From assembly GCF_040784935.1 (NCBI RefSeq), contig NZ_CP160680.1, positions 5,809,802-5,873,801 of the forward strand: a stretch of 64,000 nucleotides of DNA, in the 5' to 3' direction. The DNA is from Lewinella sp. LCG006 (lineage in GTDB: Bacteria; Bacteroidota; Bacteroidia; Chitinophagales; Saprospiraceae). Under the pieces are notes generated by a model. That model was not told the DNA's origin and did not search any database. It worked only from the letters and a program-made list of their open reading frames with translations. Below, in pieces: positions 1-64,000 of the stretch (positions are counted from its first letter, which is position 1; every line of letters starts with the position of its first letter). A program made the translations under genes and the position numbers.

Positions 1-1923
1 CAGGCGGGTTGGCTAAATATGAGCGACTTGTCGGAGGTAGAACCCAACGGTGGCGGTGATTGTGGAACGCCCGATGATCAGACGACCATTACCCTGGGGC
101 GGAACATGCTGGCCACCATCGATAATGGGGGCTGCGGCGTGGATGAATTCCTGGTGGTCTTAAATCCTGGTGATTTCAATAGTGCTGGGGACTACCTGGA
201 GATATACGTATCCCAAAGCGGCGGGGATGGCACGGGGGTAGACATCCGCCCTTACGGGCTTTATGCGGCCCCTCGCGGCGCGGATATTATCAACGAATTG
301 GCTCTCCAGACACGGACGGATTTTACCAACATGCCCAGTGGCCAAGGAGCCATGAACTACCTCAACTTTAAACCCAATGGCATTGATCCTACCTGCCTGG
401 AAGGCGACTGGGATTTTCCCTACTTTTTCTTCGATGTAGATCAACGGGAAGCATCCACCCAGACGGTCTACAACGAATGGAGTGAATGGTTAATCGAAAG
501 CGTGGGCTTTACCGGTGGCTTGAGGATGGATGCTGTCAAACACTTCGATCCCGCTATGGTGACCGATCTGCTCAATTACCTGAGCAGTCAAGGCATTGAG
601 CCGGGAATGATCGTCGGCGAAATTTTTGACTCCAGCACCGGTGCTCTCAATGGATGGGTAAACAGCGTTAATAATGGCCTTACGGCGAATGTGGATGTGC
701 GTGCGTTTGACTTTAGCTTGCGTTCAGCCCTCAAGGAAGCTTGCGATCGGCATTATTTCAACACTTCTTATGATGTGCGGAATGTCTTCAATGCTGGGAT
801 GGTGGCTGCTGGCGCCAGTAGTTTCAGTGCTGTAACTTTTGTCAACAACCACGATTTTAGAGATGCCAATCAACCTGTGCAGGATGATCCATTACTGGCA
901 TACGTTTACATCCTCACCAACAATAAGGTAGGCCTGCCTTGTGTGTTTTACCCCGATTTTTTTGGTGATCAACCGCCCCATTATCCTGCTACCAATATAC
1001 AGGCGGAAATAACCGAACTGATGAGCCTGCACCAGGACTTCATTTTTGGGGCAAGCGAACATTACTACCTCAATCGCTTTGGTACGCCTTATGCTAGTAG
1101 CTATCTTTCTGGCAACGCCAATCAATGCCTGATCTACCAAATCATTGGTGGCCCCAGCAATGAAGATGTGGTCGTAGCCATTAATTTTGGAAACACTCCT
1201 CTGCAAGTAGACCACCAGATCAATCTGGATAATGTCCCTTATGGCGCTACTTTTGAAGACATGACCGGTAATTCTGCCTTCCCTTTTGCTATTGCAAAAA
1301 ACAGCCCTGGCGGAGTGCCTAATAGTATTTACATTGATCTTCCAGCGCGTTCTTATTCTGTCTGGGTGTACAATAGTGGAATTACACCATTGCCAGCAGA
1401 GCTGTTGAGTTTTCAGGCCAAGCAAGAGGGTCTTCAAGTACACTTGGATTGGCGCACCGCTCAAGAAGAGCAGTTGAGTCATTTTCGTATCGAACGCTCT
1501 GAAGATGGCAAGTTATTTCGTCCAGTAGGCCAAGTAGCCGCAGTGGGCAATAGCCAGGAAGAGCAGTCCTACAGCTTTCTGGATCGACAGCTTTCTCGTA
1601 TCAGGGGAGAATATCTGTACTACCGTCTGGCGATGGTGGATGTTGATGGTTCCGAAGAAATTTCTCCCGTTCGGGAAATTCATCTGCCATTTAACCAAAT
1701 TCAGGTTTGGCCCAATCCTGTGGACAATGAATTGCACCTTACAACGCAGCAAGCCATTGATCAGATAATGGTCTTAAACGCTCATGGACAATTGCAGTAT
1801 CGACAATCGGCAAATGGTCGCCAATGCCAGCTGTTTACCAATGATTGGGAAAGTGGGGTCTATCAATTATTGATCATCCTGTCCAACGGTGAACAACTCC
1901 ATCATCGTTTTGTGAAACTATAG
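1..1923 (+). CDS. GH13 alpha-amylase with T9SS type A sorting domain (5' truncated)
   Basis: The frame is open to the first base of the window, so the N-terminus is missing; the first Met is at base 19. Numbered from that Met, the three GH13 catalytic residues are visible: the nucleophile Asp171 in RMDAVKH, the acid/base Glu201 in VGEIF, and Asp279 in FVNNHD. It should hydrolyse alpha-1,4-glucans such as starch or glycogen. After the barrel and a small beta domain come a fibronectin-like stretch (about residues 455-555) and a C-terminal region with WPNPVDNELHL and a final basic segment. That is the usual layout of the T9SS type A sorting domain, so the enzyme is probably exported across the outer membrane and surface-bound or released. 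The start of the barrel and the signal peptide lie outside the window. Confidence 0.9.
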   Translation, partial: QAGWLNMSDLSEVEPNGGGDCGTPDDQTTITLGRNMLATIDNGGCGVDEFLVVLNPGDFNSAGDYLEIYVSQSGGDGTGVDIRPYGLYAAPRGADIINELALQTRTDFTNMPSGQGAMNYLNFKPNGIDPTCLEGDWDFPYFFFDVDQREASTQTVYNEWSEWLIESVGFTGGLRMDAVKHFDPAMVTDLLNYLSSQGIEPGMIVGEIFDSSTGALNGWVNSVNNGLTANVDVRAFDFSLRSALKEACDRHYFNTSYDVRNVFNAGMVAAGASSFSAVTFVNNHDFRDANQPVQDDPLLAYVYILTNNKVGLPCVFYPDFFGDQPPHYPATNIQAEITELMSLHQDFIFGASEHYYLNRFGTPYASSYLSGNANQCLIYQIIGGPSNEDVVVAINFGNTPLQVDHQINLDNVPYGATFEDMTGNSAFPFAIAKNSPGGVPNSIYIDLPARSYSVWVYNSGITPLPAELLSFQAKQEGLQVHLDWRTAQEEQLSHFRIERSEDGKLFRPVGQVAAVGNSQEEQSYSFLDRQLSRIRGEYLYYRLAMVDVDGSEEISPVREIHLPFNQIQVWPNPVDNELHLTTQQAIDQIMVLNAHGQLQYRQSANGRQCQLFTNDWESGVYQLLIILSNGEQLHHRFVKL

Positions 1924-2054
1924 AGGTCAGGGAGAAATCCATGAATTCCCTTGGTTTAGGAAAAAATGAATTCAGTGACCTGTCATTGTTTTTATAGCAT
2001 TTCTTTTGTTTAAAGGCTTGCTATAAATGAATTGTAAATACTAAAAACACCGCG

Positions 2055-3419
2055 ATGTTACTTTCTAAAAAAGCATGGCATCTTCTCCTCCTTTTGCCAT
2101 GGACTTCAACAGTTTTATTTGCTCAGATTGACGATTTTTTTGTCCGTGACTCTATTGAGATTGAACAGGGGATTTCAGGAACCACTAATTTTGAACCGCT
2201 TACCCGTGTGATCAATGAGAGCTTTGATGCGAATAACCGCCCGCTAAGTACGGTTATTTACCGCTACCTGTCGGCCAATGAAGTTGCACCTTCCAAGCGG
2301 CAGACCTTTGAATACGATGAGGATGGCAACATCACTTTTTTCTTTCTCGAGGAATGGTCAGAGAGCGAGGAAAACTGGCTGCCGATAAAACAAGAAAATA
2401 GCACCTATGAGAATGGCCGCTTAGCGGTCCTACTGAGAAGGATACCGGTAGGCGGAGAGCTGCAAAATTATCGTCAGTGGACCTATCAATATACTCCCAC
2501 CGGCTTTGAAGCTGAAAAGCTGCTACAAGATTGGAATCCCGCCACTCAGCTGTGGGATAATGTCAGCAGGAAAACCACTGCCTATAATGCCGAAGGAAGA
2601 ATTATTCAACAACGCTTGGAGCGATTTGTCGGCGGAGAATGGCGAAACAGACGACAAAGGGTATGGAGCTGGGATGCGGGGCAGCTTCAGCCTTCGCAAA
2701 CCCTTTCGCAAGTTTGGTCCGCAGCGGAGGGCGTTTGGGTGAATGATACCCGTAAAAATTACAGCATGACGGCCAACGGCGTCTGGTCTGGATCGGTTAT
2801 TCAAGCGTGGAACGTAGTGACCGAGGAGTGGGACAATGACATCAGAGAAGTTTTTAACATCGATATCGACAACAACACCACCAGCTACGTGCTCGAGCAG
2901 TGGGATAACGGATGGCAGTCTGATTTAAGAAGCCAGTACAATTATTCTACTAATGAGAATACAGCTTTATTACAGCGTTGGAATACCGATAATCTGGCGC
3001 ACGAGAATTTTCTGCGCTACCGTTCTTTGTTCAATACCGATCGCTTGCCGGTTCAGCGCACTGGCATGCAAGCTTGGAATGCTGATGCTGCAAGTTGGCA
3101 AAACGAAAACTATACCCGGCGTGTCAATTACTTCTGGCGGGCAAGCGATCCGTCGACTACCACTGAGTTAGCAGACAATCAGTGTATTATTCCTAATCCC
3201 TACTGGAGCGGTACTACCATCAGTTGTGAGCTTAGCACCCAGGACTATCCGTTGAGTTTTGAAGTGTATAACCTGTATGGTCAATTGCTTTTACAAAAAC
3301 CGGTAAACAGCCAAAGCTTCACAGCTGAGACTTCTAGCCTTCCCGGTGGGCTCTACATTTTCAAGCTGTCTGATAACAGACGGGTTTATCAGGTTCAGAA
3401 AGTGGTAGTGGCCAACTAA
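2055..3419 (+). CDS. Secreted protein of unknown function with T9SS type A sorting domain
   Basis: A 454-residue protein with a clear signal peptide (hydrophobic run ending near FAQ). The middle is made of loosely repeated units of about 35-40 residues built around aromatic pairs (W-x-W-N / W-x-N-x-x-R, for example EWDNDIRE and VWVNDTRK). These resemble the wordy RHS/YD-like repeats of Bacteroidota surface proteins but match no family I can name. The last 80 residues (IIPNPYWSGTTISCEL ... LPGGLYIFKLSDNRRVYQVQKVVV) are a T9SS type A sorting domain. It is therefore likely exported and anchored at the surface. It starts 132 bp after the amylase gene; whether the two are co-transcribed is unclear. 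Confidence 0.8.
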   Translation: MLLSKKAWHLLLLLPWTSTVLFAQIDDFFVRDSIEIEQGISGTTNFEPLTRVINESFDANNRPLSTVIYRYLSANEVAPSKRQTFEYDEDGNITFFFLEEWSESEENWLPIKQENSTYENGRLAVLLRRIPVGGELQNYRQWTYQYTPTGFEAEKLLQDWNPATQLWDNVSRKTTAYNAEGRIIQQRLERFVGGEWRNRRQRVWSWDAGQLQPSQTLSQVWSAAEGVWVNDTRKNYSMTANGVWSGSVIQAWNVVTEEWDNDIREVFNIDIDNNTTSYVLEQWDNGWQSDLRSQYNYSTNENTALLQRWNTDNLAHENFLRYRSLFNTDRLPVQRTGMQAWNADAASWQNENYTRRVNYFWRASDPSTTTELADNQCIIPNPYWSGTTISCELSTQDYPLSFEVYNLYGQLLLQKPVNSQSFTAETSSLPGGLYIFKLSDNRRVYQVQKVVVAN

Positions 3420-3484
3420 TCACCTTATCTGCCTTTTTACTACCACGCGATAATCCAATTCATTGACTTTACAATTTGATCTTC

Positions 3485-3985
3485 ATGATACGCATACTTC
3501 TTCTGCTAAGCGTTTTATTTATTGCCGGGACGAGTCTACAAGCCCAGGAATCTGGCGAATTTGAAAAACCACGGAACGGTCCGGAAAAAACCTGGCGAGA
3601 TTCGGGCTATTATTTTATCCCCACCATCGTACGATTCAGGGTGATCGGGCTAGCCCCCGCAGGTTCAGGGCAAGCGGCGGCGGATGTAGTTTTTAGTTCT
3701 ACGGAAAACAGTGATTTGATGTTCAACGGGCAGGCAACAATCATTTTTATTCCTGCCAATCTTCCTTCTGAAATCAATTTCGGGATGCAAACGAGGGGTT
3801 TGGCTACCATCTTACTCCCTCAGGATTTATTGTTTTGCCCAGACGATGAGGGGGAGCAAGGCATGGGGCAGGACGATCCTTATTTTCCCTTGTTCTTGGC
3901 CGGCCAATTTGAACGGATCAATGGACAGTGGCTAACACCATCCCTGTGGGTAGGAGTGCAACTCAATGATTTTGTTGTTAATTAA
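3485..3985 (+). CDS. Small exported protein of unknown function
   Basis: I chose the ATG at 3485, which directly begins a good signal peptide (MIRILLLLSVLFIAGTSLQAQ); an in-frame TTG nine bases upstream is less likely. The mature part of about 145 residues looks beta-rich and has a single Cys. I recognise no domain and no sorting tail. It follows the T9SS protein by 65 bp on the same strand and may share its transcript. Immediately after its stop lies the tRNA-like fragment on the other strand. Confidence 0.65.
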   Translation: MIRILLLLSVLFIAGTSLQAQESGEFEKPRNGPEKTWRDSGYYFIPTIVRFRVIGLAPAGSGQAAADVVFSSTENSDLMFNGQATIIFIPANLPSEINFGMQTRGLATILLPQDLLFCPDDEGEQGMGQDDPYFPLFLAGQFERINGQWLTPSLWVGVQLNDFVVN

Positions 3986-4025
3986 TGTACTGCCGACGGG
4001 ATTCGAACTCGCAATCTCCGGCCAT
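3986..4025 (-). other. 3' fragment of a tRNA gene
   Basis: Read on the minus strand, this stretch contains a T-arm (stem gcgag / cccgt around the invariant loop TTCGAAT) followed by a strand like the 3' half of an acceptor stem. One pair of the T-stem (A-C) is mismatched. No D-arm, anticodon arm or matching 5' acceptor strand can be found upstream, because that position is occupied by the end of the WG-repeat gene. It looks like a tRNA remnant, possibly left by an integration or rearrangement. Confidence 0.6.
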
Positions 4026-4028
4026 ACC

Positions 4029-5192
4029 CTACTCATACACCTGCACCGGCGCCAAACCTTCACTATAATCCCGCACCTCTAGATAATAAGACTTGGGGCT
4101 AAAAAGCAGAAACCCACTGGTATCAATGTAAGTAAGCCCACGATCAGTAGCTACTCTTGCCAATCCTTCGGTAAAGGCCCAGGCCAGATAATAGCGAGGT
4201 GAGCTCAGGATCGAACCATCGGGGCGGAGATAGCCCCAAAGTTCAAGGTCGCGATAAGCAGCGAGGCCATCACTAAAGGAGTGAATCTCGTCCAATGATT
4301 TTTGCAATAGCTCATTGCCTTCGTCGTCTAGCAGTTGGTACTTGGCGGCGTTGGCAGCTATCCAGCGGTTTTCACCAGCATAAAAGAGCTGGTCGTACTG
4401 AGGAGCTACTTTCCATTCTCCTTTTTTGTCGATCAAACCCCATCGTTCTTCTTCCGCTACAGCGGCCAGGCCCTCGTTGAAATCAGCAGCCTGACGATAG
4501 CGCGGAGGGATCAACCATTTGCCTTTGGGAGAAAGATAGCCGTAGCGCCCCTGTTCTCTGGCACGAGCCAGCCCTGCCACAAAGGGTTTGAGTTGTTCGT
4601 ATTGAAAATCAATGATGACTTTACCTTGCTGATCGATGATGCCGTATTGATCGTCTTTTCGTACCACGGCCTGCCCATTGGCAAAGGGGCCGGCTTTGGT
4701 ATATTGGGGCTCAATCACCACCTCGCCTTCCGGGTTGAGGTAGCCGTATAGGTCGCCTCTACGGAATGCTGCCCTTTGGTTATTAAAGTCGGTAAGTTCT
4801 TCATAATCAGGCGCAATGATCCATTCTCCCCGGGTGTTAATAAAGCCGAATTTACCTTCATCCGCTTGTGCCCGTGCGCGCGCCTCAGAAAAAGGCCACG
4901 CTGCCCGGAAACTTTTGCTCATGGAGAATTGCCCCGACTTATTGATATAATGCCAGCGGCCATCTTTGCGCACCAGTGCCAGTCCTTCTGCAAAGGCACG
5001 AACCTCATCAAAGTTGTTGCGAATCGCCAGCTCTCCGTCACGATCAGCAAAGCCCCAGGTGTAGGGATTGTCTTGGTAGTCGGCAGCAAGGTCGGGTAGG
5101 GGAGCCTCCTTCCCTTCGCTCGGTGCAGGGTCAGCCTGACAGGCACTTATGATAAATACAAGCAGCAGTAAAAAGAACGGTAAACGCCACAT
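4029..5192 (-). CDS. WG-repeat (KWG) lipoprotein
   Basis: The ATG at 5192 is preferred over the in-frame TTG six bases further out. It gives a lipoprotein signal with lipobox IISAC (Cys near residue 18). The rest is about eight tandem WG repeats of 45-50 residues with the pattern 'GxxYGYLNPEGExVIEPQYxxAxPFxNGxAxV' (for example QYGIIDQQGKVIIDFQYEQL). WG repeats are common in Bacteroidota and have no settled function; a binding or scaffold role is usually supposed. The gene begins only six bases after the purE stop codon on the same strand, so it probably rides on the purE transcript, although nothing suggests a role in purine synthesis. Confidence 0.85.
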   Translation of the reverse strand: MWRLPFFLLLLVFIISACQADPAPSEGKEAPLPDLAADYQDNPYTWGFADRDGELAIRNNFDEVRAFAEGLALVRKDGRWHYINKSGQFSMSKSFRAAWPFSEARARAQADEGKFGFINTRGEWIIAPDYEELTDFNNQRAAFRRGDLYGYLNPEGEVVIEPQYTKAGPFANGQAVVRKDDQYGIIDQQGKVIIDFQYEQLKPFVAGLARAREQGRYGYLSPKGKWLIPPRYRQAADFNEGLAAVAEEERWGLIDKKGEWKVAPQYDQLFYAGENRWIAANAAKYQLLDDEGNELLQKSLDEIHSFSDGLAAYRDLELWGYLRPDGSILSSPRYYLAWAFTEGLARVATDRGLTYIDTSGFLLFSPKSYYLEVRDYSEGLAPVQVYE

Positions 5193-5198
5193 AAGCAA

Positions 5199-5711
5199 TT
5201 ACTTTTTCTCCTCAAGATACGCTTTGTACCCTTTAGCTTCCAGTTGGTCGTATTTTATCGCCACTCCTTCGGCCATCGACTTTTTGTAGTCTATCAATCG
5301 CTGACGAATGGCGATGTCCTGCGCTCCCAAAATTTGTGCTGCCAGTATACCTGCATTCTTTGCCGCATTGACGGCCACCGTAGCCACTGGTACACCATTG
5401 GGCATCTGCAAGATCGAAAGCATCGAATCCCACCCGTCAATAGAATTGGACGACTTGATCGGCACCCCAATCACCGGCAGTGGCGACAAAGAGGCCACCA
5501 TCCCAGGCAGATGCGCTGCACCGCCTGCTCCGGCAATAATCACCTGGATGCCGCGCTCGTGCGCCCCTTGGGCAAAAGAAAACATCCGCTCCGGCGTCCG
5601 GTGTGCCGATACGATGGTCAACTCAAAGGCGAGCCCCAGCTCTTCCAGTACGTCGGCAGCTTGCCGCATGATCGGTAAATCCGAATCTGAACCCATTATT
5701 ATGCTGATCAT
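5199..5711 (-). CDS. purE: N5-carboxyaminoimidazole ribonucleotide mutase
   Basis: PurE converts N5-CAIR to CAIR in de novo purine synthesis, after PurK. The 170-residue length is normal for class I PurE. Visible motifs are GSDSD at residue 7, SAHRTP around residue 40, and the loop GAGGAAHLPG around residue 70 that binds the nucleotide phosphate. The partner purK lies upstream on the same strand, 132 bp away across a strong hairpin. The WG-repeat gene follows almost without a gap. Confidence 0.97.
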   Translation of the reverse strand: MISIIMGSDSDLPIMRQAADVLEELGLAFELTIVSAHRTPERMFSFAQGAHERGIQVIIAGAGGAAHLPGMVASLSPLPVIGVPIKSSNSIDGWDSMLSILQMPNGVPVATVAVNAAKNAGILAAQILGAQDIAIRQRLIDYKKSMAEGVAIKYDQLEAKGYKAYLEEKK

Positions 5712-5740
5712 TGTGGATCGTTTTTTTATGTAAAATAATT

Positions 5741-5810
5741 AGGTTCCGCGGGCTTTAGTCCGCCTGCGTCATCATTGCTCTCGATATGCGGACTAAAGCC
5801 CGCGAAACCT
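5741..5810. repeat. Large inverted repeat between purK and purE
   Basis: Two 23-base arms (5741-5763 and 5788-5810) are complementary at 22 positions and enclose a 24-base loop. The core of each arm contains gcgggctttagtccgc. No U-tract follows on either strand, so a simple terminator is unlikely. The symmetry and GC-rich core resemble REP-type palindromes that RAYT transposases spread in Bacteroidota; in this position it could also act as an mRNA processing or partial termination site. Confidence 0.75.
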
Positions 5811-5843
5811 ATTTTACCTTAATATTTGATACATTACCCTCTA

Positions 5844-7016
5844 CTACTTCTCCCCACACTTCAGCGCAGCTTTGACCTGTTCCGCCTTTAACAGTGCTTC
5901 CTGTGGGTTAGCGGCCATGATCGTCACATGCCCCATTTTCCGGAAGGGCCTCGTTTCCTTTTTTCCGTACAAATGCACAAACACATCCGGGATGCTCAGC
6001 ACTTCCTTCATGCCGCTGTAGTTGGCGGGCCCACTGGCACCTGGCTCACCCAGAATGTTGAGCATTACTGCTGTTTGTAACAGTCGCGTGTCTCCCAGCG
6101 GCAGGTTGAGTACGCCGCGCAGATGTTGCTCAAACTGACTTGTCAGGCAGCTTTCTATGGTGTGGTGGCCGCTGTTGTGAGGTCGTGGAGCTACTTCGTT
6201 GATGAGCAACTCACCGCTTTTGGTCAGGAACAATTCTACAGCCAGCAATCCACTCAACCCGTAGGCTGCCGCCGTCTTTTCTGCCAGTGCAATGGCTTTT
6301 TGCTCCAGCTCCTGGGTGATTTGGGCGGGCGCGAGCAGATAATCTACGAGGTTAGCAACGGGATCGAAGACCATTTCCACCACTGGGAATGACTTCATTT
6401 CACCATCGGCATTACGCGCTACCACTACTGCCAGCTCCTTTTCTATATCGACCAATTCTTCAATCAAGGCTGGACCAGGAAGCAGGTTGTTGGCCAGGTC
6501 ATCGGGTGTTTTTATCACCGTTACCCCACGGCCATCATAGCCGCCCGTTCGGCTTTTTTGCACAAAAGGCAATTGAATACGACCGTCCTCAACAGCTTGC
6601 TGGATAGCATCTTCGTTATCCAGCAGTATGAAAGGCGAACTGGGAAGCTGGTGTTTTTGGTAAAACAACTTTTGCGCCCCTTTGTCTTTGATGATGTCCA
6701 GCACATCAGGGGCTGGATGTACGATCACTCCTTCCTTCACCAACTGGTGCAAAGCCCCCGTATGCACGTGCTCAATCTCAATGGTGAGCACGTCTACCTG
6801 GCGGCCAAAGCGCAGCACATCTTCTTCTTTACGAAAATCACCCGCCACAAAGCGAGTCGCGTAAGGAGCTGCCGATACCGTCTCGTCTTTATCCAGTATC
6901 CAGTAAGGCAGGTGCCAATTAGCAGCAGGCAGGGCCATCATTTTACCGAGTTGGCCACCGCCCAGGATGCCAAGTGTGGTCTCCCCGTTAAAAACTTTGG
7001 CAATATGGTCAGTCAT
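5844..7016 (-). CDS. purK: N5-carboxyaminoimidazole ribonucleotide synthase
   Basis: PurK is an ATP-grasp enzyme that makes N5-CAIR from AIR, bicarbonate and ATP. The N-terminal GILGGGQLGKMM nucleotide-fold motif begins near residue 17, the ATP-grasp region includes QKSRTGGYDGRG (about residues 155-170), and the metal-binding end has EVAPRPHNSGHHT (about residues 275-290). The length of 390 is typical. A Bacteroidota-type promoter lies just upstream. purE follows on the same strand. Confidence 0.97.
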   Translation of the reverse strand: MTDHIAKVFNGETTLGILGGGQLGKMMALPAANWHLPYWILDKDETVSAAPYATRFVAGDFRKEEDVLRFGRQVDVLTIEIEHVHTGALHQLVKEGVIVHPAPDVLDIIKDKGAQKLFYQKHQLPSSPFILLDNEDAIQQAVEDGRIQLPFVQKSRTGGYDGRGVTVIKTPDDLANNLLPGPALIEELVDIEKELAVVVARNADGEMKSFPVVEMVFDPVANLVDYLLAPAQITQELEQKAIALAEKTAAAYGLSGLLAVELFLTKSGELLINEVAPRPHNSGHHTIESCLTSQFEQHLRGVLNLPLGDTRLLQTAVMLNILGEPGASGPANYSGMKEVLSIPDVFVHLYGKKETRPFRKMGHVTIMAANPQEALLKAEQVKAALKCGEK

Positions 7017-7050
7017 GTCTAATTGTTAGCTATTTGTAAGTGGAGCGCCG

Positions 7051-7080
7051 CAAATTTACAAACCCCGGGGACAGCACAAA
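7051..7080 (-). promoter_or_regulatory. Bacteroidota-type promoter for purK
   Basis: On the minus strand, TTTG (7077-7080) is followed after 18 bases by TAAATTTG (7051-7058), a full match to the TAnnTTTG -7 element. The purK ATG lies 34 bases downstream. Confidence 0.65.
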
Positions 7081-7120
7081 AATAAATGCAACATTCGTTT
7101 TAACACTGTACTTTAGCATC

Positions 7121-8458
7121 ATGAAACAATCTTCCTCCGTTTGGCAAACTCGTCGCCAGGATCTTTTAACCCAAATGCAGCACGCCGGAGCCAGTTGGCT
7201 AGGCTTTACCGAGCCCACCCTGTGTGGCCGAGCGGGCGTTCGCCTGCACGAAAAGCATCCATCTAGTAGTGAGCTTCAGGCAGAAAGCACCTCCGATTTG
7301 ATCTTCCACAAGGCAGAGTACGCCGCTCAGCAGTTGGCTTTGGGTATTGCTCCCGCGGCTGCTCATATCCACTTGCCACGGCTGGTACAGTACGATTTGG
7401 CACACGTGGTGGAGGGGCTTCCCGAAACCAGAGCGCGGGCAGCAGAGGACCAGCAGCATAGTTTCCTGCAACGTCAGCCAGCTTTCGAGGTCTTGGTCGA
7501 GCACCTCACGGCTTTTCATCAAGAGGGAGTTGTCCCTGTTTTGGTCTGGCATGCCTTTCATCCCGTCCACGGCGACAAGAGCATCTACGAAATGCCAGGC
7601 GTCGATCCTTTTGCGGCTACCAAGACGGATGAAGAGCCTGCGCTATTGGTGAGCTTGGCGAAGCACCTGCATTTATCCGCTGCGGAGTGGCCCTCTAGCC
7701 TCACGGAGACACAACGGCAAGTGCTGACGACCATGCAAGCCAAGCTGCAGCGGATCGCCGATTTTGCGAATTCTCTGGCGGAAGAAGGAATCGTGGCCAT
7801 TTTTCGACCTTACCACGAAGCCAACGGCCACTGGTTTTGGTGGGCCATCGATCGTTTTTCGGACAATCCGAACGAAGCTGCGGAGCTGTTCTGGAAACTG
7901 TGGAAAAATACCCGCACGTATCTGGAAACAACCTGCGGTGTCCAAAACCTGGTTTACGCCTGGTCACCAAATATCGCTGGCAGTTGGTTCCAAGAAGAGG
8001 CGGATTTAGTCAGCCTATACACCAGGGGCATCCATCCCGAAGCGATAGATATCTTGGGTATTGACTGCTACGCCAATAACCTGAGTGCCAAAAAGGAGGC
8101 CCTATTGAGCCATCGTCGCGAGGTACTCCTGAAAGGTCTGGAGGTGATAGCCGCCCTGCGACGTGCTTTCCCGGATAAGCCCGTTGGTTTCACCGAGTTG
8201 GGCCTGCGCTACCACGAACTTTTGAAAGACGATGTAGCTACCGCAAAAATGGGTGAGCCCTCTCGCGGCGGCGGTACTTTGAACGAACCCTTCTTCAAAC
8301 GCTTTTCGCAATTTGCTACCTATCCGCCACATTTTACCATCTTCTGGCGCAATGAGCCTCATTCCCTGGAGTTCCCCCTGGCAGGGCTATCTCCTGAAAT
8401 GGAGCAAGAGGTAAGAGGGATGTACACTTATTTTGATACATTGGTGCGGGCGCTTTAA
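7121..8458 (+). CDS. GH26-type glycoside hydrolase (beta-mannanase-like)
   Basis: I start at the ATG at 7121; an earlier in-frame GTG at 7040 would add 27 residues lying across the purK promoter region. The acid/base motif RPYHEANGHWFWW and a nucleophile motif GFTELG further on (about 140 residues later) are those of GH26 (clan GH-A), which mainly cleaves beta-1,4-mannans. The Trp-rich WSPN segment between them also fits. No signal peptide or sorting domain is visible, which is odd for this usually exported family; the enzyme may act in the cytoplasm on imported oligosaccharides. The gene is divergent from purK. Confidence 0.8.
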   Translation: MKQSSSVWQTRRQDLLTQMQHAGASWLGFTEPTLCGRAGVRLHEKHPSSSELQAESTSDLIFHKAEYAAQQLALGIAPAAAHIHLPRLVQYDLAHVVEGLPETRARAAEDQQHSFLQRQPAFEVLVEHLTAFHQEGVVPVLVWHAFHPVHGDKSIYEMPGVDPFAATKTDEEPALLVSLAKHLHLSAAEWPSSLTETQRQVLTTMQAKLQRIADFANSLAEEGIVAIFRPYHEANGHWFWWAIDRFSDNPNEAAELFWKLWKNTRTYLETTCGVQNLVYAWSPNIAGSWFQEEADLVSLYTRGIHPEAIDILGIDCYANNLSAKKEALLSHRREVLLKGLEVIAALRRAFPDKPVGFTELGLRYHELLKDDVATAKMGEPSRGGGTLNEPFFKRFSQFATYPPHFTIFWRNEPHSLEFPLAGLSPEMEQEVRGMYTYFDTLVRAL

Positions 8459-8900
8459 TGCGCCAAACAGGATTTGCCCCCTCCGACAGCGGCAGCACAA
8501 TGCTGAACGGGAATGCCATTCGTATAAATACATTGATGCATTTACACTGCGAATTGGGAATGCCACAAGACGTAAAGCTCCCCACCCCTTAGCTGAGCAC
8601 TCGGACAAGGGGTGGTAGCGGTATGCGCGCAAGCGACAGCGAGCACATAGTAGCGGACGACCCGGTCTCGGCTTTGCCGAGATGGCCCCAAAATACCCGG
8701 AGAATTTGTGCTGTCGGGCTTGCTCAAAGCGTTAAACTTCTGTTAAATAGCCTGATAGTGCTACTTTTGTTAATGTATGATTGTCGATTTTCAGGATAGC
8801 TGATTAAGCGGCAAAGGCTGCTGTTCATGGAATCGACGAACTGTCTTAATCGCGTAATTGTTGTTTTAATAATTGTTTCACATCGCTCAAACTTACTACT
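8459..8900. other. Long intergenic region with a small palindrome
   Basis: No plausible gene is seen; the short open frames have no family features. There is a hairpin tctcggc-ttt-gccgaga (8666-8682) within a GC-rich patch of about 100 bases. After about 8720 the sequence becomes AT-rich and contains the promoter listed separately. Confidence 0.5.
8739..8769 (+). promoter_or_regulatory. Probable promoter of the 8901 lipoprotein gene
   Basis: TCTG (one mismatch to TTTG), a 19-base spacer and TACTTTTG, a full match to TAnnTTTG. It lies about 130 bases before the start codon. Confidence 0.4.
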
Positions 8901-9884
8901 ATGCGTAACGTTGCTCTACTTTTTTTAATAACCATTGTTTGCTCGTCGTGCTATGTTTATCGCCCCTATGAACAATCTTTTCAAGGACAACTAACGGCCC
9001 TGCCGCTGGCCAAACAAGACAAGGAACTGGAACTGTTTTTTGCGGGAGAAAAGATGCCCGAAAAGGATTACCTGCGACTGGGCATGGTAAAGGAGTCACG
9101 TACCAGTCATCAATCAAACTTAAGTACATTAATGGATCGTTTGACGAGCAAAGCGCAGGCCATGGGCGCAGATGCGATTGTAGTGATGGGAGCAGGCGAT
9201 ACAGAAAGGGTGTACTCGATTGCAGAAGGCTCTTACTCTGTCCCCTCCGAGAGTATGTGGGGGATCGCCATTCGGTACCTGGACAACCTGGCCTTGGAAC
9301 CAAATGTCCTTTCACATTTGGAAATAAGGTCAATGGGCCCTAACGCCAAGTCGGCAGATGGAACCATTGACTTCGATACGGAGGGGAATCTGAAAGCGGG
9401 GTCATTGGACAAATGGGAGCAATACGTCTACTTCCATTCCCTGGAGTATTTATTGGAAAGCAAACGCGATTGGCGATTTACCAAAGTACAGGTAAGTACG
9501 CCGAGTAATCTGTATGATATTGTCCGTTTGCAAGGGGAGGGAGGCTCGACAAAAGCTAAAGTGAGGATAAGTTATGATCGCGAGGAGAAAGCGACTGATT
9601 TAAGGATTACCTACTTGGGTCGCAGGCAAGTCAATGAGAAGATGGTGCTTGTTTATGATACGCAAAATCGGGTGGTGGAGCGTAGATGGACAGAAATGGG
9701 CAGCAAAAATATCGTAGTCACCCGTACTTACGATGCTGCCGGATTGATCTTGCGCGAGGACTACACCATGCAACGTGGAAATGCAGCGGCCGAGCCTTTG
9801 TTAAGTGTTGATTATCGCTATTTTACGGAAGATGAATTGATGCAACTGCTGGAAAAAGAACAAATTGTGAGGGTGGGGTCTTGA
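8901..9884 (+). CDS. Lipoprotein of unknown function
   Basis: A 327-residue protein with a lipoprotein signal (lipobox CSSC, Cys near residue 17). The first half contains 'LTSKAQAMGADAIVVMGAG', like the 'A-x-x-x-GADAIV' segment of small YbjQ/heavy-metal-binding-type domains, but the similarity is short. The second half is beta-rich and ends with an 'RTYDAAGLILREDYT' YD-like stretch. No catalytic motif is visible. It may be co-transcribed with the hydrolase gene 65 bp downstream. Confidence 0.7.
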   Translation: MRNVALLFLITIVCSSCYVYRPYEQSFQGQLTALPLAKQDKELELFFAGEKMPEKDYLRLGMVKESRTSHQSNLSTLMDRLTSKAQAMGADAIVVMGAGDTERVYSIAEGSYSVPSESMWGIAIRYLDNLALEPNVLSHLEIRSMGPNAKSADGTIDFDTEGNLKAGSLDKWEQYVYFHSLEYLLESKRDWRFTKVQVSTPSNLYDIVRLQGEGGSTKAKVRISYDREEKATDLRITYLGRRQVNEKMVLVYDTQNRVVERRWTEMGSKNIVVTRTYDAAGLILREDYTMQRGNAAAEPLLSVDYRYFTEDELMQLLEKEQIVRVGS

Positions 9885-9949
9885 GTTGAACAACTCGCAA
9901 TAATTACTGTTTAAGAGGCATCCATTTGAGAAAATTAAAATTCACTACT

Positions 9950-10798
9950 ATGAAAGCCTTTTACATCCTGTTTTTCACAGGAGCAATGTTTTTTATTACG
10001 GCCTGCGGTGCAGATAATACTCCTGCTACTGATGAAGCCACCACAGAAGAAGCGACAATAGAGCCCAAAATTGTGGGCGAAGAAGTAAGCTATAAAGCGG
10101 ATACCACCGAGATGATCGGTTATATCGCTTACGACGAAAATGCTACCGGAAAGCGTCCCGGTATTTTGGTTGTTCATGAATGGTGGGGCCACAACGACTA
10201 CGTGCGTAAACGCGCCAAAATGTTGGCAGAACTTGGTTACGTAGCTTTGGCCGTAGACATGTACGGCGATGGCAAGCAAGCGGATCACCCCGATGATGCT
10301 GGTAAATTTGCCATGAGCGTCATGCAGAATTTTCCTACAGCAGAAGCGCGCTTCAACGCTGCGCTGGAAGTACTGAAAAACCATCCCAAAGTAGCTAGTG
10401 AAGAGATTGGTGCTATTGGTTACTGCTTCGGTGGAGGCGTGGTGCTGTCGATGGCGAATACCGGAGCTGACCTGGACGCAGTGGCCTCATTCCACGGTAG
10501 CTTGGGTTTACCGGTGATGCCGGAAAAAGGTAAAACGACCGCTAAAGTCTTGGTTTTGAATGGTGCTGCTGATCCTTTCGTTACCCCTGAACAAATTGCG
10601 GCCTACACCGCAGCCATGGACAAAGCTGGAGCCGATTATCAATTCGTCAATTACGAAGGCGCGGTACACGCGTTTACGAGCCAGGGTGCCGACGCTTACG
10701 GCGAAAAATTTGACCTACCGCTGGCCTACAACAAAGAAGCCGACGAGAAATCGTGGGAAGCGATGAAGGCACTCTTTTCAGAGGTTTTTAAGAAGTAG
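9950..10798 (+). CDS. Dienelactone hydrolase family lipoprotein
   Basis: The ATG at 9950 gives a lipoprotein signal with lipobox ITAC; an in-frame TTG at 9926 would place eight residues before it and is less likely. The alpha/beta-hydrolase fold carries the DLH triad: nucleophile Cys in GYCFGGG, Asp in NGAADPFV, and His in GAVHAF. The N-terminal VVHEWWGHNDYVR motif is also typical of the family. DLH proteins hydrolyse dienelactones or other small esters; the substrate here is unknown. It is probably tethered to a membrane facing the periplasm. Confidence 0.85.
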   Translation: MKAFYILFFTGAMFFITACGADNTPATDEATTEEATIEPKIVGEEVSYKADTTEMIGYIAYDENATGKRPGILVVHEWWGHNDYVRKRAKMLAELGYVALAVDMYGDGKQADHPDDAGKFAMSVMQNFPTAEARFNAALEVLKNHPKVASEEIGAIGYCFGGGVVLSMANTGADLDAVASFHGSLGLPVMPEKGKTTAKVLVLNGAADPFVTPEQIAAYTAAMDKAGADYQFVNYEGAVHAFTSQGADAYGEKFDLPLAYNKEADEKSWEAMKALFSEVFKK

Positions 10799-10843
10799 GC
10801 TTGGGCAGGACTTTCTGCTCCTTTAATCTAAAGTTAAAACAGG

Positions 10844-10878
10844 AGGCCGGATAGCAAAAAACTATTCGGCCTTTTTAT
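10844..10878 (+). terminator. Intrinsic terminator after the DLH gene
   Basis: Stem aggccggatag / ctattcggcct (one G-U pair) with a 7-base A-rich loop, followed by tttttatttt. Confidence 0.8.
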
Positions 10879-10902
10879 TTTGGGGCTAAACCCTCAATAC
10901 TT

Positions 10903-12594
10903 ATGTTCCTAATCAGCAATAAATGCGCTTTTAGAAAGTCTTTACTTCGTGTTTCTTCCAGAACAGCCCTTCTCTTTTTCCTGTGTGTGTCTATGCTTCC
11001 TAGCGATGCGCAAGTATGCAATGGAAGCTTAGGCCCCATCATTTTTGTAGAAGATTTTGGCAGTGGCCCCAATCCGGGTCCGGAACTGCCGGCGGGATTT
11101 ACGACTTACACCTTTGGGTTGGGCGCTGGCGGCCGTTATTATGTCACCAACGACAGTGGTCAAAATGGTGCCCTTTGGCACAGCGCACCCGATCATACTC
11201 CCAATGATACCGATGGGTACATGTTGCTTTTTGATGCTTCGGATGATGCAGGTGTGTTTTTTCAGACGGACCTGGAGAACCTTTGTCCCAATACGAATTA
11301 TGTTTTCAGTTGCTACGTAGCTAATATTGTGGTGCCTACGGCATGTGGCGGCAACAGTAGGGAGCCAGATCTGCGCTTTACCCTTTTTGATTCGACCACG
11401 GGAACATCATTAGGCACCATTACTACGGGAAGTATTCCGGTAAGCACTACGCTGGAATGGAACGAATATGGTATTACTTTTCGCACGGGTCAAATGCAAA
11501 CCAGCATGCAAATAGTGGTAACAAACAATGCTCCCGGCGGATGTGGCAATGATTTGGTGATTGATGATTTTAGCTTACGTCTGTGTAATCCCTTGACGGA
11601 ACAAGTATTTGATTTGTGCGATCTCCCTGGAGGAATTATCGAGGTAGGAAGTAATACTTATTCCTCCGCAGGCACCTATGAAGATTTGATTCCTTTGTTG
11701 AATTCTTGTAATGATAGTACCGTTATTACCACCCTTGTCGGCGAAAACCCGGTGTTGCCTACGATAAATATAACCTTCTGTTCCGGGGATAGCGTAAGTG
11801 TAGGAGGCCAGGTTTATTACAACAGTATCAACTTTACCGACACCTTGGATATGTCGGGACCTTGTCCGATGCTCCAACCTTATCAGATCGTTAGCCAGGA
11901 ACCACAAAACATTGTCAACGATGTCTTCCTGTGTTTTGGCGAAAGCTTGCTGGTAGGTACGAATACTTACACCGCAGCAGGCACATACATAGACAGCCTC
12001 ACGACGGCAGCGGGCTGTGACAGTATAGTCATTACTAACATAGCAACTGCGGGCATTGATGTTGCACTCAATGTGAGCGATCTAACCCTGGAATTGGGCG
12101 CAACCATAGCCCTACAAGCAACGAGTAGTTTGAGCAACGATCCCGGTTTTTCTTGGGCTCCACCGGAGGCCTTTTCTTGTAGCGACTGCCCGAACCCCGT
12201 TTTTCAGCCATTGCAGAGCGGCATCTATACCCTTACAGGCATTGACCAGCCCTCAGGCTGCACCGATAGTCTTGCCTTTAATGTGGAGGTTTTGCCCTGT
12301 ACCAAGGTATTTATCCCCAACGTCTTCAGCCCGAACCAGGATGGCGTGAATGATCACTTTCAGGTGTTTGCCAAATCCTGCTATTCCAACATCCAGGAAA
12401 TCCGCATCTTCGACCGCTGGGGCGGATTGGTCTACGAGACTTTTGATCAGGCTCCCAATTCGACTACCGGCCTCTGGAATGGTAAGATTGGTGGGAAAGT
12501 TGCTCCGGCCGGGATTTACGTTTACACGATGACTTTGGAAGTCTTGGACGGTACCACCCAGCAGCGAAGTGGGGAGGTGTTGGTGGTGTATTGA
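10903..12594 (+). CDS. Secreted protein with T9SS type B sorting domain
   Basis: A 563-residue exported protein. After the signal peptide (ending near SDAQ) comes a jelly-roll-like domain (about residues 45-225) ending in NDLVIDDFSLRLC, similar to carbohydrate-binding folds. Two or three short repeats with 'VGxNTYxxAGTYxDxL' follow (about residues 245-380). The C-terminal 85 residues, beginning VFIPNVFSPNQDGVNDHF and containing RIFDRWGGLVYE and AGIYVYT, are the gliding-motility-associated type B T9SS sorting domain. A surface adhesin or matrix protein is likely; the exact role is unknown. Confidence 0.85.
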   Translation: MFLISNKCAFRKSLLRVSSRTALLFFLCVSMLPSDAQVCNGSLGPIIFVEDFGSGPNPGPELPAGFTTYTFGLGAGGRYYVTNDSGQNGALWHSAPDHTPNDTDGYMLLFDASDDAGVFFQTDLENLCPNTNYVFSCYVANIVVPTACGGNSREPDLRFTLFDSTTGTSLGTITTGSIPVSTTLEWNEYGITFRTGQMQTSMQIVVTNNAPGGCGNDLVIDDFSLRLCNPLTEQVFDLCDLPGGIIEVGSNTYSSAGTYEDLIPLLNSCNDSTVITTLVGENPVLPTINITFCSGDSVSVGGQVYYNSINFTDTLDMSGPCPMLQPYQIVSQEPQNIVNDVFLCFGESLLVGTNTYTAAGTYIDSLTTAAGCDSIVITNIATAGIDVALNVSDLTLELGATIALQATSSLSNDPGFSWAPPEAFSCSDCPNPVFQPLQSGIYTLTGIDQPSGCTDSLAFNVEVLPCTKVFIPNVFSPNQDGVNDHFQVFAKSCYSNIQEIRIFDRWGGLVYETFDQAPNSTTGLWNGKIGGKVAPAGIYVYTMTLEVLDGTTQQRSGEVLVVY

Positions 12595-12722
12595 ATTAAA
12601 AACAACAGCAGAATAGGCGACTTGACTTCATAAAACACGTGATTGAGGAACGCTTATTCTGTGAAAATAAAAAACTTACCTTAATTTAGGCACTTAATAC
12701 TACATCATCAATCGCCATCTTC

Positions 12723-15700
12723 ATGAAAAGGTTTTTTCTATTGCTCCTGAAAAGTAGCAGTTTCCTATTGCTTTTAGCTGTTTTATGTTTCTATTCCTGC
12801 GATGCTCCTGGTGGGCCGCCGCGGGTATTGGTCTTCTCCAAAACGGATGGCTATCGCCACGCATCCATTCCCAAAGGGCAGGAGGCGATTCGCAAATTGG
12901 GAGAAGTCAACGGTTTTTTGGTAGATACTACGGAAGATGCTACCCTGATCAATGAAGAAAATTTGCAGCAATACGCAGCCGTCATTTTTCTGAGTACAAC
13001 GGAAGATGTGCTGGATGATACCCAAGAGGCCGACTTTCAAAGATACATCCAGGCTGGCCGGGGTTTTGTGGGGATCCATGCGGCTACAGATACGGAGTAC
13101 CAGTGGGGCTGGTTCAATCGCTTGGTGGGCGCGCAATTTGCCAGCCATCCCAAGATCCAGGAGGCGCACATTACTTGTGTCGATAGTACACATATTTCTA
13201 CCCAGCACCTGCCGCATGATTGGGTGAGAACGGATGAGTGGTACAACTTTAAAAACTTGTACAGCAAAGTAAATGTCTTGCTGAACCTGGATGAAACATC
13301 GTACACGGGTGGGACAAACGGAGCAGAGCACCCCATCGCCTGGTACCACGAATACGATGGTGGCCGTGCCTGGTATACCGCCCTTGGGCATACCGAGGAG
13401 AGCTACGAGGAAGAAGCTTTTCTACAGCACCTTCTGGGAGGCATTCAGTATGCTATTGGTGAAAACAAACCTTATCAGTTGGAAAACATCTCGGCACAGC
13501 GGCGTCCCGAAGACAATAGGGTAGAGCGTACCATGCTCATCCAGGGCCAGTTGACGGAACCCACCGAGTTTACCATCTTGCCCAACCTGGATATGCTGGT
13601 GGTAGAGCGACGCGGAGAGATCAAATACTACGCTACAGGAAGCAACCAGTTACGCAGCTTAGGCAAGCTAGATGTGTATTTCGAAGCAGAGGTGGAGGGC
13701 GTCAACGCCGAAGAAGGCCTCATGGGGGTGCAGGCTTCGCCCGACTTTGCCCAAACAGGACACGTTTTTATGTACTACAGCCCGGCGGATACTTCCGTCA
13801 ATCGGCTTTCGCGTTTTACCTTCCGAGGCGACAGTTTGGATTTTGCTAGCGAGAAAATCGTATTGGAGGTTGCTTCCGACCGCAATATCTGCTGCCATAC
13901 CGGCGGCTCCATTGCTTTCAGCGGAGACGGTAAATACCTGTTCCTCTCCACGGGCGACAACTCCACGCCCTTCGACGAGAGCGGCCAACAGTTTGTCAAT
14001 AAGGGCTACGCGCCACTGGATGAGCGCCCAGGACACGAGCCTTACGATGCCCGTCGTAGTTCAGGAAACACCAATGACTTGCGCGGCAAAATCCTACGCA
14101 TTGAAGTTCAACCCGACGGCAGTTATACCATACCGGAAGGAAATCTCTTTCCCGAAGGCACACCACAAACCCGTCCAGAAATTTACGTGATGGGTAATCG
14201 GAATCCTTACCGCATTTCGGTGGATGCCAAGAACGGTAACCTCTACTGGGGGGAAGTAGGCCCGGATGCCCGCATTGATAATGCTGAGACCCGCGGGCCG
14301 CGTGGGTACGACGAAGTGAATCAGGCAAAAGCAGCGGGCTTCTTTGGCTGGCCTTTGTTTGTGGGCAACAACTACGCTTATCACCAGTACAATTACAATA
14401 ATGGCGTGGCTGGGCCCGCTTATGACCCGCAAGCACCCATCAATGATTCGCGCAACAATACCGGACTACAGCAATTGCCGCCCGCACAGCCTGCCTTTAT
14501 TTGGTACCCTTACGGAGAATCCGAGGAGTTTCCAGCTGTGGGCAGTGGTGGCCGCAACGCGATGGCTGGCCCGGTGTACTACCCCGACCTTTACGCCGAA
14601 GCGACTCGCTATCCTAATTATTATAAAGGGAAGCTTTTTATCTACGACTGGATTCGGAATTGGATACTGCTGACCAGCATGCACGAGGATGGTACTTTGG
14701 ATAAGTTGGAGCCTTTCCTTCCGGAAGAAGAGTTTCACAATATCATTGACATGGAAGTAGGACCAGATGGTCGCATCTATTTGCTGGAATACGGAAGCGG
14801 CTGGTTTTCCAGAAATCCGGATGCGGGTATCTCCAGGATAGACTTTTACCCTGGTAACCGTCCACCACAGATCGATTCCATTTTTGTCAACAAACTTTCG
14901 GGTAAGCTGCCTTTTGCTTTAGAGGCGGAGCTGCTTGTTTCCGATCCAGAGGGACAGCAATTGAGCTACGAATGGCAGGTAGGTTATGAGGTTTACGAAA
15001 CGACGGAGCCGCATTTGTCACTGACCCTGGAGGAAGAGGGCAATTACCAGGTCAGTTGTCGGGTAAAAGATACAGAAGGTGGCTTGCGCTTGAGCGAAAC
15101 TTTGCTGGTTTATGCTGGCAATGAAGCCCCCAATGTAGAGGTGGTCGTGGAAGGAAACCAGGATATCTACTTCAAAGGGCAGCCGATTAATTACCGGGTA
15201 GCGGTCACCGATGATGACGCGGTGTTGGAGGAGAACTTAATGATCCAAACGAAATATACCCGTGATGTTGAAGTCTCAGAGGGGCACTTGCAAGGCATAG
15301 GAAACAAAGTAGGAGAAAGCCTAATAGCGAGCCTGGATTGTGCATCCTGCCATAAAGAGCGGGAAAAATCAATCGGCCCAAGCTACCAGCAGATCGCCAA
15401 TCGCTATCGCGAGGAAAAAGCCGCCACGGTCTACCTGAGCGAAAAAATAATCAAAGGAGGAGGTGGTGTTTGGGGGGAAGCGGCTATGGCTCCTCACCCA
15501 ACAATTTCTCCCGCCGAAGCTGCGCTGATTGTGGAATGGATACTCTCTGTTGATGCACCTGCTTCCACCGTAGCGTCTCTGCCAAGGGAGGGTACCATCA
15601 TTGGGGGCAACCCCAAGTCTTGGCAGTCTACACTGCAACTTTGGGCCACCTATACGGATGCGCCCAAAGAAGGCATCAAGCCGCTGACAACGAGTATCGC

Positions 15701-16121
15701 CAAAGTGCTGCGGGATAATTACTTCAACGTCAACGAATGGGAACAAGGCGAAGGATTCCGCAAGGGTGATTGGAAAGAAATGGAAGTATGGGAGTTGTTG
15801 CCACAAGACGGCTGGCTGAAACTGCCCGGGTTTGATCTGACGGGGGTAGAACATGTAAATCTAGATTTGTTCTGCAATGCGTCTTCACCTTTGAATTATC
15901 GTTTTGAATTGCGGGCAGGCTCACCGGAAGGGGAGGTGTTGGCCAGTTGGGAAGACGAAGGCAAGGGTCGGAAGAATGATCGCCTCCACTTGGAGAGCCC
16001 GCTCAATAAAAAAGCAAAGGTAGCAGCAGATCAACCTTTTTACCTGGTATCCAAGTTACTAACACCCGGATCGGAGCAAGGGCAAGTTGCTTTTGGTGGG
16101 CTAGGAGTTTTGCCAGAGTAA
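12723..16121 (+). CDS. ThuA - sugar dehydrogenase - PKD - cytochrome c fusion protein
   Basis: A 1132-residue lipoprotein (FYSC lipobox) with several domains in order. Residues about 35-250 are a ThuA-like domain (VLVFSKTDGYRHASI, GFVGIHAATDTEY). Residues about 265-700 are a PQQ-type glucose/sorbosone dehydrogenase beta-propeller (NICCHTGGS, DLRGKILRIE, MGNRNPYRIS). Residues about 715-800 are PKD-like. A class I cytochrome c follows, with CASCH at C873-H877 and a distal Met-containing segment. The last 150 residues look like a carbohydrate-binding beta-sandwich. The expected role is periplasmic oxidation of a sugar or sugar derivative with electrons passed to the attached haem; this is inference from family. 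Confidence 0.85.
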   Translation: MKRFFLLLLKSSSFLLLLAVLCFYSCDAPGGPPRVLVFSKTDGYRHASIPKGQEAIRKLGEVNGFLVDTTEDATLINEENLQQYAAVIFLSTTEDVLDDTQEADFQRYIQAGRGFVGIHAATDTEYQWGWFNRLVGAQFASHPKIQEAHITCVDSTHISTQHLPHDWVRTDEWYNFKNLYSKVNVLLNLDETSYTGGTNGAEHPIAWYHEYDGGRAWYTALGHTEESYEEEAFLQHLLGGIQYAIGENKPYQLENISAQRRPEDNRVERTMLIQGQLTEPTEFTILPNLDMLVVERRGEIKYYATGSNQLRSLGKLDVYFEAEVEGVNAEEGLMGVQASPDFAQTGHVFMYYSPADTSVNRLSRFTFRGDSLDFASEKIVLEVASDRNICCHTGGSIAFSGDGKYLFLSTGDNSTPFDESGQQFVNKGYAPLDERPGHEPYDARRSSGNTNDLRGKILRIEVQPDGSYTIPEGNLFPEGTPQTRPEIYVMGNRNPYRISVDAKNGNLYWGEVGPDARIDNAETRGPRGYDEVNQAKAAGFFGWPLFVGNNYAYHQYNYNNGVAGPAYDPQAPINDSRNNTGLQQLPPAQPAFIWYPYGESEEFPAVGSGGRNAMAGPVYYPDLYAEATRYPNYYKGKLFIYDWIRNWILLTSMHEDGTLDKLEPFLPEEEFHNIIDMEVGPDGRIYLLEYGSGWFSRNPDAGISRIDFYPGNRPPQIDSIFVNKLSGKLPFALEAELLVSDPEGQQLSYEWQVGYEVYETTEPHLSLTLEEEGNYQVSCRVKDTEGGLRLSETLLVYAGNEAPNVEVVVEGNQDIYFKGQPINYRVAVTDDDAVLEENLMIQTKYTRDVEVSEGHLQGIGNKVGESLIASLDCASCHKEREKSIGPSYQQIANRYREEKAATVYLSEKIIKGGGGVWGEAAMAPHPTISPAEAALIVEWILSVDAPASTVASLPREGTIIGGNPKSWQSTLQLWATYTDAPKEGIKPLTTSIAKVLRDNYFNVNEWEQGEGFRKGDWKEMEVWELLPQDGWLKLPGFDLTGVEHVNLDLFCNASSPLNYRFELRAGSPEGEVLASWEDEGKGRKNDRLHLESPLNKKAKVAADQPFYLVSKLLTPGSEQGQVAFGGLGVLPE

Positions 16122-16152
16122 GAGCATCTGTTTTAAAGATCGACACCGCTCC

Positions 16153-16197
16153 ATAGCTCCATAGCGTCGGGTTTTATACCCAACGCTATGGAGCTAT
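16153..16197. repeat. Long hairpin downstream of the dehydrogenase gene
   Basis: Two 20-base arms complementary at 19 positions with a 5-base loop; the core is agctccatagcg. No T-run follows on the plus strand, so it may be a mobile palindrome or an RNA stabiliser rather than a classic terminator. Confidence 0.7.
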
Positions 16198-16365
16198 ACT
16201 GTTAGCTGAAGGACGGGGAATTGTAATTTTACCAGGACTATTTCAATAGATAACTCCTTGAACTTGGGCAAGCAGAGGTGATTGTGGAAAACTTGTGTCA
16301 CAGAAAAGCAAAATAATAACTACCTTCGCCGCTGCACAAAACAGCAAAGCAGCTGTTAGTCTTAG

Positions 16366-17271
16366 ATGAGAGCATACCACGAACTACTCCAGCATATTCT
16401 TGAACAAGGTACCGATAAGGGCGATCGCACGGGTACCGGTACGCGGAGTGTTTTTGGTTATCAAATGCGTTGCAAGCTCAGCGAAGGCTTCCCTCTCCTC
16501 ACCACGAAGAAGGTTCATTTCAAAAGTGTAGTTTACGAATTGCTTTGGTTTCTTAAAGGAGATACCAATATCAAATACTTGGTACGCAACGGTGTCAATA
16601 TTTGGAACGAGTGGCCTTTTCAGCACTATCTTAATGAAAATGGCTTGGCCGAGAAATACCCACGCTATAGCCAGGAATGGAAAACGGCTTTGAAGGAGTT
16701 TGTCCAGCAAGTAAAAGAGGAGGATGCTTTTGCTGCTAAATGGGGAGAACTAGGTCCCGTTTACGGAAAGCAGTGGCGCGATTTTGGCGGCGTTGACCAG
16801 ATCACCGAAGTGGTAGCAGCGATCAAGCGGAATCCCGACTCGCGTCGGCACCTCGTTTCTGCCTGGAATCCACCGGATATTCCTGGAATGGTCAAAGCGG
16901 GTTTGCCGCCCTGCCATTCTTTGTTCCAGTTTTATGTGGCGGAAGGGCGCTTGTCCTGCCAGTTGTACCAGCGTTCAGCAGATGTATTTTTGGGCGTACC
17001 TTTTAACATTGCCAGTTATGCTTTGTTGACGGAGATGGTAGCGCAGGTGTGTGACTTGGAGGCGGGTGATTTTGTTCACACCTTTGGCGACGCACACCTT
17101 TATAATAATCACCTTGAACAGACGAAACTGCAGTTGAGCAGAGACATTCGTCCTTTACCGAAGTTGAAATTGAATCCGGAGATCAAAAATATTTTTGCTT
17201 TCTCCTACGATGATATCCAGTTGGAAAACTATGATCCTCACCCAGCCATCAAAGCGCCCATTGCGGTTTGA
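16366..17271 (+). CDS. thyA: Thymidylate synthase
   Basis: ThyA methylates dUMP to dTMP using methylene-tetrahydrofolate. The N-terminal DRTGTGT phosphate-binding segment, the catalytic Cys in [12 protein letters not shown] (about residue 185), [17 protein letters not shown] and the C-terminal HP-x-I-x-x-x-I-A-V end are all present. At 301 residues it is longer than the 264-residue E. coli form; the extra length lies in the small-domain insert (about residues 85-130), as in several other bacteria. A -7-like TACCTTCG lies about 40 bases upstream, but the promoter is not a full match. Confidence 0.97.
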
Positions 17272-17422
17272 AAAAAGGAGAGGCTTGTTATTCAGCGCAT
17301 TAAATGTGCTTTTTGTAAATATTATAGACAACAAAGGTTGTCTGCCCGAAATTTCCGAGAAACGGCCAAATCGGGCGCTTTGTTTAGAACTTGTCTAAAT
17401 AGAGTATATGTTTTGCAATTAG

Positions 17423-17454
17423 TTTGTTAAAGAAATGTCACAAAATTATCTTTG
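17423..17454 (+). promoter_or_regulatory. Promoter of the ACIII / oxidase locus
   Basis: TTTG (17423-17426), a 20-base spacer and TATCTTTG (17447-17454): a full match to the Bacteroidota consensus at the standard spacing. It lies 63 bases before the actA start codon. Confidence 0.75.
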
Positions 17455-17517
17455 CCCCGATTTCAGGCAGCTGGAATTTTTGTGTTTGAACAGAAAAAGT
17501 AATAAAGGTCACTACCG

Positions 17518-18933
17518 ATGACGTATAAGTCTTTGACACACCGCTTTTTACTCCTTCTTGGTATCGTACTGAGCAGCTACGGCTTGTTTGGCCAAGACCT
17601 TGAAGCAGGTAAAACGATATTCCGTAACAATTGTGCGGCTTGCCACGCTGGCGACATGAAAACCAATCTTACTGGTCCTGCCCTCGGTGGTGCACCAGAA
17701 CGTTGGGCCGATTACGGCGGCGATGAAGCACTCTATTCCTGGATCCGTAACTCTCAGGCGATGATCGCCGCTGGCGACAATGAGCGCGCTGCTCAATTGT
17801 GGTCAGAATGGGGCCCTACTGTAATGAACTCGTTCCTCAATCTTTCGGATGATGATATTGCCAATACCTTGGCTTACATCCAGGGAGTGTATGACGGCAC
17901 TTATCCTCCAAAAATTCCAGGACAAGAAGGAGGGGTAATAACAAACACTCCTCCCAAAGACAACACCTGGATGTTCGTCGGTCTGGCAGCACTACTTGGC
18001 TTACTGGCCATCGTACTAGCGCGTGTTGTTTCTAACCTTAACTACATGATTAAGGTGAAGGAAACCGGTGCAGCAGTACAGCGCCGTACGCTGGTAGAAG
18101 TATTGACCAGCCGCGGGGTTATCGCTTTTGTGATTTTTGCACTGGTGGTGCTCGGTGGTTATACTACGGTAAACAATGCCATCGCACTAGGTCGTCAGCA
18201 AGGTTACGAGCCTACGCAGCCAATCAAGTTCTCGCACGCCACTCACGCGGGTATTCAGCAGATCGACTGTCAGTACTGTCACGATGGTGCACGCCGCTCT
18301 AAGCATTCGGTCATTCCTGCAGCGAATACCTGTATGAATTGTCATAAAGCCATCAAGAACGGCTCCCAATACGGTACCGCGGAATTGACGAAAATCTACG
18401 CTTCTGTAGGTTATGATCCAAGTACGGATAAATACATCGACGGCTACGACCAGTTGGAGAACGACGAGATTGAGGCGATCTACAAGAAATGGATTGCTGA
18501 TCAGTACGTACAAACTACTGGTGGCATGGATGATGAAGGAGAAAACCTGATCGAAGAGCAGTGGGAAGGCATCGTTAGTGCTTTGACCAGCGAAGATCTG
18601 GATGATGATAAAATTGCTGGTCCTATCAACTGGGTACGTATTCACAACTTACCTGATCACGCTTACTTCAACCACGCACAACACGTGTCAGTGGGTAAGG
18701 TGGAGTGTCAGACTTGTCACGGTCCGGTAGAAGAAATGGAGAAGGTTTACCAGTGGTCACCTCTATCTATGGGATGGTGTATCAACTGTCACCGCCAGAC
18801 GGAAGTGCAGTTTGCGGGTAATGAGTACTACCAAGCGTACGAAAACTACCACGAGGAAATTCAGGCCGGAACGCGGGACAAAGTTACCGTGGAAGACATC
18901 GGTGGTCTGGAGTGCCAGAAATGCCATTATTAA
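17518..18933 (+). CDS. actA: Alternative complex III subunit A, multihaem cytochrome c
   Basis: ActA is the multihaem electron-transfer subunit of the quinol:cytochrome c oxidoreductase that replaces complex bc1 in many Bacteroidota. Six CxxCH motifs are visible, starting at Cys39, 251, 272, 397, 421 and 466. The first sits in a separate monohaem domain behind the signal peptide (about residues 25-125); the other five form the ActA core. Two hydrophobic segments (about 150-172 and 202-225) sit between them. The five core motifs fit the pentahaem ActA described for Rhodothermus marinus; the extra N-terminal haem domain is an addition. First gene of the operon. Confidence 0.92.
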   Translation: MTYKSLTHRFLLLLGIVLSSYGLFGQDLEAGKTIFRNNCAACHAGDMKTNLTGPALGGAPERWADYGGDEALYSWIRNSQAMIAAGDNERAAQLWSEWGPTVMNSFLNLSDDDIANTLAYIQGVYDGTYPPKIPGQEGGVITNTPPKDNTWMFVGLAALLGLLAIVLARVVSNLNYMIKVKETGAAVQRRTLVEVLTSRGVIAFVIFALVVLGGYTTVNNAIALGRQQGYEPTQPIKFSHATHAGIQQIDCQYCHDGARRSKHSVIPAANTCMNCHKAIKNGSQYGTAELTKIYASVGYDPSTDKYIDGYDQLENDEIEAIYKKWIADQYVQTTGGMDDEGENLIEEQWEGIVSALTSEDLDDDKIAGPINWVRIHNLPDHAYFNHAQHVSVGKVECQTCHGPVEEMEKVYQWSPLSMGWCINCHRQTEVQFAGNEYYQAYENYHEEIQAGTRDKVTVEDIGGLECQKCHY

Positions 18934-18966
18934 GAACAGCAATCAAGAGACAGACAAATCAGCATA

Positions 18967-21900
18967 ATGAAGAACCATAAGAATAACGTCTGGATAGGTA
19001 CAGAACAACTCAATAACAATCAGGAGTTGGCCCAGTCGGAAAAGTCTGAATTTGCAGAGTTGGCAGCGGAAGGTGGTGTAGAAACCCGCCTTGAATCAAA
19101 CCGCCGTGACTTTTTGAAATACCTAGGTTTTGGTATTGGTGCTGCGACCATCGCAGCGTGTGACATTCCTGTACGCAAGGCGATCCCTTACGTAATCAAG
19201 CCGGACAGCATCGTTCCGGGTGTTGCTACTTACTACGCTTCTTCTTTCGTTCAGGGTGGCGATTACTGTCCTATTCTGGTGAAAACCCGCGAAGGGCGTC
19301 CAATCAAAATCGAAGGAAACTCACTATCTCCAATTACTTACGGAGGTACCAGTGCTCGTGCACAGGCCAGTGTTTTGGGCTTGTACGATACCAGTCGCTT
19401 TGATGCTCCCCGTGCAGTAGCTGATGGGAAGTTTTCTGACGCGATGAGCTGGGAAGATTTCGATAAAACCATTTCCGGCAAGTTGAAGCCAGGTTCTCGG
19501 GTCCGCATCGTGGCGAATACCATCCTCAGTCCTACCACCAAGCAGGCGATTGCAGACTTCACCGCTACTTATCCTAATACGGAGGTAGTGATGTACGATC
19601 CGGTTTCTTCTTCCGCTTTGTTGCAAGCCAACGAAGCATGTTTTGGTACACGTGCTATCCCTGAGTACAATTTCGACAAGGCCGATGTAATCGTTGCTGT
19701 TGATTGTGACTTCCTGGGCAGTTGGGTTTCACCCATCGAGTTTGCACGTCAATATGCTGTAGGTCGTAAGGTAAATGCGAAGAACCCTAAGATGTCTCGC
19801 CACATTCAGGTAGAAAGCTACATGAGCCTTTCTGGTTCAAACGCTGACAACCGTGTACCGGTGAAGCCTTCTGAAATTGGTGCTGCCATTGTTGCTTTGT
19901 ACAATGAAGTGGCCAAAGGAACCGGCAGCAGTGCAGTTAGTGGTCCAAAACTTCCTGCTGACAAGCAGAAAAAGATGGTAGCTATCGCCAAAGAATTGTT
20001 GGCTGCACGTGGCAAGAGTGTCGTGGTTTCTGCATCCAACAACATGGGTGAGCAAGTACTTGTAAATAGCATCAACCAGATGTTGGGCAATTACGGTGCA
20101 ACCATGAACTTCACCAGCTCACTGATGACCCGCCAAGGGGATGATCGTGCAGCAATGAAGTTGGTAAAAGATATGCAGAGTGGTAGCGTAGACGCACTGA
20201 TCGTGCTCGACGATGCCAACCCTGTCTACAACTTCCCGGGAGCAGCTGCTTTCCGTGCCGCTTTAGGCAAAGTGAAGCTGAAGATCAGCACCAGTGGCAC
20301 ACCAAACGAAACAAATGTGCTGTGTGATTACGTAGCACCTACTCACCATTTTCTTGAAAGCTGGGGCGATGCCGAGCCAAAGAGTGGTGTATACTCACTG
20401 ATTCAGCCAACCATCTCACCGATCTTCGCTTCTGTAGGTCGTGCTGGTACGCGTGCTGGAGAAGAAAGCTTACTCCGTTGGGCCAACAGCCCGGCTTTGG
20501 ATACCACTGCCGAGCAGCCTTACCTCGAGTACTTGAAGAAAAACTGGGAAAACACAGTTTTCCAATCACAATCACGTTACCTCACTTTCCAGACTTTCTG
20601 GGATGCAGTCCTTCACGACGGGGTAATTGATTTACCAGTTGAAGCAGAAGCTCCAATCACCTTCGCAGGTGATGTGAATGCTGCTGCTGCCAAAGTGCGC
20701 AAGCCTGCTAACACTGAACTGGAAGTGACTTTCTACGAAACAGTCAACATGGGTGGTGGTGAATACGCCAACAACCCTTGGTTGCAGGAAATGCCTGATC
20801 CCGTTACACGTTGTGTTTGGGGCAATTACCTCGCAATTCCCGTTACTTGGGACGGAGGTAACTCTTGGTCAGCGATGAATGGCCTCAACGAGTGGGAATT
20901 CAAAGGCAAAGCCGATCAGGTTATGCTGGGTGTTGACGGTGCTGAAATGAAGGCAACTTGTGTGCGCCAGTTTGGTCAGCCAGCTGGAACAACAGCCATC
21001 GCTCTTGGTTACGGTCGTACCGTAACCGGTATGGTAGGACGTGCTTTGGGTAACGAAGTAGGTACCAACGTTTTCGAGTGCCTGAAGTCTGATAGCGACG
21101 GCAACGTTCAATATTATTCTACTGCGGCCTCTATTTCTGGTGTTGTAGAAGTAGAAGACGAATTCGCTTGTGTACAGTACCACCATACGATGGGGGTAAC
21201 TGCTCGTGAAAATGGCGAAATTGTTAAAGACGAAGAGACAGGCAAGCCACTAAACGTGGATGAAAAGACCTTGATGACCTTAGGTGCCGGTTTCCAGGGA
21301 GGCCTCACTAAGCGTTCCATTATCTATCAAGGTAAACTGGACGAACTATCTGAATTAGAGGAGCATATTGCAGAACGTCGGGCAGAAGCCAAGCACCTGA
21401 ACGACCAGACGCTTTATCCTTTCGAAGAATACAGTGAAAAGCTTTACAGCCAGGGCCACCACTGGGCCATGCACGTTGACCTCAACGCTTGTATTGGTTG
21501 TGGTGCTTGTCAGGTTGCTTGTGTTGCGGAAAACAACGTTCCAGTTGTAGGTAAGCACGAAGTACACCGCCATCACGAAATGACCTGGTTGCGTATCGAC
21601 CGTTACTACTACGGCGATTACGAAAACCCTAAGGCGGTTTACCAGCCGATGATGTGTCAGCACTGTGACAACGCTCCTTGTGAGAACGTTTGTCCGGTAG
21701 CTGCTACCAACCACAGTTCGGAAGGATTGAACCAGATGACCTATAACCGTTGTATCGGTACGCGTTACTGTGCCAACAACTGTCCTTTCAAGGTGCGTCG
21801 TTTCAACTGGTTGGATTACACTACGGCTGATTTGTTTGCAGCCAACGAACCTACCGTAAGTGGAGAGGATTTACCTTATGGTGCAGACAACCTCACGCGG

Positions 21901-22221
21901 ATGGTCTTGAACCCAGACGTTACCGTTCGTTCACGCGGTGTGATCGAGAAGTGTAGCTTCTGTGTACAGCGCATCCAGGAAGGTAAATTATCTGCCAAGC
22001 GCGAAACTCGCCGCCTGGTTGATAATGATGTACGCACGGCTTGCCAGACGGCTTGTCCTACGGGAGCTATCGTTTTCGGTGATCGTAACAATCCGGAAGG
22101 AGACGTTGCAGAGCGCATCGAGAACCCATTGAATTACCTGGTACTGGAGGAAATCAACGTCCAGCCAAGTGTATTCTACGCTGCTCGCGTAAACAATAGT
22201 AAAGAAGAATTAGAAGCATAA
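18967..22221 (+). CDS. actB: Alternative complex III subunit B, molybdopterin-oxidoreductase-like iron-sulphur protein
   Basis: A 1084-residue peripheral subunit. Near residue 45 there is a Tat-type motif RRDFLK followed by a hydrophobic segment with AAC. The large N-terminal part resembles molybdopterin oxidoreductases, which in ActB has no cofactor. The C-terminal part is FeS-rich: CIGCGACQVAC, CQHCDNAPCENVC, CIGTRYCANNC, CSFC and CQTAC account for three 4Fe-4S clusters and probably one 3Fe-4S cluster. It passes electrons from the quinol site toward the ActA haems. It follows actA by 33 bp. Confidence 0.93.
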   Translation: MKNHKNNVWIGTEQLNNNQELAQSEKSEFAELAAEGGVETRLESNRRDFLKYLGFGIGAATIAACDIPVRKAIPYVIKPDSIVPGVATYYASSFVQGGDYCPILVKTREGRPIKIEGNSLSPITYGGTSARAQASVLGLYDTSRFDAPRAVADGKFSDAMSWEDFDKTISGKLKPGSRVRIVANTILSPTTKQAIADFTATYPNTEVVMYDPVSSSALLQANEACFGTRAIPEYNFDKADVIVAVDCDFLGSWVSPIEFARQYAVGRKVNAKNPKMSRHIQVESYMSLSGSNADNRVPVKPSEIGAAIVALYNEVAKGTGSSAVSGPKLPADKQKKMVAIAKELLAARGKSVVVSASNNMGEQVLVNSINQMLGNYGATMNFTSSLMTRQGDDRAAMKLVKDMQSGSVDALIVLDDANPVYNFPGAAAFRAALGKVKLKISTSGTPNETNVLCDYVAPTHHFLESWGDAEPKSGVYSLIQPTISPIFASVGRAGTRAGEESLLRWANSPALDTTAEQPYLEYLKKNWENTVFQSQSRYLTFQTFWDAVLHDGVIDLPVEAEAPITFAGDVNAAAAKVRKPANTELEVTFYETVNMGGGEYANNPWLQEMPDPVTRCVWGNYLAIPVTWDGGNSWSAMNGLNEWEFKGKADQVMLGVDGAEMKATCVRQFGQPAGTTAIALGYGRTVTGMVGRALGNEVGTNVFECLKSDSDGNVQYYSTAASISGVVEVEDEFACVQYHHTMGVTARENGEIVKDEETGKPLNVDEKTLMTLGAGFQGGLTKRSIIYQGKLDELSELEEHIAERRAEAKHLNDQTLYPFEEYSEKLYSQGHHWAMHVDLNACIGCGACQVACVAENNVPVVGKHEVHRHHEMTWLRIDRYYYGDYENPKAVYQPMMCQHCDNAPCENVCPVAATNHSSEGLNQMTYNRCIGTRYCANNCPFKVRRFNWLDYTTADLFAANEPTVSGEDLPYGADNLTRMVLNPDVTVRSRGVIEKCSFCVQRIQEGKLSAKRETRRLVDNDVRTACQTACPTGAIVFGDRNNPEGDVAERIENPLNYLVLEEINVQPSVFYAARVNNSKEELEA

Positions 22222-22242
22222 ATCTAAATTTTGAGTCCTTGG

Positions 22243-22279
22243 CTGGATTTTCCTACAGTCTGATCTTAGGAAAATCCAG
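22243..22279 (+). other. Hairpin between actB and actC
   Basis: Perfect 12-base arms, ctggattttcct and aggaaaatccag, around a 13-base loop, with an outer ttttgag / ctcaaaa pair. No T-run follows, so read-through into actC is expected; it may mark an RNA-processing or mRNA-stability site. Confidence 0.6.
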
Positions 22280-22309
22280 TCGCTCAAAAACGAGTCAATA
22301 AAAATTGAT

Positions 22310-23713
22310 ATGAGCGCAGTTGTATCTCACATTCGGGAGCCTTTAGTAAATGGTGGTAAAACCTATCATCAGATTACGGAGGATCTCTGCTCACCGACCG
22401 AGCGTACCCCAACGGCAGCGTGGGTGATCGCATTTTTGGTTGCAGTGACGGGGTTGGCCCTTTACGTTTTCTGTGTAGCCTGGACGATCTGGGAAGGTAT
22501 TGGTTCTTGGGACCTTAACCGTACCATCGGCTGGAGTTGGGATATTACCAACTTCGTTTGGTGGGTAGGTATTGGTCACGCCGGTACCTTGATTTCCGCA
22601 ATCCTTTTGCTTTTCCGTCAGCGTTGGCGGACAGGGGTAAACCGGGCAGCGGAAGCCATGACCATCTTTGCGGTAATCTGTGCGGGCCAGTTCCCGCTGA
22701 TCCACATGGGGCGTCTTTGGCTGGCCATCTTTATTTTCCCTTACCCTAATACCAGAGGTCCATTGTGGGTGAACTTTAACTCTCCACTGTTGTGGGACGT
22801 TTTTGCGATCTCCACTTACTTCACGGTGTCGCTATTGTTCTGGTATACTGGTTTGGTGCCTGACTTTGCTACCGTTCGTGACCGTGCTAAGGGGCTGCGC
22901 CGCAAGATTTATAATGGTCTGTCTTTTGGATGGACAGGTTCTGCCAAGCACTGGCAGCGGTGGGAGAGTCTTTCTCTCGTACTTGCTGGTTTGGCTACAC
23001 CGCTGGTACTTTCGGTACACACGATTGTATCTTTTGACTTCGCTACTTCAGTTATCCCTGGTTGGCACACCACGATTTTCCCTCCTTACTTCGTAGCAGG
23101 AGCGATCTTCTCTGGTTTCGCCATGGTATTGACGCTGATGATTATGACGCGGAAAGTACTGAAGCTGGAAGACTACATTACGATCGGTCATATCGAAAGT
23201 ATGAACAAGGTAATCCTGTTGACAGGAACGATCGTAGGGGTAGCTTACCTGACGGAGCTTTTCATCGCCTGGTACTCAGGTTACATCTACGAGCAATTCG
23301 CCTTTTATAATCGTGTACTCGGACCTTACTGGTGGTCGTACGTTGGTATGATGTCTTGTAACGTGTTGTCTCCACAGTTGTTCTGGAGCAAGAAGATGCG
23401 TCGGAGTATCTTCGTTACTTTCTTCATGTCGATCTTTATCAATATCGGTATGTGGTTTGAGCGCTTTGTAATTATTGCTACCACCCTGGCGCGTGACTAC
23501 TTGCCTTCGAGCTGGAGTTACTACGTACCTACTTGGGTAGAGATTGGTTTATTCATTGGTTCATTAGGACTCTTCTTTACGCTCTACCTCCTTTTTGTAA
23601 GGGTAGCACCAGTAGTTGCTGTAGCGGAAATCAAGAGTATCCTCAAAGTGGCTGGTGATCAATACGCTGGAGAGAATGCTAAAAAAGCAAACGCTCACGC
23701 TGACCACCACTAG
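22310..23713 (+). CDS. actC: Alternative complex III subunit C, NrfD-like quinol-binding membrane protein
   Basis: A 467-residue integral membrane protein with about ten hydrophobic segments, of the NrfD/PsrC family. In ACIII, ActC holds the quinol oxidation site next to the ActB iron-sulphur chain. The ITEDLCSPTERTP segment before the first helix and the WWVGIGHAGTLISAILLLF helix are family-typical. The related subunit ActF lies three genes downstream. Confidence 0.93.
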   Translation: MSAVVSHIREPLVNGGKTYHQITEDLCSPTERTPTAAWVIAFLVAVTGLALYVFCVAWTIWEGIGSWDLNRTIGWSWDITNFVWWVGIGHAGTLISAILLLFRQRWRTGVNRAAEAMTIFAVICAGQFPLIHMGRLWLAIFIFPYPNTRGPLWVNFNSPLLWDVFAISTYFTVSLLFWYTGLVPDFATVRDRAKGLRRKIYNGLSFGWTGSAKHWQRWESLSLVLAGLATPLVLSVHTIVSFDFATSVIPGWHTTIFPPYFVAGAIFSGFAMVLTLMIMTRKVLKLEDYITIGHIESMNKVILLTGTIVGVAYLTELFIAWYSGYIYEQFAFYNRVLGPYWWSYVGMMSCNVLSPQLFWSKKMRRSIFVTFFMSIFINIGMWFERFVIIATTLARDYLPSSWSYYVPTWVEIGLFIGSLGLFFTLYLLFVRVAPVVAVAEIKSILKVAGDQYAGENAKKANAHADHH

Positions 23714-23750
23714 AACTTGAAAAATTATTAACGAGCATAATTAGCTTATC

Positions 23751-24281
23751 ATGAGCGCGACACATAAAGAAGTTTTGTTTGGTCTTTACGATGATGAGGA
23801 AATACTCCTCAAAGCCGTTAAGCAAGCCAATGAGGATCACCTGGATATCATGGACGTATATACGCCATTTCCAGTGCACGGTTTGGATCCATTATTGGGG
23901 TTGGCGGAAAGCCGGCTTCATATCGCCGGGTTCATCTACGGCGCTATTGGAACCCTCACGGCATTCTTATTCATGACCTGGGTATTTACCCGCGATTGGC
24001 CAATCATTTTTGGTGGTAAGCCGTACTGGTCCGTACCTGCATTCATTCCGATTACCTTTGAGTTGACCGTACTTTTCGCCTCTATCGGAATGGTAGTAAG
24101 CTTCTATACGGTTTGTGGAATGGCACCAGGGAAAACCATCCCTACGCTGGATGACCGGATCACGGATGATAAGTTTTGCATTGCCTTTGAAACCAACGGT
24201 GCATCGGAGTCTCAACTCGACAAACTGCGCAGTTTCTTTTCTACTTCGGGTGCTTCTGAAGTGAACACAAAGGTGATATAA
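23751..24281 (+). CDS. actD: Alternative complex III subunit D (DUF3341)
   Basis: A 176-residue DUF3341 protein with two central membrane segments (about residues 65-85 and 100-125), as expected for ActD. The soluble N-terminus begins with a predicted ferredoxin-like fold (FGLYDDEEILLKAV). It is a structural subunit of ACIII. It lies between actC and actE with short gaps. Confidence 0.9.
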   Translation: MSATHKEVLFGLYDDEEILLKAVKQANEDHLDIMDVYTPFPVHGLDPLLGLAESRLHIAGFIYGAIGTLTAFLFMTWVFTRDWPIIFGGKPYWSVPAFIPITFELTVLFASIGMVVSFYTVCGMAPGKTIPTLDDRITDDKFCIAFETNGASESQLDKLRSFFSTSGASEVNTKVI

Positions 24282-24310
24282 TCATTAACCACGCTAGCAA
24301 GAAATTTCTG

Positions 24311-25177
24311 ATGAATAATATTAAGCTGATCATCATTGCCTTTTCTGTATCCTTGCTGATGTACGCCTGTACACCTGCGGATGCAGAGTTCACGGGTTCT
24401 GAGTATATGCCAGATATGGCACACTCTTTAGCTTTGGAGGCAAATACGTCTAATTACTACTACTACAATACCTTCGACAAGGAGAGTACGATCCAACTCA
24501 ACGACTTGTTGAAGCGTCCAGATCTTCCTGTAGCGGGTACGATTCCTCGCGGTTACGCAGGTCAATTCCTACACAGCAATGCTGGTATGGAAGAAGCAAG
24601 AGTAACCGATATTAATGTTCCTACAAACGGTTCTGTACCTTACTACTATGTTGATACAGAAGAATCGCGGGCACAGGCTATGGCAGAAATCATTGAAAAT
24701 CCTTTTCCTATTACTGCTGATGGTTTGGCACGGGGGAAAGAGCTTTACAATGTTTTCTGTGGAATTTGCCACGGTGAGAAAGCAAACGGTTTAGGTTATC
24801 TTTATGATGCTGACCAAAACCCCAACGCTAAATACCTGGCAGCACCTGCCAACCTTATCAACGAGGAGTTTACAGCTGCCAGTAATGGCCGTTTCTACCA
24901 CGCGATTATGTACGGTAAAAACGTAATGGGAGCTTATAAAGACAAAATCAGCTACGAAGAACGCTGGCAGGTAATTCACTACATTCGTTCTTTACAGGCG
25001 AAAGAAGCGGGAGCTACCTACAGTGAAGAAGAAAATACGTTTAATGCTGTATTTGGCACTCCTGGAGCCTCTATTACTCCCTACACCCACCAGTCAGCAA
25101 TGATGATGGAGCACGGAGAGGAGCACACCGACGAAGCTACCCCGGTAGAAGGAGAGCACAATACCGATCAGCACTAA
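24311..25177 (+). CDS. actE: Alternative complex III subunit E, monohaem cytochrome c lipoprotein
   Basis: A 288-residue lipoprotein (lipobox LMYAC) with a single haem motif, CGICH, near residue 155 and a Met-containing segment (YGKNVMGAY) about 50 residues later as the likely sixth ligand. In ACIII, ActE is the membrane-anchored haem subunit next to ActA. The C-terminal tail is rich in Glu and His. Confidence 0.92.
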   Translation: MNNIKLIIIAFSVSLLMYACTPADAEFTGSEYMPDMAHSLALEANTSNYYYYNTFDKESTIQLNDLLKRPDLPVAGTIPRGYAGQFLHSNAGMEEARVTDINVPTNGSVPYYYVDTEESRAQAMAEIIENPFPITADGLARGKELYNVFCGICHGEKANGLGYLYDADQNPNAKYLAAPANLINEEFTAASNGRFYHAIMYGKNVMGAYKDKISYEERWQVIHYIRSLQAKEAGATYSEEENTFNAVFGTPGASITPYTHQSAMMMEHGEEHTDEATPVEGEHNTDQH

Positions 25178-25240
25178 GCAAAGTGTCCTAAAGGACGAGA
25201 CAGATAAGTAAAAAATTCGCAGACGCACAAATAATACGCG

Positions 25241-26632
25241 ATGAACCAATTTACGTTTGAGGCCAAACATAAGACCGTACTAGGAGCATTTATGGCACTG
25301 GGTGCAATTTGCTTGGCCTTAACCGCCTTGGGAGACGATAGTTTTCTCACCCGGACCTGGTCTAACTATTTGCACAATACCGTTTTCTTCTTGGGAATCG
25401 GCTTTGTGTCCATTTTTGTACTGACAGCTTTCACCACAGCTTATGCTGGTTGGCACCTGATGATTCAGCGGGTTTGGGAGGCTTTCTCCGTATTCCTGGT
25501 ACCCGCCCTGGTCTTGATGTTGATCATGGTGGTAGCCGTTGTATTCGACATCAACCACATCTACCATTGGGCAGATGATGCTTCGGTGGCTGCTGATCCT
25601 ATTTTGCAAGGAAAGAGTCCTTTCCTAAACAATACCTGGTACAGCTTGGGCACCTTACTCGTTGTGGGTACTTGGGCTTATTTTGCCTACCGCTACCGTA
25701 CCTTGTCCAAAGAAGAGGATGAAGTAGGTACGGAGGAATACCTTCAGTACAAAAAAATCAAAAAAATCTCTGCTATCTTCTTGCCTATCGCTGGTTTTAC
25801 CAGTGCTGCAATGATCTGGCAGTGGGTGATGAGTGTAGATGCTCACTGGTACAGCACCCTGTATGCCTGGTATGCAACTGTATCTCTATTCGTTGCGGCT
25901 ATGGCACTCACCATCATGCTGTTGATCTGGTTGAAGTCCAGAGGATATTATGAGAATGTGACCAATGAGCACTTCCACGACTTGGGTAAGTACCTGTTTG
26001 CGTTTAGTGTTTTCTGGACCTATATGTGGTTCAGCCAGTACATGCTGATCTGGTACGCTAACAACGGTGAAGAAACCACTTACTTCCTGACGCGGATGCA
26101 CGAATATCCTGTGTTGTACTGGGGTAATTTGGTGTTGAACTTTGTACTTCCTTTCTTGATTCTGATGCGCAATGACACCAAGCGTAAGTTTGGTACACTG
26201 TTTTTCGTATCTTTCATTGTATTCTTCGGTCACTGGTACGACTATTTCCAAATGATCAAGCCAGGGGTCGCGCACACCGCTCATGAAATTCACGAGATGC
26301 ACCCAAGCGGAGGTGATGATCACCACGATGCTACTACTTTAAGTATGAGTGACGATCATGCTGCTGCTGCTGGCCACGAAGCGGAGCACGCTGAGGGCGA
26401 CCACAGTGCTGCTGGACACGGTGATGGACATGCTGTTGAAGCATATGGAGATGAAGGGCACGGACATAGCTCTTTCCAAATGGGAATGACTTTCCCTGGC
26501 TTGTTGGAAATTGGAACAATGTTAGGTTTCTTGGCATTCTTCCTGTTTATCGTTCTAAACCGCTTGTCTAAAGCGAAGTTAGTTCCAGAGAACCACCCAT
26601 TTGTTCACGAAAGCGAGCACCACCACACGTAG
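25241..26632 (+). CDS. actF: Alternative complex III subunit F, NrfD-like membrane protein
   Basis: A 463-residue membrane protein with about ten helices, the second NrfD-like subunit. In known ACIII structures ActF packs beside ActC. Between helices near residues 345-405 there is a long His/Asp/Glu-rich loop (for example HHDATTLSMSDDHAAAAGHEAEHAEG). It could bind metal or simply be a flexible linker; its function is unknown. Confidence 0.92.
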   Translation: MNQFTFEAKHKTVLGAFMALGAICLALTALGDDSFLTRTWSNYLHNTVFFLGIGFVSIFVLTAFTTAYAGWHLMIQRVWEAFSVFLVPALVLMLIMVVAVVFDINHIYHWADDASVAADPILQGKSPFLNNTWYSLGTLLVVGTWAYFAYRYRTLSKEEDEVGTEEYLQYKKIKKISAIFLPIAGFTSAAMIWQWVMSVDAHWYSTLYAWYATVSLFVAAMALTIMLLIWLKSRGYYENVTNEHFHDLGKYLFAFSVFWTYMWFSQYMLIWYANNGEETTYFLTRMHEYPVLYWGNLVLNFVLPFLILMRNDTKRKFGTLFFVSFIVFFGHWYDYFQMIKPGVAHTAHEIHEMHPSGGDDHHDATTLSMSDDHAAAAGHEAEHAEGDHSAAGHGDGHAVEAYGDEGHGHSSFQMGMTFPGLLEIGTMLGFLAFFLFIVLNRLSKAKLVPENHPFVHESEHHHT

Positions 26633-26745
26633 GCTTATTTAGAATGAGTCTAAACAAGGAGTTCTGGTGAGCAATTTCTAGAAGTCTTTGTTTTACCTGC
26701 GTAAATTGTGGAACAAATTTTGACTTTTTAAAATAATCATAGCAA

Positions 26746-28302
26746 ATGACTGCTTTATTAGCCACATTGTGTATCATCTTGATTGCGGTAGTCGCAGTGC
26801 AGATCGGTAAGGTTACCGAGCTGGCTTCTAAAATCCGTGGTGAAGAAGATAGTCAGGAAAGAAGTAATCGTACAACTAGTCGATGGCTGTTGATCTTCAT
26901 GATTCTCTTCCTGGTATTCTGCGTTGTTTCGGCTTATTATTACAAGAACTATATGTTGGGTTACGGCCCACACGAGGCTGCTTCTGCCCACGGTAAGAGC
27001 TTGGATAAGATGTTCAATATCACTGTTATTGTTACAGGTATTGTATTTTTCATCACCCAGATCGCCTTGTTTTGGTTCGCGTACAAGTACCGTCATCGCA
27101 AAGGAGGAAAGGCTATCTTTTTACCTCACAACAATACGGTAGAAGTTGTCTGGACAGTTATTCCAGCGGTAGTAATGACCTTTTTGGTTGTTGGCGGTTT
27201 GGATGCCTGGAACGACGTAATGGCCGATGTCGGTACCGATGAAGACGTTATTGAGATCGAAGCGATGGGCTACCAGTTCGCTTGGCAGTTGCGTTACCCT
27301 GGTCCTGATGGGAAGTTGGGATCACGTGATTTCCGTTTAACCTCTGGTACCAACCCTGTTGGTCAGGATTGGACAGACGAATCCAACCTCGATGATTTTC
27401 ATCCTGGTGAGATCGTACTTCCTGTTGGCAAAAAAGTACGTGTACGTATTTTGGCACGTGATGTATTGCACGATTTTTACCTGCCTCAGTTTCGGGTAAA
27501 AATGGATGCTGTTCCAGGAATGCCCACTTACTTCGTGTTTACACCGGAGAAAACAACGGAAGAATACCGCCAAAGTCTACGTCAGTACGCTGAGTATCAG
27601 GTGCCCGATCCTGATGATCCAGAAAAGCAACTTTGGGAAAACTTCAACTACGAATTGGCTTGTGCCGAGCTTTGCGGTACTGGTCATTGGAGCATGCGTC
27701 GCTTGGTTCGTATTGTTTCTGAAGATGAATACAAAGATTGGTTGGATCAGCAGCAGTCGTACTACATGACGGCGATCCACCAGACAGAGGACGATCCCTG
27801 GCCGATAGATGGCAAATTACCCTCTATTGTATCACAGAGCCGTAAGCAAGAGTTTACGACGCTACTTGATGGGGCTTTAAATGCTGCAACCCAAGAAGAT
27901 CGTACTTTCGTACTTAAGTACGTTACTTTTGAGACTGGATCTGCAGCACTTACTGCCATGTCAAAGGCTTATGAGTTGGCCAATGTAATCGAGGCGATGA
28001 AGGAAAATACTGCACTAGTTATTGGACTTGGTGGTCACACCGACAATACGGGCGATGCGGAAGCGAATATGGCGCTTTCTCAGCAGCGTGCAGATGCAGT
28101 GAAAAATTATCTGGTAGAGAATGGCATTGACGCAGGTCGTCTGGTAGCTACAGGTTACGGACAAAATGCGCCCATTGCAGATAATAGCACTGAAAAAGGG
28201 CGTGAGCAAAACCGTAGAACAGCATTTACTGTTCTAGCGGGTGGTCAAGCGGTTACCGCTGTTGCCCCGGCAGCAGAGGAAACCGCTCCGGCTGGTGAGT
28301 AA
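26746..28302 (+). CDS. coxB: Cytochrome c oxidase subunit II fused to an OmpA-type peptidoglycan-binding domain
   Basis: Residues 1-380 form a normal subunit II: hydrophobic helices, then a periplasmic cupredoxin with the CuA site (His in LARDVLHDF; C306, E308, C310, H314 and M317 in CAELCGTGHWSM). Residues about 386-498 are an OmpA_C-type domain: FETGSAALTAMS, GHTDNTGDAEANMALSQQRA, and ending in GREQNRRTAF with the Asp and Arg typical of diaminopimelate binding. A short Ala/Pro/Glu tail ends the protein. CuA and OmpA parts lie in one uninterrupted frame on the periplasmic side, so the oxidase is predicted to be tethered to peptidoglycan. Subunit II proteins are usually 250-350 residues; this one is 518. 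I do not know this fusion as a standard form. Confidence 0.92.
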   Translation: MTALLATLCIILIAVVAVQIGKVTELASKIRGEEDSQERSNRTTSRWLLIFMILFLVFCVVSAYYYKNYMLGYGPHEAASAHGKSLDKMFNITVIVTGIVFFITQIALFWFAYKYRHRKGGKAIFLPHNNTVEVVWTVIPAVVMTFLVVGGLDAWNDVMADVGTDEDVIEIEAMGYQFAWQLRYPGPDGKLGSRDFRLTSGTNPVGQDWTDESNLDDFHPGEIVLPVGKKVRVRILARDVLHDFYLPQFRVKMDAVPGMPTYFVFTPEKTTEEYRQSLRQYAEYQVPDPDDPEKQLWENFNYELACAELCGTGHWSMRRLVRIVSEDEYKDWLDQQQSYYMTAIHQTEDDPWPIDGKLPSIVSQSRKQEFTTLLDGALNAATQEDRTFVLKYVTFETGSAALTAMSKAYELANVIEAMKENTALVIGLGGHTDNTGDAEANMALSQQRADAVKNYLVENGIDAGRLVATGYGQNAPIADNSTEKGREQNRRTAFTVLAGGQAVTAVAPAAEETAPAGE

Positions 28303-28350
28303 TATTGCATTAGGACAAACTTTTGAAACAGACAAAAAATTAAATAGCGA

Positions 28351-30204
28351 ATGGCAACCGCAGTAATTCAACCGAATACGGTAGAAGAAAAGCTGATCGA
28401 AGAGCTTGGTTATGAGGATCATTTTCATGACCATCACCACGGCGATAAGTATCAGTCAAGCTTTATCACTACCTATATTTTTAGTCAAGATCACAAGATC
28501 ATTGCGAAGCAGTTCCTGATTACCGGGATGTTTTGGGCCGTGATTGGTGGTTTGATGTCATTGGTGTTTCGCCTCCAGCTTGGTTTCCCCGAGGAAAGCC
28601 TTGCTTGGTTGAAGCCCGTGTTAGGCAAGTGGATTGAGATCAACAGCGAAGGTATGGGGGCTTTGTCCCAGGAATTTTACTATGCATTGGTGACGATGCA
28701 CGGTACGATTCTGGTCTTCTTCGTATTGACCGCTGGATTAAGTGGTACATTTAGTAACCTACTTATTCCATTGATGGTCGGTGCCCGTGATATGGCATCT
28801 CCATTATTGAACATGATGTCTTACTGGTTTTTCTTTTTAGCCGGTTTGGTAATGTTCTTTTCCTTATTCCTGAGTACTGGCCCATTTTCAGGAGGCTGGA
28901 CAGCCTATCCTCCACTGAGCATTTTGCCAGAAGCTTCAGGTGGTTCTGGTGCAGGTATGACGATGTGGACCTTGAGTCTGGTACTCTTTGTAGTGTCTGT
29001 ATTGTTAGGTGGTATCAACTACATCACCACGGTGCTTAACCTTCGCACCAAAGGAATGACCATGTGGCGTATGCCGTTGCCGATTTGGGCATTCTTCATC
29101 ACTGCAATCATTGGACTTTTGTCTTTCCCGGTATTGGCTTCTGCGTTCTTCCTGGTCATGTGTGACCGTGAATTGGGTACGAGCTTTTACCTAAGTGAAA
29201 TCTTCATTGGAGGTCAGGCACTTGACCACGTAGGAGGTAGCCCGGTACTTTACCAGCATTTGTTCTGGTTCTTGGGTCACCCTGAGGTATATATCATTAT
29301 CCTTCCTGCGATGGGTATTGTTTCTGAAGTACTTTCGGTGAATGCACGTAAGCCAATCTTTGGTTACAAAGCGATGGTTTATTCCATTCTTGCGATTGCA
29401 TTCCTTTCGTTTATCGTATGGGCGCACCACATGTTTATGTCAGGTGTTAATCCATTTATCTCGAACTTCTTCGTCATCTTCACACTGATTATTGCAGTAC
29501 CATCTGCGGTAAAGGTGTTCAACTGGATTGCGACTTTATACGGTGGTAACATCCGCTTTAATCCAGCGATGTTGTTTGCCATCGGTTTCGTGTCAATGTT
29601 TATTTCAGGTGGATTGACCGGTATTTTCCTTGGTAATTCCGCCATTGATATTCAGATGCACGATACCTACTTCGTAGTAGCTCACTTCCACATTGTGATG
29701 GGGGTTGCGGCCTTCTTTGGGATGTATGCTGGTGTTTATCACTGGTTCCCTAAGTTATATGGCCGATTTATGAACGATACGCTGGGTAAAATTCACTTTT
29801 GGGGTACCATGGTTGGAGCTTATGCCATCTTCTGGCCTATGCACTACATTGGTATGGCTGGTGTACCACGCCGTTACTATTCCTTTGATATTTTCCAGAC
29901 GTTCAGCCACTTTGCTGAGATGAATAAATTCATCACGGTAGCTGCAATTTTAGTATTTGCTTTCCAGGTACTGTTTATCATCAACTTCTTCTACAGCATT
30001 TGGCGTGGTAAGAAAATGACGACACAGAATCCTTATGGTGCTACTACCCTTGAGTGGACTACTCCGATCAAAACCGGACACGGCAACTGGCCAGGAAAAA
30101 TTCCTGCTGTTCAGCGTTGGCCATATGACTATGGTAAGGACGGTCAGGATTTCATCCCTCAGATTATGCCCCTAAAAGAAGGTGAGCACGACGGTGGTCA
30201 TTAA
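28351..30204 (+). CDS. coxA: Cytochrome c oxidase subunit I
   Basis: The catalytic haem-copper subunit, 617 residues, about 12 helices. The binuclear-centre motif WFLGHPEVYIIILP (His ligand and cross-linked Tyr) and the later VVAHFHIVMG haem-binding helix are present. The N-terminal tail is His/Asp-rich. With the CuA-bearing subunit II this is an aa3-type oxidase receiving electrons from ACIII. It starts 48 bp after coxB. Confidence 0.96.
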   Translation: MATAVIQPNTVEEKLIEELGYEDHFHDHHHGDKYQSSFITTYIFSQDHKIIAKQFLITGMFWAVIGGLMSLVFRLQLGFPEESLAWLKPVLGKWIEINSEGMGALSQEFYYALVTMHGTILVFFVLTAGLSGTFSNLLIPLMVGARDMASPLLNMMSYWFFFLAGLVMFFSLFLSTGPFSGGWTAYPPLSILPEASGGSGAGMTMWTLSLVLFVVSVLLGGINYITTVLNLRTKGMTMWRMPLPIWAFFITAIIGLLSFPVLASAFFLVMCDRELGTSFYLSEIFIGGQALDHVGGSPVLYQHLFWFLGHPEVYIIILPAMGIVSEVLSVNARKPIFGYKAMVYSILAIAFLSFIVWAHHMFMSGVNPFISNFFVIFTLIIAVPSAVKVFNWIATLYGGNIRFNPAMLFAIGFVSMFISGGLTGIFLGNSAIDIQMHDTYFVVAHFHIVMGVAAFFGMYAGVYHWFPKLYGRFMNDTLGKIHFWGTMVGAYAIFWPMHYIGMAGVPRRYYSFDIFQTFSHFAEMNKFITVAAILVFAFQVLFIINFFYSIWRGKKMTTQNPYGATTLEWTTPIKTGHGNWPGKIPAVQRWPYDYGKDGQDFIPQIMPLKEGEHDGGH

Positions 30205-30210
30205 GAATAA

Positions 30211-31158
30211 ATGAAGCATTCAATTTCTAAGCATAAAGAAACAGTTCTGGATCCGATAACTGATAGCGCAACAATTGATAAGCCATTCGCTGCGCTGCGA
30301 CTTCGGATCCAGGATTTGCTTCTGCTGGTGAAATTCCGGCTATCAGCAACGGTTGTTTTCTCTTCAGTAATCGCTTATTTGATTGCTGCTACAGGCACCA
30401 TTAGTTTTACCTCCTTAGCAATTTTAGCGGCGGGAGGATTCTTGACTACTGGAGCTGCAAATACCCTTAATCAGGTATTGGAAAAAGATTACGACCGATT
30501 GATGAAACGTACTGCAAACCGCCCTTTGGCGGCTGGGAGAATGAAAACTTCTGAAGCAGTATTGGCAGCAGGATTTATGAGTCTTTTTGGCATTAGCTTA
30601 TTGGCCTTGTTCAATCCTTGGACTGCTTTTTTTGGAACTTTTGCATTAGTAAGTTACGCTTTCGTCTACACACCAATGAAGCGCGTTTCCCCGGGAGCTG
30701 TGTTAATTGGTGCGGTGCCTGGTGCGCTTCCTACCCTCATAGGGTGTGTAGCTGCTCAGGGAGAGTTGACCTGGTTAGGGCTAACCCTCTTCGCTATCCA
30801 GTTTTGTTGGCAATTTCCCCACTTTTGGTCGATTGCTTTCCTAGGTTACGAAGACTACTCCAAGGCAGGTTACCAACTCGTTCCAGAAGTGGAAGGAGAA
30901 ATCGACTTGAAAAAACTAGGCCAACAGGCTTTAGTATACGCATTGGTACTGGTACCGCTTGGTTTACTTCCTGCTTACTTTGGGTACACCGGATGGTGGT
31001 CGGGAGGTATTGTTGCCTTTTTAGGCGTATGCTACAGTTATTTTGCTTGGCGTTTCTTGCTACAACCAGAACGAAAAACCGCTTTGCAGCTAATGTTCTT
31101 TTCCTTTGGCTATATCCCGCTATCGCTTTTGCTTTTTTGGGGGGATAAAATGATTTAA
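30211..31158 (+). CDS. ctaB: Protohaem IX farnesyltransferase (haem O synthase)
   Basis: A UbiA-superfamily membrane protein of 315 residues that farnesylates haem B to haem O, a step toward haem A for the oxidase. The first Asp-rich motif (NTLNQVLEKDYDRLMKRTANRPLA, about residues 85-110) and the second (LGYEDYSKAGYQLVP) are typical. It starts six bases after coxA, within the oxidase operon. Confidence 0.94.
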   Translation: MKHSISKHKETVLDPITDSATIDKPFAALRLRIQDLLLLVKFRLSATVVFSSVIAYLIAATGTISFTSLAILAAGGFLTTGAANTLNQVLEKDYDRLMKRTANRPLAAGRMKTSEAVLAAGFMSLFGISLLALFNPWTAFFGTFALVSYAFVYTPMKRVSPGAVLIGAVPGALPTLIGCVAAQGELTWLGLTLFAIQFCWQFPHFWSIAFLGYEDYSKAGYQLVPEVEGEIDLKKLGQQALVYALVLVPLGLLPAYFGYTGWWSGGIVAFLGVCYSYFAWRFLLQPERKTALQLMFFSFGYIPLSLLLFWGDKMI

Positions 31159-31163
31159 AAGAA

Positions 31164-31751
31164 ATGACAGATTCTATCATGGCGCAGCAAACCGGCAGTA
31201 GTAGAAATAAAATTCACCCCAAGAAATTTGCACTTTGGGTGGCTTGTGCGAGTATGTCGATGCTATTTGCGGCACTTACCAGTGCTTACATGGTGCGACA
31301 GGCTGCTGGAAATTGGTTAGAATTTCCGTTGCCAAATATTTTTTTCGTGAATACACTGGTGATTTTGGTTAGCAGTGTAACTTTGCACGGATCTTATCTC
31401 GCGTTCAAAAGTGAACGGGAGAACTTATACAAAGGATTATTAGTCGTTAGCATGCTTTTAGGCCTCACCTTCGTAGCACTACAGTACCAAGGTTGGGAAG
31501 CACTGGCAGCAATGGGTATTCCTTTGAAATTGAATCCTAGCGGTGATTTTGTCTATGCTCTTTCGTGGATCCATTTGGCTCACGTTTTGGGCGGACTCGC
31601 TGCTTTGATGATTGCGCTCATTATCGCTTTTTCCCGCAAGTTCAAACTGACACCTGCGCGGAAACTAAGATTTGAGCTCACTCTAACTTACTGGCATTTT
31701 GTGGGAGGCGTATGGCTGTACCTTGTCGTATTCATGGCATTTCAGCGATAA
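31164..31751 (+). CDS. Haem-copper oxidase subunit III (first, short copy)
   Basis: A 195-residue subunit III-type protein with five hydrophobic segments and the usual WIHLAHVLGGL and TYWHFVGGVWLYL helices. The ATG five bases after ctaB is used; a second Met six codons in is possible. The next gene encodes another, larger subunit III-like protein, so the locus has two of this family, as seen in other Bacteroidota cox loci. Confidence 0.88.
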   Translation: MTDSIMAQQTGSSRNKIHPKKFALWVACASMSMLFAALTSAYMVRQAAGNWLEFPLPNIFFVNTLVILVSSVTLHGSYLAFKSERENLYKGLLVVSMLLGLTFVALQYQGWEALAAMGIPLKLNPSGDFVYALSWIHLAHVLGGLAALMIALIIAFSRKFKLTPARKLRFELTLTYWHFVGGVWLYLVVFMAFQR

Positions 31752-31894
31752 ACCCAGGAAAGCTGGTATTTGAAAAAGACAAAACGAAAAGCATAACTGG
31801 TCGGGTAAAAGACCTTGATGCTTTGTCGCTATGAGCTTGTCCCTCCACTGAGGGCAACTCGATATTAAATGTTAGACAAAACAAAAGCTGCACG

Positions 31895-32875
31895 ATGGCA
31901 GAACATGACACTACTGTAATGGAACACGATGTCCACCATGATCAAGGAGGATCTTGGGATGGCGGTACAGCACCGTTTCAGGCGAGTTACGGCAAGTTGA
32001 TGATGTGGTATTTCCTACTCTCAGATGCTTTTACCTTTTCTGGCTTTTTGATTGCTTACGGCTCATTGCGCTTTAGCAGTCCAACCTGGCCCGTACCAGA
32101 TTTTGTGTTTTCAACGGCACCTTTTGGTCTGCACGGGGCTCCTTTGATTTTCGTAACCTTCATGTCATTCTTGCTGATCATCAGCTCTGTGACGATGGTG
32201 CGCGCGGTACAGGAAGGACATCGCGAAAACAAGCGCGGAGTAGTCTTCTGGATGCTTTTAACGGTACTGGGCGGAGCAGGTTTCTTGGGTTGTCAGGCTT
32301 GGGAATGGAACAACCTGATCGGTACAGAGCACATGTCTGTCACCCGCAACCCTTTCGGTACGCACACGGAAGAGGGCGTTTATCTGGGGGTTGATGGCAA
32401 ACCAGGTGAAGAAGAAGTAGCCGCAGGACAAACCTTTTTGCTACACATGGCCGACCTTGATCCTTCTTTGTCCGACGAAGCTGTTATTGCTTCTTTTTCT
32501 GGACACGGTGAAGAAGAAGGACATGCTAGCCACGCGGTGAATGCTTACGACAAGGATTATGGTTTCATGTATGTTGATGAAGCTGGATTTATCCACCGTA
32601 AATATGTGGTTACCGAAGGAGAAAATCCTGGTGAGATCATGATGGAAGATTATGGCCCCAAAGCCTTTGGTGCTTTATTCTTCGGAATTACGGGTTTCCA
32701 CGGTTTCCACGTACTATCAGGTGTCGTTTTCCTTTTGATCATTTTGATCAATGCAGGAAGTGGCGTTTATGCTGCTCGTAAGAACGGCTATGAGATGGTA
32801 GAAAAAATCGGTTTGTACTGGCACTTTGTAGATTTGGTCTGGGTGTTTGTATTCCTGGTGTTTTACCTCCTTTAA
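31895..32875 (+). CDS. Haem-copper oxidase subunit III (second, long copy)
   Basis: A 326-residue subunit III protein. The helices FGITGFHGFHVLSGVVFLLIILI and LYWHFVDLVWVFVFLVFYLL are those of CtaE/CoxC. Between helices (about residues 145-250) there is a hydrophilic insert of about 100 residues, with a His/Glu-rich part, not found in the short copy. It starts 143 bp after the first subunit III gene; that gap shows no promoter or terminator I can support. Confidence 0.92.
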   Translation: MAEHDTTVMEHDVHHDQGGSWDGGTAPFQASYGKLMMWYFLLSDAFTFSGFLIAYGSLRFSSPTWPVPDFVFSTAPFGLHGAPLIFVTFMSFLLIISSVTMVRAVQEGHRENKRGVVFWMLLTVLGGAGFLGCQAWEWNNLIGTEHMSVTRNPFGTHTEEGVYLGVDGKPGEEEVAAGQTFLLHMADLDPSLSDEAVIASFSGHGEEEGHASHAVNAYDKDYGFMYVDEAGFIHRKYVVTEGENPGEIMMEDYGPKAFGALFFGITGFHGFHVLSGVVFLLIILINAGSGVYAARKNGYEMVEKIGLYWHFVDLVWVFVFLVFYLL

Positions 32876-32947
32876 TAAATTTGCTAAATTTCAACCTAGG
32901 AGTCATCTCCTCTAGTTGATTACGATAATATTTCAATTCTATCCGAA

Positions 32948-33373
32948 ATGGCTGGACATAAAACATACGAAGAATCGATCAGAGATGTATACAAAGGCTT
33001 AGCGTTGCTAGGTGCTGTAACTTTGGTTGAGGTATTCATCTCTTTGCTAGGCAAGGGGCACATTGGTATCGATGTAAGTGAGTACAAAGTTGTATTAGGC
33101 ATCGTTGCGCTTGCTCTGATTGGGCTTTCGCTTTACAAAGCGTATTTCATTATCTATGAGTTCATGCACATGCGTTATGAGGTGAAAGGCCTGGCCATGA
33201 GTGTACTACTCCCCACACTGTTATTGGTTTGGGCACTGATTGCTTTCTTCCAGGAAGGCAACAGTTGGAAAGAACGTCGCGAAGATGTGAAGAAGCGGGA
33301 ACAGGTTGATCCTAACGCAACTCCTGCCCAGGAAAGCTTCCTCCTTTCTGAGGACACTTACCTGCTAAGCTAG
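32948..33373 (+). CDS. Cytochrome c oxidase subunit IV (prokaryotic)
   Basis: A 141-residue protein with three hydrophobic segments (about residues 17-36, 47-70 and 84-105), the layout of prokaryotic COX subunit IV (CtaF/CoxD-like). The position after subunit III supports the call. The charged tail (KERREDVKKREQ) should face the cytoplasm. Confidence 0.85.
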   Translation: MAGHKTYEESIRDVYKGLALLGAVTLVEVFISLLGKGHIGIDVSEYKVVLGIVALALIGLSLYKAYFIIYEFMHMRYEVKGLAMSVLLPTLLLVWALIAFFQEGNSWKERREDVKKREQVDPNATPAQESFLLSEDTYLLS

Positions 33374-33413
33374 CGTAAAAGAAATTATTGCTCATCCTTC
33401 CCAATGGATATTG

Positions 33414-33455
33414 CACTAGTCATCTCGTAGCTTCGAGATGACTAGTGTAGTTTTT
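33414..33455 (+). terminator. Terminator after the oxidase subunit IV gene
   Basis: Perfect 14-base arms, cactagtcatctcg and cgagatgactagtg, around a 6-base loop, followed by tagttttt. It may end or attenuate the main act/cox transcript before the accessory genes. Confidence 0.75.
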
Positions 33456-33553
33456 AGACCATCCGAAAGGTATTGTCATATTTTGGTGAGGATGTGGGTT
33501 GGGCTAAACCTGATCGATAAGCAATTGTTCTATATTTTACAATAAAAGAGTTT

Positions 33554-34213
33554 ATGACAAATCCACAAGAGCGTCCCAGTGTTTTTGGAAGGATCGCTTC
33601 CATTTTGGCGCTTACTTTTTTTCTGGTAGTCTTACCATTAGGGAGTTATATCTACCTAAAAAAAGGCTACGAGTACCAGAAAGAGGCCATGCAAGGCTTG
33701 CGTAAAGAGCAGCGCTTAACAGATATTACGGGCTTAAAACTATTGGATGGTCAGTTGCCAAGGATGGAAATTGGTGAAAGCTTCTATTTGCTCGGATTAT
33801 TACCCGCCTCTGCTGATTCCGAGAAATATGCCAGCGTATTAAAAATGTTGCATCAGCAATTTGACATTCCTGAAAACCTCGAGTTATGGACGCTTTTTGA
33901 GCAAGGCGACAGCTCAACGGTAGTCGCTTTTCAGCGTAAATACAAGCTCCCAGTTGATACTGCACAGCTGCTGTACTGGGGGAGTAATCAAGCTCAATTT
34001 GATCAGTTTGTTGGGCAATTAGCCCTTGTACCGGAAGAAAAAGCAACGCTCAAAGATGGATTGATTGTGCTTTTGGATGATTCTCTTTATATAAGACAAG
34101 CTTATCCTTATCAAGACGAACAAATTTTGCAAAAATTGGTAGAGCGCACAGCGATATTACTACCAGAAAGAGATAAACCCAAACCTGAATTACGCCGCGA
34201 GGCAGAAATGTAA
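33554..34213 (+). CDS. Membrane-anchored protein in the SCO position, without cysteines
   Basis: A 219-residue protein with one N-terminal membrane segment (about residues 13-35). The stretch EKYASVLKMLHQQFDIPENLELWTLFE resembles the part of SCO1/SenC proteins after the copper site, and SCO genes often sit here in Bacteroidota cox loci. However, the protein has no Cys at all, so it lacks the CxxxC copper site. I read it as a SCO/thioredoxin-like derivative with another role; a unique family is possible. Confidence 0.6.
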   Translation: MTNPQERPSVFGRIASILALTFFLVVLPLGSYIYLKKGYEYQKEAMQGLRKEQRLTDITGLKLLDGQLPRMEIGESFYLLGLLPASADSEKYASVLKMLHQQFDIPENLELWTLFEQGDSSTVVAFQRKYKLPVDTAQLLYWGSNQAQFDQFVGQLALVPEEKATLKDGLIVLLDDSLYIRQAYPYQDEQILQKLVERTAILLPERDKPKPELRREAEM

Positions 34214-34228
34214 AGTGAGCGTATAAAA

Positions 34229-34361
34229 ATAAGGTGATCCAATTTGGGTTTAGTAAAAAAAGATAAGCAACTGAGTGAAATGAAGCCTGCCTGCCTTGCA
34301 GCGAGCAGGCAGGTTGCGTTCTTTTTCTTACTAAGCCTTGAAACAAATTGGATCATCTTAT
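34229..34361. repeat. Nested palindromic element
   Basis: Outer arms 34229-34245 and 34345-34361 match at 16 of 17 positions. Inside them a second pair (ttagtaaaaaaag near 34250 against ctttttcttactaa near 34320) and a perfect 9-base GC stem cctgcctgc / gcaggcagg (34286-34294 / 34305-34313) complete a long folded structure of 133 bases. It separates the SCO-position gene from the DUF420 gene and has the look of a MITE or other mobile palindrome. Confidence 0.6.
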
Positions 34362-34389
34362 TTTAGCTCGAATACAAAGATCAATCAAG

Positions 34390-34968
34390 ATGACGGAAAC
34401 ACAACTTGCTACAGAGCGTAAGCTCAAAACCTTTACTTGGATTGTTACCTTCTTGGTACTCGTTCTTGTCGGTTTAATGAGAAGGGTGAAAGTACCTCTT
34501 CCTGAAGGCGTAGATTTCTCCTTTTTACCACCTTTTTATTCTTTACTGAATGGACTTGCTGCATTAACCTTGCTGGCATCCTTGTACTTTATAAAGAAGA
34601 AAAAGGTAGTGATCCATCGGAAACTAAATTTCCTGGCCCTGGGGCTTTCGGCTTTGTTTCTTTTGTGTTATGTCTTGTACCACTTTACTACCCCAGAAAC
34701 GATTTTTGGGGATGCCGATGGTGACAAAGTACTAAGTGCGGTAGAAGCCGCTGCGGTAGCGGGGGTAAGACCTTATTACCTGGCGCTCCTTTTTAGCCAT
34801 ATTTTTCTGGCGGCCGTTAGCCTACCTTTTATTTTGTTAACTTTCATCAAAGCTTATACCGAGCAATTTGAGCAGCACAAAAAGTATGCCCGTTATGTCT
34901 GGCCGGTATGGTTTTATGTTTGCCTGACGGGGCCCATCTGTTATCTATTATTGAAGCCTTATTATTAA
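34390..34968 (+). CDS. DUF420 membrane protein
   Basis: The ATG at 34390 is used; the longer frame would start at a TTG inside the palindromic element. The 192-residue protein has five hydrophobic segments, and the LNFLALGLSALFLLCYVLYHF and conserved His positions fit DUF420 (CtaM-like) proteins, which are found in oxidase operons and implicated in oxidase maturation. It overlaps the next gene by one base (taATG). Confidence 0.82.
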   Translation: MTETQLATERKLKTFTWIVTFLVLVLVGLMRRVKVPLPEGVDFSFLPPFYSLLNGLAALTLLASLYFIKKKKVVIHRKLNFLALGLSALFLLCYVLYHFTTPETIFGDADGDKVLSAVEAAAVAGVRPYYLALLFSHIFLAAVSLPFILLTFIKAYTEQFEQHKKYARYVWPVWFYVCLTGPICYLLLKPYY

Positions 34969-35246
34969 TGAATGCTAAAGATTTAGCCATGAAGAATATC
35001 AATAAGATTTTACCTTTTTTATTACTAGTGATCGTTTTTTGCCTACCGTTATTAGTAGAAGCCCAGTGTCCGATGTGTCGTATGACGGCCGAGAGCAATC
35101 TGGCCAACGGCGGTCAGGAAGGCGAAGGCCTCAATAACGGTATTCTCTATATGCTGGCCACGCCTTATTTACTAATAGGTGTCATTGGCTACGTTTGGTG
35201 GCGGAACCGCAAGAAAGACAGCGAGACAGAATTGGAAGCGGAGTAA
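34968..35246 (+). CDS. Small membrane protein of the oxidase locus
   Basis: About 92 residues: a signal-like helix ending LLVEA, then QCPMCRMTAES, and a second helix (MLATPYLLIGVIGYVWW) with a charged tail. The start overlaps the DUF420 stop codon; an in-frame ATG at 34989 would begin directly with the hydrophobic segment and is equally possible. CPMC could bind a metal. Short proteins of this form recur at the end of Bacteroidota cox loci, but I know no assigned function. Confidence 0.7.
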   Translation: MNAKDLAMKNINKILPFLLLVIVFCLPLLVEAQCPMCRMTAESNLANGGQEGEGLNNGILYMLATPYLLIGVIGYVWWRNRKKDSETELEAE

Positions 35247-35255
35247 TAAATATTG

Positions 35256-35672
35256 TTATTCCGAGCTCCCTTTCCGGTAACGCTTTTCGTTGTCCTGAAA
35301 AGTAGAAGCAGCCAGTACAAGCCATCCTGCTACGAAGAGCAAACCTCCAATAGGCGTGATTGGACCTAATATTCCCGTTGGTAAATCAACAATATCAGTA
35401 AAGGTGAGTAGATAGAGCGATCCCGAGAAGCAAGCAATACCTCCTAAAAACAACCAGCCAGCAATTGGCATAAGGCTGGTTTTTCTAAAATAAAGCAAGG
35501 TGCCGATGAGTAGCAAGGCAAAAGCATGATAAATCTGATACCGAGTGGCGGTCTCAAAAATTCCTAGTTTCTCCGGGCTGACGATTTCTTTCAAACCATG
35601 CGCACCAAAAGCCCCAAAAACAACTCCAAGTGCCATCAATACGGCACCAAGGCGTAGAAAATTCTTGCGCAT
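35256..35672 (-). CDS. DUF423 membrane protein
   Basis: A 138-residue protein with four hydrophobic segments and the typical FGAFGAHGLKE motif (about residues 21-31) of DUF423. The function of the family is not established. It faces the oxidase locus end to end with a gap of nine bases, so the two transcripts converge here without a clear terminator. Confidence 0.88.
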   Translation of the reverse strand: MRKNFLRLGAVLMALGVVFGAFGAHGLKEIVSPEKLGIFETATRYQIYHAFALLLIGTLLYFRKTSLMPIAGWLFLGGIACFSGSLYLLTFTDIVDLPTGILGPITPIGGLLFVAGWLVLAASTFQDNEKRYRKGSSE

Positions 35673-35881
35673 TATGTATATTTTAATGCGTTAATAAATA
35701 TATATGCACGGTTTTGAAGCTTATCTGCGAGGGAACTTTACGTGTTCTGCACAGACATTTAGGGGGAAGGGTACTGTAAATATCAATGGTCGACTACTAA
35801 GACGGCTCAAATGTCTGAAAAAATTGGCGGAAATAATAATCTTACCCATCTTTGATTTCTAATCTTTAGTTTACCTGTTCT

Positions 35882-38401
35882 ATGCGTAAAAAAATCCTCC
35901 TTGTTGTTTTATTGTTAGTTTTTATTGGCACGGCCTTTTGGTTGATGCGTTCCTATTATCGATTGCCTTTTGATCAAGTTAGTCCTTTTCAAGCTGTAAG
36001 CACGAGTAATAGCCTTTTACTAGGACTTCCTAATATTGCCGATGAGACTACCACATTGAATAATCAACATTTGTGGTACTTGGATGCGCTGCGGATCAGG
36101 GAAGTTTTAGACTCCCTGGATTTAGCAGTAGATCCCACTTGGGAAGAATGGTGGTTAATGCCCGAAGTAGGGAATGGCCCTCAGGAGGCCGTATATACCT
36201 TTATTGGTTCTGCACGTAGTTTGGGAGCTGCATGGAATCCGACCAACTATGGCCCGACGATAAACTTTTCAGGAGGAGATATTTATACTTTTGGCGTAGC
36301 CTCTGACGATCCGGTTTATTTTGCTCGTTACCACAATATTTTTTTAGCGGGGCGTTATCCTTTCCAGGTCGAAAATGCCCTTCTGAGTCTTTCGGGAAAA
36401 ATAGCGGCCTGGCCAGCAGAGGACGGTTTTGAGGAGGTGTCGGCTTACGCCAGAAAATGGGAGGCAGAAGGGGAGCGAATGCTGCTAAGAACCGGGTACC
36501 TGGAAGACAAAATCCCAACGACTTGGTTGAACACCAACGAAGTACGTGCTTATCAGGAGTTAGGAGATTGGTTGGCGGTAAGCATAGTAGGAACCGATAG
36601 TACAGCTACTGCCCAAGGCGTTGTGCTGAATACAACTAAAGATTGGTTGGCTTACGAAGAAGTGACAGATTGGGACAAGGTACCTGAGATTGTCCAAAAA
36701 TTATTTCCTTTATCAAGCAGCAAGGAACCAGGAGAAAAAACACCTTTAAGCGATTGGTTGGGTGCAGGTGGTTGGCAGATGGAATTGGCGACCTCTAGCC
36801 AACCGGATCGAATTGCTCCCCGCCTCTGGGTATTGCCGATTGGAGACGCATCGGCTTTTGCAAAATTCAAAAATACCTACCTCAACGGCGACCAATTCAT
36901 GGAGGAAAGTCGCTACCAGCTTTTCGAAATGTTTCAATTGCGAACAGCTGCCGGCTTGGCGAGCCTCAGTGATCGTAAAGCCTGGCAACCATGGGTGGTG
37001 GAATTGCCAGATGCCTTGCTGGTAAGTGTTTTTAGAGAAGAAATGGAACGCTATCTCGATTATCATCTGCTGGGAGCGACGTTGAATAAACAAGATGATT
37101 TTCTGAGTTTAGCAGCCATGCTCAAAGCAGGGAAAGGACCAAAAGGCTATTACCGATGGGGGCCGCTACGCGATGGGGAAACCAATTGGCTTAAGCTGCT
37201 CTTCCCGCAATACGGATGGAGTAGTAATGGCTCCATGTACTTCCAGATGACGCCAGAAAAGAATGGTCTGTGGTCCTTGGAAGGAGCAATTAAAAGTGCT
37301 CCAGCAGCGACAAAAACAGCAAGTCTACGTTGGACCGCTAAACTACCCACGCAGGATAAATTAACATTACTGCCCGTTCGCACCTTTGCTAGTAATCTCC
37401 CTACGCAGTTTGTAGCGCAAGCGGTGAGTGGGGATTGTTGGTTGCTTGATGTAGACGGGACGATATTGTGGTCACAGCGAGGGGTGCCAGCGCTATATCC
37501 TCCGGTTTGGAAAGTAGCTACGCCGGGAGGTGCACCACAGTATTTTGCTACCTCAAAAACAAGTCTACATATTTGGTCGGAAGAAGGTGTGGCGATGTCA
37601 CTCCGGGCGGGTATTGCTGCCCCTTCCGCAGGTTTGACCGTTGTGGCCTTTGATCAGGTAGGGGACCAGTATTTAGTTTTCCCTACCCAGGAAGGCACCT
37701 TGGAAATGCTGAATCTGGATGCTAAAGCAGTGCAAGGTTGGCCCGCCAAATTATCAGGGCGTACGGTCTGCCAAGTCCCGATTACACATTGGCAGCTACC
37801 ACAGGAAGATCTTCTTATCGCATGGACGGGCAAAGAGAGTTGGCAGCTGTTTGATAAATTCGGCAACTTTGAATCTAGCCTTCCTCCCGTGCCCGAAGAA
37901 CCTCTTGGTAGGCCTGGTCTGGAATTAAACACAGAAGATCAGACGGCTAGTCGGTTGATCATCGCAACGGCCAGTGGCAAAATCAACGTATGGGACCTGG
38001 AGGGAAATATCTATCCGTTGCCTTTGGGACGTGGCCCTGTAGATAATTTTCTTTTTTCTAATATTTGGGGCGATGGCCGTAGCGACTACATTGTGCAGCG
38101 TGGCTCCTTGGTGCATTTGTTTGGCTACGCTGGTGCCGATTTCCGGGAACGCTGGCAGCAGCTATTGGGCTTTACCCCACGGGCATTGTTGCCAGCAGCA
38201 CCTTTAGGAATTATTGCCGTACAAAAGTCTCCTGATCAGCTGTGGTTGATTAGTGGAGAGGGGGAAATTGCGCCTGGTTTTCCACTTCCTGGAGAAGACC
38301 AAGCATTGTTGAGTGAAAATATGCAAGGGGAATACTTTCTGGTGACGACGCTGAGAGGGGAGGTGTATGCTTACGATTTGATAATTGGAGGAGGGGAGTG
38401 A
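35882..38401 (+). CDS. Large membrane-anchored protein, DUF3352-like with a beta-propeller-like C-terminus
   Basis: An 839-residue protein with an N-terminal anchor (about residues 4-22), then a long alpha/beta region similar in style to DUF3352-type proteins of Bacteroidota. From about residue 520 there are repeating short beta units (for example YFATSKTSLHIWSEEG, LEMLNLDAKAVQGWPAKLSG, INVWDLEGNIYPLPLG) like a PQQ/WD propeller. No catalytic site is evident. The gene is isolated, with a 209-bp upstream gap in which I see no perfect promoter. Confidence 0.7.
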   Translation: MRKKILLVVLLLVFIGTAFWLMRSYYRLPFDQVSPFQAVSTSNSLLLGLPNIADETTTLNNQHLWYLDALRIREVLDSLDLAVDPTWEEWWLMPEVGNGPQEAVYTFIGSARSLGAAWNPTNYGPTINFSGGDIYTFGVASDDPVYFARYHNIFLAGRYPFQVENALLSLSGKIAAWPAEDGFEEVSAYARKWEAEGERMLLRTGYLEDKIPTTWLNTNEVRAYQELGDWLAVSIVGTDSTATAQGVVLNTTKDWLAYEEVTDWDKVPEIVQKLFPLSSSKEPGEKTPLSDWLGAGGWQMELATSSQPDRIAPRLWVLPIGDASAFAKFKNTYLNGDQFMEESRYQLFEMFQLRTAAGLASLSDRKAWQPWVVELPDALLVSVFREEMERYLDYHLLGATLNKQDDFLSLAAMLKAGKGPKGYYRWGPLRDGETNWLKLLFPQYGWSSNGSMYFQMTPEKNGLWSLEGAIKSAPAATKTASLRWTAKLPTQDKLTLLPVRTFASNLPTQFVAQAVSGDCWLLDVDGTILWSQRGVPALYPPVWKVATPGGAPQYFATSKTSLHIWSEEGVAMSLRAGIAAPSAGLTVVAFDQVGDQYLVFPTQEGTLEMLNLDAKAVQGWPAKLSGRTVCQVPITHWQLPQEDLLIAWTGKESWQLFDKFGNFESSLPPVPEEPLGRPGLELNTEDQTASRLIIATASGKINVWDLEGNIYPLPLGRGPVDNFLFSNIWGDGRSDYIVQRGSLVHLFGYAGADFRERWQQLLGFTPRALLPAAPLGIIAVQKSPDQLWLISGEGEIAPGFPLPGEDQALLSENMQGEYFLVTTLRGEVYAYDLIIGGGE

Positions 38402-38482
38402 ATGTAAAACAGTGACTGCCTTAGGCAGCTAGGCTCAAATAAGAAAAAATAAGAAGACCATTTGTCTACGCAAACAGATACT

Positions 38483-39166
38483 ATGAAAATACTCCTAATC
38501 GCCGCCACCGCCTTTGAGATAGCCCCATTGCTGGATTTTCTTCGAAGTGAAGGATGGGAAAGAGAGCCGCTGCATTTTCAAAAAGAAGCTTTGAGTATAG
38601 AGGTTTTGATTACTGGGGTAGGGTTGCCATTAGCGGCATTTGCTTTGGGGCATCGCCTGACTACGCGTCAGTATAATCTGTTGTTGCAAGCAGGAGTAGC
38701 GGGAGCCATTGATCGTCAATTGCAACTTGGTGAGGTCGTAGAGGTGGTGTCTGATTGTTTTGCGGATCTGGGGGTAGAGGAAGCAGATGGTACGTTCACC
38801 GAAGTGACGACAATGGGGCTGATAGATGGTGATAGTTTTCCATTTAAATACGGACGCCTGTGGAATAGCCCTATTGACGGAGAAGCTTTTCTCCCGCGCG
38901 TACACGGTATCAGTGTGAATAAGGTACATGGCACCGAAGAAAGTATAGCAGCCATGAAAGCAAGTTTCCCTTTTGCTCAAGTGGAGAGTATGGAAGGAGC
39001 GTCTTTCTTTTATGCCAGCCTGCAATACGCAAGACCTGCTTTGCAGATTAGATCCATCAGCAACTACGTAGAAAAAAGGCAGCGCGATAACTGGAAGCTA
39101 AAGGAAGCGATTACCAACCTCAACCAAGTCCTCCAAGAGATGTTGTTGTCTTTTAGCGAACAATAA
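38483..39166 (+). CDS. mqnB: Futalosine hydrolase
   Basis: A nucleoside-phosphorylase-fold protein of 227 residues from the ATG at 38483 (an in-frame TTG at 38462 is less likely). Motifs ITGVGLPLAAFALGH, QAGVAGAIDRQLQLGEVV, and VESMEGASFFYA match MqnB. It removes hypoxanthine from futalosine in the alternative menaquinone pathway. This fits the MqnP-like prenyltransferase at 53013 and the quinol-oxidising complex III in the same window. Confidence 0.85.
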   Translation: MKILLIAATAFEIAPLLDFLRSEGWEREPLHFQKEALSIEVLITGVGLPLAAFALGHRLTTRQYNLLLQAGVAGAIDRQLQLGEVVEVVSDCFADLGVEEADGTFTEVTTMGLIDGDSFPFKYGRLWNSPIDGEAFLPRVHGISVNKVHGTEESIAAMKASFPFAQVESMEGASFFYASLQYARPALQIRSISNYVEKRQRDNWKLKEAITNLNQVLQEMLLSFSEQ

Positions 39167-39210
39167 TAAAGCGAACATTCGTTTGTTTTTTTTCGATTTT
39201 AGGAGAATTG

Positions 39211-39242
39211 TTTGTAGTGTTCAAAATATTTCTCTAGGTTTG
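39211..39242 (+). promoter_or_regulatory. Promoter of the Phe/Tyr operon
   Basis: TTTG (39211-39214), a 20-base spacer and TAGGTTTG (39235-39242), a full match to TTTG-N20-TAnnTTTG. Transcription would start near 39249, about 18 bases before the first leader reading frame. Confidence 0.8.
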
Positions 39243-39266
39243 TTTCATAAGCAAGACAAAACAGTC

Positions 39267-39323
39267 ATGTTGAGTAGCAATTTCTTTTATTTCTGTGGTT
39301 TTTATTTTTATGCCCAAGCATAA
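39267..39323 (+). CDS. Phe/Tyr leader peptide 1
   Basis: An 18-codon frame, MLSSNFFYFCGFYFYAQA, with five Phe and three Tyr codons, eight of them between residues 6 and 15. It lies between the promoter and an intrinsic terminator, upstream of pheA-aminotransferase-tyrA-DAHP synthase. This is the classic arrangement of a ribosome-sensing attenuation leader. Such a short frame with this composition, placed in front of Phe/Tyr genes, is hard to explain by chance. The segment ggaacca directly after the stop codon can pair with the left arm of the terminator, so a ribosome at the stop would cover it and favour termination. Translation has not been shown. Confidence 0.8.
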   Translation: MLSSNFFYFCGFYFYAQA

Positions 39324-39366
39324 GGAACCACGCTATTGCTGCTAAACAAGACTTAAAGTAATAATG

Positions 39367-39395
39367 ATGGTTCCGCCAAAAGCGGGACCATTTTT
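39367..39395 (+). terminator. Attenuator terminator 1
   Basis: Ten-base stem atggttccgc / gcgggaccat (one G-U pair), loop of five bases, then ttttta. The left arm overlaps tggttcc (39368-39374), which is complementary to ggaacca at 39324-39330, the alternative (antiterminator) pairing. Confidence 0.8.
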
Positions 39396-39406
39396 AGTTT
39401 ATAGCC

Positions 39407-39478
39407 ATGCCAAATTATACCACCACCAATTTTAGCTATTCATTTTATAGCTTTTATTTTTTTTACGGTACTCCGTAG
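39407..39478 (+). CDS. Phe/Tyr leader peptide 2
   Basis: A second leader frame of 23 codons ending in TAG, starting 12 bases after terminator 1. It has five Phe and five Tyr, with the dense core YSFYSFYFFY at residues 11-20. The following sequence repeats the design of leader 1: ggaacttt begins two bases after the stop codon and can pair, with one bulged A, with aaagtcc in the left arm of terminator 2. It would sense the same amino acids a second time before pheA. Translation has not been shown. Confidence 0.8.
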   Translation: MPNYTTTNFSYSFYSFYFFYGTP

Positions 39479-39511
39479 ATGGAACTTTGGTATAGTATCA
39501 GGTATGCTGTT

Positions 39512-39545
39512 AAAAAGTCCCGTCGGTAACTGCGGGACTTTTTTT
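39512..39545 (+). terminator. Attenuator terminator 2
   Basis: Eleven-base stem aaaaagtcccg / cgggacttttt, 10-base loop, ending in a run of seven T. It ends 20 bases before the pheA start codon, so pheA expression requires reading through it. aaagtcc at 39514-39520 is complementary to ggaacttt at 39481-39488 except for one bulge. Confidence 0.85.
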
Positions 39546-39565
39546 ATTTAATAACAATTTTGAAC

Positions 39566-40462
39566 ATGTCAACAACTTCAGACGATCAATCAATGCTAGC
39601 CCCCGAGGCGGTGATCGACAACAAATTACGCGTAGGAATCCAAGGCTACAGCGGCGCTTTCCACGAAATTGCTTCGCGCCAGTTTTTTCCAGATCGCGAG
39701 CTGGAAATCGTCGCTGCTCACACTTTTGAAGATTTGATCGAAGCGCTATTGGAAGGAGCAACGATGGATGTGGGGTTGATGGCCATTGAGAATACCCTGG
39801 CAGGCAGCTTAATGAGTAACTACAGGCTTTTATTAAATAGTGAAGTCTCCATCGTAGGAGAAGTCTTCTTGCGGATTGAGCAAAATTTACTTACGCTCCC
39901 CGGCGTAAAAATTGAAGATTTGGAGGAGGTGCATTCTCACCCAGTGGCTATTGCTCAGTGTCGTAAGTTTTTCAAACAATACCCTCATATTCAACTGGTA
40001 GAGACGGTAGATACGGCACTCAGTGCTCGGGAAGTAAAAGAGAATAATTGGCGCAATGTTGGTGCAATTGCCTCGAGTTTAGCTGCTGAGCTGTACAGTC
40101 TTGATATCCTGGCTGCTGGTATAGAAACGAACAAACAAAACCATACCCGCTTTCTAGTTTTAAGAGCAAACGTCGAGACAATCAAAGACGCTACCGCTAA
40201 CAAGGTTTCTCTAAGTTTTACCGTAGATCATACCGCTGGCAGTTTGTACAAGGTGCTAGCTGTTTTGTCGGCCTACAATGTAAATCTTACCAAGATCCAA
40301 TCAGCTCCGATCATCGGGAAACCCTGGGAATACCTCTTTTTTGTCGACTTTGTAGTAGAAGGAGATATGAGTTGGGAACAAGCCATTGAGGCCATTATAC
40401 CCATTACCCGAGAGCTGCATGTGCTGGGAGCTTATCCTCAAGGAGATAAAGATGAGCAGTAG
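39566..40462 (+). CDS. pheA: Prephenate dehydratase
   Basis: A 298-residue monofunctional dehydratase (prephenate to phenylpyruvate), from the ATG at 39566. The N-terminal VGIQGYSGAFHE motif and the middle SHPVAIAQCRKFF and GAIASSLAAELY fit the periplasmic-binding-like catalytic domain. A C-terminal ACT domain (about residues 210-285, with DHTAGSLYKVLAVLSAYNVN and KPWEYLFFVDF) suggests allosteric inhibition by Phe. First gene of the operon behind the tandem attenuator. Confidence 0.95.
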   Translation: MSTTSDDQSMLAPEAVIDNKLRVGIQGYSGAFHEIASRQFFPDRELEIVAAHTFEDLIEALLEGATMDVGLMAIENTLAGSLMSNYRLLLNSEVSIVGEVFLRIEQNLLTLPGVKIEDLEEVHSHPVAIAQCRKFFKQYPHIQLVETVDTALSAREVKENNWRNVGAIASSLAAELYSLDILAAGIETNKQNHTRFLVLRANVETIKDATANKVSLSFTVDHTAGSLYKVLAVLSAYNVNLTKIQSAPIIGKPWEYLFFVDFVVEGDMSWEQAIEAIIPITRELHVLGAYPQGDKDEQ

Positions 40463-40562
40463 CATTAGCATTTAGAGCCGCGATGCGTCGCGGCTCCACA
40501 ACCAATAAACATTTTCAAAGTGGGAGGTCGGAAGTAATTAGGAGGTCTCAAAGTCCAACAAA

Positions 40563-40604
40563 CCAACAACCATCAACCATCAACCAACAACCATCAACCA
40601 TCAA
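40563..40604 (+). repeat. Tandem 21-base repeat
   Basis: Two identical head-to-tail copies of a 21-mer starting ccaacaaccatcaacc, within an A/C-rich stretch before the aminotransferase gene. It has no protein or hairpin character. Confidence 0.8.
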
Positions 40605-40625
40605 CAATCTAACCATTCAACCAAA

Positions 40626-41801
40626 ATGATCGCTTCAACCATCATAGCCCCTGCCCAACGATTAGGGCAAGTAGAAGAATACTACTTTTCGCGCAAGCTG
40701 CGGGAGATTGCTGAAATGCGAGCTGCCGGACACCAGGTGATCAACTTGGGGATAGGCAGCCCAGATTTACCGCCACATCCTACCGTTATCAGCCGCCTAC
40801 AGGAGGCCGGAGGGAATACTGATAATCACGGCTATCAATCGTATCAGGGGCTCCCGGAGTTACGGGCAGCATTCGCTCAGTGGTACGGGCAGCATTTTTC
40901 GGTAGAACTAAATGCGGCGACCGAGGTGCTGCCGCTGATTGGCTCCAAAGAGGGAATCATGCACATCAGCATGGCTTTCCTTAATCCTGGCGATGAAGTA
41001 TTGGTACCCAACCCTGGTTACCCAACTTACCGATCGGCGACCGAGTTGGCGGGTGGTGTGGTGCGTTCCTATGAATTGTCGGCGGAAGGAGGGTGGTTCC
41101 CCGATTTGGAGGCGCTTGCTGCAGGGGGGCTGGAGCGCGTAAAGATCATGTGGGTCAACTATCCTCACATGCCAACGGGGACTTCTGCCCAAATGCACCA
41201 TTTTGAAGCCTTGATCGCTTTTGCGAAAGCACACGATATACTGCTGGTCAATGACAATCCTTATGCCTTTATCCTCAATGAATCACCAGCCAGTTTGTTG
41301 GCTATTCCTGGTGCTAAAGAAGTAGCCCTGGAGCTCAACTCGCTGAGTAAGGCACACAACATGGCTGGCTGGCGCGTAGGTGTATTGGTAGGAGCGGAAG
41401 AATACCTACAGATTGTCTTGCGCTTTAAGAGCAATATGGATTCTGGTATGTTTAAACCTGTACAACTGGCGGCTATTGCTGCACTGGAATTGCCAGCGTC
41501 ATGGTATGCCGCTCAGAATGAAATTTACGGACAACGTAAGGAGAAGGCCGTCGCCCTGTTGGAGATGCTGGGGTGTGAAATTGCAGGAGAGCAAGTGGGC
41601 ATGTTTGTATGGGCACGGGTACCAGAACATTATGCCGATGGGTACGAGCTCACAGATGCTATTTTAGCAGAAAAGCACATCTTCCTGACGCCCGGCGGAA
41701 TTTTCGGGAGTGCAGGGGAGCAATACGTTCGCATCTCTTTGTGTAGCCCGGTAGCGGTGTTGGAAGAAGCAATGGAACGGCTAACACATTTTAAATCATA
41801 A
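40626..41801 (+). CDS. Pyridoxal-phosphate aminotransferase (class I/II) of the Phe/Tyr operon
   Basis: A 391-residue fold-type I aminotransferase. The PLP lysine sits in NSLSKAHNMAGWRVG, and the substrate/phosphate regions LGIGSPDLPPHP, GSKEGIMH and NPGYPTY are normal. The usual NYPNNPTG appears as NYPHMPTG. Its place between pheA and tyrA, in an operon behind Phe/Tyr leaders, suggests that it makes the final transamination to Phe and/or Tyr, though sequence alone cannot exclude aspartate or other substrates. Confidence 0.88.
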   Translation: MIASTIIAPAQRLGQVEEYYFSRKLREIAEMRAAGHQVINLGIGSPDLPPHPTVISRLQEAGGNTDNHGYQSYQGLPELRAAFAQWYGQHFSVELNAATEVLPLIGSKEGIMHISMAFLNPGDEVLVPNPGYPTYRSATELAGGVVRSYELSAEGGWFPDLEALAAGGLERVKIMWVNYPHMPTGTSAQMHHFEALIAFAKAHDILLVNDNPYAFILNESPASLLAIPGAKEVALELNSLSKAHNMAGWRVGVLVGAEEYLQIVLRFKSNMDSGMFKPVQLAAIAALELPASWYAAQNEIYGQRKEKAVALLEMLGCEIAGEQVGMFVWARVPEHYADGYELTDAILAEKHIFLTPGGIFGSAGEQYVRISLCSPVAVLEEAMERLTHFKS

Positions 41802-41805
41802 CAGC

Positions 41806-42645
41806 GTGGTCATTACAATAATAGGAATTGGTCTGATTGGTGGATCGCTTGCCATTACCTTGAAAGAGAATGGTTTTGCCAGCCGAATTATTGGGGTCGA
41901 CCAAAGTCAGGAGAACCTGGATAAAGCAATCCGTCGTCGATTAATCGATGAGGACCTGGAGCTTGCCGCAGCAGTAGCACAGGCGGATATAGTGGTGTTA
42001 GCTACGCCAGTAGACGCCATGCTCACTTTGTTGCCACAGGTGCTGGACATGGTGGATAGGCAAGTAGTGATGGATATGGGCTCGACAAAAATCAACATTC
42101 TCGAAGCGGTAGCCAATCACCCCAAGCGTGGACGACTAGTAGCTACCCACCCCATGGCTGGAACGGAATACAGTGGGCCAGAAGCAGCCATCCCCTGCCT
42201 TTTTGACCATAAATGTACCGTTCTGTGCGATGTGGAGCAGAGTGATGAGGATGCCCACGAAACAGTGAAACGACTTTACGCAAGTATCCCTATGCGAATC
42301 GTCTACCTCAACGGCAAGGAGCACGATTTGCATACGGCTTATGTTTCGCACATTTCGCACATCAGCTCTTTTGCATTGGCATTGACCGTTTTGGAAAAGG
42401 AAAGGGATGAGAACCAGATTTTCCAACTAGCCAGTGGCGGATTTAGTAGCACGGTACGGCTGGCCAAGAGCTCGCCCGACATGTGGATACCCATTTTTCG
42501 GCAAAACCGGGACAACGTCCTGGATGTATTGGATGAACATATTAATCAGCTGGCACGCTTCCGTAGTCTGCTCATCAAAAAGGATTACGAAAAGTTCTAT
42601 GAGCGGATTGAAGAAGCCAACCAAATTCGTAAAATAATTTCTTAA
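41806..42645 (+). CDS. tyrA: Prephenate dehydrogenase
   Basis: A 279-residue NAD(P)-dependent enzyme that converts prephenate to 4-hydroxyphenylpyruvate for Tyr. The N-terminal nucleotide motif is GIGLIGGSLA, and HPMAGTEYSGPEAA, HISHISS and FRQNRDNVL are typical of TyrA. I accept a GTG start: it is four bases after the aminotransferase stop and begins the first beta strand. It has no ACT or mutase domain, so feedback must come from elsewhere or from attenuation. Confidence 0.92.
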   Translation: MVITIIGIGLIGGSLAITLKENGFASRIIGVDQSQENLDKAIRRRLIDEDLELAAAVAQADIVVLATPVDAMLTLLPQVLDMVDRQVVMDMGSTKINILEAVANHPKRGRLVATHPMAGTEYSGPEAAIPCLFDHKCTVLCDVEQSDEDAHETVKRLYASIPMRIVYLNGKEHDLHTAYVSHISHISSFALALTVLEKERDENQIFQLASGGFSSTVRLAKSSPDMWIPIFRQNRDNVLDVLDEHINQLARFRSLLIKKDYEKFYERIEEANQIRKIIS

Positions 42646-42685
42646 TAGACGGAGAAAACGGAATCTTTTCTTTCCGTCAAATTAC

Positions 42686-43771
42686 ATGGACATGAATATG
42701 CAATTTGAACCTATCGCGCCAAAATCTAAACGCCCTTTTATTATCGCCGGCCCCTGTAGTGCCGAGACGGAAGGACAGGTAATGGCTACGGCCAAAGCAC
42801 TGGCCGAACAGAACATTGACCTCTTTCGGGCAGGTATTTGGAAACCCCGTACCCGACCAGGCTCTTTCGAAGGCGTAGGTAAGGAAGGACTCTCCTGGTT
42901 GAAACACGTAAAGGAAGAAACAGGCCTAAAAGTTACCACGGAAGTGGCAAAAGCGGAACACGTATATGAAGCCCTGAAATACGGCATTGATGTACTTTGG
43001 TTGGGGGCACGTACCACTGTAAACCCTTTCTCCGTGCAGGAAATCGCTGATGCGGTGAACGGTATGGATATCCCCGTATTGATCAAAAATCCTATCAATC
43101 CTGATCTACCGCTATGGATGGGAGCCATTGAACGGATCTACAAGGCCGGCATTACCAAGATTGGCGTTATCCACCGCGGGTTCTCTTTCCATGGGCAAAC
43201 CAAATACCGCAACGTACCCAGATGGCAGTTGGCCATTGAATTGAAGCGTAATTTTCCAGATTTGATGATGATCTGTGATAACAGCCATATATGTGGCCGT
43301 CGTGATTTATTACAGGAAGTGGCGCAAGAGGCCATGGATCTTAATTACGACGGGATCATGACGGAAGTTCACCCTCGTCCTGATGAAGCCTGGAGCGACG
43401 CGGCACAGCAGATCACACCGGATACCTTCCGCGACTTGGTCAGTAGCCTGGTCTTGCGCCAGGAAACCAGTGACAATATGGAGTACCTTGCCCATATTGA
43501 TGACCTGCGCCAGCAGATTGACGAAATTGATGACGATTTACTCAAACTGTTGGGCAGTCGGATGAAGGTTTCTGAGAAAATTGGAGAATACAAAAAACGC
43601 AACAACATTGCCATCTTGCAAACTTCGCGCTGGAACGAAATTCTGGACCAGGTAATGGCGAAGGCCAGTGCGGAAGGGTTGAGTGAAAACTTTATAAATA
43701 CTTTTCTGCGGGCAGTCCACCAGGAGTCGATTGATCGTCAGGAGCAGGTGATGAATCGCCAGGAAGCTTAA
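42686..43771 (+). CDS. Bifunctional DAHP synthase / chorismate mutase
   Basis: Residues 1-260 are a type I-beta DAHP synthase (KRPFIIAGPCSAETE, GIWKPRTRPGSFEG, DNSHICGRRDLL, TEVHPRPDEAWSD), which catalyses the first step of the shikimate pathway. Residues about 265-350 are an AroQ-type chorismate mutase (DDLRQQIDEIDDDLLKLLGSRMKVSEKIGEYK). Such fusions often confer feedback control by prephenate. Last gene of the Phe/Tyr operon; with pheA, tyrA and the aminotransferase it covers both ends of the branch. Confidence 0.93.
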   Translation: MDMNMQFEPIAPKSKRPFIIAGPCSAETEGQVMATAKALAEQNIDLFRAGIWKPRTRPGSFEGVGKEGLSWLKHVKEETGLKVTTEVAKAEHVYEALKYGIDVLWLGARTTVNPFSVQEIADAVNGMDIPVLIKNPINPDLPLWMGAIERIYKAGITKIGVIHRGFSFHGQTKYRNVPRWQLAIELKRNFPDLMMICDNSHICGRRDLLQEVAQEAMDLNYDGIMTEVHPRPDEAWSDAAQQITPDTFRDLVSSLVLRQETSDNMEYLAHIDDLRQQIDEIDDDLLKLLGSRMKVSEKIGEYKKRNNIAILQTSRWNEILDQVMAKASAEGLSENFINTFLRAVHQESIDRQEQVMNRQEA

Positions 43772-43792
43772 TTTACTATTGAAGAATATAAG

Positions 43793-43831
43793 GAGTCGTT
43801 TGTGGATAAAAGCACAGACGGCTCTTTTTTT
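43793..43831 (+). terminator. Terminator of the Phe/Tyr operon
   Basis: Twelve-base stem gagtcgtttgtg / cacagacggctc with two G-U pairs and an 8-base loop, followed by seven T. Confidence 0.85.
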
Positions 43832-43878
43832 ATATCTTGCAATCGATTCCGTACACATCATCTTAAAGGATACGCGAC

Positions 43879-44304
43879 ATGAAAAATTTAATGATCATTT
43901 TGGCCTTGTTAATTCCGGGCTTAGCTTGCGCCCAGTTTTCCCAGATGGAGAAAAGCGGCGTTTCAATTATTGTTACGGATGGAACATTTGATTCCACCCA
44001 TAGTCCTCAGCGTCCCCCGGGGAACGCTAAATACCAGGATCCTATCCGTTCTCTTGGAATGGTAGATGCGATCCAGGCGGGGGCGTTTACCGTTAGACCC
44101 AGGTTTGGTAAGACGGGGTACTTGTTGGTATTTTGCGTCAACGATTCAGTTGGTGGCAAGCAAGGCGTTCTAGAAATGGACGGGAATACCTACTACGGTA
44201 TTTACCGATTGATCCGGCAGAAAATTTCTGTAGAGGAAGAAGTGCCGGAGGGTATGACCAGTTATCGCCTGAAGGGGACGGTATTTTTCCTCGGAATATC
44301 CTAG
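43879..44304 (+). CDS. Small exported protein of unknown function
   Basis: A 141-residue protein with a signal peptide ending near LACAQ. Beta-rich, with a conserved-looking VSIIVTDGTFDSTHSP; no recognisable domain. The gene is alone between two terminators. Confidence 0.65.
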   Translation: MKNLMIILALLIPGLACAQFSQMEKSGVSIIVTDGTFDSTHSPQRPPGNAKYQDPIRSLGMVDAIQAGAFTVRPRFGKTGYLLVFCVNDSVGGKQGVLEMDGNTYYGIYRLIRQKISVEEEVPEGMTSYRLKGTVFFLGIS

Positions 44305-44356
44305 ACTAGACGCCAGGGCTTTTTCGAAAGTCTGGGCTTAAGTCGTTTTTAGTCGA

Positions 44357-44396
44357 ATTCAAAAATCCCAAAGTTCCTGCTTTGGGATTTTTGAAT
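44357..44396. terminator. Long perfect hairpin, probable terminator
   Basis: Perfect 17-base arms (attcaaaaatcccaaag and its complement) around a 6-base loop. The A/T flanks would serve as a U-tract on either strand. It ends 14 bases before the next gene. Confidence 0.75.
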
Positions 44397-44410
44397 ATAA
44401 ACAATTAGTC

Positions 44411-44827
44411 TTGTCAGATCGTATTTTCGTTTACGGTACCTTACTCAGTGCGGTGCCTTCTGCTGCTAGTAAATGGCTCTTGCAACACGCTCAGCTGTTA
44501 GGGGAGGCTAGTTTCCCTGGAGCACTTTACGATTTGGGGTCGTATCCAGGCTTTGTTTTGGCGACCACATCTTCAGGCAGGGTTGCTGGCGAGATTTTCC
44601 AACTCTACGATCCTGTTGCCGCTTTTGCCTTCCTTGATATATACGAAGGCCTCAATGAGCAAGAACCACTTTATCGCCGAGACGTACTCGAGCATCCTGA
44701 TTACGGGCTGGTATGGACCTATGTTTACCAGGGAGCTACCAAAAATTTATCATTAATCGCGGGTGGTGATTATCGCAAATATTATGAACAACATGCATTG
44801 CATCGCTTGTTTATTGAAGGGCAGTAA
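44411..44827 (+). CDS. AIG2/gamma-glutamylcyclotransferase-like protein
   Basis: A 138-residue protein of the GGCT/AIG2 fold. FVYGTLL near the N-terminus is the family signature, and FLDIYEGL carries the Glu that serves as catalyst in active members. The start is a TTG, because the family normally begins one or two residues before the first beta strand and no ATG fits. The substrate (gamma-glutamyl peptide or amine) cannot be told from sequence. Confidence 0.82.
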   Translation: MSDRIFVYGTLLSAVPSAASKWLLQHAQLLGEASFPGALYDLGSYPGFVLATTSSGRVAGEIFQLYDPVAAFAFLDIYEGLNEQEPLYRRDVLEHPDYGLVWTYVYQGATKNLSLIAGGDYRKYYEQHALHRLFIEGQ

Positions 44828-44864
44828 GAAGGGATTCAAAAAAAATAAGCAATTATAATTTCTA

Positions 44865-46979
44865 ATGATGAATCAAATACAGCACAAAAAAAGAGGGATT
44901 ATCTACCAATGGGCGGCTGTGCTGAGCCTGCTAATATTAGTTAGCTGTTCCTCTACTTCTCAAGATGGGGGAGGGCATTTGTACACCAATGCACTCATCA
45001 ATGAGAGTAGCCCGTACCTGCTTCAGCATGCCCACAATCCCGTCAATTGGAATCCTTGGGGAGAAGCAGCTTTGGCAAAAGCCAAGGAAGAAGATAAGTT
45101 AATAATTATCAGTGTAGGGTACGCCGCGTGTCATTGGTGCCACGTTATGGAGCACGAGAGTTTTGAAGATACCACGGTGGCTCGTATCATGAACGAGCAT
45201 TTTATTTCCATAAAGGTTGACCGAGAGGAGCGCCCGGATGTGGATGATGTCTACATGGCGGCCTGTCAGTTGGCCAATGATAAAGGTTGTGGGTGGCCGT
45301 TGAATGCGATTGCGTTGCCGGATGGTCGTCCGATTTGGGCCGGCACTTATTTTCCACGAAAGCAATGGCTAGAGGTTTTAGAATACTTTGTAAAAGAGAA
45401 AGAAAAGAATGGTGATAAAATGGAAGATTACGCTGCTAATCTCACCAAAACGATTAACGCCGTTAGTGCACTTGCGCCAGTTGGTCAAATGCCAGAGCTG
45501 AAACCTGAAAATGCGGATAACTTTGCTCAATCCATGCTATTAGGGCTTGACGCTAAGCGGGGTGGTCGTAAAGGTGCACCCAAGTTCCCGATGCCGGATA
45601 TTTTTGCCTGGCTGCAGGAGTACGCCCATTATACGGGCAATGAAGAAGCTCGTGCCGTATGGCAGACTACCCTTGATCAGTTGGCTGCCGGAGGCATCAA
45701 CGACCAACTGGGAGGTGGGTTTGCCCGGTATTCTACCGATGACCAGTGGCTGGTGCCGCACTTCGAAAAAATGCTTTACGATAATGCTCAATTGGTGAGT
45801 CTTTTTTCCAATGCTTTTTCCGCGACGGGAACCCCGCGTTACCGAGAAGTGGTAGAAGAGACGCTTACTTTTATTGAACGAGAACTAACCGACAAAAAAG
45901 GGGTGTTCTACTCCAGCCTTGATGCCGATAGCGAAGGCGAAGAAGGTAAGTTTTACGTCTGGACAACGCAAGAAATTGATAGCCTGCTCTCACCAGCGGC
46001 AGCGGCATTGGTAAAGAAGCATTACCGCTTTAAGGAAGACGGTAATTGGGAGAAAGTGATGAATATCCTCCATTATGACCCTGCCGCTGCACCTTTGTCT
46101 GCGGATGAAGTGACGCAACTAAAAACTGCCAAAGCAACCTTGCTAAAGGCTCGCGCGCAGCGGGTAAGGCCTGGCCTCGATGACAAGGTATTGACCGCCT
46201 GGAATGGCTTGATGATCAAAGGATATGCCGATGCGGCAGCGGCACTGCAAAACGAGAGTTACCTGGAAAAAGCGCTGACGGCTGCGAACTTTGTGGAGGC
46301 GAATATGCGGAGAAAGGATGGTGGATTATGGCGTAATTATAAGGATGGAAAATCTTCGATCAATGCTTTTTTGGATGATTATGCCCTGATCATTCAGGCC
46401 TATCTGCGTCTTTACGAGTTGACTTTTGATGAAAGCTGGTTGCGCAAAGGAGAACAACTGGCAACGTACGCTTTGGAACATTTCGGAAATCCCGAAAGTG
46501 ACTTGTTGTTTTATACTTCTGATCTTGATCCTCCTCTGATTACCCGCCGTACGGAAATCAAAGACAATGTGATAGCGGGCTCCAATTCGTCGTTTGCTAA
46601 AGTACTGTGGCAGTTGGGCTTGTACCTGGATCGCGAAGATTTTAGCGAGCGGAGTCAAAAGATGCTAGCCGCCGTACTGGCGAGTCCTGAAGCTATGCAG
46701 TCGCCGAGCTTTTACGCAAATTGGGGTCAGCTGATGCTAAAAATGGTTTATCCACCCTATGAGGTAGCCATCGTAGGGAAAGGCTGGAAACCGCTCAGTC
46801 GGGAGCTGGAAGCTGCTTATTTGCCCAACGCTATTTTCCTTGGTGGACCCAATGAAGGAAGCCTTGCGTTACTAAAGAATAAAGCCGTTGAGGACGAGAC
46901 CTTTATCTACGTTTGCCGGAATAAAATGTGTAAGCTGCCCGTACAAACGGCGGAAGCTGCAGTGGCGTTAATGAATTAG
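44865..46979 (+). CDS. DUF255 thioredoxin-domain lipoprotein (YyaL / SSP411-like)
   Basis: A 704-residue protein with a lipobox LVSCSS. Residues about 40-200 are the thioredoxin-like DUF255 domain with [16 protein letters not shown], a CHWC motif ([16 protein letters not shown]) and GGWPL-type GWPLNA. The rest is an alpha/alpha barrel like N-acylglucosamine epimerases. The family is widespread and conserved, but its biochemical role is not firmly settled; here it is predicted to be periplasmic. Confidence 0.9.
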
Positions 46980-47093
46980 TTATACTTTGTTATAGGTCTT
47001 CGGCGTCGGCAAAAGTCCGTAGAGCATACTCGGACTGCTTCGCGCCCTCAGCGTAGAGAGTAGAGGGATAGTAACCGATTATAAATCAATTCC

Positions 47094-47120
47094 CAACTTC
47101 GATAATAAAAGCCGAAGTTG
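47094..47120 (+). other. Small hairpin in the gap after the DUF255 gene
   Basis: Eight-base arms caacttcg / cgaagttg with an 11-base loop, followed by aaaaattt. The surrounding 263-bp gap also has scattered gtagaggg-type short repeats and no gene. Confidence 0.4.
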
Positions 47121-47242
47121 AAAAATTTGTAAACCGTTTCTACTAGCGTTGTGCAAGTCCCTCTACCTTCTACCCTCTACTTAAAGAGGCGATACCATCG
47201 TCTACGCATCCCTTTATTTTATGGCTTAGGAACCCTCCGAGA

Positions 47243-48166
47243 ATGAAATTTGGCAAGCTTGAAAATATTGAATCGGTAGATTTTTCGCTTTCCGCTGACC
47301 CATTAGCGAATGCGGCACGCTTGGCTTCCTTTCCGCCAAATGAGCATCCGTTGGCGGTTTATGTAGGTTGCACCGGATGGAGTATGCCGGAATGGGTAGG
47401 GCGTTGGTATCCGAAGGGAACCAAAACCAAGGATTTCCTTACGGAATATGCCAAACAGTTCAATACCATAGAACTCAACACAACCCACTACCGTATTCCT
47501 GATTCAAAGTTAGTAGCCAAATGGTGCGTGCAGGTGCCCTCCGATTTTCGGTTTTGCCCGAAACTGCCACAAACCATCAGCCATAGTAAAAACCTGGGTT
47601 TGGGGGGCGATCAGCTTCCTTTTTTCTGGGAAGCACTGGACCATTTTGGAGAAAAGTTAGGCTGTTGTTTCATGCAGTTGCCACCCTATTATAGCCTGGA
47701 TCGATTGCCACAATTAGCACAATTTTTGTCGGTTTGGCCAAAAGACTTCCCTTTGGCGGTCGAGTTTCGCCACGAAAGCTGGTTTGACAGTGAGGACGGA
47801 ATAAGCGAATGGGCGAGTGTTTTGGCGCAGCACGATTGCTCCGCGGTGATCACGGATGTAGCCGGAAGGCGGGATGTTTTGCACCAGCATTTGACCAATC
47901 GACAGACAATGATTAGATTTGTCGGAAATGGTCTGCATCCAAGCGATTATGAGCGCATCCAGGCTTGGTGCCAGCAATTGGTTGCCTGGCGTGAACTGGG
48001 CTTGCAGACGGTTTATTTTTTTCCTCATGAACCCGATAATATTTTGGCTCCTGAATTGGCCCACTACTTAGTTCAGCATCTTCATGAAACCACTTCTATC
48101 ACAACTCGGGGACCTGTTCCAATCGCTGCTGGGCCACAGCAGGGCGATCAAATCTTACTCTTCTAA
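47243..48166 (+). CDS. DUF72 protein (YecE-like)
   Basis: A 307-residue TIM-barrel protein. VGCTGWSMPEWVGRWYP, QFNTIELNTTHYR, FCPKLPQ and VEFRHESWF are hallmarks of DUF72. The function of the family is unknown. It ends four bases before the ppk1 start and probably shares its transcript. Confidence 0.88.
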   Translation: MKFGKLENIESVDFSLSADPLANAARLASFPPNEHPLAVYVGCTGWSMPEWVGRWYPKGTKTKDFLTEYAKQFNTIELNTTHYRIPDSKLVAKWCVQVPSDFRFCPKLPQTISHSKNLGLGGDQLPFFWEALDHFGEKLGCCFMQLPPYYSLDRLPQLAQFLSVWPKDFPLAVEFRHESWFDSEDGISEWASVLAQHDCSAVITDVAGRRDVLHQHLTNRQTMIRFVGNGLHPSDYERIQAWCQQLVAWRELGLQTVYFFPHEPDNILAPELAHYLVQHLHETTSITTRGPVPIAAGPQQGDQILLF

Positions 48167-48170
48167 ACGT

Positions 48171-50255
48171 ATGGATATTTTTGACAGTAATATTCCTTTC
48201 ATTGCCAGAGATATCAGCTGGTTGTCTTTCAATTACCGTGTTCTTCAGGAAGCCAAAGACCCTTCGGTACCGCTGTTTGAACGTATAAAATTTCTGGCCA
48301 TCTACAGCTCCAATCTGGATGAGTTTTTTCGGGTAAGGATGGCCAATCACCGGAATTTAATTCGAATTGGCAGGAAAGCCAAGCGACAGTTGCACATTAG
48401 CCCCAAGCAGACGGTCCGTACCATCCAGAAAATCGTTGATGAACAACAGGAAGAGTTTGCCAGCATCTTTGCTACCCAGATCATTCCTGAGTTGCGTAAG
48501 CACAAGATCATTATTAAGAGAAGGTTGGACCTTGACGAAGAACAACAACTTTTTGTAGAGGACTTCTTCCGCGACCACATGCTTCCCTTCGTGCAGCCAG
48601 TACTGCTGGTAAAGGATAAAATTCGGCCTTTTCTGAACAATGCACAGTTGTATCTTTCTATCCTGCTGCAGCCAAAAAATGAGCCAGATAGCCCGAGCGA
48701 GTATGCGCTGGTAAAAATCCCGTCGGATCACTTGCCTCGCTTTATCATGCTGCCCAGCCCAGCGGGAGAATACCACATGATCATCCTCGATGATATTGTG
48801 CGGCATTCGGTCAGCTGGATGTTTCCGGGGTACGAAATTCTAGATACCTTTTCGCTAAAGCTGACCCGTGATGCAGAACTTTATATAGACGATGAATTTT
48901 CGGGAGATTTACTGTCGAAGATCAAGACCAGTTTGGCAAAGCGTCACGTAGGTCCTGCTTCACGTTTTGTATATGATGGCGAAATGCCGGTAGAGTTCCT
49001 CGAATTCCTCAAGGAAGTATTTAATCTGGAACGCTTTGATACCCTCAAGGAGGGGCGTTACCACAATAATTTCGACTTTTTTCAATTCCCTGACTTTGGT
49101 CTTTCCCATTTGAAGAATCCAGAACTTCCGCCCTTGGCTTATCTGCCACTTGAGAAAACCAAAGATTTTTTCGGAGCAGTGAGCAAGCGGGATCATTTGA
49201 TCCATGTGCCCTACCAAAGTTATGATGCTACCGTTCGCTTTTTCGAAGAAGCCGCGTCGGACCCTGATGTAACCCACATCAAAATTGTGCAATACCGGGT
49301 AGCTAAAAAGTCGCGTATCATGCAAGCTTTGCTCAAGGCCATAGGTGCCGGAAAGCAGGTTTCTGTATTCATTGAAGTAAAAGCCCGGTTCGACGAAGAA
49401 GCCAATCTGCGTTGGGGCGAAAAGCTCGAAAAGGCGGGGGTGACGGTTCATTACAGCTTTCCGGGCGTAAAAGTACACTCGAAGCTGGCCCTGGTGCGGC
49501 GTCTGGAAGGCAAGGACGCCAAACTCTATGCCTATTTAGCCACTGGAAATTTTCATGAAGATACCGCTAAGGTATACGCCGATTTCGGCCTGTTTACAGC
49601 AGATGAACGCATCGTCAACGAAGTCGCTCGGGTATTTTCTTACCTGGAGACCGTCAAAATGCCCGAGACACCTTTCGAGCACCTGCTGGTAGGGCAGTTC
49701 AACCTTCGCGAAAATCTGGAAAAGAAGATAGACTTTGAAATACAGCAGGCCAAGGCCGGCAAAGAAGCCTGGATGATCTTGAAGATGAACAGCCTGCAGG
49801 ACCCACGGATGATCAAGAAGCTCTACCAGGCTTCGCAGGCTGGTGTGAAAATCAAGATGATAATACGAGGGATTTGTTGCTTGGTGCCGGGAAAAAAAGG
49901 ATGGAGCGAGAACATCCACGCTATCAGTATCGTAGATCGTTACCTGGAGCACGCTCGGGTGTTTGTCTTTCATCATGGTGGTGAGGATCAGATGTATCTC
50001 TCTTCGGCCGACTGGATGACGAGAAACCTTAGCTATCGAGTGGAGACTGCTTTTCCTATCTATGATGAGAACATCAAGGTGGAGATCATGGAAAGTTTGC
50101 AGCTGCAGCTGAACGATAACGTAAAGGCCCGTGTCCTGGATGAATCGCTTTCAAATACCTATTACCAATCAGGTAATGACCTTGCGATTCGTTCTCAGGT
50201 GGAGACTTATTTTAGTGCCAAACGGCAGTCAGAAGAAGAAGTAAAGCAGAAATAA
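48171..50255 (+). CDS. ppk1: Polyphosphate kinase 1
   Basis: PPK1 makes polyphosphate from ATP. I start at the ATG at 48171, so the protein is 694 residues; an upstream start would overlap DUF72. Domains are in the family's order: N-terminal (ISWLSFNYRVLQEA, SNLDEFFRVRMA), head, then two catalytic domains with the phospho-histidine motif VHSKLAL and the second-site region HARVFVFHHGGED and SADWMTRNLSYRVE. All key residues visible. Confidence 0.95.
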   Translation: MDIFDSNIPFIARDISWLSFNYRVLQEAKDPSVPLFERIKFLAIYSSNLDEFFRVRMANHRNLIRIGRKAKRQLHISPKQTVRTIQKIVDEQQEEFASIFATQIIPELRKHKIIIKRRLDLDEEQQLFVEDFFRDHMLPFVQPVLLVKDKIRPFLNNAQLYLSILLQPKNEPDSPSEYALVKIPSDHLPRFIMLPSPAGEYHMIILDDIVRHSVSWMFPGYEILDTFSLKLTRDAELYIDDEFSGDLLSKIKTSLAKRHVGPASRFVYDGEMPVEFLEFLKEVFNLERFDTLKEGRYHNNFDFFQFPDFGLSHLKNPELPPLAYLPLEKTKDFFGAVSKRDHLIHVPYQSYDATVRFFEEAASDPDVTHIKIVQYRVAKKSRIMQALLKAIGAGKQVSVFIEVKARFDEEANLRWGEKLEKAGVTVHYSFPGVKVHSKLALVRRLEGKDAKLYAYLATGNFHEDTAKVYADFGLFTADERIVNEVARVFSYLETVKMPETPFEHLLVGQFNLRENLEKKIDFEIQQAKAGKEAWMILKMNSLQDPRMIKKLYQASQAGVKIKMIIRGICCLVPGKKGWSENIHAISIVDRYLEHARVFVFHHGGEDQMYLSSADWMTRNLSYRVETAFPIYDENIKVEIMESLQLQLNDNVKARVLDESLSNTYYQSGNDLAIRSQVETYFSAKRQSEEEVKQK

Positions 50256-50348
50256 AATTTCTTGAAAAAAATATTTTCTTTTACTGCTTTGATTATCAGC
50301 TTGTTCAAGGAGAGTGCATAAAAAAGATGATTTTTTTTCTGAATAAAG

Positions 50349-50381
50349 CTTGCAAAAGAGGAATGAACTGTCTTATATTTG
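50349..50381 (+). promoter_or_regulatory. Promoter of tRNA-Gly
   Basis: CTTG (one mismatch to TTTG), a 21-base spacer and TATATTTG, a full TAnnTTTG match. It ends 43 bases before the tRNA. Confidence 0.6.
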
Positions 50382-50424
50382 CATCGCTTTAGAAATAAAG
50401 CACATGGCTGAGCAGCCAGCAGAC

Positions 50425-50497
50425 GCGGATGTAGCTCAGTTGGTAGAGCGCAACCTTGCCAAGGTTGAGGTCGCAGGTTCGAATCTTGTCATCCGCT
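50425..50497 (+). tRNA. tRNA-Gly (anticodon GCC)
   Basis: A 73-base cloverleaf without encoded CCA: acceptor gcggatg / catccgc with discriminator T, D-arm with agctcagttggtagagc, anticodon stem aacctt...aaggtt around GCC, T-arm gcagg-TTCGAAT-cttgt. It has its own promoter and terminator. Confidence 0.96.
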
Positions 50498-50504
50498 CAA
50501 ACCT

Positions 50505-50540
50505 AGCAGTTCTGGAGAAATCTGGAACTGCTTTTTTTTT
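50505..50540 (+). terminator. Terminator of tRNA-Gly
   Basis: Stem agcagttc / gaactgct with a G-U extension, followed by ten T. Confidence 0.85.
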
Positions 50541-50598
50541 GCCCGTACAGGATCGTGTCACCAGATTGATGCTTTTCCTTCCAATAAACTGATCCGAA

Positions 50599-52251
50599 AT
50601 GACCAATAAAGAAATCGGCACTGCTTTTCGTGAACTGGCCCGCTTGATGGAGCTGCACAACGAAAACCCATTCAAAATCCGTTCTTACCAAAATGCTTAC
50701 ATGACCTTGCGCAAGCTGGATCAGCCGGTGGCGGAATTGGAAGAAACAGAATTGGCAGCGATCAAAGGCATTGGCAAAGCCATTTCGGGAAAGATTCGAG
50801 AATTGGTAAGCAGTGGAGAGATGGAGGCACTGGAAAAGTACCGAGAGATGACGCCCGTAGGAGTGAGGGATTTACTGGGCATTTCGGGCTTTGGCCCCAA
50901 AAAGGTGCGCACCGTATGGCAGGAAATGGGCGTGGAAAGTGTGGGAGAACTCCTCTATGCCGTCAATGAAAACCGACTCATTGAAATCAAGGGCTTTGGT
51001 TTAAAAACCCAGGAAGACCTCAAGAAGAAGTTGGCTTATTTTAAGCTTAGCCAGGGTAAGTTTCTTTATGCCCGTTTGGAGGAGCACGCCAAAGATATGC
51101 TTGAACGCTTGCAGCAATACTTCCCTGATGCAAGAGTAGAATGGACAGGGGCATTACGCCGGGCTTGTCCAACGCTGGAGCGCATAGAGCTCCTTTTGGG
51201 AGGTGTAAGCTCCGAAGAGGTCGCTAAGCGCCTGGAGTGGCCTGAAATCACTACAGAGGGAAATACCATCAAAGCACTGACGGAGGACGAAATTCCCGTA
51301 AGCATCTATTGCTGTGCTAAAGAAGAGTGGGGATCAAAGCAGTTTCGCTACACGGCAGGTGCTGATTTTATGCAATCGTTCCTTAAGGCTTTTCCAGGCG
51401 TAGATTTCAAAGGTGTCGCTGAGGAAGAAGAGGTGTTTGGCAAAGTAAAACTCCCGGTATTACCTCCCGAATTGCGAGAGCAGGAGTGGGGGCTGGTGCT
51501 GGCGCAGGAGGACAAGCTGCCTGTGCTGATAAAAGCAACGGACGTCAGAGGTGTCATTCACAGCCATACAACTTATAGCGACGGGATCAATACCTTGCCG
51601 GAAATGGTAGCTTATGCCCAGGAGCAAGGCTATGCTTACATTGGGATTACCGATCATAGTAAGGCGGCTTTCTACGCCAATGGATTGAAACCGGAGCGTG
51701 TACTGCAACAGTTCAAAGAAATTGATGCACTGAATGCGCAGCTGACCGATTTTCGCATACTCAAAGGAATTGAGAGCGACATCCTCGCGGATGGTTCCCT
51801 GGATTATGAAGAAGATTTGCTCCAGCAGTTTGATTTTATCATTGCCAGTGTTCACTCCAACCTAAGAATGGAGGAAGAAAAAGCCACCCAGCGACTACTT
51901 ACCGCTATTGAAAATCCCTACACCACCATTTTAGGGCACCCCACGGGCCGCCTTTTGCTTTCGCGACCAGGTTACCCCATCGACCACAAGAAAATCATTG
52001 ACGCTTGTGCTGCCAACAAGGTCGCCATTGAACTTAATGCCAGTCCTTACCGTTTAGACCTCGATTGGACCTGGATACCCTATGCTTTGGAGAAAGGAGT
52101 GTTGATTTCCATCAACCCCGATGCCCATAGCAGAGAAGGCATCCACGATATTTATTTTGGTACCTTAGCGGCCCGCAAAGGAGGACTGACGGCAGAACAT
52201 TGCTTAAATGCACGTTCCGTAGAAGGTTTTCTGGCCTTTGCCAAAAAGTAA
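50599..52251 (+). CDS. PolX-like protein with PHP domain and degenerate polymerase site
   Basis: A 550-residue protein with the layout of bacterial PolX: N-terminal 8-kDa/fingers region (GIGKAISGKIRELVSSGE, ISGFGPKKVRTVW), palm, and a C-terminal PHP phosphoesterase domain (VIHSHTTYSDG, GITDHSK, ESDIL, ASVHSN, GHPTGR, NPDAHS), whose metal ligands look complete. In the palm, the GSxRR motif reads GALRR (G184-R188) and the expected DxD after it is ERIE, so the polymerase metal-binding aspartates are not conserved. I expect phosphoesterase (3'-5' exonuclease-like) activity and doubt polymerase activity. Confidence 0.85.
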   Translation: MTNKEIGTAFRELARLMELHNENPFKIRSYQNAYMTLRKLDQPVAELEETELAAIKGIGKAISGKIRELVSSGEMEALEKYREMTPVGVRDLLGISGFGPKKVRTVWQEMGVESVGELLYAVNENRLIEIKGFGLKTQEDLKKKLAYFKLSQGKFLYARLEEHAKDMLERLQQYFPDARVEWTGALRRACPTLERIELLLGGVSSEEVAKRLEWPEITTEGNTIKALTEDEIPVSIYCCAKEEWGSKQFRYTAGADFMQSFLKAFPGVDFKGVAEEEEVFGKVKLPVLPPELREQEWGLVLAQEDKLPVLIKATDVRGVIHSHTTYSDGINTLPEMVAYAQEQGYAYIGITDHSKAAFYANGLKPERVLQQFKEIDALNAQLTDFRILKGIESDILADGSLDYEEDLLQQFDFIIASVHSNLRMEEEKATQRLLTAIENPYTTILGHPTGRLLLSRPGYPIDHKKIIDACAANKVAIELNASPYRLDLDWTWIPYALEKGVLISINPDAHSREGIHDIYFGTLAARKGGLTAEHCLNARSVEGFLAFAKK

Positions 52252-52376
52252 TACACCCCCTTAACAACCGGTTAACAATTTTTGCCGAGCACTTAACAAC
52301 GTCTTGGCTTGGATTGCTTAATTTTGTCGCAGTAAAATAATTTAAAACCATTTTTCACACTAAATCAATTGGAAAG

Positions 52377-52913
52377 ATGCTGAAGTATATTCAGACCCTT
52401 GTATGTGTAGCAGTAATCGCTGCTTTCGCAGTTAGTTGCCAGAGTGGCAACAGCGATGTTCGTGAAGCAGCTCGCGAAAACATTGATGCTCAAACTGTTC
52501 AGCCAGCTAACCAGGCGCAGAACCCCAACGTTCAGCAGCCTGCAACACCTGCTGTTCCTGCTGGCCCTACTACCAGCATGACTTTTAACGAAACTACTTT
52601 TGACTTCGGTACAGTAAACGAAGGCGAGATGGTTTCTCACACCTATAAGTTCACCAACACTGGTAGCGAAACGCTGGTATTGAGCGACGCTAAAGGTAGC
52701 TGTGGTTGTACCGTGCCAAAATGGCCACGTGAGCCTATCGCACCTGGTGCCAGCGCTGACATTACCGTTGAGTTCAACTCTAAGAACAAGAAAGGTAAGC
52801 GTAACCAGAAGGTAACCATCACGGCTAACACCAATCCTCCACAGTCTTTCATTTACCTGACTGGTGAAGTAATTCCTGCGGAAGGTGGTGATGCTCCTGC
52901 TATTACCCAATAA
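52377..52913 (+). CDS. DUF1573 lipoprotein
   Basis: A 178-residue protein with a lipobox AVSC, a Gln/Pro/Ala-rich linker and one DUF1573 domain (about residues 65-165: TTFDFGTVNEGEMVSHTYKF, GSCGCTVPKWP, APGASADITVEF). DUF1573 is an Ig-like fold common in Bacteroidota exported proteins; its role is unknown. A -7-type TAATTTTG lies about 50 bases upstream without a convincing -33 element. A terminator follows. Confidence 0.88.
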   Translation: MLKYIQTLVCVAVIAAFAVSCQSGNSDVREAARENIDAQTVQPANQAQNPNVQQPATPAVPAGPTTSMTFNETTFDFGTVNEGEMVSHTYKFTNTGSETLVLSDAKGSCGCTVPKWPREPIAPGASADITVEFNSKNKKGKRNQKVTITANTNPPQSFIYLTGEVIPAEGGDAPAITQ

Positions 52914-52936
52914 TTTTTAGACTTTTAAATAAGTCG

Positions 52937-52972
52937 ATGAGCCATTCTGTTAACAGGATGGCTCATTTTTTG
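52937..52972 (+). terminator. Terminator after the DUF1573 gene
   Basis: Thirteen-base stem atgagccattctg / caggatggctcat (one G-U) with a 4-base loop and ttttttgtt tail. Confidence 0.88.
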
Positions 52973-53012
52973 TTATTATGGGGTGAATTTCACTTCAAGT
53001 CAACCTTTCTTT

Positions 53013-53900
53013 ATGTCGGTTATCGGATTCGGACAACAGTTTAAAAATTACCTTTCGCTGGTAAAGTTCAGCCATACTATTTTTGCACTACCCTTTGCGC
53101 TGATAGGTTTTACTCTGGGGACTTTAGAAACGGGCGTTTTTAATGGCCATCTGCTTTTATTGGTGGTTTTGTGTATGGTTTTTGCCCGTTCTGCGGCGAT
53201 GGCATTTAATCGTTATCTAGATCGGGATATCGACCGACAAAATCCTCGGACCCAGGTGAGGGAGATCCCTGCCGGCGTGATTAGTGCCCGTTCTGCCTTG
53301 TATTTTGTCATTGGCAACAGCCTGCTGTTTTGGCTTACCACCTGGTTTATCAACCCACTTTGTTTTGCATTGGCACCCGTAGCACTTTTGGTGGTATTGG
53401 GGTATAGCTATACGAAGCGTTTTACTTCCTGGTGCCATTTTGTGTTAGGCTTAGGCTTGGCCCTTGCCCCCGTGGGGGCTTTCTTAGCGGTAACGGGGCA
53501 TTTCAGCCAGGTGAGTGTGCTGTATGGTGCCGTTGTGCTCTTGTGGGTAGCAGGTTTTGACATCATCTATGCCCTTCAGGATCGAGACTTTGACGAAGGC
53601 CTTGGCCTCCAATCCATTCCTGTGGCATTGGGAAGGGTAGGGGCCTTACGTCTGTCCAATGGCTTGCACCTGGTATGTGGCCTGCTGCTGCTTGCTGCCG
53701 TTTACCTGCAAGGCGGCATTTATCATGCTTTTAGTTGGCTTCATTGGTTGGCGGCGGCAATTTTTTTGCTGCTTCTGGGCTACCAGCACACCCTGGTCAA
53801 GCCCGAGGACCTCTCCAAAGTAAACATCGCCTTTTTTACGACCAATGGTCTGGCGAGCCTGGTGTTTGGAGGCTTGGTGATTTTGGATGTGTTGGTGTGA
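53013..53900 (+). CDS. UbiA-family prenyltransferase, probably MqnP of the futalosine pathway
   Basis: A 295-residue membrane protein with about eight helices from the ATG at 53013 (a GTG at 52983 is less likely). Two Asp-rich motifs are visible: NRYLDRDIDRQNPRT and YALQDRDFDEGLGLQSIP, the second in the form of the 4-hydroxybenzoate/MqnP group. Since mqnB is in the same window and no ubiquinone genes are seen, a role in menaquinone synthesis is likely. The final assignment between UbiA and MqnP is inference. Confidence 0.83.
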   Translation: MSVIGFGQQFKNYLSLVKFSHTIFALPFALIGFTLGTLETGVFNGHLLLLVVLCMVFARSAAMAFNRYLDRDIDRQNPRTQVREIPAGVISARSALYFVIGNSLLFWLTTWFINPLCFALAPVALLVVLGYSYTKRFTSWCHFVLGLGLALAPVGAFLAVTGHFSQVSVLYGAVVLLWVAGFDIIYALQDRDFDEGLGLQSIPVALGRVGALRLSNGLHLVCGLLLLAAVYLQGGIYHAFSWLHWLAAAIFLLLLGYQHTLVKPEDLSKVNIAFFTTNGLASLVFGGLVILDVLV

Positions 53901-53904
53901 GGGG

Positions 53905-53988
53905 TCATGGGCGCATCTCATCCGGGTCTTGCCGGGTATCAAAGATGTCTGTAATGTAAATGATCGATTTTGCGATACGGTAGATCAT
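53905..53988 (-). pseudogene. Tail fragment of a ParE-type toxin gene
   Basis: Translates to 27 residues with ITDIFDTRQDPDEMRP, nearly the same as the C-terminus of the intact toxin at 59264. The rest of the gene is missing; the fragment lies directly behind another broken toxin gene, as if two paralogues had recombined. Confidence 0.75.
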
Positions 53989-54000
53989 GGCATTCGCGGG

Positions 54001-54324
54001 TTAGACTTCGTTTTGGATTTTTTCAGGATTTTCGGCATCATTGCGGATGGTCAAGATGATGACCTCGCCGATTTTTTTGTGTACTCGGAACAGGATTTTA
54101 TAGTCCAGTGCCTTCGTGTATTTTATCTCGTGATCGCTATCGTGATCCAAATAGGTTGGATGTGATTCGGGGAGTTTTTTCAGTTTTTGCGACTCCTCGT
54201 CGATAGCTCGCTATACCTTACGCGCATAATGTTTACCGTTTAGGTTTTCTTCAAAATCAAAGATTTGTTGACGGCGACGTTGTGCGTACCGAGTAAAGAC
54301 AACTCGGAAGATTTTGCCTACCAT
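54001..54324 (-). pseudogene. ParE/RelE-type toxin gene with internal stop
   Basis: A 107-codon toxin frame with the family features 'FTRYAQRRRQQIFDFEE' and 'YKILFRVHKKIGEVIILTI'. An in-frame TAG (54211-54213) sits at codon 38, so only a short N-terminal peptide would be made. Its ATG overlaps the end of the antitoxin gene by seven bases, the usual coupled arrangement. The antitoxin gene upstream is intact. Confidence 0.85.
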
Positions 54325-54635
54325 GAGGCCGCTTCTTTGCTGGATTCTTCTTGTGTGATATAGTCACCTCGCTCATAATCAGCCATTGAAGTTTCGATCT
54401 CTGTGGTCATTTCCTCACGGGTTAGTGGGCGAAGATGTTCGGTATAATCCGTACTTAAGTCAGCTTTCGTTTGCTCTAACATTTGGGGCTGATAAGTCTT
54501 AAACAAGCTTTCCGCCATTTCAGCCAAGACCTGCAACACCTGCTCATCGGCCTGCTCAATACGAAGATGTAAACGCTCCTTAATCTGATCGATACCCATG
54601 ACTTTTGCTTTAGCTTGATGAAATTGTAGTTCCAT
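54318..54635 (-). CDS. Antitoxin of a ParE-type module (partner toxin broken)
   Basis: A 105-residue helical protein. The first 35 residues (beginning MELQFHQAKAKVMGIDQI) are identical or almost identical to the antitoxin at 59563; the later part diverges, matching different partner toxins. Antitoxins of this Bacteroidota type bind their ParE/RelE partner through the C-terminal part. The gene remains open although its toxin carries a stop codon. Confidence 0.75.
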   Translation of the reverse strand: MELQFHQAKAKVMGIDQIKERLHLRIEQADEQVLQVLAEMAESLFKTYQPQMLEQTKADLSTDYTEHLRPLTREEMTTEIETSMADYERGDYITQEESSKEAASW

Positions 54636-54790
54636 AAATATAAGGGTTTTATGAATAAAATGATTCCTTGCGTTCGATTATTTAAACTGGATTTTAGCCA
54701 ATTGCCTGTGGCATAGGCCGAGCCCATGGGCTACTAAAGTCTGTATTGCTAAACTGACGTTGGCTGTAGAGAAGGTTCCGAATTGCCACT

Positions 54791-54822
54791 TTTAAAATAT
54801 TATTGTCCTATGTATAAGTTTG
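54791..54822 (+). promoter_or_regulatory. Promoter-like site before the XRE relic (copy 1)
   Basis: TTTA, 20-base spacer, TAAGTTTG. The same pair with the same spacing occurs at 60034-60065, in front of the second relic. Confidence 0.45.
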
Positions 54823-54894
54823 AAAAAGGGAAAACGTGACATTTTTTTGGGTTTTTTTTTGAGGAAGGGGTAGATGGGTTGGATTTGAGGTTAG

Positions 54895-55105
54895 GAAAAG
54901 AGTAAAAAGAACTCTCTCAAGAAGAGTTGACTGTGCTGTTCCATACCTCTCAACCACCAAAGAAAAAAACAGCCTACTCATGACCGTCGATCATTTAATA
55001 AAGGCCTCTAAGGTGAGTATGTTGTGAGTGAACTGCATTACCGAAGTCTCCAAAATGATCGAGAAGGATAAAGAATACGTCTCTGTCCTGCTCGATATTC
55101 TTTCC
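54895..55105 (+). pseudogene. Relic of an XRE-type helix-turn-helix regulator gene (copy 1)
   Basis: Pieces of an XRE protein are readable in shifting frames: KELSQEELTVLFHTSQ (the helix-turn-helix), TVDHLIKASKV, and EKDKEYVSVLLDIL near the end. Stops and frameshifts separate them. The block from about 54545 to 55060 is an imperfect direct repeat of about 59785-60290. The remaining 87 bases up to the next gene hold nothing I recognise. Confidence 0.65.
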
Positions 55106-55192
55106 ACAGGTCTGCGATGCTGACCAATAGCGTCAGTATGCAACCTGCTCCGCTATGACCTTAACTTGATAGCTAGCGCGTTGGCACAGTCG

Positions 55193-55729
55193 CTAACCTA
55201 CCGACAGCGAAGTGTATTCAAATTCAGTTGATCGATCTGGCCATAACGTAACTTTAAGCCTCCTTGATCCCAAACGAGATTTCTGTATTCTCAGCAAAGC
55301 TACAAGCTTTTCCCATAGTAGAGGATTAGCAATTTTATCGGCTGTGAGCATTTCTCCTTTTAAAAAGACAAGGAACTCATTAATTCTTACAGAATGGTTA
55401 TTTAATAATTCAAAATCAAGTCGTACACTATCCCATCCATTCATGGTAATTTCCCAGGAAGAAAGATTATCTAAAAATAATTGGGCTATATCATCTTCTA
55501 AGTTTTTTATAGAGTCTGAGGATAAATAATATACCGTTTTAGCCTCTAAATCATGTCTTAAGTATTTTTCCTTTGGAGTATAAACATAATCATCAACTTG
55601 ATCCTCAAATATTTGATTATGTGGTATTTCTCCAGTGAAAACCTTAAATGGTATTCCTTTCGGATAAGCCAAGCACAGTTTCCCATGCTCTCTATGAACA
55701 CATTTAATACATTGTGTTAGGTTGATCAT
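55193..55729 (-). CDS. Candidate immunity protein A
   Basis: A 178-residue protein starting 11 bases after the stop of toxin cassette A on the same strand, the standard place for an immunity gene. The N-terminal 35 residues hold CIKCVHREHGKLCLAYPKG, a small Cys/His domain probably binding zinc; the rest is unassigned. No signal peptide. It probably neutralises the metallopeptidase-like tip; this is inference from position. Confidence 0.65.
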   Translation of the reverse strand: MINLTQCIKCVHREHGKLCLAYPKGIPFKVFTGEIPHNQIFEDQVDDYVYTPKEKYLRHDLEAKTVYYLSSDSIKNLEDDIAQLFLDNLSSWEITMNGWDSVRLDFELLNNHSVRINEFLVFLKGEMLTADKIANPLLWEKLVALLRIQKSRLGSRRLKVTLWPDRSTEFEYTSLSVG

Positions 55730-55740
55730 GTCAAAATAGT

Positions 55741-57165
55741 CTACTCAAGGTCAGGAAAATCTGGAATACTGTAATCATTGAAAAATTCCAACAAATCTTC
55801 ATCTACTGGTTCACCTCTTTGGTAAGCAGTAAATATTTCTGCCAAAGCCTCATCCGCATTTGTCAGAGCATTATCACTCAGGGGTTGCAATAAGGCACTA
55901 TATGTCTCATATAAATCCTCAAATTCATAGGAGGCACTATTCGGAGTTGTTAAAGCATGAGCTAGCTCGTGATGTAAAACATCGCGAATATTATGTGCTA
56001 CAATTTCATTATTTTCGCCTAAAGTTCTAATGTGATTTAAATAACCATCATATGAATCAAATCGAGCTAGATTGGCAATATTTAGGTTTAAGATATTTGC
56101 CCTACTACCATTAGTAAAAATTACGGTCTCATTCGATGCGATAGCAAAAAAATCAGGAAAATCAGAATGGGGGTTAACTGTAACGACTTTAGCTTGAATT
56201 TCATCCCAACGCCCAAACACATCACCCATCTCTAATCTTATCAAGCTCAGATCGTCCACTAAGTCAACTACATATTCTTTAGACCAAGGAATTTCCTCTA
56301 ACAAAGTAAAAATAACTTGATCTCCCTTTATTAGATTATCGACCTTTACTATATCCTCTAACTCAAATAATTCAAGCCAGTTTTGCTTATTGGTCGCATT
56401 AGCTAAACCGTTTTTAATTGCCCCTGCTTCATTAGGGAACCTACTCAAATAGTCCGCGACAAACTCCAAATTATCAACATTAGTCCTAATTGCCTCTGGA
56501 ATATCTGTCGGATGATACAACGTCTCCCACGCTCTAACCCGCCTCACCTGCACCACCCGCCTATCTGCCACCGACATATTAGCGGGCAGGTCATCGCCTC
56601 GGAAGAAAGCTTTGAGTTCCTGTCGGTTGGGGGCTTCCCGTAGCAGGGAGCGGAGTTCCATTCTGCCCAATTCGATTTGCACTTCGCCCAGCTCGGCTAG
56701 TGCATCCTGCACGAGGTCGAAGACATCGTCGGTGGCACCATCGGCACTGCGCAGCCCAGCCTCGAAGAGTATGCAATCATTATGCACCAACACCCCTTCT
56801 TCCCCCACAAAATAATTGTGGTACTCTTCTACTTCGAAATTATAAACCTGCAGGGTGGTATCAAATGCCTCTACGGCGTGTACCGTCAGTAATGCTCCGG
56901 TGAGTGCCAGGAGCTTCATGTTTTGCCGGAGGCTATCGGCACGCAGGTATTTGCCTAGCTGTGGTAGATAAAAGGGGTGATTATTGGTAGCGGTGATGGT
57001 GTCTCCACTCGCTACAATACGCACCATTTTTTGCCAACTTTTTGCGAAGGTATTCGTCACGCGAGACAAGATAGTATCTTTTTGGGTTTCGTCATAGGCG
57101 ATGACGGTGTCGCCTATTTGGATATCTTCGATGAAAGTGATTCGGTGGGATTCAAAGTATAGGAC
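55741..57165 (-). CDS. Orphan polymorphic toxin cassette A: HINT remnant + pre-toxin + HExxH tip
   Basis: Reading frame open from a stop at 57166. The first 145 residues are a HINT domain lacking its N-terminal catalytic Cys: FIEDIQIGDTVIAYDETQ, TATNNHPFYLP, and YHNYFVGEEGVLVHND at its end. A pre-toxin segment follows (FFRGDDL ... RRVRAWETL). The tip contains HHELAH (bases 55956-55973), a zinc-metallopeptidase HExxH, and a later ADEALAEIFTAY that could give the third ligand. No start codon fits the N-terminus; the first in-frame starts are TTG, so expression on its own is doubtful. Likely a donor cassette for recombination into a full-length toxin. Confidence 0.75.
   Translation of the reverse strand, partial: VLYFESHRITFIEDIQIGDTVIAYDETQKDTILSRVTNTFAKSWQKMVRIVASGDTITATNNHPFYLPQLGKYLRADSLRQNMKLLALTGALLTVHAVEAFDTTLQVYNFEVEEYHNYFVGEEGVLVHNDCILFEAGLRSADGATDDVFDLVQDALAELGEVQIELGRMELRSLLREAPNRQELKAFFRGDDLPANMSVADRRVVQVRRVRAWETLYHPTDIPEAIRTNVDNLEFVADYLSRFPNEAGAIKNGLANATNKQNWLELFELEDIVKVDNLIKGDQVIFTLLEEIPWSKEYVVDLVDDLSLIRLEMGDVFGRWDEIQAKVVTVNPHSDFPDFFAIASNETVIFTNGSRANILNLNIANLARFDSYDGYLNHIRTLGENNEIVAHNIRDVLHHELAHALTTPNSASYEFEDLYETYSALLQPLSDNALTNADEALAEIFTAYQRGEPVDEDLLEFFNDYSIPDFPDLE
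56773..57089 (-). repeat. Shared HINT block, copy A
   Basis: About 315 bases almost identical to copies B (interrupted) and C. This is the homology along which the cassettes could recombine. Copy A extends about 75 bases further into the HINT domain than the other two. Confidence 0.85.
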
Positions 57166-57273
57166 TTAAAGGGGAAAGTCTCAAAAAACGTTTAAATCAC
57201 TTATCTTAACACTATCAAATACCAAGCTTGTCTGCAGGGGGGCTACAGGAATGAGTGGCACACATTGACTCGA

Positions 57274-57357
57274 AATACACAACAGCAGGATAAAGAACAC
57301 GTCTTTACCCTCCTCGATGCTTTTATCGCTAGGACTAAGTTGCAGGGGTTGGTGTAG
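57274..57357 (+). pseudogene. C-terminal remnant of an XRE-type regulator gene (copy 3)
   Basis: A 27-residue open stretch with QQDKEHVFTLLDAFIARTKL, matching the end of the other relics (EQDKELVFILLDAFIASTKL in copy 2). The upstream parts are gone. The rest of the 215-base gap shows no gene. Confidence 0.6.
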
Positions 57358-57380
57358 TGATAATTGTCAACCCAACTTAC

Positions 57381-57866
57381 TTACACCGAGGGAAAATCTC
57401 CTATCCAAATAGCAAATCGATTAATATTAGTGCCACATCTTGGGCAAGTAACATTTGGATACTTTCTAGACCTTCTCATCAATTCATGCGCCGTATTCTC
57501 TTTTGAAATACCAAAATATATATCTGATGATAAAGGTGTTCCTATTAATCCTTGCCAATCACAATTTGAGCACTTATGCCCAACAATATCTATTCTTTGT
57601 AAATCATCACCAATAGCAACCAATGTATAGCACTTAAACAGATGACGGTCCTCAAAAGTATCTGCAAGGATTCCCAATTCTATGTTCTCGTATTTTCTAA
57701 CAAGTGGTACTAGAAGTGAGGTTAGCTGCTTGATCATAAAATCAGAAATTGGTATTTTTTGGAATCGACCTTTATTCACTACTCTGCCCCATTCTTCAAC
57801 TGAACAAAAGGTAAGTTCTTGTCCATCTACAATATTCGTCCAATAATTTCCTATGCCTTTACTCAT
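57381..57866 (-). CDS. Candidate immunity protein B
   Basis: About 161 residues. The ATG at 57866 starts five bases after the toxin B stop; a GTG at 57875 would overlap that stop (GTGA). The protein has two Cys pairs, CSNC and CPRC about 45 residues apart, a zinc-ribbon pattern. No signal peptide. The position behind the ADP-ribosyltransferase-like tip suggests that it is its immunity protein; the family is not known to me. Confidence 0.65.
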   Translation of the reverse strand: MSKGIGNYWTNIVDGQELTFCSVEEWGRVVNKGRFQKIPISDFMIKQLTSLLVPLVRKYENIELGILADTFEDRHLFKCYTLVAIGDDLQRIDIVGHKCSNCDWQGLIGTPLSSDIYFGISKENTAHELMRRSRKYPNVTCPRCGTNINRFAIWIGDFPSV

Positions 57867-57871
57867 CAAAA

Positions 57872-58909
57872 TCACTCTATTATTTTATGAAGCAAGCTTG
57901 TACCATTAACGACAAGAAACTCTGATTCTGATGATGAAGGTAATGTTTGTTCTATTACCCTACTCCTCTCGAAAACACCAATATATTTATTCCCCACACC
58001 AGCAGTGTAGAAATTATCAATTTCTGTTCCATCAGAAGTCGTTGATATGAGCGTCCTTTTGAGACCATATATTTCTTCAAGTGATTGTCCATTTAGATGA
58101 GCTTGAGCGTGGGCTTGCGCGTAAGCATCTATATCTCCATTAAAAATACCTAGCCATTGCTGATGGATATTATCAGAATACTGTATCACATCTTCCATGT
58201 TTGGACCGCCTGGTTGATAAAAGGTCTCATTATATCTTACTCTAGCTGCATCACTAAGAATATATCCTGATTCATCTAATATTTCTCTTTCATTACTAAA
58301 ATCTGTGCCTCTTCTCAAAACGATAAAATCAGGATTTCCAAGGGTTTCAACCCATTGTGCCCTTAAAGCAGCATTTCCCGTAGCCAGAACATCAATTGCG
58401 TCTTGCTTGATTACAGATGGAGGTACACCATTTGCTATCTGCTCTGCTATCTTCGTCAGTGCTGGCACATCTAACGCGAATTCGGTATCTCTCACCACCT
58501 CCCACGCTCTAACCCGATCCCCCCTAGCTACCAAAAGATCAGCTAAAGAAATATTGGGATTAGCCGTTATCAAATCCTGTGCTCGGAAGAAGTTCTCAAA
58601 ATCAATCTTGGCTTGGCCACTTAGGTTACCATAATCCTGTAGGAAACTGATACGCTTTACTGTGGCTTCAGGGGTAGTGCCAAAAACATTGGTAAAAATG
58701 TCAAATATTGGATCATCAGGTAACTGCTGGGGTAGATTGCGCAGCCCCATTTTTACAAACGCACAATCATTATGCACCAACACCCCTTCTTCCCCCACAA
58801 AATAATTGTGGTACTCTTCTACTTCGAAATTATAAACCTGCAGGGTGGTATCAAATGCCTCTACGGCATGTACTGTCAGTAATGCCCCGGTGAGTGCCAG
58901 GAGCTTCAT
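57872..58909 (-). CDS. Polymorphic toxin cassette B: HINT C-part + pre-toxin + ADP-ribosyltransferase-like tip
   Basis: The first 50 residues are the end of a HINT domain (VYNFEVEEYHNYFVGEEGVLVHND). A pre-toxin segment follows (FFRAQDL ... RVRAWEVV). The last 165 residues show the three signatures of R-S-E type ADP-ribosyltransferases in order: Arg in VLRRGTD (near base 58310), the STS-type LISTTSD (near 58040), and the ExE motif in SSSESEFLVVNG (near 57920). Such toxins transfer ADP-ribose from NAD to a target protein. The ATG at 58909 lies in the HINT part, because the upstream half is split off by a palindromic insertion. Confidence 0.75.
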   Translation of the reverse strand: MKLLALTGALLTVHAVEAFDTTLQVYNFEVEEYHNYFVGEEGVLVHNDCAFVKMGLRNLPQQLPDDPIFDIFTNVFGTTPEATVKRISFLQDYGNLSGQAKIDFENFFRAQDLITANPNISLADLLVARGDRVRAWEVVRDTEFALDVPALTKIAEQIANGVPPSVIKQDAIDVLATGNAALRAQWVETLGNPDFIVLRRGTDFSNEREILDESGYILSDAARVRYNETFYQPGGPNMEDVIQYSDNIHQQWLGIFNGDIDAYAQAHAQAHLNGQSLEEIYGLKRTLISTTSDGTEIDNFYTAGVGNKYIGVFERSRVIEQTLPSSSESEFLVVNGTSLLHKIIE

Positions 58910-58960
58910 GTTTTGCCGAAGGCTATCGGCACGCAGGTATTTGCCTAGCTGAGGTAGATA

Positions 58961-59066
58961 TCCCTACAACAAAGTGTTTTGGGCTTTGCCCAAAAACTTC
59001 AGTCGGGATATACCGATCAAAGTGCTTTTGGGCTTCGCCCAAACCACTTTAGGATCGGTATAGATA
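58961..59066. repeat. Palindromic insertion in the HINT domain of cassette B
   Basis: Two hairpins in tandem: one near 58970-59000 (core tttgggctttgcccaaa) and one at 59011-59060 with arms taccgatc / gatcggta and core tttgggcttcgcccaaa. The hexamer tagata stands on both sides (58955-58960 and 59061-59066), like a target duplication. Copies A and C lack it. The form resembles a REP doublet (BIME). Confidence 0.8.
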
Positions 59067-59180
59067 GGGTGCTTATTGGTAGCGGTGATGGTGTCTCCAC
59101 CCGCTACAATCCGTACCATTTTTTGCCAACTTTTTGCGAAGGTATTCGTCACGCGAGACAAGATAGTGTCTTTTTGGGTT
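58964..59180 (-). pseudogene. Severed HINT N-part of cassette B
   Basis: Encodes SRVTNTFAKSWQKMVRIVAGG and TATNKHPIY as in the other cassettes, then runs into the palindromic insertion and stops at 58964-58966. It is thus cut off from the toxin tip. Confidence 0.8.
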
Positions 59181-59263
59181 TTGGCGTATGATTCGGACTG
59201 GCAGCAACTGTGGAGTGCAGAGCTGCCCGCAATTCTAAAGCGGCGGGAGAACGGCGGAGTCGA

Positions 59264-59566
59264 TTACGGTTTCATTTTATCCGTATCTTGACGAGTATCA
59301 AAAATATCAGTAATAATGATGAACGGCAGTGAGATCAGATAAATAATCTTGTATAGTGTTCCTACTAATAGTGAACGATGTCCTTTTTTTAACTCGCGTA
59401 GATGCTCTTCTTCGGGGCCTAACTCTGGGAAAGTCTCTAGTTCTTTAGCCCTTTCTAATATCTCGTTGGTAATACGGTGACCTTTCTTAGGATTTCCTAA
59501 GTCGTTGTGATAGTCTTGTATTTGAATCAACCGTCGGTTTGCATTGGTTGTGAAGCGTAGTTTCAT
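59264..59566 (-). CDS. ParE/RelE-type toxin
   Basis: A 100-residue toxin of the RelE/ParE superfamily: FTTNANRRLIQIQDYHND, ERAKELETFPELGPEEEHLRELKKG, LYKIIYLISLPFIIITDIFDTRQD. It overlaps the antitoxin gene by four bases (ATGA). ParE-type members act on gyrase and RelE-type on mRNA; which applies here cannot be decided by eye. It lies between cassettes B and C. Confidence 0.85.
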   Translation of the reverse strand: MKLRFTTNANRRLIQIQDYHNDLGNPKKGHRITNEILERAKELETFPELGPEEEHLRELKKGHRSLLVGTLYKIIYLISLPFIIITDIFDTRQDTDKMKP

Positions 59567-59877
59567 AGACCTAAACTAGCTTTCACTTCTTCTAAATCGT
59601 GGATTCTACCTGCTTCAATATCGGCCTGTGAAGCCAACGCTCTAGCAATAAGTTCCTCCTTAGTCATTGGCTTGAGATTCGCCTCATAAGTAGCGATTCT
59701 TTCTTGACGAGCTTGCTCTAAAGCATCTGGCTGATAATTCTTAAACAGGCTTTCTGCTAGTTCATCTAGCACAGTAAGCAGCTTCTCATCCGCCTGCTCA
59801 ATACGAAGATGTAAACGCTCCTTGATCTGATCGATACCCATGACTTTTGCTTTAGCTTGATGAAATTGCAGTTCCAT
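59563..59877 (-). CDS. Antitoxin of the ParE-type module
   Basis: A 104-residue, mostly helical protein directly upstream of the toxin. Its first 35 residues match those of the antitoxin at 54318, and the C-terminal half differs. The upstream region (ataagggttttatgaataaaatg and onwards) is also shared with that locus. Confidence 0.8.
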   Translation of the reverse strand: MELQFHQAKAKVMGIDQIKERLHLRIEQADEKLLTVLDELAESLFKNYQPDALEQARQERIATYEANLKPMTKEELIARALASQADIEAGRIHDLEEVKASLGL

Positions 59878-60033
59878 AAATATAAGGGTTTTATGAATAA
59901 AATGATTCCTTGCGTTCGATTATTTAAACTGGGTTCTAGCCAATTGCCTATGCCATAGGCCGAGTCCTTGGGCTACTAAAGTTTGTAATGCTAAACAGAC
60001 TTTGGCTCCGTAGAAGGCTCCGAATTATCGCTG

Positions 60034-60065
60034 TTTAAAAAGTTATGGTCCTCTGTATAAGTTTG
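60034..60065 (+). promoter_or_regulatory. Promoter-like site before the XRE relic (copy 2)
   Basis: TTTA, 20-base spacer, TAAGTTTG, conserved with the site at 54791-54822. Confidence 0.45.
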
Positions 60066-60134
60066 AAAAAGGGAAAACGTGACATTTTTTTTTGGATTTT
60101 TTTTGAGGGAGGGGTAGATGGGTTGGGTTTGAGG

Positions 60135-60370
60135 TTAGGAAAAGAGTAAAAAGAACTCTCTCAAAAAGAGCTGGCTGCGCTGTTTCATACCTCTCAACCA
60201 CCAAAGAAAAAAAATAGCCTCCTCATGATTTGTCGATCACTTTATTAAGGCTTCTAAGGTGAGTATGTTGTAGAGTGGATGTCTCCAAAATGAGCGAGCA
60301 GGATAAAGAACTCGTCTTTATCCTGCTCGATGCCTTTATTGCTAGTACTAAGTTGTAGGGATTGGTGTAG
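60135..60370 (+). pseudogene. Relic of an XRE-type helix-turn-helix regulator gene (copy 2)
   Basis: Best preserved of three copies: KELSQKELAALFHTSQ in one frame, then after breaks SEQDKELVFILLDAFIASTKL followed by a stop and GLV, where copy 3 reads QGLV without a stop. Stops and frameshifts rule out an intact protein. The 506-base gap between the antitoxin and immunity gene C is filled by this relic and its upstream repeat. Confidence 0.7.
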
Positions 60371-60383
60371 GTATTCCTTTTTA

Positions 60384-61091
60384 TTAAAAGAAGTATACTT
60401 CATCTCTTTTTAGAACATGGATTTGTCTAAATAAGTCCCTAAAATCGGTGAAATTAGATCGTTCTTCGTCACTAAATTTATTACGGAAAGCTGCTTTACT
60501 CAAGTCATGAAGAATAGATGTTATTGTAGCCTCAGGTAGAAGATTAACTGCATTTCTTTTTTCTAAAACGCCAAATGACTCTTTATATAATATGCCTAAG
60601 TACCTCTCCCTTCTGCTAAAAGACAATCCTGTCCACCAAATCCTTTTATTTCGACTGACGATGTCCAGTAAATACGCTGTGTAATGATTTAATGCTAATT
60701 CAAAACTATACCGATCATCGCTATAATTAGGTTGCTTCTTAAAAGTTACAAAATTTAACTTCCTTGTTTCTAACCTCTCCTCATATGACTGAGCATCCCA
60801 ATAGATGTCTTTTTGCTTGTGAAGCAGCACCTGGATTTGATTTCGTAGACTTTCTTTTCCTTTATCTTCACTTAGTGATATTATTCTTTCTTGAAGTAAT
60901 GAAAGCTCACTTTCAATCTTCTTTATCTCATCGAAAGCTACCTGCCACTTCTGAATTTCAACTTCAATGCTTTCCTTCTTTACAAAAAGCATTCTAAGTT
61001 TTTCTTGAACCTGAGATTGCATAAATTTTATTCCTTTTCGGTCATTTTGATTAACCACATTCCATTGTTTTCTCCAGGTGTTCTTATTCAT
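60384..61091 (-). CDS. Candidate immunity protein C
   Basis: A 235-residue protein starting 11 bases after the toxin C stop. The first half is a probable coiled coil (about residues 25-110, rich in Glu, Lys and Leu heptads); the second half is basic and helical. No known domain and no signal peptide. Only its position suggests immunity to tip C. Confidence 0.6.
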   Translation of the reverse strand: MNKNTWRKQWNVVNQNDRKGIKFMQSQVQEKLRMLFVKKESIEVEIQKWQVAFDEIKKIESELSLLQERIISLSEDKGKESLRNQIQVLLHKQKDIYWDAQSYEERLETRKLNFVTFKKQPNYSDDRYSFELALNHYTAYLLDIVSRNKRIWWTGLSFSRRERYLGILYKESFGVLEKRNAVNLLPEATITSILHDLSKAAFRNKFSDEERSNFTDFRDLFRQIHVLKRDEVYFF

Positions 61092-61102
61092 CCACTCTGA
61101 AC

Positions 61103-62137
61103 TTAGTCCCTCTGATGAAAGTAGTTCGCCCCAAGATTATTTTGTCTACAATAAATTGCTTGTTCGCCGAGATCGGATAATTCGAACATATCTCGATGAG
61201 GAAAATACCAATCGTCATATAAATTAGGAGAGGTGTAAAGCCACTCTCTTAAAGTCGTATGTTGACCTAAGTGAGTCGTGAAATTTTCAAAATCGCTCAA
61301 CAATTGATTCGCTGCTAATCCCTTATAGCCATCAACCTTATTTACTACTTCAATTATTTGCCTACTTAAATCTACCTCAGTATCAACAATTAAGTTCCTT
61401 AATATGCTGTTCCCCTCAGGATTAGTCTTGTACTTTTTGAATGTCGATATATCATCGACAAATGAAAGAACATCTTCAGCTTCTTGCGTTGTCCCATAAT
61501 ATAAAATGTCAGAAAACTCTTCAGGGGTAAAAATACCATCACTCCGAGTTAGATCATCAATCTGTATTGGAGAATACTCACTCAGCACCTCCCACGCCCC
61601 AACCCTTATCCCTCTTCTTGTTCGAATATCGGCAGCTGGAATGCTCCCAACAAGATCATCAGCCCTGAAAAAAGCATTGAGCTCATCTTTATTTGAAGCG
61701 GTTTCTAATAAATTCCGGAGTTCAGCCTTAATTATATTCAATTCGAAACTTCCTAGCTCAGGAAACGCATCTGCTAGTATATCAAATGTTAGCGATCCAT
61801 GGATATCTGGATTAGAAACAAGTCCAGCTTTAACCAACGCACAATCATTATGCACCAACACCCCTTCTTCCCCCACAAAATAATTGTGGTACTCGGCTAC
61901 TTCGAAATTGTAAACCTGCAGGGTGGTGTCAAACGCCTCTACGGCATGTACCGTCAGTAATGCCCCGGTGAGTGCCAGGAGCTTCATGTTTTGCCGGAGG
62001 CTATCGGCACGGAGGTATTTGCCTAGTTGAGGTAGGTAAAAGGGGTGATTATTGGTAGCGGTGATGGTGTCTCCACCCGCTACAATCCGCACCATTTTTT
62101 GCCAACTTTTTGCGAAGGTATTCGTCACGCGAGACAA
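61103..62137 (-). CDS. Orphan polymorphic toxin cassette C: HINT remnant + pre-toxin + unknown tip
   Basis: A 344-residue frame starting inside a HINT domain (SRVTNTFAKSWQKM, NHPFYLPQLGKYLRADSL, YHNYFVGEEGVLVHND). Pre-toxin segment as in A and B (AFFRADDL ... RVGAWEVL). The tip of about 160 residues, ending in DLGEQAIYCRQNNLGANYFHQRD, matches no toxin family I can name. The start is a TTG and no upstream delivery region exists. Homology to cassette B begins near base 62154. Confidence 0.7.
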   Translation of the reverse strand: MSRVTNTFAKSWQKMVRIVAGGDTITATNNHPFYLPQLGKYLRADSLRQNMKLLALTGALLTVHAVEAFDTTLQVYNFEVAEYHNYFVGEEGVLVHNDCALVKAGLVSNPDIHGSLTFDILADAFPELGSFELNIIKAELRNLLETASNKDELNAFFRADDLVGSIPAADIRTRRGIRVGAWEVLSEYSPIQIDDLTRSDGIFTPEEFSDILYYGTTQEAEDVLSFVDDISTFKKYKTNPEGNSILRNLIVDTEVDLSRQIIEVVNKVDGYKGLAANQLLSDFENFTTHLGQHTTLREWLYTSPNLYDDWYFPHRDMFELSDLGEQAIYCRQNNLGANYFHQRD

Positions 62138-62154
62138 GATAGTGTCTTTTTGGG
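61839..62154 (-). repeat. Shared HINT block, copy C
   Basis: About 315 bases nearly identical to copy A and to the uninterrupted parts of copy B. Confidence 0.85.
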
Positions 62155-62199
62155 GTTTTGGGGTGGGTGGTGAGGGTGTTGGTATTTGCTTTCGGAATT

Positions 62200-62910
62200 C
62201 TATAACGATGTGTTCGTATGAAATACGTATTTATCTATTGCCGCACGCTGGCTACTATCCAAATTGGATAAATCAACTTCATTGAGCATTACAGGGCGCA
62301 TCATAACGCTGAAGCCCTTTTGCGGTAAAAGATGATCACAATAGGGTTCGTCAGGTGCAGGAAAAACACTATGAAACCCTGCTTGATAAATTTCGGATAA
62401 AGCTTGTTGTAACCTGGGGGCATTTAGTTCCGCCATTTCTAATTGTAGTTGGTCATTTCGATCAATAGGTATCCAGCAATCGCTGTAGGTAGTGATGTGT
62501 AAATCTTGTACACTAAAATCAATCATAACCTTAATTATCCCATCTAAGAACTTATTCTCATTATCTGAAAAAATAAGCGTGCTTCCTTGCAATATTATCG
62601 GAGGTATAAATCCATTTCCTGTCCATTTGTCTAGATGTGTGTCAAGTATACTTTCAACAGCTGTGAAATTAGTATCATTGATGGAAATTACTTTATATAA
62701 TGCATCTTCTTTATCGTAGTTGTAGCAATGTATTGTTCTGACAACTAGTAATTTATCCTGATTAAGGATTTCTAATGATTTTTTTGCTGTAGATAGAAAG
62801 TGAAGCACACGTGATTTTTTGTCTTCAGCACTAAGTGAAGATGTTTCTACTCCATCATGATTAAAGTCAAATACCCATTGAGCAATTTCGTCAAAAATAG
62901 TAACGGTCAT
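62200..62910 (-). CDS. Unknown protein at the edge of the toxin island
   Basis: A 236-residue acidic protein without signal peptide or recognised domain. It precedes cassette C on the same strand by 46 bases and is AT-rich like the immunity genes. It could be the immunity gene of a cassette that has since been lost or moved, but there is no direct evidence. Confidence 0.6.
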   Translation of the reverse strand: MTVTIFDEIAQWVFDFNHDGVETSSLSAEDKKSRVLHFLSTAKKSLEILNQDKLLVVRTIHCYNYDKEDALYKVISINDTNFTAVESILDTHLDKWTGNGFIPPIILQGSTLIFSDNENKFLDGIIKVMIDFSVQDLHITTYSDCWIPIDRNDQLQLEMAELNAPRLQQALSEIYQAGFHSVFPAPDEPYCDHLLPQKGFSVMMRPVMLNEVDLSNLDSSQRAAIDKYVFHTNTSL

Positions 62911-63227
62911 TTGTTAATAATTTCTTGATTCTTCAGAAGGCAACCTCAGAAGTATTTTAAGTGCACTAGGAGGATGCTTTTACATTGGTCCATACCAAAA
63001 TAGGCATAGATGCTCTCAAAAAATGATATTTCGAAAAAAAACTCCCTTCCGGTAACATTCCTTACTCACCCGGTATAAAAAATTGTTAACCATTAGATCC
63101 AGTTGACCCGTTTTCAACGTAAGTCATGGGAATAATTTGATGCAAGGTCATAGTAAAATCAACCTTTACACTTTTACACTTTTACACTTTTTTTATACGC
63201 ATACACTATAAAACAACCAAGCTTATC
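62911..63227. other. Divergent intergenic region with a short tandem repeat
   Basis: No gene seen. It holds three copies of the 8-mer ttttacac (63165-63187, first copy one base short) followed by a T-run. No full promoter match is visible for either flanking gene. Confidence 0.5.
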
Positions 63228-63500
63228 ATGTTCACAACAACAATTGCCGACACCACAAGTCTGGTTCGTCTTCTCCGTCAGGCACTCCGTCAAATTAAGC
63301 CCTGCTTGCCAGAAAATTTTGATGCGGAGGATGATTTTAAGGAAGATTGGGGTATAGATTCCCAGGATTTGGTAAAATATGTTGCTCATATTGAACAGCA
63401 TTTTATGATTACTGTTCCTGATGAAGACCTGAAGCAAATAGTCAGTATCCAGGCTGTGCTCAATTACTTGTTCAGTAAAACTGAAGGAGCGGACGCGTAA
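63228..63500 (+). CDS. Acyl-carrier-protein-like protein
   Basis: A 90-residue protein of the phosphopantetheine-binding fold: DFKEDWGIDSQDLVKYVAHIEQHF with the Ser of the DS motif that would carry 4'-phosphopantetheine, then ITVPDEDLKQIVSIQAVLNYL. The DS is followed by QD instead of the usual LD/LT. No fatty-acid or synthase genes are adjacent within the window, so the pathway is unknown; a specialised ACP is likely. Confidence 0.75.
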   Translation: MFTTTIADTTSLVRLLRQALRQIKPCLPENFDAEDDFKEDWGIDSQDLVKYVAHIEQHFMITVPDEDLKQIVSIQAVLNYLFSKTEGADA

Positions 63501-63513
63501 AAGATTTAGTTGT

Positions 63514-63563
63514 TTTCCCAAATACTTGTTACTTTAGGGATGAAGTAGCTAGTATTTGGGAAA
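63514..63563. other. Inverted repeat before the TPR gene
   Basis: Perfect 12-base arms tttcccaaatac / gtatttgggaaa separated by 26 bases. It ends eight bases before the next start codon and may be an operator or a weak terminator. Confidence 0.5.
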
Positions 63564-63571
63564 GTCAGACT

Positions 63572-64000
63572 ATGAAAAAACGCATTTCTTTTATTCTCTT
63601 CTTATTAGGTGTTGGCTTTTTACCCAATGCTAACACCCAGACTTTCCAGGAAAGCATTGATAGTATGCTCTCTGCAGTCAGTTTGACTACTGATAAAAAA
63701 GAGCAAATTAATCTGTTAAATGAAGTCGCTTATGCGTACCGAAGACTCTCACCAGACAGTGTCTTGTCGTATGCGGATAAAGCAATTGCCCTGGCTCGGG
63801 AAATCGACGATAAGGAAGGTTTATCATTTGCATACAAAAATAAAGGCATTGGCTTTTACAAGCTGGGTGTTTCGCCTGATACGGTAATTTATTACTACCA
63901 GGAAGCTATCAATTATGCGGAAGAGGTAAATGATTATTATACGCAAGCTGCTTGCTACAACAATATTGGATTGGTGGGGATCGGGGAACTGACCTACAAC
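63572..64000 (+). CDS. Exported TPR protein (3' truncated by the window end)
   Basis: Frame open to the last base (143 codons seen). A signal peptide (ISFILFLLGVGFLP) is followed by tetratricopeptide units: DSVLSYADKAIALAREIDDKEGLSFAYKNKGIGFYKLG and YYQEAINYAEEVNDYYTQAACYNNIGLV. In Bacteroidota such N-termini often precede a transmembrane helix and a histidine kinase or LuxR-type output, but that part is not in the window. Confidence 0.8.
   Translation, partial: MKKRISFILFLLGVGFLPNANTQTFQESIDSMLSAVSLTTDKKEQINLLNEVAYAYRRLSPDSVLSYADKAIALAREIDDKEGLSFAYKNKGIGFYKLGVSPDTVIYYYQEAINYAEEVNDYYTQAACYNNIGLVGIGELTYN

Follow-up and report, generated by a model that had tools for sequence, protein, structure and literature searches.

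Tandem Phe/Tyr-rich leader frames and terminators upstream of the pheA operon of Lewinella sp. LCG006, a probable pair of serial attenuators

The locus lies within a 64-kb stretch of DNA from Lewinella sp. LCG006 (all of which is referred to here as the window) and carries four genes whose domain matches identify prephenate dehydratase (pheA), an aminotransferase, prephenate dehydrogenase (tyrA) and DAHP synthase–chorismate mutase, in agreement with an earlier interpretation made without database searches (the sequence-only reading) that the operon makes Phe and Tyr. Upstream of pheA are two short Phe/Tyr-rich frames with their stop codons, each followed by its own predicted intrinsic terminator, and both pairs are found where that reading had placed them (Table 1). 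The consensus promoter it had claimed is also present, and is of a particular type. Bacteroidota promoters have the consensus TTTG, about 20 nt and then TAnnTTTG, and it is this pattern rather than a sigma-70 promoter that the sequence upstream of the first frame fits, with a sigma-70 scan of the + strand from 38700 to 40000 returning none. Both leaders of the window have a more stable fold than all of the 200 shuffles made of each (z of -5.2 and -6.4).

Table 1. Features of the tandem leader and pheA operon, with positions counted from the first nucleotide of the window.
Feature	Position	Strand	Basis
Promoter, Bacteroidota-type: TTTG (39211–39214) and TAGGTTTG (39235–39242), spacer 20	39211–39242	+	Sequence
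Leader frame 1, MLSSNFFYFCGFYFYAQA, 18 codons, 5 Phe and 3 Tyr	39267–39323	+	Read directly; kept in relatives
Hairpin 1: UAU (last Tyr codon) and GC, loop CCAA, GCAUA running into the stop codon	39309–39322	+	Fold and covariation
Segment 2 of unit 1, GGAACCA; partner UGGUUCC of terminator 1	39324–39330	+	Pairing, -11.6 kcal/mol
Intrinsic terminator 1, stem-loop then T-run	39366–39392	+	Terminator prediction, unit finder
Leader frame 2, MPNYTTTNFSYSFYSFYFFYGTP, 23 codons, 5 Phe and 5 Tyr	39407–39478	+	Read directly
Hairpin 2: UACGG UACU CCGUA, last Tyr codon to stop codon	39464–39477	+	Fold and covariation
Segment 2 of unit 2, GGAACUUU; partner AAAGUCCC of terminator 2, one A-C mismatch	39481–39488	+	Pairing, -7.4 kcal/mol
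Intrinsic terminator 2	39512–39543	+	Terminator prediction, unit finder
pheA, prephenate dehydratase with ACT domain	39566–40462	+	PF00800, PF01842
Class I/II aminotransferase	40626–41801	+	PF00155
tyrA, prephenate dehydrogenase	41806–42645	+	PF02153, PF20463
DAHP synthase fused to chorismate mutase	42686–43771	+	PF00793, PF01817

We looked for similar units with a finder that calls a terminator preceded by a short frame rich in Phe and Tyr codons, scanning up to 900 nt upstream of pheA in 162 distinct regions drawn from PheA searches (with PheA found in 259 of the 398 genomes of the same family, f1, and in 340 of the 395 genomes drawn from the phylum). We take f1 to be the Saprospiraceae because four of its loci lie on contigs of known name, from Lewinella cohaerens, Phaeodactylibacter and two Saprospiraceae MAGs. 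Applied to both strands of the whole window, the finder returned the two pheA units and nothing else. Conservation of Phe/Tyr-rich frames in relatives had been named beforehand as a test of the tandem leader, and it was passed with matches in 129/162 regions compared to 1/162 reverse complements and 2/486 dinucleotide shuffles. The finder also responds to other residues, though with fewer matches, when the pair sought is changed to Leu/Ile (60 of the 162 regions), Leu/Ser (54), Leu/Val (47), Lys/Asn (27), Ser/Thr (26), His/Gln (1) or Asp/Glu (0), and it yields one false frame at the his locus. It should be noted that wrong automatic choices of frame were kept in the counts (unit 1 of L015, for which MSSSNSFYYFGCCFYATA is likelier, and unit 1 of L033, which looks wrong), and that kinship among the sequences inflates all p-values. 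A covariance model, R1, made only two confident matches in the Lewinella genome, the two window units (E of 5e-8 and 2e-5), which were themselves part of its training set. This set was made up of 50 of the 84 f1 units that have the standard offset, with a single representative for each genus and unit number. The next match (E of 0.54) resembles a plain terminator by eye, and the unit finder finds nothing there.

Two units were found in 50 of the 162 regions, one in 79 and none in 33. Most of the doubled leaders are in f1, where strict criteria gave 47 double, 36 single and 8 empty regions out of 91, and relaxed criteria applied by eye raised the doubled leaders to 52 (with second units gained in L055, L074, L083, L088 and L096). 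Weaker criteria also gave one weak or odd unit by eye in each of L080, L085, L090 and L104 and no unit in L095, while the L044 region is shortened by a contig end. As 36/91 regions have one unit and 8/91 none, two units are not essential. Single units were found in 18/18 regions of f5 (14 loci plus four named flavobacterial loci, a family we take to be the Flavobacteriaceae), 10/10 of f2 (from the same order as f1), 4/4 of f3 and 1/4 of f11. Among 26 regions from outside the class one unit was found in 5 and none in 21, and this absence says little because the 900 nt scanned is partly coding where the prephenate dehydratase sits in a long fused frame. Phylum members such as G782, G667 and G628 have the enzyme in open frames of about 670–720 aa, which suggests fusions with another enzyme. 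The residues of some leaders also vary, with the single pheA leaders of L080 and L085, each with a terminator, oddly deviating from Phe/Tyr in being rich in Phe and Ile (MKNNFFINFIIIFIYELS and MKNSFFVNFIFICIYEPS), and a Trp codon being present in many Phe/Tyr leaders (in 13/18 of f5, including L009, L010, L011, L012, L142 and L143, and also in L006, L007, L035 and L038), perhaps as the DAHP synthase of the operon serves all three aromatic amino acids.

Doubled leaders were also found outside f1 in the MAGs L006 and L007 and in L126, with L146 added by eye (L126 and L146 are the f9 cases). A quickly made PheA tree with 123 rows places these lineages apart from f1 and from each other, though many forks are weak, and the double, single or none label changes at least 21 times on this tree compared to a shuffled mean of 45.9. 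It looks as if doubling arose repeatedly and in f1 is old with losses; with so many weak forks, it may instead be ancestral and have been lost many times. Unit 1 tails have a likeness of 0.52 across genera compared to 0.44 between unit 1 and unit 2 tails within one genome, and the two units are therefore not recent copies of each other. The likeness of unit 2 tails across genera, 0.41, is below this within-genome value. We conjecture that the unit nearer the gene is the older one and that unit 1 was inserted ahead of it. The Bacteroidota promoter pattern occurs in the 130 nt preceding the first leader in 62/81 f1 regions and in 2/81 reverse complements, and in 0/46 of the stretches between two units, which are shorter. 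Terminator 1 and leader 2 lie a median of 31 nt apart (n = 41); in Lewinella cohaerens (L002) about 220 nt separates them, in an insertion-like stretch from about 375 to 154 nt upstream of the pheA match.

The ends of the leader frames have a conserved layout in which the last Phe/Tyr codon is followed by exactly three more codons and then the stop codon in 84/130 f1 units, with Y-G-x-P-stop in 45 of these 84. This Tyr-stop stretch folds as UAYGG-NNNN-CCRUA and pairs the Tyr codon with the stop codon. All five pairs are found in 62 and four in a further 17 of the 83 distinct f1 sequences, and the wobble base of the last Phe/Tyr codon makes a Watson-Crick pair with that of the final sense codon in 78/83 (UA in 46 and CG in 32) compared to at most 57 in 5000 shuffles. 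When the partner was slid by -3 to +4 columns the paired fraction fell from 0.93 to at most 0.55, and RNAalifold reported compensated double changes at 13/18 pairs among 50 units.

An antiterminator, which was absent from the sequence-only reading, is present and was tested. Past the last Phe/Tyr codon and ahead of the terminator is a segment (segment 2) that mimics the terminator 3' arm, and across 179 units its pairing with its own terminator 5' arm has a mean percentile of 0.97 among composition-shuffled segments and 0.86 among arms swapped from other loci (0.81 within the same family, n = 158; Wilcoxon p of about 1e-29 with kinship ignored). In doubled leaders segment 2 pairs better with its own arm than with that of its partner unit in 76/100 cases, equally in 4 and worse in 20. 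Segment 2 of window unit 1 is at the 1.00 percentile against swapped arms and 0.90 against shuffled segments, and that of window unit 2, with its one mismatch, is at 0.65 and 0.47, so that for this single unit the antiterminator is no better than chance. An antiterminator that excludes the terminator and would be freed by stalling is found computationally over the 179 units and in window unit 1, and is weak in window unit 2.

Segment 2 also has a fixed position, and begins 11–15 nt past the last Phe/Tyr codon in 104/130 f1 units compared to 11% of shuffles, although it should be noted that this range was picked after a median of 12 nt (IQR 12–13, n = 128) had been found. The medians for f1, f5 and f2 are 12, 10 and 9 nt. 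A ribosome covers some 10 nt downstream of the codon in its A site, and because of this footprint a stall at the last Phe/Tyr codon would leave segment 2 free while a ribosome one or two codons further on would cover it. Distances were measured from the last Phe/Tyr codon, a choice made after a search solely past the stop codon had failed for f5 and f2, where segment 2 sits within the frame. It is found past the stop codon in 43/47 f1 first units, and within the frame in 12/47 f1 second units and 29/32 single units of f5, f2 and f3.

The frames might instead encode working hydrophobic micropeptides with the terminators incidental, as short aromatic-rich peptides do recur across families. This we regard as highly improbable, as residues outside the Phe/Tyr run vary whereas the RNA pairing is kept through wobble changes and segment 2 keeps a fixed spacing. 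It is unlikely, too, that this genome has one working unit and a relic, the weaker unit 2. The weak antiterminator of unit 2 in the window and the single unit of many relatives would fit such decay, but in unit 2 the Tyr-stop hairpin still has all five base pairs, the terminator is strong and the frame has 10 Phe/Tyr codons, and all four regions examined from the genus Lewinella (L001, L002, L014 and L015) carry both units.

We modelled the effect of a ribosome by folding the nascent RNA just before the terminator 3' arm is made, with the ribosome represented as a mask. In the window, a fraction of 0.70 (unit 1) and 0.74 (unit 2) of the terminator 5' arm is predicted to pair into the antiterminator with a ribosome at the last Tyr codon, and 0.00 with the ribosome at the stop codon or without a ribosome. 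The means over 166 ATG-started units are 0.68, 0.02 and 0.47, respectively, with the last-codon value exceeding the stop value in 163/166 units. As it exceeds the no-ribosome value in only 76/166, the hairpin does not lock segment 2 everywhere, and in the model a terminating no-ribosome state is true of the window and not of the units generally. A stall at earlier codons gives a nearly equal result (0.66 at codon 3), from which it follows that specificity would reside in the codons themselves, and Phe and Tyr make up 80–84% of the last eight codons in f1.

The strong alternative folds found in the leaders upstream of the terminators might also be expected if a riboswitch, T-box or RNA-binding protein acted on the terminators without translation. 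We give almost no weight to this explanation, as the Phe/Tyr codons are conserved in frame and no Rfam family reaches its gathering score between 38400 and 40600, with the T-box family not among the 10 Rfam matches up to an E of 10 in the same interval. A division of labour between a Phe-sensing and a Tyr-sensing unit is another explanation, similar to the differing signals of the Salmonella mgtCBR attenuators. There are two units and two amino acids, and tandem attenuators with differing signals are known (in the mgtCBR portions of PMC3641672), but the f1 means of 4.79 Phe and 3.15 Tyr codons in unit 1 and 5.09 and 3.60 in unit 2 (47 units each) are similarly mixed, and the run ends in a Tyr codon in 39/47 first and 36/47 second units, making it very unlikely. 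The two serial checkpoints of the sequence-only reading are supported by the conserved frames and the antiterminators, and judged by codon content Phe and Tyr are not split between the units, as both residues occur in both.

We consider it highly probable that the tandem leader is a series of two transcription attenuators of the classic ribosome-mediated kind. Each would respond to charged tRNA-Phe and charged tRNA-Tyr alike, and leakage would multiply. From the observed anatomy, conservation and covariation we infer stalling, termination and multiplicative logic as follows. A single transcript would start a few nt past TAGGTTTG, and a ribosome would translate leader 1. Scarce Phe-tRNA or Tyr-tRNA would stall the ribosome within the Phe/Tyr run with its front edge just short of segment 2, which begins 12 nt past the last Tyr codon, and the free segment 2 would pair with the terminator 1 5' arm and let RNA polymerase proceed. 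When both charged tRNAs are plentiful, the ribosome would reach the stop codon and cover segment 2, and terminator 1 would form. Any RNA polymerase past terminator 1 would face the same choice at unit 2, and since both checkpoints must be passed, leakage would multiply and the control range widen.

Other operons of the same genome have similar leaders. The his operon has the leader frame MNLTFVHHHHSGFAFAANGDLMRA and one strong terminator (L171, upstream of hisG, near 2544953–2545417 on the minus strand), and the trp operon has MNLCKQNNWWWHSKHSDQSE and one strong terminator (L172, upstream of trpE, near 6767822–6768259 on the minus strand). Both are probable attenuators, and the 12-nt ruler is not seen in either (offsets of 2 and 26). 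We note that the his leader begins about 13 nt past a tRNA-Phe gene (anticodon gaa) and the his operon may share its transcript. No leader unit was seen by eye upstream of ilvD. Attenuation seems general in Lewinella sp. LCG006, and among the operons examined (his, trp, ilvD and pheA) doubling is found for Phe/Tyr only.

A wider interpretation, to which we give slightly less than even weight, is that there is a Bacteroidia-wide, uncatalogued family of aromatic-amino-acid attenuators. Its members would work through a constant ruler of about 12 nt and a hairpin that the last aromatic codon forms with the stop codon. Doubling would have arisen several times (in the Saprospiraceae group, f9 and a Bacteroidales-like MAG lineage) and been kept for the steeper multiplicative control of two same-signal checkpoints, and such a family would imply tight coupling of RNA polymerase and ribosome in Bacteroidota, which are mostly without Shine-Dalgarno initiation.

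The sequence-only reading had described leader-peptide attenuation as best studied in Proteobacteria and knew of no doubled Phe/Tyr attenuator in Bacteroidota. On the first point, earlier hints from Bacteroidota should be added, with 'strong clues' for leader-peptide attenuation upstream of amino-acid operons in the Flavobacterium psychrophilum transcriptome (PMC9723704, in passages which do not name pheA, Phe/Tyr or doubling) and leader-like short frames mentioned for B. thetaiotaomicron (in part of PMC7366714); a passage of PMC4833913 cites Lopatovskaya et al. 2010 on attenuation in bacteria. On the second point, our literature search, mostly outside subscription journals, turned up neither this leader family nor any doubled attenuator whose two units share the same amino acids. 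The mechanism itself is known. The attenuation anatomy is conserved in Bacteroidota and is not a Proteobacteria speciality. The leader would be a natural case of two same-signal checkpoints in series with single-unit relatives as ready controls, and as attenuation needs a ribosome that keeps pace with RNA polymerase, it makes transcription–translation coupling in Bacteroidota directly testable.

Enterobacterial pheA, trp and his attenuators have a leader rich in the codons of the product and an antiterminator that excludes an intrinsic terminator. The Lewinella leader is like these in its product-codon-rich frames and in setting an antiterminator against an intrinsic terminator (see the portion of PMC3641672 on trp). 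It is unlike them in having codons for Tyr in addition to Phe, a second unit in series, a Bacteroidota promoter and the Tyr-stop hairpin, and its two units, at 22.6 and 22.4 bits (E of about 1), fall far short of the gathering score of 55 for Rfam Phe_leader RF01859. The anatomy of two leader frames in series before one operon is shared with Salmonella mgtCBR (mgtM and mgtP), described in the relevant portion of PMC3641672 as a singular example of tandem attenuators with different signals. There the signals (ATP and proline) are additive and the stem-loops are unlike intrinsic terminators, whereas the pheA leader has the same two amino acids in both units, judged by codon content, and an intrinsic terminator in each. 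Two terminators in series are also found in tandem riboswitches (metE of B. clausii, as cited in a passage of PMC3641672), but these respond to two signals by direct metabolite sensing and without a leader peptide, unlike the pheA units.
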